Assembly (NCBI GenBank): GCA_023132135.1
Contig: JAGLYR010000047.1
Location: forward strand, 1-21,429
Direction: 5' to 3'
Length of the DNA stretch: 21,429 bases
From: Candidatus Eiseniibacteriota bacterium
GTDB taxonomy: Bacteria; Arandabacterota; Arandabacteria; JAGLYR01
Part shown: positions 1-21,429 of the stretch, in pieces
Numbering within the stretch: the stretch's first letter is position 1
How the letters are laid out: each line of letters begins with the position of its first letter
The notes under the pieces: generated by a model
The model's database searches: none
What the model saw: only the letters and a program-made list of their open reading frames with translations
What the model was told of the DNA's origin: nothing
Position numbers and translations under genes: made by a program

Positions 1-19
1 TTCGTCTTTTTCCTTCCCC

Positions 20-75
20 CCGGGTTCCGCTTCGCTTCACCCGGCGCTAACACTGAGCAGCCCCCTCCAGGGGCT
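20..75. repeat. Two adjacent short hairpins
   Basis: CCGGGT (20-25) pairs with ACCCGG (39-44), and AGCCCC (59-64) pairs with GGGGCT (70-75) around a 5-nt loop. No U-tract follows, so this is not a convincing terminator. From memory, similar paired GC hairpins occur as interspersed intergenic repeats in environmental bacteria. No second copy was seen in this window. Confidence 0.45.
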
Positions 76-120
76 TCAACCCCTCCCAATGCTCTTCTCG
101 ATGCCCCGCCCTCTCGCCAA

Positions 121-149
121 TTGACAGTCCCTCTGTCCAAGCGTATGTT
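121..149 (+). promoter_or_regulatory. Sigma70-type promoter of the DUF362 / radical SAM operon
   Basis: The -35 TTGACA (121-126) is separated by 17 bp from the -10 TATGTT (144-149). Transcription would start near 156, about 33 nt before the chosen start codon at 189. A perfect 10-bp inverted repeat straddles the -10 element and is listed separately. Confidence 0.6.
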
Positions 150-180
150 GGGGCGCGGAACACTATGCCTGGACAGAGGG
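129..180. promoter_or_regulatory. 10-bp inverted repeat flanking the -10 region (possible operator)
   Basis: CCCTCTGTCC (129-138) and GGACAGAGGG (171-180) are exact reverse complements. Their centres are 42 bp apart, about four helical turns. The left arm lies between -35 and -10, so it should not be transcribed from the proposed promoter. The right arm contains the likely Shine-Dalgarno AGAGGG (175-180). A DNA-binding regulator is therefore more plausible than an RNA hairpin, but neither is proven. Confidence 0.4.
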
Positions 181-188
181 TTCAAACG

Positions 189-1268
189 ATGAGTGGGACA
201 AATCCTATGGGACCTGCAAAACCTGTGAACCGCAGGGATTTCCTCAAGAACACGCTGGGCCTCGCTGCTGCCGCGACGGCTTTCTGCGCGTCCGGCTGCG
301 CGTCCGGCTGCGCGGCCGAAGAGGCGCGGTCGAATCTGGAAACAGGGCCGGAACCAAAGGCGTCGAAGCGAAACCTGAAACATCCCGTTGTCGTTGTGGC
401 CCGGGATCCCGGGGTTGCCAATGGGTGGGAGGTCGATGAGGACCGCTTGCGGGCTCTTCTGAGCCGCGCGATGAGGGCGCTGAGAGGATCTACGGATGCC
501 CGGGAGGTCTGGCGATCGCTGTACGCTCCGAGGGACAGAGTCGGCCTCAAGGTGAACGCGCTGGCGGGAATCCCGGCGGTCACCCATCCGGAGCTGGCCT
601 TCGCTGTCGCCGATTCCCTCCGCGGAATCGGGATCGAACGGAAGAACATCATCCTCTGGGATCGCACGGGGACGGATCTCAGGCGGGGTGGGTACACGCT
701 CAACGAAGCTGGAAGCGACTACCGCTGCTTCGGCACGGACGCCCGGGGTGTCGGCTACGAATCGGATCACGTGTTCTGCGGGAAGGTAGGAAGTCGGTTG
801 TCCCGGGTTCTGACCGCGCTCACCACGGCCCAGGTCAACATGCCGATCCTGAAGGACCACGGGCTGGCCGGAGTAAGCGGCGCGCTCAAGAACTGGTACG
901 GCGCGATCCACAATCCCAACAAGTACCACGGCAACAATTGCGATCCCTGGGTCGCCGATGTCCACGCGTTGCCGGAGGTGCGAGGGAAATCGCGGTTGGT
1001 GATCTGCGACGCGCTCTACGGGCTCTGTCACGGCGGTCCAGGTTTCAAAAAGCGTTGGGCATGGAACTTCGGCGGGATTCTGGTGGGGACGGACCCTGTG
1101 GCGGTGGACCGGATCGAATGGGCCATCATCGAAGAGCGGCGGGCCGAGGTGGGTCTCAAGCCCCTGATCGAGGAAGGCCGGCCTCCGAAATGGCTGGACA
1201 CGGCATCGGACAGCGATCACAACCTGGGTGTCTGCAACCTCCAGGAGATTGAGAGGATCGATGTCTGA
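189..1268 (+). CDS. DUF362 domain protein with Tat lipoprotein-like signal
   Basis: This 359-aa protein is recognised as a DUF362 family member by VNMPILKDHG, the GVSGALKNWYGAIH block and GTDPVAVDRI. The biochemical role of DUF362 is not established; some relatives carry ferredoxin domains, but no such Cys cluster is seen here. The N-terminus has a Tat-type motif (NRRDFLK, Arg15-Arg16), a hydrophobic stretch and a lipobox-like CASGCASGC at residues 33-41, so export through Tat and perhaps lipidation are expected. I chose ATG 189 because AGAGGG lies 8 nt upstream; ATG 165 is also in frame. The 3' end overlaps the radical SAM gene by 8 nt, which implies co-translation. The lipobox Cys is duplicated by a 12-bp tandem repeat (285-308). 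Confidence 0.85.
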   Translation: MSGTNPMGPAKPVNRRDFLKNTLGLAAAATAFCASGCASGCAAEEARSNLETGPEPKASKRNLKHPVVVVARDPGVANGWEVDEDRLRALLSRAMRALRGSTDAREVWRSLYAPRDRVGLKVNALAGIPAVTHPELAFAVADSLRGIGIERKNIILWDRTGTDLRRGGYTLNEAGSDYRCFGTDARGVGYESDHVFCGKVGSRLSRVLTALTTAQVNMPILKDHGLAGVSGALKNWYGAIHNPNKYHGNNCDPWVADVHALPEVRGKSRLVICDALYGLCHGGPGFKKRWAWNFGGILVGTDPVAVDRIEWAIIEERRAEVGLKPLIEEGRPPKWLDTASDSDHNLGVCNLQEIERIDV

Positions 1269-2454
1269 CCGGCCCGGGAAATGGTTCGAGCCCGACTTGG
1301 CGAGGAGCGCCTTGCATGTGACCCGGAGGGAATTCCTCGAGCGGACCTGCGCCTGCGCGGGGATGGCGACGCTTGTCGCCACCGGGTTGCCGGCGGCGGC
1401 CGGGGCACTGGGGAATGGCCCGTGGAGTGACGACGAGCACGAGATCCTCGGGATCCGGGAGGCATCGTGGTATGAGAAGCTCGACGAGAAGAGGGTGGAG
1501 TGCAAGCTCTGCCCCCGGGGCTGCGTGGTCGACGATTTTGAGCGCGGCTACTGCGGTGTCCGGGAAAACCGGGGAGGGACATATTACACACTGGTCTATG
1601 GGCGGCCCTGCAGTCTGCACGTGGATCCCGTAGAAAAAAAGCCTCTCTTCCATTTCCTTCCCGGCAAGCAGGCCTTCTCCATTGCAACGGCGGGGTGCAA
1701 CATCGAGTGCTTGTTCTGCCAGAACTGGCAGATCTCGCAGACGCGCCCCGAAGACCTGCGGTCCATTGAACTTCCTCCGGCAAGACTTGCCCGCGAAGCC
1801 GAGAGGGCCTCAGCTCCCATTATTGCCTACACCTACAGCGAGCCCGTGGTTTTTTCCGAGTACATGCGGGACTGCGCTATCGAAGGACACAAGCGTGGCA
1901 TCCGCTCCGTGATGATCTCGAACGGGTACATCCAGCCGGGCGCGCTGCGGGACCTGTGCCGCGTTCTGGATGCCGTGAAGATTGACCTCAAGGCGTACCA
2001 GGACGGCTTTTACCGGGACATGTGTGATGGCGAGCTGGAGCCTGTCCTGAAGACTCTCGAGATTCTCAAGGAACAGGGGATCTGGTTCGAGATCGTGTAC
2101 CTGATCATTCCGACGCTCAACGACAAGATGGAGGAGATCCGGCGGATGTCCGAGTGGATCCGGGACTCCCTGGGTCCGCACGTGCCCCTTCATTTCTCCC
2201 GCTTTCATCCCACCTACAAGATGCAGAACCTGCCCCGGACTCCGGTTTCCACTCTGGAGAACGCGCGGTCCACCGCCATGGAGGCCGGTCTCCAGTTCGT
2301 GTACCTCGGTAACGTCGTGGGCCACGAGGGCGAGTCCACGTACTGTCCCTCCTGTGGCGAGCGCGTCATTCACCGCATCGGATACCAGATCGTGGAGAAC
2401 CTCGTGGATGGGGGGGCGTGCTCCTGCGGGGAACTCATCCCGGGCGTGTGGTGA
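1261..2454 (+). CDS. AmrS/PflA-like radical SAM enzyme with Tat-type signal
   Basis: This 397-aa protein is a radical SAM enzyme resembling AmrS of the AmmeMemoRadiSam group and pyruvate formate-lyase activases. The [4Fe-4S]/SAM motif CX3CX2C is at C146, C150 and C153 (GCNIECLFCQNW). A second Cys group, CKLCPRGC, is at 81-88. The C-terminus has a zinc-ribbon-like pair, CPSCG (362-366) and CSCGELIPGVW (387 onward), typical of this family. The N-terminus carries TRREFLERTC followed by a hydrophobic Ala/Gly segment, which resembles a Tat signal; this is unusual for a radical SAM enzyme. The start at 1261 overlaps the end of the DUF362 gene and is preceded by GAGAGG. Substrate is unknown, and no AmrA or Memo (AmrB) gene is in the window. 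Confidence 0.85.
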   Translation: MSDRPGKWFEPDLARSALHVTRREFLERTCACAGMATLVATGLPAAAGALGNGPWSDDEHEILGIREASWYEKLDEKRVECKLCPRGCVVDDFERGYCGVRENRGGTYYTLVYGRPCSLHVDPVEKKPLFHFLPGKQAFSIATAGCNIECLFCQNWQISQTRPEDLRSIELPPARLAREAERASAPIIAYTYSEPVVFSEYMRDCAIEGHKRGIRSVMISNGYIQPGALRDLCRVLDAVKIDLKAYQDGFYRDMCDGELEPVLKTLEILKEQGIWFEIVYLIIPTLNDKMEEIRRMSEWIRDSLGPHVPLHFSRFHPTYKMQNLPRTPVSTLENARSTAMEAGLQFVYLGNVVGHEGESTYCPSCGERVIHRIGYQIVENLVDGGACSCGELIPGVW

Positions 2455-2483
2455 GAGAATCTGCCTTCGACCTTCCGCTTGGC

Positions 2484-2543
2484 GATCAGATATGGATCGG
2501 TGGTGCCGGTGCGGGTGCAATAGGCTGATTAAGCTGACTACGT
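2484..2543 (+). repeat. 60-bp repeat, left copy
   Basis: The block begins GATCAGATATGGA and ends AAGCTGACTACGT. A diverged copy in the same orientation lies at 2960-3020: the first 13 bases are identical and the last 25 or so closely similar. The two copies bracket the repeat cluster between the radical SAM and glycosyltransferase genes. The whole interval 2455-3077 contains no credible gene. Confidence 0.6.
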
Positions 2544-2557
2544 TTCCCAGCGCGCCC

Positions 2558-2640
2558 CCTGAGCCCGTCGAAGGGGGAGGGACAGCGCAGCCACCCGTTC
2601 GCCCTGAGCCCGTCGAAGGGTCGACGGAGCTGTCGAAGCG
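2558..2640 (-). repeat. Interspersed repeat family A, two reverse copies and a fragment
   Basis: CCTGAGCCCGTCGAAGG occurs at 2558-2574 and again at 2604-2620; the second copy is extended upstream by CCGTTCGC. A related fragment, TCGACGGAGCTGTCGAAG, follows at 2621-2638. The orientation is opposite to the copies at 2767, 2816, 4361 and 5982. From memory this sequence recurs in intergenic DNA of many environmental bacteria. Its function is unknown. Confidence 0.7.
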
Positions 2641-2752
2641 GCTGCGCGAGAACGTCAGATCAAAGGGTGGTCCCGAAGGAAGAAGGAAGCGTTGATTCGA
2701 AACGACTGGGTGACTGTGGTGAGATTCACCCGGGGGCGGGCTCATAGATGAT

Positions 2753-2849
2753 GGCAGTGTTGGTGTCCTTCGACGAGCTCAGGACGAACGGTTTTGGGGA
2801 CGGCAGTGTTGGTGTCCTTCGACGGGCTCAGGACGAACGGTTTGGGGGA
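2753..2849 (+). repeat. Family A repeat, two tandem 49-bp units
   Basis: Two units begin GGCAGTGTTGGTGTCCTTCG at 2753 and 2802. Each contains the family A core (TTCGACG-A/G-GCTCAGGACGAACGG) followed by TTT and a G-run. The units differ at a few positions, including one indel in the T/G-run. The same GGCAGTGTTGG lead-in recurs at 5970, next to the copy at 5982. Confidence 0.7.
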
Positions 2850-2895
2850 AGCGTGGGCCAGGGAGACGGAAACATCGCGCACCGGTTCTCTGTCG

Positions 2896-2940
2896 CCCTC
2901 TCGCGCCCTCGCCTTGGTCTCGGCCGCCATTCGCCGGATC
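2896..2940 (+). repeat. Family B repeat, copy 1
   Basis: A 45-bp block starting CCCTCTCGCGCCCTCGCC matches 4417-4461 at about 41 of 45 positions. Both lie downstream of a family A core in the same orientation, so A plus B behaves as one compound repeat. The two copies flank the glycosyltransferase gene. Confidence 0.65.
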
Positions 2941-2959
2941 GAAGCGAATCTCCCTTGCC

Positions 2960-3020
2960 GATCAGATATGGACAGGTGGCGCCGAAAAGACGCACAATAA
3001 GCTAATAAAGCTAACTACGT
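2960..3020 (+). repeat. 60-bp repeat, right copy
   Basis: Diverged direct copy of 2484-2543 (GATCAGATATGGA ... AAGCTAACTACGT). It is followed at once by an 11-bp tandem duplication, CCCGGAAAGCT, at 3021-3031 and 3032-3042. It ends about 57 nt before the glycosyltransferase start. Confidence 0.6.
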
Positions 3021-3077
3021 CCCGGAAAGCTCCCGGAAAGCTCCCCATGTGAGAAGAGGAAGGAGCACCAAGACAGG

Positions 3078-4319
3078 ATGAAGACACTAGTCTTTGCAGT
3101 CGCCGGCTATAACCTGGCCGAAACTGGAAGGATGATCGAAATCGCCCGCGCAGCGAGGAAGTACTTCAGCGTCATCTTCGCTAGCTACGGTGGCCAGTTC
3201 GAGCAAATGATCGAGGATGAGGGCTTTCACCTGGAGAGGATGGAGCCGCGGCTTACCCAGGAAAAACTTGCCCGCCTGCGAGTCGTCCTCAGTGGCGAGA
3301 CTCTCAATATTGTGGGATATCTGTCAGCCAAGGAGCTTGTGCCGAGAGTCCAGAACGAGATTAGGTTTTTCAGGAAAGTCAATCCCGCAGCTGTCCTGAC
3401 GGGTTGGTGCCTGAGCGTCACGATCTCGACCCGCGCCGCAGGTGTGCCGTTCGTCAACGTTCTCCACTCCACAAGCGTCAGAGAGTACTACGAAGCCGGA
3501 CTGCAGTCTTGGCCCGACAGGAGCAATTTCGCCTTTGTACGGTGGCTTTTCCGCAACGACGAAGAGAGAATGTGTCGTTGGGTGAGCAAGATGATCCTCA
3601 AGATGGCAGCTCCCGCAAGGGCCTACAACACTGTCGGGTCGAAGTACGGACTGTCCAAGTTCAAGAGTTTCATCGACCTTATTGAGGGGGATCATACCCT
3701 TCTCGCTGATATTCCTGAGTGGATCGGCTTCCCGGAGGTCCGTCCTTCACTGCACTACATTGGACCTTTGCCAACCAGAATTGACCGGCCGATTCCTGAC
3801 GAAGTGACCGCCATGCCTCGCGACAGGCCGATCGTGTACTTCGCCATGGGAAGTTCGGGAAAACCAGAGCTCGTCGCCGAGATTCTGGCGGGTTTCAGGG
3901 GCAAACCTTACCGCGTGATAGCACCCGTAAAATCGCACATCGAACAGATGACCGTCGATGTTCCGGAAAATGTCGTCGTCACTGGATTCTTGCCCGCACA
4001 CAAGGTGAACCCAATGGCGGACATCTCCGTCATCCATGGCGGGCAGAATACTGTGATGAACGCATGCCTTTCGGGGACGCCCATTGTCGGGATAGGAATG
4101 CATCCGGAGCAGCAAGCCAATCTGGATGCCTGCGTGCGAAAGGGGTTTGCCGTTCGCCTGAACAAGAAACGGGCATCGGCGTCTGACGTGTTGGCCGCCG
4201 TCGATAGATTGCTCCGCGACGAGGACGCGAAGACAGCAGTGGAGACGTTCCGGCTACAACTTGCAGAATGGGATGGACCGGAAAACGCTGCCCGCTTTCT
4301 GAAAGAACATTACTCGTAG
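3078..4319 (+). CDS. GT-B fold glycosyltransferase (UGT/MGT-like)
   Basis: This 413-aa cytoplasmic protein looks like a GT1-type (UGT/macrolide glycosyltransferase-like) enzyme that transfers sugar from a nucleotide donor. The N-terminal Rossmann domain begins MKTLVFAVAGYN. The C-terminal donor-binding domain has YFAMGSSGKPELV, VVVTGFLPAHKV and the signature HGGQNTVMNACLSGTPIVG, followed by HPEQQANLDACVRKG. No signal peptide or TM segment is evident. The start has AGGAAGGAG about 13 nt upstream. It stands alone, with compound repeats on both sides and no sugar or polyketide genes nearby, so the acceptor cannot be inferred. Codon and base use look somewhat less GC-rich than in recD2 or uvrA, which together with the repeats suggests an accessory, possibly acquired gene. 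Confidence 0.8.
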   Translation: MKTLVFAVAGYNLAETGRMIEIARAARKYFSVIFASYGGQFEQMIEDEGFHLERMEPRLTQEKLARLRVVLSGETLNIVGYLSAKELVPRVQNEIRFFRKVNPAAVLTGWCLSVTISTRAAGVPFVNVLHSTSVREYYEAGLQSWPDRSNFAFVRWLFRNDEERMCRWVSKMILKMAAPARAYNTVGSKYGLSKFKSFIDLIEGDHTLLADIPEWIGFPEVRPSLHYIGPLPTRIDRPIPDEVTAMPRDRPIVYFAMGSSGKPELVAEILAGFRGKPYRVIAPVKSHIEQMTVDVPENVVVTGFLPAHKVNPMADISVIHGGQNTVMNACLSGTPIVGIGMHPEQQANLDACVRKGFAVRLNKKRASASDVLAAVDRLLRDEDAKTAVETFRLQLAEWDGPENAARFLKEHYS

Positions 4320-4360
4320 GCCCGCAGCAGCGGGGAGTGGGACAGCCACCTGTTTCCATA

Positions 4361-4461
4361 CCATTCGACGGGCTCAGGACGAACGGTTTGAGCGCATCCG
4401 TCCTCGGTCGCCGCTGCCCTCTCGCGCCCTCGCCTTGGTCTCAGCCGCCGTCCGCCGGATG
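4361..4461 (+). repeat. Compound A+B repeat between glycosyltransferase and beta-helix genes
   Basis: The family A core (ATTCGACGGGCTCAGGAC..., 4363-4386) is followed by TTTGAGCGCATCCG and family B (4417-4461). The same order and orientation occur at 2816-2940 and 5982-6060. The rest of the 4320-4627 gap shows nothing else convincing; a TTGACG at 4491 has no matching -10. Confidence 0.7.
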
Positions 4462-4627
4462 GAGAAGAACCCCTCTTGCCGACCAAAGGCTTGACGATTG
4501 CTTCCAGATCACCCCGGGGGCACAGATGGCCTAAAACGCTTTCCTGAGACGGGCAGAATGCCGAAAGAGGAGGAAGAGGATCTGCCGATATCCCCCTAGG
4601 AGGAATGACTTCACGCGGAGGTGAGCT

Positions 4628-5815
4628 GTGAGAGTAGTCGCTGCGATTCTGATGTACGGGTTGGTCCTTGGCTTGTGTTCGGTCGTCCACGCGGTCACCT
4701 GGCATGTGCCCTCTCCGGAGTGCCCCACGATCCAGGCTGGAGTTGATTCCGCAAGTGCCGGTGACACGGTCCTCGTGGCCTGCGGCACATACCACGATTG
4801 CACTTATCCGGATCCGGATGGACAACTGAATTGCGTCATCATGAAATCGGGAGTGTGCCTGAGAAGTGCGACAGGACAACCGGACTGCGTCACGATCGAC
4901 GCCCAGAACCTGGGTCGTGTGGTCTACTGTGTCGGCGCGAACAACACGACCAGGATCGAGGGCTTTACGATCACGGGCGGTCTTGTCACAACCTTTCCGT
5001 ATCCCAAGTATTGCGGGGGGGGGATCTATTTGAGCGCGTCCGCTCCGACGATTGAGAGCTGTGTGATCTCCGGCAACACAGCCGAGAACGGTGGTGGAAT
5101 CTTCTGCTTCAATTCAGCATTGAGGGGGATGAGCAGGCCCACCCTCCTCACAATCAGCAACTGCATCATCTCTGACAACACCGCCGACTTCTACGGGGGT
5201 GGAGGGATTACGTTTGTCAACTGTTCCGGCTCGATGGTGACAGACTGCATCATCTCACGTAACTCTGTCGACGCCAACTGGGGCGGAGGGATTCGCTGCG
5301 ACAACTCGTCTCCGAGTATGACCTACTGTGCCGTCTTCAGGAATTATGCTCATGCCGGCGGTGGGATGGCGTGCAGGAATGGGGCCTCTCCGGTGATCAG
5401 CTACTGCACGTTCTCGGGCAATTCCGTGGGATCTGCAGGAGCCGGCGTGCTCAACGACGAAGCTTCCGTCTCGCTCTTTAACTCTATCATCGCCTTCAGC
5501 ACTGCGGGCGAAGCGGTCTACTGCATGAATGGGGGTTCAGCATCTCTCATGTGTTGCGATGTGTACGGCAATGCCGGGGGGGACTGGGTGGATTGCATTG
5601 CCGGCCAATCAGGCGTGGACGGAAACATCTCTGAGTGCCCTCTCTTTTGCGCGCAAGGAGACGACAACTACTACCTGGAGCTGTGCTCCCCGTGTGTGGC
5701 AGGCTACGGCTGCGGTCAGATGGGTGCCTACGGATCGGGCTGCCCCTGCGTTGGTGGACCGTCGGCCGTCGAGAAGAAGACCTGGTCGAGGGTCAAGTCT
5801 GAGTTCAATGACTAG
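4628..5815 (+). CDS. Secreted right-handed beta-helix repeat protein
   Basis: This 395-aa exported protein starts with a signal peptide (MRVVAAILMYGLVLGLCSVVHA). It then has the lead-in CPTIQAGVDSASAGDTVLVACGTY, common at the start of secreted parallel beta-helix proteins. From about residue 100 to 310 there are degenerate PbH1-type coils of the form GGGI/M-x-C...P-x-I/M-x-x-C-x-I/F-S-x-N. The protein is very Cys-rich, suggesting disulfides or stacked Cys ladders after export. It ends in a short charged tail, SAVEKKTWSRVKSEFND, after a Gly/Cys-rich stretch. No catalytic motif is seen, so a surface or binding role is as likely as polysaccharide cleavage. The start is GTG at 4628 with GGAGGTGA (4617-4624) close by. 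It stands alone between repeats. Confidence 0.8.
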   Translation: MRVVAAILMYGLVLGLCSVVHAVTWHVPSPECPTIQAGVDSASAGDTVLVACGTYHDCTYPDPDGQLNCVIMKSGVCLRSATGQPDCVTIDAQNLGRVVYCVGANNTTRIEGFTITGGLVTTFPYPKYCGGGIYLSASAPTIESCVISGNTAENGGGIFCFNSALRGMSRPTLLTISNCIISDNTADFYGGGGITFVNCSGSMVTDCIISRNSVDANWGGGIRCDNSSPSMTYCAVFRNYAHAGGGMACRNGASPVISYCTFSGNSVGSAGAGVLNDEASVSLFNSIIAFSTAGEAVYCMNGGSASLMCCDVYGNAGGDWVDCIAGQSGVDGNISECPLFCAQGDDNYYLELCSPCVAGYGCGQMGAYGSGCPCVGGPSAVEKKTWSRVKSEFND

Positions 5816-5944
5816 CTCTTGTTCCTCAGCAGCCGTTTGCTGCGGTGTTTGAGACCCGAGAGCTGAAAGCGGACCGAGGCGAGAAGCCAACCTTTGCTTC
5901 TGGTTTGGTCTTTGACCCTCCGGCCTTGCGGCGAGCCTGCCGCA

Positions 5945-6060
5945 CTCAGGACGAACGGTTTGGGGGACGGCAGTGTTGGGTCCTTCGACGGGCTCAGGAC
6001 GAACGGTTTGAGCGCACCCGTCCTCTGTCGCCCTTGCCTTGTCGCGCCCTCGTCCCCTCG
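5945..6060 (+). repeat. Compound A+B repeat upstream of recD2
   Basis: A partial family A copy (CTCAGGACGAACGG, 5945-5958) has its left half replaced by the unrelated GCCTTGCGGCGAGCCTGCCG. It is followed by the GGCAGTGTTGG lead-in and a complete core at 5982-6006. Family B-like DNA (GAGCGCACCCGTCC..., then TCGCGCCCTCG) follows and degrades into a C/T-rich run to about 6095. The interval 5816-6183 contains no gene that I can support. Confidence 0.7.
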
Positions 6061-6183
6061 CGTACTCTCGCCCTCGCATTGTCGCCTTCCCTCCATGGTC
6101 AGCTCTTGCAATTCCGTCGGCTTTGGACGAAAATGCATCCCATGCGAAAGACAACACTGAGCGGGGGTAGGGAGGAGACAGGG

Positions 6184-8319
6184 ATGGCGGAGGAAGGGTT
6201 GGAGGGGGTAGTCCAGCGAATCACGTTCCATAATCCGGAGAACGACTACACGGTCGCTCGCGTCCAGACGGAAGAGGACACAGATGTGACTACTGTTGTG
6301 GGGAACCTGCCGGGGCTCACCGAGGGAGAGCAGGTTTCCCTCACGGGGAATTGGGCGGAGCATCCCCGGTACGGGCGTCAGTTCAAGGCCACCGGATTCC
6401 ACATGGTAACTCCGACCTCCGTACAGGGTATCCGGAAGTTCCTGGCTTCCGGCGCGATCCGGGGTGTCGGCCCCGAGATGGCCAAACGGCTCACCGGGGT
6501 CTTTGGCGAGGAGACCCTGGATATCATCGACAAGGATCCGGACCGGCTCCTCGAGATTCCCGGCATCGGCAAGAAAAAGAAGGAAGACATCGTGAAGTCC
6601 TGGCGCAGGAAGGCCGATGTCCGGGATCTTCTGGTTTTCCTTCACACACACGGGATTTCGGGCGGCCACGCGGGGAGAATTCACGCCCGGTTTGCCTCCC
6701 AGTCGATCCGTGTCATTCAACAGAATCCGTATGTCCTTGCGGACGAGGTCTGGGGAATCGGATTCCTGACCGCCGATCGCATGGCGCGGAAGCTGGGTGT
6801 CGACCCGGAGTCTCCCGACCGGATTGCCTCCGGGCTGCGGTACACGCTGCGACAAGCTGTGGACCAGGGCCACGTGTGGTTACCCCGGGAAGAACTCACG
6901 CAGTGCGCGGCCGAGTCGCTTGCCATCGAGCTGGTCCAGGTCGAGCAGATCCTCGAAACTCTCCCGGTCGGAGGAGAGGTTGTGATCGAGGACGATCGGG
7001 TTTACCTCTCGGCCTGGTACCGGGCCGAGGTGTCGGTGGCAAAACGCCTCCTGGATCTGGCGGGCCGCAGGTGTGTTCTGGACGGGCAAAATGTGGATGT
7101 GGCTATCGAGGCGGTGGAGAGCCGCCGCCACATAGTGTTTGATGAACGCCAGAAGGAGGCCGTGAAGAAGGCCGTGGGTGGGGGACTCTTTGTCCTGACG
7201 GGGGGACCGGGGACCGGCAAGACCACAATTACCCAGGCTATCATCGATGTTCTCGAGTCCATGGGCAAACGGGTCCTGCTTGCCGCTCCCACGGGACGAG
7301 CGTCGAAGAAACTCTCGGAAGTAACGGGTCGTACGGCTTCGACAATCCACCGGTTGCTGGAGTACAACGCCCAGAGCCAGCTGTTTGGCCGGAACGAGGC
7401 CCGACCCCTGGTCATGGAATTCGTCATCATCGACGAGCAGTCAATGGTGGATCTCATGCTGATGGACTGTCTCCTGAGAGCGATTCCCGCGGGGGGTTCT
7501 CTGATCTTGGTAGGAGATTCGGACCAGCTGCCGTCGGTGGGAGCCGGCAATGTCTTGGCGGATATTCTGGCTTCCGGGCGTGTCCGGAGTGTGAAGCTGG
7601 AGCATATCTTCCGGCAGATGGAACAGAGCATGATAGTGCTCAATGCACACCGGATCAACAATGGCGAATACCCGCGTCTCGGCGAGCGTCCCGAAGAGTT
7701 CGCGTTCGTTGAAGCGGAGGATGCAGGGGATGTGCCCGATCTGATTCAGGGCCTTTGCAAGACTCGACTGCCCGCGCACTTCGGGCTCGATCCGGTGGAC
7801 GATATCCAGGTTCTCTCGCCCATGTACCGGGGCCCCGCAGGTGTGCGGCGTCTCAATGAGGTCCTCCAGCAGGCCCTGAACCCCGAGGGGGTGGCCCTGA
7901 CCGTGGGAGGGCAGCGATTCCGGCAAGGTGACAAGGTGATGCAGATACGCAACAACTATGACAAGGAGGTTTTCAACGGAGACCTGGGTAGAATCATCGG
8001 GACCGACGAGGGGGCCGGCGTGGTCCATGTATCCTTCGACACCGGGATCGTTTCGTACAGGGCGGAGGAGCTGGATGAGTTGGTTCTGGCCTACGCCGCG
8101 ACTATTCACAAGGCCCAGGGAAGTGAGTACCGGGCCGTCGTGATTCCTCTGGTAACGCAGCACTACATCATGCTTCAACGGAATCTGCTGTACACGGCGA
8201 TCACCCGGGCGCGAGAGCTGGTGGTGCTGGTCGGGTCCAAGAGAGCTATCGGGATTGCCGTGCGGAACGACCGCGCCCCGCGGAGGTACAGTTTTCTGGG
8301 AGAGAGACTGCGCGGATGA
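6184..8319 (+). CDS. recD2: RecD2-type superfamily 1B DNA helicase
   Basis: This 711-aa 5'-3' DNA helicase belongs to the RecBC-independent RecD2 family, which acts in DNA repair and replication-fork maintenance. The N-terminal OB-like region (VEGVVQRITFHN-type start) is followed by helix-hairpin-helix repeats around residues 95-140 (IRGVGPEMAKRL, LLEIPGIGKKKK). The helicase core has Walker A LTGGPGTGKTT (about 338-348), motif II IIDEQSM (about 416-421), motif III VGDSDQLPSVGAG, LEHIFRQ, motif V YAATIHKAQGSEY and motif VI LYTAITRAR (about 668). Motif II reads DEQS instead of the more common DEAS. I chose ATG 6184 because GGAGGAG ends 6 nt before it and because the sequence upstream is repeat DNA. 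Length is close to family norms. Confidence 0.93.
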   Translation: MAEEGLEGVVQRITFHNPENDYTVARVQTEEDTDVTTVVGNLPGLTEGEQVSLTGNWAEHPRYGRQFKATGFHMVTPTSVQGIRKFLASGAIRGVGPEMAKRLTGVFGEETLDIIDKDPDRLLEIPGIGKKKKEDIVKSWRRKADVRDLLVFLHTHGISGGHAGRIHARFASQSIRVIQQNPYVLADEVWGIGFLTADRMARKLGVDPESPDRIASGLRYTLRQAVDQGHVWLPREELTQCAAESLAIELVQVEQILETLPVGGEVVIEDDRVYLSAWYRAEVSVAKRLLDLAGRRCVLDGQNVDVAIEAVESRRHIVFDERQKEAVKKAVGGGLFVLTGGPGTGKTTITQAIIDVLESMGKRVLLAAPTGRASKKLSEVTGRTASTIHRLLEYNAQSQLFGRNEARPLVMEFVIIDEQSMVDLMLMDCLLRAIPAGGSLILVGDSDQLPSVGAGNVLADILASGRVRSVKLEHIFRQMEQSMIVLNAHRINNGEYPRLGERPEEFAFVEAEDAGDVPDLIQGLCKTRLPAHFGLDPVDDIQVLSPMYRGPAGVRRLNEVLQQALNPEGVALTVGGQRFRQGDKVMQIRNNYDKEVFNGDLGRIIGTDEGAGVVHVSFDTGIVSYRAEELDELVLAYAATIHKAQGSEYRAVVIPLVTQHYIMLQRNLLYTAITRARELVVLVGSKRAIGIAVRNDRAPRRYSFLGERLRG

Positions 8320-8350
8320 TAGCCCCTCGACACTTTCTACGCTTTTGCAC

Positions 8351-8378
8351 TTGACAGATTGCAAGCTTTTGCTAGTAT
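8351..8378 (+). promoter_or_regulatory. Sigma70-type promoter upstream of structured RNA candidate
   Basis: TTGACA (8351-8356), a 16-bp spacer and TAGTAT (8373-8378) lie 31 nt after the recD2 stop. The word GCTTTTGC occurs as a direct repeat at 8341-8348 and 8365-8372, on either side of the -35. No coding region with a good ribosome site follows for several hundred bases. Confidence 0.5.
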
Positions 8379-8381
8379 TGG

Positions 8382-8730
8382 CGCGCATTACTGAAACGCA
8401 GATAAAAGTAGCCGCTTCCTTTGCGGCGCCAGTTCAATAGACCTGCTATTGAAGACCATGGAGCCCCTGATCGGTTGTCTCATCAGGTACCGCTCGAATG
8501 CTAGTGGGACGGGGTTCTGCGTAGTGAGTTTCGCTGGATGGTCTTCCACCGTGGGAGACAGAAACTGCCACCTCCCTCGGCGCTTGCTGCCCTGTATGCC
8601 CCTGGGTTGGTAACGCGGGTTACACCTACTACCCAAGGTTGCACTCTTGTCCGGCGGCGGAAGTAATTGCGCTGGCGTAAGAAACCGTGTCCGGCAGCAG
8701 AACTGTCGAAAGTGTGGCTGTTCTTTTGCC
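8382..8730 (+). ncRNA. Candidate structured non-coding RNA or long leader
   Basis: Downstream of the promoter there is no persuasive coding sequence but dense hairpin potential. GCCGC/GCGGC pairs at 8411-8427, and TTCAATAG/CTATTGAA (8433-8453) is a perfect 8-bp stem. CCTGAT/ATCAGG pairs at 8466-8487. CCGTGGGAG/CTCCCTCGG (8549-8580) has one mismatch. GTAAC-GCGG-GTTAC (8610-8623) sits inside TGGGT/ACCCA (8603-8635). A long-range stem GTTCTGC (8514-8520)/GCAGAAC (8697-8703), extended by GAC/GTC, would close a domain of about 200 nt. GTTCTTTT follows at 8720. The layout fits a stable RNA such as a divergent 6S RNA, but I could not match any known family. It could instead be the leader of the small gene at 8965. 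Confidence 0.4.
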
Positions 8731-8964
8731 ATTGGCACATTATTGGCCGCCGAATTGCCGGATACAGGAATGGGGGTTCAGGTACTAACAGTATGGGAAC
8801 AAATCAGTAAGAGAACAACCGGTAAAAGAGCGAGTCTGGCATCAGACTTGCAGGACACTTGGGTGAAGGACGTAAGGAAGCTCAGGGTCCGGGGCTCGGG
8901 ATCCGATAGTGAGAAGGGGATCGTAGAGTCCGGAGATGTTCAAGCCCAAGGGGGGGCGAGTGAC

Positions 8965-9216
8965 ATGAGTCTTGCTATCGTTTTGGTCTGCCTGGTCTTT
9001 TACCTCGGTCTGGCTGTTGTGATCGGGAGGTTCTGCGGAATCAACTCAGCCTGGGAGCGGGCTGTCCGGGACGTCGGCTGGCGGGAAGCGGCGTCAGACA
9101 GCTTGAGTAATCAAGAGATCGAAGGGAAGAAGCTGGACGAGGCTGAGAGAATTCTGAGAAGGACAAGGGCAACGACACAGGTCGAGGAGTCGGACCCGGC
9201 AGCACAAACAGTCTAG
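8965..9216 (+). CDS. Small membrane protein of unknown function
   Basis: I do not recognise this 83-aa protein. It begins with one hydrophobic segment (MSLAIVLVCLVFYLGLAVVIG, residues 1-21), followed by RFCGINSAWERAVRDVGW and a charged, probably helical C-terminal half rich in Glu, Arg and Lys. A single-pass inner-membrane protein with a cytoplasmic tail is the simplest reading. ATG 8965 is chosen because a G-run (8950-8956) lies 8 nt upstream and the hydrophobic segment starts immediately after it. The open frame extends upstream to a TTG at 8647, but that part overlaps the structured RNA candidate and reads like non-coding DNA. It follows the promoter at 8351 and could be its first translated gene. 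Confidence 0.5.
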   Translation: MSLAIVLVCLVFYLGLAVVIGRFCGINSAWERAVRDVGWREAASDSLSNQEIEGKKLDEAERILRRTRATTQVEESDPAAQTV

Positions 9217-9352
9217 CCCGCTCGAAAGAGGACCGGGCGTCAGTCTCAAGAGGGGACTATTTCCCAGAAACCCAGGGGCGAGATTGCCGGCTTCGCGCAG
9301 GTGATCAGCGGTGGGAAAGGGTCACCGGGGGAGGCGGACGGCCCGGTCCTTC

Positions 9353-9533
9353 TAGCCTGCATTTCTCACCAGTTTTCTGCTACGGTACCGGTCCATGGGC
9401 TGCGAGGTACCTTTTCCCTCGTCGCTTCCCCAACGTAGCCACGGCTACGCCTTCGGGAGCGACTCAGTCCAAAGGCGCCTCTCGCCACATGGCCCGGCCC
9501 CTCGCGACGAAACCTGGTGAGAAACGCAGGCTA
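9353..9533. repeat. 181-bp MITE-like palindromic element
   Basis: Terminal inverted repeats TAGCCTGCATTTCTCACCAG (9353-9372) and CTGGTGAGAAACGCAGGCTA (9514-9533) match at 19 of 20 positions. The interior is also imperfectly self-complementary: CCGGTCCATGG against CCACATGGCCCGG, GTCGCTTCCC against GGGAGCGAC, and CGTAGC-CACG-GCTACG at the centre. It has no coding capacity and no obvious target-site duplication. One arm recurs at 18422-18440. Outside this element, 9217-9352 shows nothing I can name. Confidence 0.65.
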
Positions 9534-9553
9534 AACCCTCTCGCTACGGGATT

Positions 9554-9804
9554 CCTGAATAACCCAAGCTACAACGGCAGCTATCCACAACAGTACTCCC
9601 CAATCCCAGTCGCCTGTCACCCTGTCACCTGTCACTGGATCTATGCATCGGTCTTGCCTGTATGACGTGGGCGAGTGACAAAGTGTCGAGTGTCGAGGAA
9701 ATAGGGCAGAAGTCCGCAGGCTAGGGACTGCTTCCGATGCCCTTTTCCTTGGACCAGGGACTAGGGACTACGCACTAGGGACTTGTTCTTATGCCCTTCT
9801 CCTT
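9554..9804. repeat. Cluster of degenerate intergenic repeats
   Basis: The cluster contains several blocks: CCTGAATAACCCAAGC (9554-9569); TCCCCAATCCCAGTCGC (about 9597-9613); three CTGTCAC units (9614-9635); GTGTCGAGTGTCGAGGAAAT with its lead-in (9669-9702); and two 30-bp units beginning CTAGGGACT at 9721 and 9775 (25 of 30 matching). The first, second and fourth blocks recur at 21322-21428 in a different order. No gene is supported in 9534-9840. Confidence 0.6.
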
Positions 9805-9840
9805 CCTTCCCATTTCCCCGCATCGCTATGCAGTTGTCTT

Positions 9841-9870
9841 TTGACATTGCCGGGCATCCCCGCGTATAAT
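9841..9870 (+). promoter_or_regulatory. uvrA promoter (consensus -35 and -10)
   Basis: TTGACA (9841-9846), an 18-bp spacer and TATAAT (9865-9870) match the sigma70 consensus exactly. Transcription would start near 9877, giving a leader of about 100 nt. The leader contains a GAGCGC/GCGCTC hairpin (9910-9934) and an AGCATTGGGATTGGGATGG motif (9942-9960). No E. coli-type SOS box (CTG-N10-CAG) is seen around it. Confidence 0.75.
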
Positions 9871-9975
9871 GAAGGATTCGGGAGAGGTGTGAGGCGCGTG
9901 CCGATGTGTGAGCGCGTATTTGGCGTAGGCGCTCGGCACTCAGCATTGGGATTGGGATGGAGGCGGGCGGGACTC

Positions 9976-12756
9976 ATGGAGAAGACGATCCGCATCACGG
10001 GCGCACGTGAGAACAATCTCAAGGGCATCAATCTGGAGCTGCGCAGGGGCCTCCTGCATGTCTTCAGCGGCGTCAGCGGCTCGGGGAAGTCGTCGCTCGC
10101 CGTGGATACGCTGTTTGCTGAGGGCCAGCGCCGGTACATTGAATCGCTTTCCACCTACGCACGCCAGTTCCTGGAAAAGATGAAACGGGCGGATGTGGAT
10201 CGCATCGAAGGGCTCCCACCGGCCATCCTCATCGAGAGAGCCAATCCCGTTACCTCCTCGCGGTCGACCGTTGGGACCGCAACCGAGATCCATGACTATC
10301 TCCGGCTTCTCTACGCTCGGGTGGGGCGCGTGTATTGCCCGGTCTGCAGCGGGCAAGTCTCGGCGGGAACGGTGGACGGGGCTGTGGATTGGATACTGGC
10401 GCGCGATAGCCGGATCCGCATCATGGTCCTTTTCCCGGCGGAGGTGGAGGGCAACCCCGAGGTTGGTCTCGCTCTGTGGAGGAAGGAAGGGTTCACCCGG
10501 ATGCTCCTGGGCGATGCCGCGGTGGATTTCTCCTCGGCCCCCCTGCCGGATGAGTGGCAGAAAGAACCGGCTTGGATCATCGTGGATCGGTTGACCGCAA
10601 GCAGCGACAACCGCACGCGGTTGACCGACTCCCTCGAAGTGGCTTTCCGGGAGGGGGGGGGAGTGGCCGGGGTATGGGTCGAGGACCAGGGAATCCGCAG
10701 GTTCACCCGGGAATTCGCCTGCCAGGAGTGCGGCGCCCGGTACGAGCGGCCGTCGCCCCTTCTTTTTTCCTTCAACAGCTCCCGAGGTGCGTGCCCACAG
10801 TGCCATGGGTTCGGCAACGAGCTGCGGTTTCTCCCGGAACTGATTGTCCCGGACGGGACGAAGACACTGGAGAAGGGCGCGGTGGACCCGTGGTACCGGT
10901 CCACCTACCGCTACATGCACCGGCGCCTTCTGCTGCTGGCCCCCGAGGTGGGTGTGCGGCTGGATGTCCCCTGGGAGGATCTGACCGACCCGGAGCGCGA
11001 AGCTGTACTCCATGGGAAAGACCGGCTCCGCGGCGCCGTGCCGTTCCTGAACCGACTCTACAGAAAGCGCTACAGGATGCATGTCCGGTTCTTCCTGAAG
11101 CGGTATCTGCGGCCCGTTACCTGCGACCTGTGCGGGGGGAATCGTCTGCGGCCGGAAGCCCTGGCCGTTCGCATCGAGCATCTGAACATTGCGCAGTTCA
11201 CGGGTCTGCCGGTCTCCAAGGCCCTGCGGTTCATCCGGTCCCTGACTCTGTCGGAGGAGGAACAGCAGATTGCCGCGAGGTTGATGCAGGAGATCCAGGA
11301 TCGGTTGAACTGCCTGGACCAGATTGGCTTGGGCTATCTCACACTCGACCGTGTCACGAAAACCTTGTCCGGTGGAGAGGCGCAGAGGATCACATTGGCT
11401 GCGTCCCTGGGTTCGAACCTGGTGGAAACGCTGTACGTTCTTGATGAGCCGACGGTCGGGCTTCATCCTCGCGATGGGGCGCGCCTCATCGCGATTCTCA
11501 AGCGACTCCGGGATCTGGGCAACACCCTGGTGGTGGTGGAGCACGACCGGGAGGTGATCTCGGCGGCCGACTACCTCTGGGATCTGGGGCCCAAGTCGGG
11601 CGAGCAGGGGGGACGAATCGTTTGCCAGGGACCGCCGGACGTTGTAGCTCGGGAAGGAGAGTCGGTGACGGCGCGGTATCTCCGCGATGAACTCCGCGTG
11701 GCCACTGCCGAGAAGCGCCGGGTCCCCCAGGGCAAATGGCTCCAGGTGCTGGGGGCCAGCGAGCACAATCTCAAGGGCATCGATGTGGCAATCCCGCTGG
11801 GCCTGCTGGTGGCTATGACGGGGGTGTCGGGTTCCGGCAAGAGCACGTTGGTCTACGATACGCTGTACCGGGCCCTCAGCCATCTTCTCAATAGTCCGGT
11901 CGGCGAGGCAGGACGGCACCGGGAGGTACGGGGCGCCGAGCATATCTCCGAGGTGATCGTGGTCGACCAGAGCCCCATCGGGCGCTCGCCGCGGTCCAAC
12001 CCGGCAACCTATGTGAAAGCGTTCGATCCTGTTCGGGAAGCCTTCGCCGGGACCCCGGCCGCGAAGCTGCGGGGCTTCGCGGCCAAGGATTTCTCCTTCA
12101 ATGTTCCCGGCGGACGGTGTGAGGCCTGCCGCGGCGAAGGCGCTGTGCGAGTTGAGATGCATTTTCTGGCGGATGTCTTTGTCCCATGCGAGATGTGCGG
12201 GGGCAAACGGTTCAGCAAGGGGATTCTGGAGGTCACGATCCAGGGCAGGAACATCTGGGACGTGCTCAACCTCACTGTGGATCAGGCCTATGTGTTCTTC
12301 TCCCGGTACCCGAGAGTCGGGGCCAGGTTGAGGTTTCTCAAACAGGTAGGACTCGGCTACCTTCGCCTCGGCCAGCCGGCCAACAGGCTCTCGGGTGGTG
12401 AAGCGCAGCGGCTCAAGATTGCACGGGAGCTGGGAAAGGCGAAGAAGAAGGACACCTTGTATCTCCTGGACGAACCGACTACCGGTCTCCATCCGCATGA
12501 CGTGGATGTCCTTGTAAAGGTGCTGAGGTGTCTGGTTGACGCAGGCAACACGGTTGTGGTGATCGAGCACAATATGGACCTGGTCAGAGCCGCGGACTAC
12601 TGCATTGATCTGGGGCCGGGGGGTGGGGAAGAAGGCGGGTGGGTCGTGGCCTGTGGTACGCCGGAGGAAATTGCCGCTGTCCCGGAATCGTACACGGGCC
12701 AGTGGCTCGCAGCAGGGAACAGGGAGAATGCTGGTGGGAAACGCACGCAGAGATAA
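9976..12756 (+). CDS. uvrA: UvrABC excision repair subunit A
   Basis: This 926-aa protein is the damage-recognition ATPase of nucleotide excision repair, which loads UvrB. It has two ABC modules. Walker A1 is GVSGSGKSS (32-40), signature 1 is LSGGEAQRITLA (about 465) with VLDEPTVGLHPRD. Walker A2 is GVSGSGKST (about 615), signature 2 is LSGGEAQRLKIA (about 805) with LLDEPTTGLHPHD. Zinc modules are CQEC...CPQC (about 249-275) and CEAC...CEMC (about 715-740); a third Cys pair is CDLCGG. The UvrB-binding region (about 135-225) is present, unlike in UvrA2 proteins. ATG 9976 follows a GGAGGCGGGCGGG stretch. The usual HNPRSTVGTVTEI reads TSSRSTVGTATEI here, a lineage variant. It appears monocistronic. 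Confidence 0.95.
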   Translation: MEKTIRITGARENNLKGINLELRRGLLHVFSGVSGSGKSSLAVDTLFAEGQRRYIESLSTYARQFLEKMKRADVDRIEGLPPAILIERANPVTSSRSTVGTATEIHDYLRLLYARVGRVYCPVCSGQVSAGTVDGAVDWILARDSRIRIMVLFPAEVEGNPEVGLALWRKEGFTRMLLGDAAVDFSSAPLPDEWQKEPAWIIVDRLTASSDNRTRLTDSLEVAFREGGGVAGVWVEDQGIRRFTREFACQECGARYERPSPLLFSFNSSRGACPQCHGFGNELRFLPELIVPDGTKTLEKGAVDPWYRSTYRYMHRRLLLLAPEVGVRLDVPWEDLTDPEREAVLHGKDRLRGAVPFLNRLYRKRYRMHVRFFLKRYLRPVTCDLCGGNRLRPEALAVRIEHLNIAQFTGLPVSKALRFIRSLTLSEEEQQIAARLMQEIQDRLNCLDQIGLGYLTLDRVTKTLSGGEAQRITLAASLGSNLVETLYVLDEPTVGLHPRDGARLIAILKRLRDLGNTLVVVEHDREVISAADYLWDLGPKSGEQGGRIVCQGPPDVVAREGESVTARYLRDELRVATAEKRRVPQGKWLQVLGASEHNLKGIDVAIPLGLLVAMTGVSGSGKSTLVYDTLYRALSHLLNSPVGEAGRHREVRGAEHISEVIVVDQSPIGRSPRSNPATYVKAFDPVREAFAGTPAAKLRGFAAKDFSFNVPGGRCEACRGEGAVRVEMHFLADVFVPCEMCGGKRFSKGILEVTIQGRNIWDVLNLTVDQAYVFFSRYPRVGARLRFLKQVGLGYLRLGQPANRLSGGEAQRLKIARELGKAKKKDTLYLLDEPTTGLHPHDVDVLVKVLRCLVDAGNTVVVIEHNMDLVRAADYCIDLGPGGGEEGGWVVACGTPEEIAAVPESYTGQWLAAGNRENAGGKRTQR

Positions 12757-12760
12757 GGGG

Positions 12761-12788
12761 TTGACAGGCGGAAGCCGGGTGATATAGT
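12761..12788 (+). promoter_or_regulatory. Promoter of the lipoprotein gene
   Basis: TTGACA (12761-12766), a 16-bp spacer and TATAGT (12783-12788) begin 5 bp after the uvrA stop. The leader of about 55 nt contains AGCATTGGAATTGGAGGATGG-like DNA (12826-12846), similar to the motif just upstream of uvrA at 9942-9960. Confidence 0.65.
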
Positions 12789-12851
12789 CTTCGCGGGATT
12801 GCATGTCCATTCGAATTACGAACCGAGCATTGGAATTGGAGGATGGTAGCT

Positions 12852-13763
12852 ATGAGGTATGTCCTTCGTGTGGCGGTGCTGGCGGTGGTGGTGGGGAGTT
12901 TGGGCGCCGGTTGCCAATTGGGCGAGAGGGTAGACAGGCCGAACCTGGAACCCAACACCTTCATCGAGGAAGGCTATCCTAACGAGAACCAGACGTGGCT
13001 GAGTAGCGCGGCTTCGTTCCGGTTCTTCGGGGCCGATCCCGACAACGAGATCGTAGCGTACCACACGAAGCTCGAACCAGCGATTTTCATAGGAATCGAT
13101 CCCGGCAACGGGGAGGAAGTACAGGTTTGGCCCGGTGAGCCCGCCTACAGCGAGGGCACGATGGATTTCGTGGATACGCTGTGGTTTGGGGACATAGATT
13201 GCTGGGATCCTGTCTCGGAGTCCGTTTCCTGCGACCACCTGATCGAGAACGCGGACGGCAGGATCATTCCCCCGGACTCCGTGATCTCATTCTTTGACTG
13301 GGAGCGAACGGAAACCCAGAACCGGAACTACCAGGCTTTGTTCGATGCCCTCTACCGCTTTTCCGTCAAGGCCGTGGACGAGGGAGACAGAGAAGATCCA
13401 TATCCGGCCAGGAGGCATTTCCTGGTTCTGGCAGCGACGTGGCCGGATATTGTGGTTGACCGTTGCCCCCCACCCAGAGATGCGAGCCCGAGAGAGTACA
13501 TGGAATTCCATGGCGAGCTGGGCAGCTTGGAGCCGTGGGAATTCCTGTACTCCTGTATGCTGCTGAGTGATCAGGAGCCGGGTCAGTGTAGCCTGTGCCA
13601 CACCTTCACTGACTGGCAGTCGGGGGTCACGCAGGTTTCCTATGCAGGCCTGCAACCAGGTGTGACGTACACTTTCCGCGTGAAGTGTGCGGTGGAGCGC
13701 GCTGGTGTCACGATCGAGAGCCGGGGCTACGAGGAATGCGCATTCACCATACGATCCAAGTAG
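12852..13763 (+). CDS. Putative lipoprotein with FnIII-like C-terminal segment
   Basis: This 303-aa protein of unknown function has a short hydrophobic signal ending in a lipobox-like LGAGC (Cys21). Export and lipid anchoring, probably to the outer membrane, are therefore likely. The mature part contains SAASFRFFGADPDNEIVAYHTKLE and, near the C-terminus, VTQVSYAGLQPGVTYTFRVKCAVE. The latter resembles the last strands of a fibronectin type III domain. A CSLCHTF sequence (one CxxCH) is present just before it and could in principle bind haem, but nothing else supports a cytochrome. GGAGG (12838-12842) directly abuts ATG 12843 and lies 9 nt before ATG 12852, so 12852 is preferred. The gene has its own promoter and is followed by a strong terminator, so it is probably monocistronic. 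Confidence 0.7.
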   Translation: MRYVLRVAVLAVVVGSLGAGCQLGERVDRPNLEPNTFIEEGYPNENQTWLSSAASFRFFGADPDNEIVAYHTKLEPAIFIGIDPGNGEEVQVWPGEPAYSEGTMDFVDTLWFGDIDCWDPVSESVSCDHLIENADGRIIPPDSVISFFDWERTETQNRNYQALFDALYRFSVKAVDEGDREDPYPARRHFLVLAATWPDIVVDRCPPPRDASPREYMEFHGELGSLEPWEFLYSCMLLSDQEPGQCSLCHTFTDWQSGVTQVSYAGLQPGVTYTFRVKCAVERAGVTIESRGYEECAFTIRSK

Positions 13764-13883
13764 GTGGAAGCGTTCCCAGCCGCTCTCGCAACGGGATTGC
13801 CGAGTAACCTGCGCTGCAACCCGGGGTCGGGACTTGTGCATCATCCGGGCCGGGACTCCGGGTACGCGGGAGTTCATCGCCTC

Positions 13884-13940
13884 GCCGGAAGACCCTCTCC
13901 TCCGGATTTCCGGAGACGAGGGTCTTCCGGCTTTGTCTTT
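13884..13940 (+). terminator. Strong intrinsic terminator
   Basis: GCCGGAAGACCCTC (13884-13897) pairs perfectly with GAGGGTCTTCCGGC (13918-13931). An inner stem CTCCGGA/TCCGGAG (13900-13915) sits within it, and TTTGTCTTTAT follows. It lies about 120 nt after the lipoprotein stop and 78 nt before tonB. The rest of 13764-14017 holds no clear feature, and the tonB promoter was not identified. Confidence 0.85.
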
Positions 13941-14017
13941 ATCAATGTGATCTGTGGATGGCCCGGATTGCGCCTGCGCGCACAGACCGGCAGCGCACGC
14001 TATCACGGAGCGCGCAC

Positions 14018-14623
14018 ATGGTTCGACGTGCTGCTCGTGGCCGAAAGGTTCTCTGGATCAGCCTCGCGGTTTCGCTGGGGATTCATATGCTGGCCGCGCG
14101 CCTGGGCTTGATGCCATCCGTTTTCTCCGTGTTCAGTCACGTGGGTGAGGGCATCCACGATCTGCGGGACGACGGAATCCGGGTTCTGTCAATTGCTTCG
14201 CCGTCGCCGCCCGCGGTGAGTCCTGAGTTGCCTCCGGAAATCACGGCGGATGCCATTGGGGAGGAGCTTGCGGTGGAGTTCGAGCTGGCGCCGGCGGGTC
14301 TGGATCCAGGAGATGGCAGTGGGCGGCCGGGTGCGGTTTCAGGATCCTCTTCGCTGCCGCCCGTTCCCCGCACCGTACCCTGGCTCAAGTACCCGCCGGC
14401 GGCGCTGGAGGACGGAGTATCTGGGACGGTTGTCCTGCACCTTCTGATTGGCTCCGACGGGCGGGTTGTGGAAGTGGAGGTGGTGAAGGAGCTCAGATTC
14501 GACTGCGATCGCGCCGCGGTGGAGGCTGCGAGAGGAATGGTCTTCGAACCTGCCCGGGCGGGCGGGCGCGCGGTAAGAGCGTGGACCGAGTACGAGATCT
14601 CCTTCGATCCGGGCGAACCGTAG
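14018..14623 (+). CDS. tonB: TonB family energy transducer
   Basis: This 201-aa inner-membrane-anchored protein links proton-motive force (through ExbB/ExbD) to outer-membrane receptors. It has a basic N-terminus (MVRRAARGRK), one TM helix at about 10-30 (VLWISLAVSLGIHMLAARLG) and a short Pro-containing periplasmic linker (SPSPPAVSPELPPE). The TonB C-terminal domain is clear: KYPPAALEDGVSGTVVLHLLIGSDGRVVEVEVVKE, then AAVEAARGMVFEPA. The linker is short compared with E. coli TonB. ATG 14018 is preferred over 13958 because GGAG (14007-14010) lies 7 nt upstream and the next residues lead directly into the TM. It heads the five-gene run to 18264. No exbB or exbD is in the window. The TonB-dependent receptor at 18632 is a plausible partner. 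Confidence 0.82.
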   Translation: MVRRAARGRKVLWISLAVSLGIHMLAARLGLMPSVFSVFSHVGEGIHDLRDDGIRVLSIASPSPPAVSPELPPEITADAIGEELAVEFELAPAGLDPGDGSGRPGAVSGSSSLPPVPRTVPWLKYPPAALEDGVSGTVVLHLLIGSDGRVVEVEVVKELRFDCDRAAVEAARGMVFEPARAGGRAVRAWTEYEISFDPGEP

Positions 14624-14641
14624 GTTGCAGATGGGGGGAGG

Positions 14642-15475
14642 ATGACCGCAGACAGTCCATTTGACCTGGATGCGCACCCCGGGAAGGGACTGGGTGGTCA
14701 CCCGCATGGAGTCTCTCTTCCCTCTCCCAGGGCCACTCTTCTGCTTGTCCTCGTGAGTCTCGTTCTGTGCGTGACGGCCGGCACGGTACTTCAGCTGGCG
14801 GATCTCATGATGGGGATCATCGGGACGGAGATCCTGTGCATCATGCTGCCGCTTGCGGTAGCGGTTCGCCTGGCCGGGTGTGATGCAGGGGAGACCCTGA
14901 AGCTGCGGTGGCCCGGATGGATCCCGGTGGCGTTGGCCGCCGTTATGGCTCCGGCGGCCGCGATTGTTGCCGGGGAGATTTTCTGGATCCAGGGCCGGAT
15001 CATACCCATCCCCGCATGGTACCTGGATGCAATGGAGAATCTGGTTGCTCTGGGGCGCGGGCAGGACCTCTGGCTCGGTGTCCTCGCGTTGTCCGTTCTT
15101 CCCGCTGTCGGTGAGGAAAGCCTGTTTCGGGGTTTTGTGCTTTCGGGACTGGAGCGCCGCTTCGGTCGTGTGGGAGCCCTGTGCCTGAGCGGCGTGCTCT
15201 TCGGACTTATTCATGTGGACATCTATCGATTTACCGCGGTATGCCTGCTCGGGGTTTTCTTGGGATGGGTGACGCTGACCTCGGGAAGTCTCTATCCCGC
15301 CATGGTGATCCATGCAATCAACAACGCCCTGATACTGATATCGCCGGAGCGCATGGAGCGCATGGATATCCAGTGGCTGGAGGGAAACGAGAGTGCACCA
15401 TTTCTCTGGATGGTTGCCGCTGTACTGGTGCTTGCAGCCGGAGTGGTGGCGATGCGAAAGGTAGAGCGGAGATGA
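14642..15475 (+). CDS. CPBP family intramembrane metalloprotease
   Basis: This 277-aa polytopic membrane protein has the three CPBP/Abi (CAAX protease-like) motifs in order: EESLFR (E158, E159, R163), FGLIH (F187, H191) and HAINN (H224, N228). Several hydrophobic segments (about 31-50, 58-78, 94-112, 143-157, 178-190, 196-212 and 250-270) are consistent with the family. Members cleave within membranes or act in peptide self-immunity and protein maturation; the substrate is unknown here. It starts 18 bp after tonB, with GGGGGGAGG (14633-14641) directly against ATG 14642. Its stop overlaps the start of the next gene by 4 nt, so the two are likely translationally coupled. Confidence 0.85.
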   Translation: MTADSPFDLDAHPGKGLGGHPHGVSLPSPRATLLLVLVSLVLCVTAGTVLQLADLMMGIIGTEILCIMLPLAVAVRLAGCDAGETLKLRWPGWIPVALAAVMAPAAAIVAGEIFWIQGRIIPIPAWYLDAMENLVALGRGQDLWLGVLALSVLPAVGEESLFRGFVLSGLERRFGRVGALCLSGVLFGLIHVDIYRFTAVCLLGVFLGWVTLTSGSLYPAMVIHAINNALILISPERMERMDIQWLEGNESAPFLWMVAAVLVLAAGVVAMRKVERR

Positions 15476-16308
15476 TCTGGCGTTTCCTCGATACTGGTGG
15501 GCATGACGGCGCTTTCAACATGGCGGTGGATGAGGCGCTGTTCCGGCGATGCCGCGCCGGGGACTGTCCGCCGGTTTTCCGCGTGTATCGCTGGAACCCG
15601 TGGACAATCTCGCTGGGAAGGATGGAAGACGCCGCCCTTCGCCTGGATCTGGCGGCTTGCCGGAAAGATGGCGTTCCGGTGGTGCGGCGTCCGACGGGCG
15701 GGCGGGCCGTTTACCACGCGGAAGAGCTGACCTACAGTTTTGTGGCGCGCCACTCGGACCTGCCGGTAGATTCTACCATCGGCGGAACGTATCGCTTTGT
15801 GGCGCGCGCTCTGGTGGAGGCCTTGAGATCGCTGGGGGTTCCGGCAGAGATCTGGCCGCGCGGCTCGGGCGCGGCCCAGTCGGTGTGGAATGCTGCCGGT
15901 CGCGGGGAGCTGCGCCGCGGGCCTTGTTTTGCGAGCGTGAGCCAGTACGAGATCTGTGTAGGTGGCAAGAAACTGGTGGGGTCGGCTCAGAGGCGGTGGC
16001 CGGAAGGGATCCTGCAGCACGGATCCATACTCCTCGGGTCTGCGCACCGCAGGATTGGGCGGTATCTCCGCGGAGGTTCCAGCGCCGATGGAGAAGCCCT
16101 GGCAAGCCGGACCACGTCGGTTTCCGAAGAGCTCGAACGCCCTGCGGCAGCGGAAGGTCTGGTCGAACAGCTGAAGGAAGCCACCGCGCGTATCTGGAAC
16201 GTGGAGATGGAGGAAGATCGGCTCGGACCTGAGGATCTGGAAGAAGTGGAGAAGTTGCGCAAGTTACGGTATGAGGCGGAAGGATGGGGTTTGGGAGACC
16301 CGAATTGA
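15472..16308 (+). CDS. lipM: LipM-like octanoyltransferase / lipoate-protein ligase family
   Basis: This 278-aa cytoplasmic enzyme belongs to the biotin/lipoate ligase fold and would transfer octanoate or lipoate to a carrier domain such as GcvH or E2. The ligand-binding motif is RRPTGGRAVYHAEELTYS (72-89). The conserved Lys lies in GGKKLVGSAQRR (164-175), followed by LQHGSILLG. Cys152 in GPCFASVSQYE matches the position of the catalytic Cys of Bacillus LipM (Cys150), and the total length is also the same as I recall for LipM. This favours octanoyltransferase over ATP-dependent LplA. It begins by a 4-nt ATGA overlap with the CPBP protease gene. No lipA or gcvH is nearby. Confidence 0.82.
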   Translation: MIWRFLDTGGHDGAFNMAVDEALFRRCRAGDCPPVFRVYRWNPWTISLGRMEDAALRLDLAACRKDGVPVVRRPTGGRAVYHAEELTYSFVARHSDLPVDSTIGGTYRFVARALVEALRSLGVPAEIWPRGSGAAQSVWNAAGRGELRRGPCFASVSQYEICVGGKKLVGSAQRRWPEGILQHGSILLGSAHRRIGRYLRGGSSADGEALASRTTSVSEELERPAAAEGLVEQLKEATARIWNVEMEEDRLGPEDLEEVEKLRKLRYEAEGWGLGDPN

Positions 16309-17297
16309 AGTCGACTCATCTGCTCGAGATCAAGGCACTGACGGTCGAGTTCCCGATGGACCAGGGAGTGCTCAGAGCTGTCGATGAGGTCAGCCTGTCC
16401 CTTGCCCGGGGGGAGAGTCTGGGACTGGTAGGGGAATCGGGGTGTGGCAAGTCTGTGATGGCGCAGTCTATTCTAGGACTGCTTCCCCCTCCCGGGCGGG
16501 TGCGTGCGGGGGAAATCCTCTTTGATGGAATGGATCTGGTGAAGCTGTCTCCGCCGGAGCTGCGGAAGGTGAGAGGACGCAGGATCGGCATCGTTTTCCA
16601 GGAACCTATGCGCTCGCTGAACCCGGTACTCCGGTGTGGGGAGCAGGTGGCGGAGGTGCTCCGGGCCCATCGGGGAGTCCGCGGGGGGGAAGCCCGCGCC
16701 CAGGTGTGCGCTATTTTCGAACAGATGGGTTTCCATGACGGGGGGGACCTGTACGACGCGTATCCCCATCAGCTCAGTGGGGGCATGAGGCAGAGGGTCA
16801 TGATCGCCGTTGCCCTGGCCTGCGATCCGTGTGTCCTGTTGGCGGATGAACCGACCACTGCTCTCGATGTGACCATCCAGGCTCAGATTATCTCGCTCCT
16901 GGCGCGTTTGAAGCGGGCGAGGAACCTCTCAGTCCTTTTTATCTCGCACAACCTGGCCCTGGTGTCGGAGGCGTGCGAGCGGGTAGCGGTGATGTACGCC
17001 GGGCGCATTGTGGAGGTGGCGCCGGTGGCCGGGCTCTTCGACAAGCCATGGCATCCGTATACACGGGCCCTGATCGCATGTCTGCCGGGGGTCGATGACG
17101 CCACACGGCCCACCCCCATCCCGGGAGAAGTTCCCCATCCGTTGGCGCTTCCCGGCGGCTGCCGTTTCCGCGATCGCTGCCCGGAAGCCCGGGCTGCGTG
17201 TGGCAAGGAGCCGCCGCTCGTTGAAGGGGAGGCCGGCCATTGGGTGCGTTGCTGGGTAGCGCAGGAGGCAGTGGGGAGGAACCACGATGCGGAGTAG
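16284..17297 (+). CDS. Oligopeptide/dipeptide-type ABC transporter ATPase (DppD/OppD-like)
   Basis: This 337-aa nucleotide-binding subunit is of the peptide/nickel importer class. Walker A is [10 protein letters not shown], the Q-loop is [10 protein letters not shown], the signature is LSGGMRQRV and Walker B is [12 protein letters not shown], followed by the H-loop FISHN. The C-terminal oligopeptide-ATPase extension has [15 protein letters not shown]...VRCW, whose Cys residues may bind an Fe-S cluster as reported for relatives. ATG 16284 overlaps lipM by 25 nt and follows GGCGGAAGG; TTG 16305, with GGGAG upstream and a TTGA overlap, is an alternative. It pairs with the following ATPase. No permease or solute-binding protein is in the window. 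Confidence 0.9.
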
Positions 17298-18264
17298 CAG
17301 CGGGGTTGTGGTTCTGGAGAATGTCGGGAAGACCTTCCGGATGGGTGGGACACCGTTCCAGCCTCCTCGTTCCGTTGACGCAGTGCGAGAAGTGTCCCTG
17401 AGCATCGACCGGCGTGAGAGCCTGGGTCTGGTTGGGGAGTCGGGATCAGGCAAGACTACGGTGGCGCGTATCATGGTGGGGCTATTGGAACCCACGCGGG
17501 GAAGTGTCTGTTTTGAGGGGCGAGACCTCTTCTCCGCTTCTGCCGGGGAACTGCGGATGTTGCGGCGGCATCTCCAGATTGTTTTCCAGGATCCCGAGAG
17601 CGCTTTGGATCCTCGCCAGACGGTTTTCCAGGCTCTCTTCGAAGTTCTCCAGGTGCACGGCCTCATCCGATCCGGGAAGGGGCGCGAGCAAATCCGGAGC
17701 CTCCTCAAGATGGTGGACATCCGGTGGGAGGATGCCCATCGGTATCCCCACCAGCTCAGCGGCGGGCAGTGCCAACGGGTGGGCATCGCCCGAGCGCTTG
17801 CCCTGGAGCCCTCGGTTCTTGTGGCCGATGAGCCCGTCTCGCAGCTGGATGTCTCGACGCAGGCCCAGATTGTCTCGTTGCTGGCAGATCTGAGAGGCCG
17901 CTTGGGGCTCACGGTGGTCCTCATTGCCCACGATCTGAGTGTGGTGCGGCAGGTGGTGGACCGGGTTGCGGTGATGTTGGGGGGCTGGATTGTCGAGATG
18001 GCTCCCACGGAAGATCTGTTCTCCCGTCCCCTGCATCCCTACACGCGGACGCTTCTTGAGGCGGTTCCGCGCGCCCGCCCATTCACCGGGTCTTTCGCAA
18101 GAACTGCTTCTCGCCCTCTGGGGCAGTGGAGTGCTCCCCGCTCTCCGGCCGCTTGCCCGTTCGCCCCGAGATGTCCGGACGGAACCAGTGCCTGCGCAGC
18201 CCGGATCCCCGATCTGGCCCCGGCGGATAATCCAGCCCACCTCGTGCGGTGCCGGTGGCAATAG
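17287..18264 (+). CDS. Oligopeptide/dipeptide-type ABC transporter ATPase (DppF/OppF-like)
   Basis: This 325-aa protein is the second ATPase of a heterodimeric peptide-type importer. Walker A is LVGESGSGKTT, the Q-loop is FQDPESALDP, the signature is LSGGQCQRVGIA and Walker B is VLVADEPVSQLD, followed by the H-loop LIAHD. The C-terminus has the oligopeptide-ATPase motif CPFAPRCPDGTSACA...VRC. Its ATG overlaps the upstream ATPase gene by 11 nt and is preceded by GGGAGGA 7-8 nt away, so the two are co-translated. It ends the five-gene run. No terminator hairpin was found after it; the next promoter starts at 18359. Confidence 0.9.
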   Translation: MRSSSGVVVLENVGKTFRMGGTPFQPPRSVDAVREVSLSIDRRESLGLVGESGSGKTTVARIMVGLLEPTRGSVCFEGRDLFSASAGELRMLRRHLQIVFQDPESALDPRQTVFQALFEVLQVHGLIRSGKGREQIRSLLKMVDIRWEDAHRYPHQLSGGQCQRVGIARALALEPSVLVADEPVSQLDVSTQAQIVSLLADLRGRLGLTVVLIAHDLSVVRQVVDRVAVMLGGWIVEMAPTEDLFSRPLHPYTRTLLEAVPRARPFTGSFARTASRPLGQWSAPRSPAACPFAPRCPDGTSACAARIPDLAPADNPAHLVRCRWQ

Positions 18265-18358
18265 ACCGCCGGCATGGATTCCGCGCGTAGGACTGCAACT
18301 GTGTCGGGGCAGCGAACCAATCGTCCTGTTTCCTGCTCGCTATTTCGGGTCTTGCCCC

Positions 18359-18386
18359 TTGACACTTCCGTTTTCCTTCGTATATT
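18359..18386 (+). promoter_or_regulatory. Promoter of the TonB-dependent receptor gene
   Basis: TTGACA (18359-18364), a 16-bp spacer and TATATT (18381-18386) predict transcription from about 18393. The resulting leader is about 240 nt, long enough for a regulatory RNA. Confidence 0.65.
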
Positions 18387-18392
18387 CCACCA

Positions 18393-18631
18393 GGCTCAGG
18401 GCGCTGCGGTCCAGCAGATGACTGGTGAGAAATGCAGGCTTGAGTCGCGGTGGCTGCGAGCCGTTACAATGGTTGCAAAGTCGTCAGGGCTCCGCCCGCG
18501 GATGTGGGCTGGTCCGGCGCCTGCCCTTGTGGTCCCGCGCTCCCAGGGAGCATGGGTTCACGCCCCTAAATTTTCGTCAGGAATACTGCGCGGTCTCGCG
18601 AAGACCGCAGGCAGCGGGGGAGGTGAGCGTC
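18393..18631 (+). promoter_or_regulatory. Long structured leader of the receptor gene
   Basis: The leader contains a 19-bp repeat copy (18422-18440) and a GCTCC-CAG-GGAGC hairpin at about 18538-18550. It also has a B12-box-like GTCAGGAATACTGC (18576-18589) and a perfect 7-bp hairpin GCGGTCT/AGACCGC (18590-18608). The hairpin lies just before the Shine-Dalgarno GGGGGAGGTGA (18616-18626). This layout could regulate translation, but no riboswitch family is confirmed. Confidence 0.35.
18422..18440 (+). repeat. Solo arm of the 181-bp palindromic element
   Basis: CTGGTGAGAAATGCAGGCT is identical to the reverse complement of 9354-9372 and differs by one base from 9514-9532. No matching second arm is visible within the next 200 bp, so this is a solo or decayed copy in the receptor leader. 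Confidence 0.6.
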
Positions 18632-21319
18632 GTGTCCAGAACAATCCGCCGGTGGAGTCTTGTTGTCTTTCTGATCTTGGGTTTTGCTTCCCTTTTGCCC
18701 AATTCCGTCCTGGCAGCGACCGGCAGGATCGGAGGCCGGATCGTCGATGCGGAATCGGGCGATCTCCTGGTATGTGCCAATGTCATTATCGAAGGCACCA
18801 GCATGGGTGCCGCTTCGAGGGCGGACGGGACCTACCTGATCACGGGTGTTCCCCCGGGAATCTACACGGTCAAAGTGATGATGATGAGTTACATGGATGG
18901 CTACCGGGAGAGTGTCCGCGTGGAGGCTGACCGGACTACGGAACTGGACTTCCGCCTGGATGTCACGAGCGTGATGGTAATCGACCCTGTGCTCGTTGAG
19001 GAACAACACAGGGACATTCATATCGATCAATCCAGCTCGGTGACCTCCATCAGCACCGGAGATCTTAAGGTCCGCGCCATAGACACAGTTGAGGAGGCCA
19101 TCGCCACCAGCCCAGGCGTGACCTTCCTCGGCGGGCAGATTCACGTCCGTGGAGGGCGCACATCCGAGGTCAAGTACTACGTGGACGGAACACAGGTTAC
19201 GAGTCCCTTTGTGGCGGGCAACTCGATGGACCTGTCCCTTGCCTCGGTTTCGGACATTGACGTTCTCTCGGGGGGGTTCGATGCCGAGTACGGAAACGCA
19301 CAGTCCGGCATCATCAACTTCGTTACCAAGGAAGGGAACGGCAAGTACTCCGGAATGGTCAAGTACATGACGGACGACTTCGGCGCGCCCGACAAGACGT
19401 ACTACGATATGGACAATGTCCTGGTGGGACTGGGTGGGCCTCTCTGGGGAAAAAACCTGTTCTTCTATCTCTCGGGGGAGGCTTCCTGGTCGGACACTTA
19501 CCTGAGCACGAACGAGCACAGAACCCCGTATGAAATCGGCCCCCTCTCCTTTCATGATCGGCAGCGGAACAGCTACTCCGGGCAGGCAAAGGTCACTTAC
19601 ATGATGGGCGCCACCAGGAAGCTGGGGCTGGAATACCTGTTCTCCAGCAGTCGCTTCGATCTCTACGACCACGCTTTCAGCCGCTCCGGGTACTGGTCGG
19701 AGCACAACGAGGAGTGGTGGCCCTGGGCCATCGATCCCACGTACACATACTATGCCGGTCCGGAGCACACACCCAACGTCGTGCAGAAGCACACCACCTA
19801 CAAGCTCTCCTGGCGTCACATGCTGGGTGCCGGGACCTTCTACGATGCTCGCTTGAGCTACTTCGTTTCGCGCGAGACCCGAAAGGTGAAAGACAAGGAG
19901 CCGTGGGAGTACAACCCGGTGTACTTCGACAATGACAACTACCTGGATCCGATGAACAGATTCTTCGCCATCCGTGGCGATTCGCCCCTCTGGCGTCGAT
20001 ACGCGACCGGCATGCTCACTTTTCGGACGGACTTGACCTCTCAGGTTTCCAAGGCGCACCAGATTCGTACGGGGTTCACCGGCAACTACTACGACCTGGA
20101 CATGTTCGAGGCGCTCTACCCGTCACGCACAGATCCGGAGGGAGTGTACCACGACAGGTACCACCTGTACTCCTGGGGCGGCGCTGTCTACATTCAGGAC
20201 CGGATGAGCTATGAAGGGATGATCATAAACGCGGGGCTCCGGTGGGACGTCTACGATCCCGGCCGCGCCGCGGTGATCAATGCGAGCATGCGGCAAACTG
20301 TGCTGATGGAGGGTGCGCACAAGGCAGCCATCGGATCTCGTCTGGTCCAGCAGCTGAGTCCCCGACTGGGCATGGCCTATCCCATTTCCGACCGGCAGGT
20401 GCTGCACTTCCACTACGGGCGCTTCTACGAGATCGCTCCGTTGTCCTATCTCTACTCGTACAGCGGACAGCAGGTTACGGCTGGAGGGACCATCGTTGGC
20501 AACGTGTTCCTGAGGCCCCAGACCACGATCGCGTACGAGATGGGGATCGAGCACCAGTTGAGCAGGAATCTCTCGCTGGACGCCACGATCTTCTACAAGG
20601 ACATTTTCGGCCTGGTCGGGACGGATCTCGAGACGAACCAGCAGAGCTCCAGTTCCAGAATCGCGCACACCTACTTCAATAAGGACTACGGTTCGGTCCG
20701 CGGGTTCGAACTCAGCCTGAACAAGCGGTTTGCCCGCCGCTTTGCGGGGAGCATGAGCTACACCTTCTCGCGAGCCACCGGGTCCAGCTCCAGCGAGAGG
20801 TTGGGGTACCAGGTTGCGCAGGACAACTACACGCGGGAGCCGATCACGGAGTTGCCGCTGGACTGGGACCAGACACATGTATTGAGCGGGAATCTCTACG
20901 TGTCTGAGCCTGGAGTCTGGGGCGTGAACCTGGACTGCAACTGGGCGTCGGGGGCTCCCTACACACCGACGGATCTGGACCAGCGGGAAATCGAGCCCGA
21001 ACTCATCAATGCCGCCCGCTTGTCTTCAACTCTGGAAGTCAACCTGAAGGCGGACAAGCGATACAAGGTCTATGGGCAGGAATTCATGCTCTTCCTCCAG
21101 GGAGACAACATCCTGGACAACCGGAATATCTGGTTGCTGGCTCCGGGCAGGGAAAATGGAAACTACCAGGCCGCCTACACGATGGATGGCGTTCTGGGTG
21201 GGGCGTACAACGAGGCGGACGTTGTGGAATCCAGCAACGATCGATTCATAGCGCTTCACGATCCGGAGGTCTACCAGCCCGGTCGCCGTTTCAAGATGGG
21301 TATACAAATAGACTGGTAG
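18632..21319 (+). CDS. TonB-dependent outer-membrane receptor with carboxypeptidase-regulatory-like N-domain
   Basis: This protein of about 895 aa is an outer-membrane active-transport receptor. It has a signal peptide (SRTIRRWSLVVFLILGF...LAA, about 1-27). A carboxypeptidase-D regulatory-like beta domain follows (about 28-110: GGRIVDAESGDLLVCANVII, RADGTYLITGVPPGIYTV). A possible TonB box is IDPVLVEEQ (about 115). The plug domain (about 125-240) has VEEAIATSPGV, VRGGRTSEVKYYVDG and YGNAQSGIINFVTK. The beta-barrel has many alternating aromatic strands and ends FKMGIQIDW, a C-terminal aromatic as needed for BAM-dependent insertion. The GTG start at 18632 is chosen because GGGGGAGGTGA ends 5 nt upstream; longer starts would be read through leader repeats. 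The substrate cannot be told. TonB at 14018 may energise it. The family includes SusC-like and OAR-like proteins, but no SusD is seen. Confidence 0.9.
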   Translation: MSRTIRRWSLVVFLILGFASLLPNSVLAATGRIGGRIVDAESGDLLVCANVIIEGTSMGAASRADGTYLITGVPPGIYTVKVMMMSYMDGYRESVRVEADRTTELDFRLDVTSVMVIDPVLVEEQHRDIHIDQSSSVTSISTGDLKVRAIDTVEEAIATSPGVTFLGGQIHVRGGRTSEVKYYVDGTQVTSPFVAGNSMDLSLASVSDIDVLSGGFDAEYGNAQSGIINFVTKEGNGKYSGMVKYMTDDFGAPDKTYYDMDNVLVGLGGPLWGKNLFFYLSGEASWSDTYLSTNEHRTPYEIGPLSFHDRQRNSYSGQAKVTYMMGATRKLGLEYLFSSSRFDLYDHAFSRSGYWSEHNEEWWPWAIDPTYTYYAGPEHTPNVVQKHTTYKLSWRHMLGAGTFYDARLSYFVSRETRKVKDKEPWEYNPVYFDNDNYLDPMNRFFAIRGDSPLWRRYATGMLTFRTDLTSQVSKAHQIRTGFTGNYYDLDMFEALYPSRTDPEGVYHDRYHLYSWGGAVYIQDRMSYEGMIINAGLRWDVYDPGRAAVINASMRQTVLMEGAHKAAIGSRLVQQLSPRLGMAYPISDRQVLHFHYGRFYEIAPLSYLYSYSGQQVTAGGTIVGNVFLRPQTTIAYEMGIEHQLSRNLSLDATIFYKDIFGLVGTDLETNQQSSSSRIAHTYFNKDYGSVRGFELSLNKRFARRFAGSMSYTFSRATGSSSSERLGYQVAQDNYTREPITELPLDWDQTHVLSGNLYVSEPGVWGVNLDCNWASGAPYTPTDLDQREIEPELINAARLSSTLEVNLKADKRYKVYGQEFMLFLQGDNILDNRNIWLLAPGRENGNYQAAYTMDGVLGGAYNEADVVESSNDRFIALHDPEVYQPGRRFKMGIQIDW

Positions 21320-21321
21320 CC

Positions 21322-21428
21322 TGAATAACCCAGGCCATAGGCGAAGTGACGAGTGTGAGAGTGGGCGAGGGCGAGTGACAAGTGTCGAGTGTCGAGGAAA
21401 TGGAGTATTGTTCCCCAATCCTAGTCGC
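21322..21428. repeat. Degenerate repeats shared with 9554-9702
   Basis: CCTGAATAACCCAGGC (21322-21337), the GTGTCGAGTGTCGAGGAAAT block with its lead-in (21369-21401), and TCCCCAATCCTAGTCGC (21412-21428) all have counterparts at 9554-9702. The second and third blocks are in reversed order here. The window ends inside this repeat region. Confidence 0.6.
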
Positions 21429-21429
21429 T

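Follow-up and report, generated by a model that had tools for sequence, protein, structure and literature searches.

A Tat-signal AmrS-type radical SAM enzyme encoded with a DUF362 protein: a candidate extracytoplasmic form of the AmmeMemoRadiSam system

The stretch of DNA analysed here (the window; 21,429 nt) is one entire contig (C288) of its genome, and bases 5′ of its position 1 are therefore invisible. Close to this edge, two genes overlap on the forward strand. The first (189–1268, with an ATG at 189 and a TGA stop at 1266–1268) encodes a 359 aa DUF362 protein, and the second (1261–2454, with an ATG at 1261) encodes a 397 aa radical SAM enzyme. Plausible ribosome-binding sites precede both starts: AGAGGG at 175–180, the likely Shine-Dalgarno sequence of the DUF362 gene, and GAGAGG 5′ of the radical SAM start. 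Each reading frame has the third-position GC bias expected of genes (0.77 and 0.81, respectively). An earlier reading of this DNA from its letters alone (the sequence-only reading) had described an 8-nt overlap and suggested that the two proteins are made together. The overlap is confirmed, with ATGTCTGA as the shared bases (1261–1268), and joint translation is supported.

Two other features of the window lie apart from this pair. A REP-like repeat, TTCGACGGGCTCAGGACGAACGG, is present in five near-identical copies (2595–2617, 2769–2791, 2818–2840, 4364–4386 and 5984–6006), where none would be expected by chance. One copy falls within an over-long 5′ extension of the RecD2 ORF, and the RecD2 gene therefore probably starts further in. 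At 15274–18264, two oligopeptide-type ABC ATPase genes overlap each other, and a lipoate-ligase-like gene runs into the first of them.

Both proteins of the pair begin with a predicted Tat signal. That of the DUF362 protein (189–311) reads N-RRDFLK-N..LGLAAAATAFCASGC, with an uncharged hydrophobic stretch after the motif; its twin arginines (231–236) are residues 15–16, and five homologues show no variation at R15, R16 and F18. This N-terminus scores 19.7 bits against TIGR01409, the NCBIfam TAT model, above the cut-off of 16.7, and 18.9 bits against PF10518, under the cut-off of 22.7. Given cysteines at residues 37 and 41, the protein is possibly a Tat lipoprotein. The signal of the radical SAM enzyme (1261–1404) reads T-RREFLE-RTCACAGMATLVATGLPAAAGA, again with an uncharged hydrophobic stretch after the motif, and its twin arginines (1324–1329; residues 22–23) are invariant in five sequences. 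We scored shuffled versions of each protein for the combination of xRRxF[LIVMF] and, within 60 residues, an uncharged hydrophobic stretch, and found it in 1 of 20,000 shuffles of the DUF362 protein and in 5 of 20,000 shuffles of the enzyme, rates that rule out chance RR motifs. The RR and hydrophobic region are kept in orthologues, and the genome encodes TatC (contig C237; 1.4e-63). Thus, the RR-x-F-L motifs and hydrophobic segments of the sequence-only reading hold up at both N-termini, and the signals and their comparison across relatives support Tat targeting of both products.

The sequence-only reading had called the second product AmrS-like, and its score against TIGR04337, the model for AmrS of the AmmeMemoRadiSam system, bears this out (384.6 bits; cut-off 220). 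The protein also matches PF04055 (67 bits). The radical SAM cluster motif, CNIECLFC (1696–1719; C146, C150 and C153), and an N-terminal CxxCPxxC...C (1501–1554; C81, C84, C88 and C98) are invariant in alignment A1; the latter is possibly a second cluster or metal site. A zinc-ribbon-like CPSC...CSC lies near the C-terminus (2344–2427), with C362, C387 and C389 invariant. Models of glycyl-radical activases score below their cut-offs (TIGR04041, 56 vs 250 bits; TIGR02493, 55 vs 232 bits). We set aside an AlphaFold model of AmrS, built from a five-sequence alignment, since its pLDDT was 60.5 and its N-terminal part was unreliable.

The DUF362 protein scores 77.3 bits against PF04015 (gathering cut-off 24). 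When its structural model (pLDDT 68) was compared with known structures, the nine best VIA entries had Z values of 11.3–13.1 and the next had 4.9; these nine are eight LarA-type racemases or LarA-like enzymes and Thermotoga Q9WYS3. Foldseek E-values for the model were 0.002–0.04, and a sequence comparison with solved LarA chains gave no significant match. The model therefore indicates a LarA (nickel-pincer) fold. A conserved block, KDHGLAGVSGALKNWYGAIHNPNKY (852–926), is marked by invariant residues; H224, K234, H241 and H247 are all invariant, with H224 and K234 10 apart in the sequence (H-x9-K). In LarA, Lys184 binds the nickel-pincer cofactor and His174 lies 10 residues before it (PMC11770544), and H224 and K234 may be the equivalents of His174 and Lys184. 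A LarC-type gene is present in the window's genome. Loading of a cofactor before export would explain the Tat route of the DUF362 protein. The genome has seven DUF362 genes in all, on contigs C288 (the window), C115, C331, C194, C171, C38 and C1, one of which shares a contig with a Memo-AMMECR1 gene about 14 kb away.

A phylum-level search covered seven genomes, the window's own among them. In the sister family, AmrS orthologues are 55–58% identical to the window enzyme and all start with an RR signal; separate paralogues, 35–43% identical, have no extension and start at the catalytic core, and signal-bearing and signal-less forms occur together in one genome. The window's genome also has a second AmrS (45% identity), broken off at a contig edge. 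RR is kept by AmrS orthologues from KSB1, Planctomycetota and two Myxococcota-type records. A KSB1 genome has the DUF362 (Tat), AmrS (Tat) and lipoprotein Memo-AMMECR1 genes side by side in a row, and in the sister family DUF362 adjoins AmrS at only one of the four complete Tat-AmrS genes. In an Omnitrophota record (L035), AmrS has no signal and the overlapping DUF362 protein has RR; this one case would be consistent with an enzyme that is carried out by its DUF362 partner as a passenger. At L002 (976–1668), the second AmrS of the genome is followed by a protein-L-isoaspartate methyltransferase gene, the frames overlapping.

We found AmrS above the cut-off in 197 of 290 genomes and built a tree from 125 AmrS proteins, taken from stretches around the better-scoring matches. 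N-termini were classed by rule and then corrected by hand before the tree was made; L105 was reassigned to the Sec type afterwards because it has a clear membrane segment at its N-terminus. The Tat class includes calls by eye that the rule missed (for example L108, L153, L155, L193 and L194) and three proteins with RK instead of RR (L149, L152 and L171), and L185, labelled ‘none’, was left out because a contig end truncates it. A single clade of 73 proteins (SH-aLRT 86) contains every exported form: 40 are of the Tat type, 19 carry a Sec signal or anchor, 11 have a split-off N-terminus and three are unclassifiable. The 52 proteins outside it comprise 51 signal-less forms and one broken at a contig edge. 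The sequence-only reading had raised the possibility that homologues mostly lack RR. This is true of the family overall, but the non-RR forms lie mostly in separate signal-less clades. It had also offered the alternative that the signal has decayed and the enzyme stays cytoplasmic. No simple loss of the signal was seen among the 70 classifiable members of the exported clade, which rules this out as the main reading, and genomes without TatC carry a different export signal or an anchor instead.

TatC was found in 210 of the 290 genomes; it is present for all 36 Tat-type AmrS in this set and for only 3 of the 19 Sec-type AmrS, the other 16 lying in genomes without it (Fisher p 3e-11, ignoring kinship). 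With kinship taken in, this amounts to two well-supported independent switches (five on the best tree), all in the same direction and too few for a test. Two close sisters illustrate the pattern: L172 has DRREF and TatC, whereas L148 has no RR and its genome no TatC. Taken with the overall match, this pair suggests that it is location, rather than the signal sequence, that is conserved.

The 11 split enzymes have no signal of their own, and most of those inspected are accompanied by a separate membrane peptide. At eight loci (L086, L093, L095, L097, L099, L101, L103 and L164), a small membrane protein upstream carries the usual first residues of AmrS, at L088 a larger upstream protein does so, and at L163 and L100 no such upstream peptide was found. 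The single-span membrane proteins 5′ of signal-less AmrS at L095 (5001–5249, minus strand), L093 (2388–2840), L103 (3721–3978) and L164 (3–293) end in an EAxYY-like segment that is normally the start of AmrS; the gene split at these four loci moves the N-terminus of AmrS onto a membrane peptide. Each of the 18 Sec-type forms tested has an n-region of net positive charge, and AxA-like cleavage sites occur in several. The charge of these forms is +2.2 before the hydrophobic stretch and +1.4 after it, with 11 of 18 in the expected direction; because the residues after the stretch are also positive, the orientation of these forms is not firm.

These N-termini bear on the proposal that the segment is a membrane anchor and that the catalytic domain remains in the cytoplasm. 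Some Sec-type forms, with long, uncleaved-looking hydrophobic segments and positive charges after them, would suit an anchor, as would the several split forms that pair a signal-less AmrS with a separate membrane peptide. However, an anchor does not account for the RR of the window protein and of most of the 39 other Tat-class proteins, for the restriction of that class to genomes with TatC, for the positive n-regions and cleavage sites of the Sec-type forms, or for the lipoprotein or Sec signals of the partner, Memo-AMMECR1. We consider a cytoplasmic catalytic domain distinctly improbable. The AmrS enzyme is probably located outside in genomes of the Tat type.

DUF362 is present at 16 of the 40 Tat-type AmrS loci and at none of the 30 other exported loci, nor elsewhere in the survey, which rules it out as a constant partner of AmrS. 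Where the 5′ end of the neighbouring DUF362 gene is intact, RR is present in 13 of 14. The partnership proposed in the sequence-only reading, for which a tabulation of co-occurrence had been suggested, is therefore borne out in part: the genes overlap, both products have Tat signals and RR is mostly kept, but DUF362 is an optional partner. At L145 (5113–6171, minus strand), an anchored AmrS is overlapped by a protein that looks DUF362-like, has a ferredoxin motif and shows no signal; where Tat is missing, AmrS may thus have a cytosolic-looking DUF362 as its partner. The overlapping genes, the shared Tat targeting, the restriction of this DUF362 type to Tat-type AmrS and a LarA fold that suggests cofactor insertion before export could also mean that AmrS acts in the cytoplasm, on DUF362 or in loading its cofactor, and that Tat removes the finished complex with AmrS as a passenger or chaperone. 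We give this little credence: it leaves unexplained the Sec-type AmrS, the Sec-exported Memo-AMMECR1, which could meet AmrS only outside, and the more than half of Tat loci that have no adjacent DUF362.

Genomes with exported AmrS have Memo and AMMECR1 joined in one protein, mostly behind a Sec or lipoprotein signal. By rule, 42 of 50 fusions have such a signal, with two edge cases omitted and a few more recognised by eye, and four or so fusions are cytosolic. A signal was found in none of 38 solo Memo proteins of about 275 residues, a count that omits one long, odd ORF and two solo-looking proteins that are fusions truncated at contig ends. Counted per genome, in a sample that was not exhaustive, 40 genomes have both a signal-bearing fusion and an exported AmrS, six and two have only one of them, and nine have neither (p 2e-5). 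The fusion of the window's genome, on contig C1, starts with a Sec signal, MKFRSLGMLAIIASVSAMMSYGDA, and scores 233 bits against TIGR04336 (cut-off 26) and 169.8 bits against TIGR04335 (cut-off 99).

A large membrane protein with a Spermine_synth domain, a family that binds a SAM derivative, is encoded at 23 of the 73 exported AmrS loci and at none of the 52 others (p 8e-7), the stretches in the latter set being shorter. In sister families its gene adjoins or lies near that of the exported fusion, mostly end to end; in the window's genome it is on contig C86 (686.8 bits with the model of that cluster), and in a genome of another family (G008) the fusion, the synthase-like gene and a Tat-type AmrS all lie within 9 kb. 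A DsbD-like membrane protein recurs near Sec-type AmrS loci. MoeA, an HtrA-like protease and an M23 peptidase adjoin the AmrS of relatives at only two or three loci, and we read these as local. At the loci surveyed, no neighbouring gene of AmrS hinted at a substrate. A second, distant radical SAM family with clear Tat signals was seen at L026 (1294–2334), L161 (5039–6085, minus strand) and L170 (4908–6206, minus strand), the signals being SRRDFVRTAMYLG, TRRDFIKHACYLG and TRRDFIRDLLCLSG, respectively; it scores about 170 bits with the AmrS model built here, the L026 member is far under the TIGR04337 cut-off, and two of the three members adjoin an exported AmrS.

The chemistry of radical SAM enzymes depends on SAM and on strongly reducing electrons, both of which are made inside the cell. 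To our knowledge, all characterised radical SAM enzymes are intracellular, SAM does not occur outside the cytoplasm, and there is neither a SAM exporter nor a general machinery for Fe-S assembly outside. The literature searched gave no description of exported radical SAM enzymes or of an exported AmmeMemoRadiSam system. Low-potential electrons, which the sequence-only reading did not expect in the envelope, are less of an obstacle than it supposed. One row of genes in the window's genome comprises an RnfD-type, an RnfG-type and two RnfA/E-type members. In relatives, the protein encoded directly 5′ of AmrS combines FMN_bind and Fer4_5 domains as NosR does (L093 and L095), a membrane polyferredoxin lies beside AmrS (L108) or nearby on the opposite strand (L157), and the upstream protein at L088, FMN-binding as judged by eye, ends in the EAxYY-like segment that its AmrS is without. 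Membrane routes for low-potential electrons therefore exist, and they may connect to AmrS.

The apparent absence of SAM outside would suit an AmrS that is exported as an Fe-S protein but carries out no radical SAM chemistry there, and instead serves Memo-AMMECR1 and DUF362 by carrying electrons, building a metal site or giving structural support; membrane electron-transfer neighbours (NosR-like, polyferredoxin and DsbD-like proteins) would fit the first of these roles. Exported forms nonetheless conserve the CxxxCxxC motif together with the radical SAM residues around it, and the genes are under strong purifying selection (pN 0.09–0.19 vs pS 0.54–0.82). An exported AmrS with no radical SAM chemistry seems to us unlikely.

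Sequence comparisons support the signals, the clade, the match with TatC, the signals on Memo-AMMECR1 and the gene neighbours, and the pair appears to be one form of a wider envelope system rather than an isolated oddity. We favour, with a probability of roughly 60%, the reading that this is an extracytoplasmic form of AmmeMemoRadiSam, a known but uncharacterised system, in which AmrS operates at the outer face of the cytoplasmic membrane. The actual location, active chemistry outside, the electron route, the SAM supply and the substrate are inferred parts of this proposal, which runs as follows. AmrS and DUF362 would be co-translated, and their folding and cofactor insertion (Fe-S for AmrS, perhaps a nickel-pincer type for the LarA-fold DUF362) would be completed in the cytoplasm before both exit by Tat, with DUF362 possibly leaving as a lipoprotein. 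Outside, they would join the Memo-AMMECR1 fusion which, being Sec-exported unfolded, would meet AmrS only there. AmrS, which is related to glycyl-radical activases, would draw on SAM and on electrons delivered by membrane carriers (Rnf in the window's genome; in relatives, polyferredoxins or NosR-like FMN/Fe-S proteins), and with these would modify or activate one of its partners or an envelope substrate. The membrane spermidine-synthase-like protein may have a part in handling SAM or what is formed from it. All of these components occur in the window's genome: TatC, Rnf, LarC, the spermidine-synthase-like protein and a Memo-AMMECR1 fusion that bears a Sec signal.

Radical SAM chemistry outside would be the least certain step of the full reading. 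Sec-type AmrS would need Fe-S assembly outside, which is chemically awkward; moreover, the 11 split AmrS have no signal of their own, DUF362 is absent from most exported loci, and the match with TatC comes down to two to five switches. We hold only tentatively the stronger version, in which a complete radical SAM pathway operates outside, with its own electron feed from membrane flavin or Fe-S proteins, a dedicated source of SAM for which the membrane spermidine-synthase-like protein is one possible route, and an envelope substrate, kept across many bacterial families whatever the export route. A widespread clade that keeps an export signal, and has another type where Tat is missing, implies one of two things: the space outside offers SAM or something that replaces it, or the clusters are used differently. 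It also provides a handle on Memo and AMMECR1, which have human relatives and an unsettled biochemistry: here they are fused, bear export signals and have defined gene neighbours, in a setting that is genetically testable.

Parts of this arrangement resemble known systems. In NosR/NosZ and NapGH/NapA, folded Fe-S or metal enzymes are exported by Tat and receive electrons from membrane FMN or Fe-S proteins. NosR-like proteins adjoin some exported AmrS, whereas here there is no respiratory terminal reductase and the enzyme is of the radical SAM class. The closest solved structures to AmrS by sequence are those of PFL-AE (PDB 3c8f/3cb8; 8e-14), with which it has the radical SAM core in common. 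AmrS differs from glycyl-radical activases in falling far under their NCBIfam cut-offs, in its predicted export, and in its extra N-terminal CxxCPxxC...C and C-terminal zinc-ribbon-like region. DUF362 belongs to the same Pfam clan, CL0471, as LarA and the DUF2088 nickel-pincer nucleotide racemases (PMC11770544), its model strongly matches LarA-type structures only, and its His-x9-Lys spacing is that of LarA His174–Lys184; it differs in its Tat signal, in the lack of a significant sequence match to LarA and in having a model of moderate confidence. The nearest counterpart to the whole is AmmeMemoRadiSam itself (TIGR04337, AmrS; TIGR04336, Memo or protein B; TIGR04335, AMMECR1 or protein A): AmrS is above its family cut-off, and the window's genome has one protein above the cut-offs of both the A and B models. 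What sets the present form apart is that AmrS is predicted to be Tat-targeted, that A and B are fused behind an export signal, and that a membrane spermidine-synthase-like protein and a Tat-signal DUF362 protein are added.
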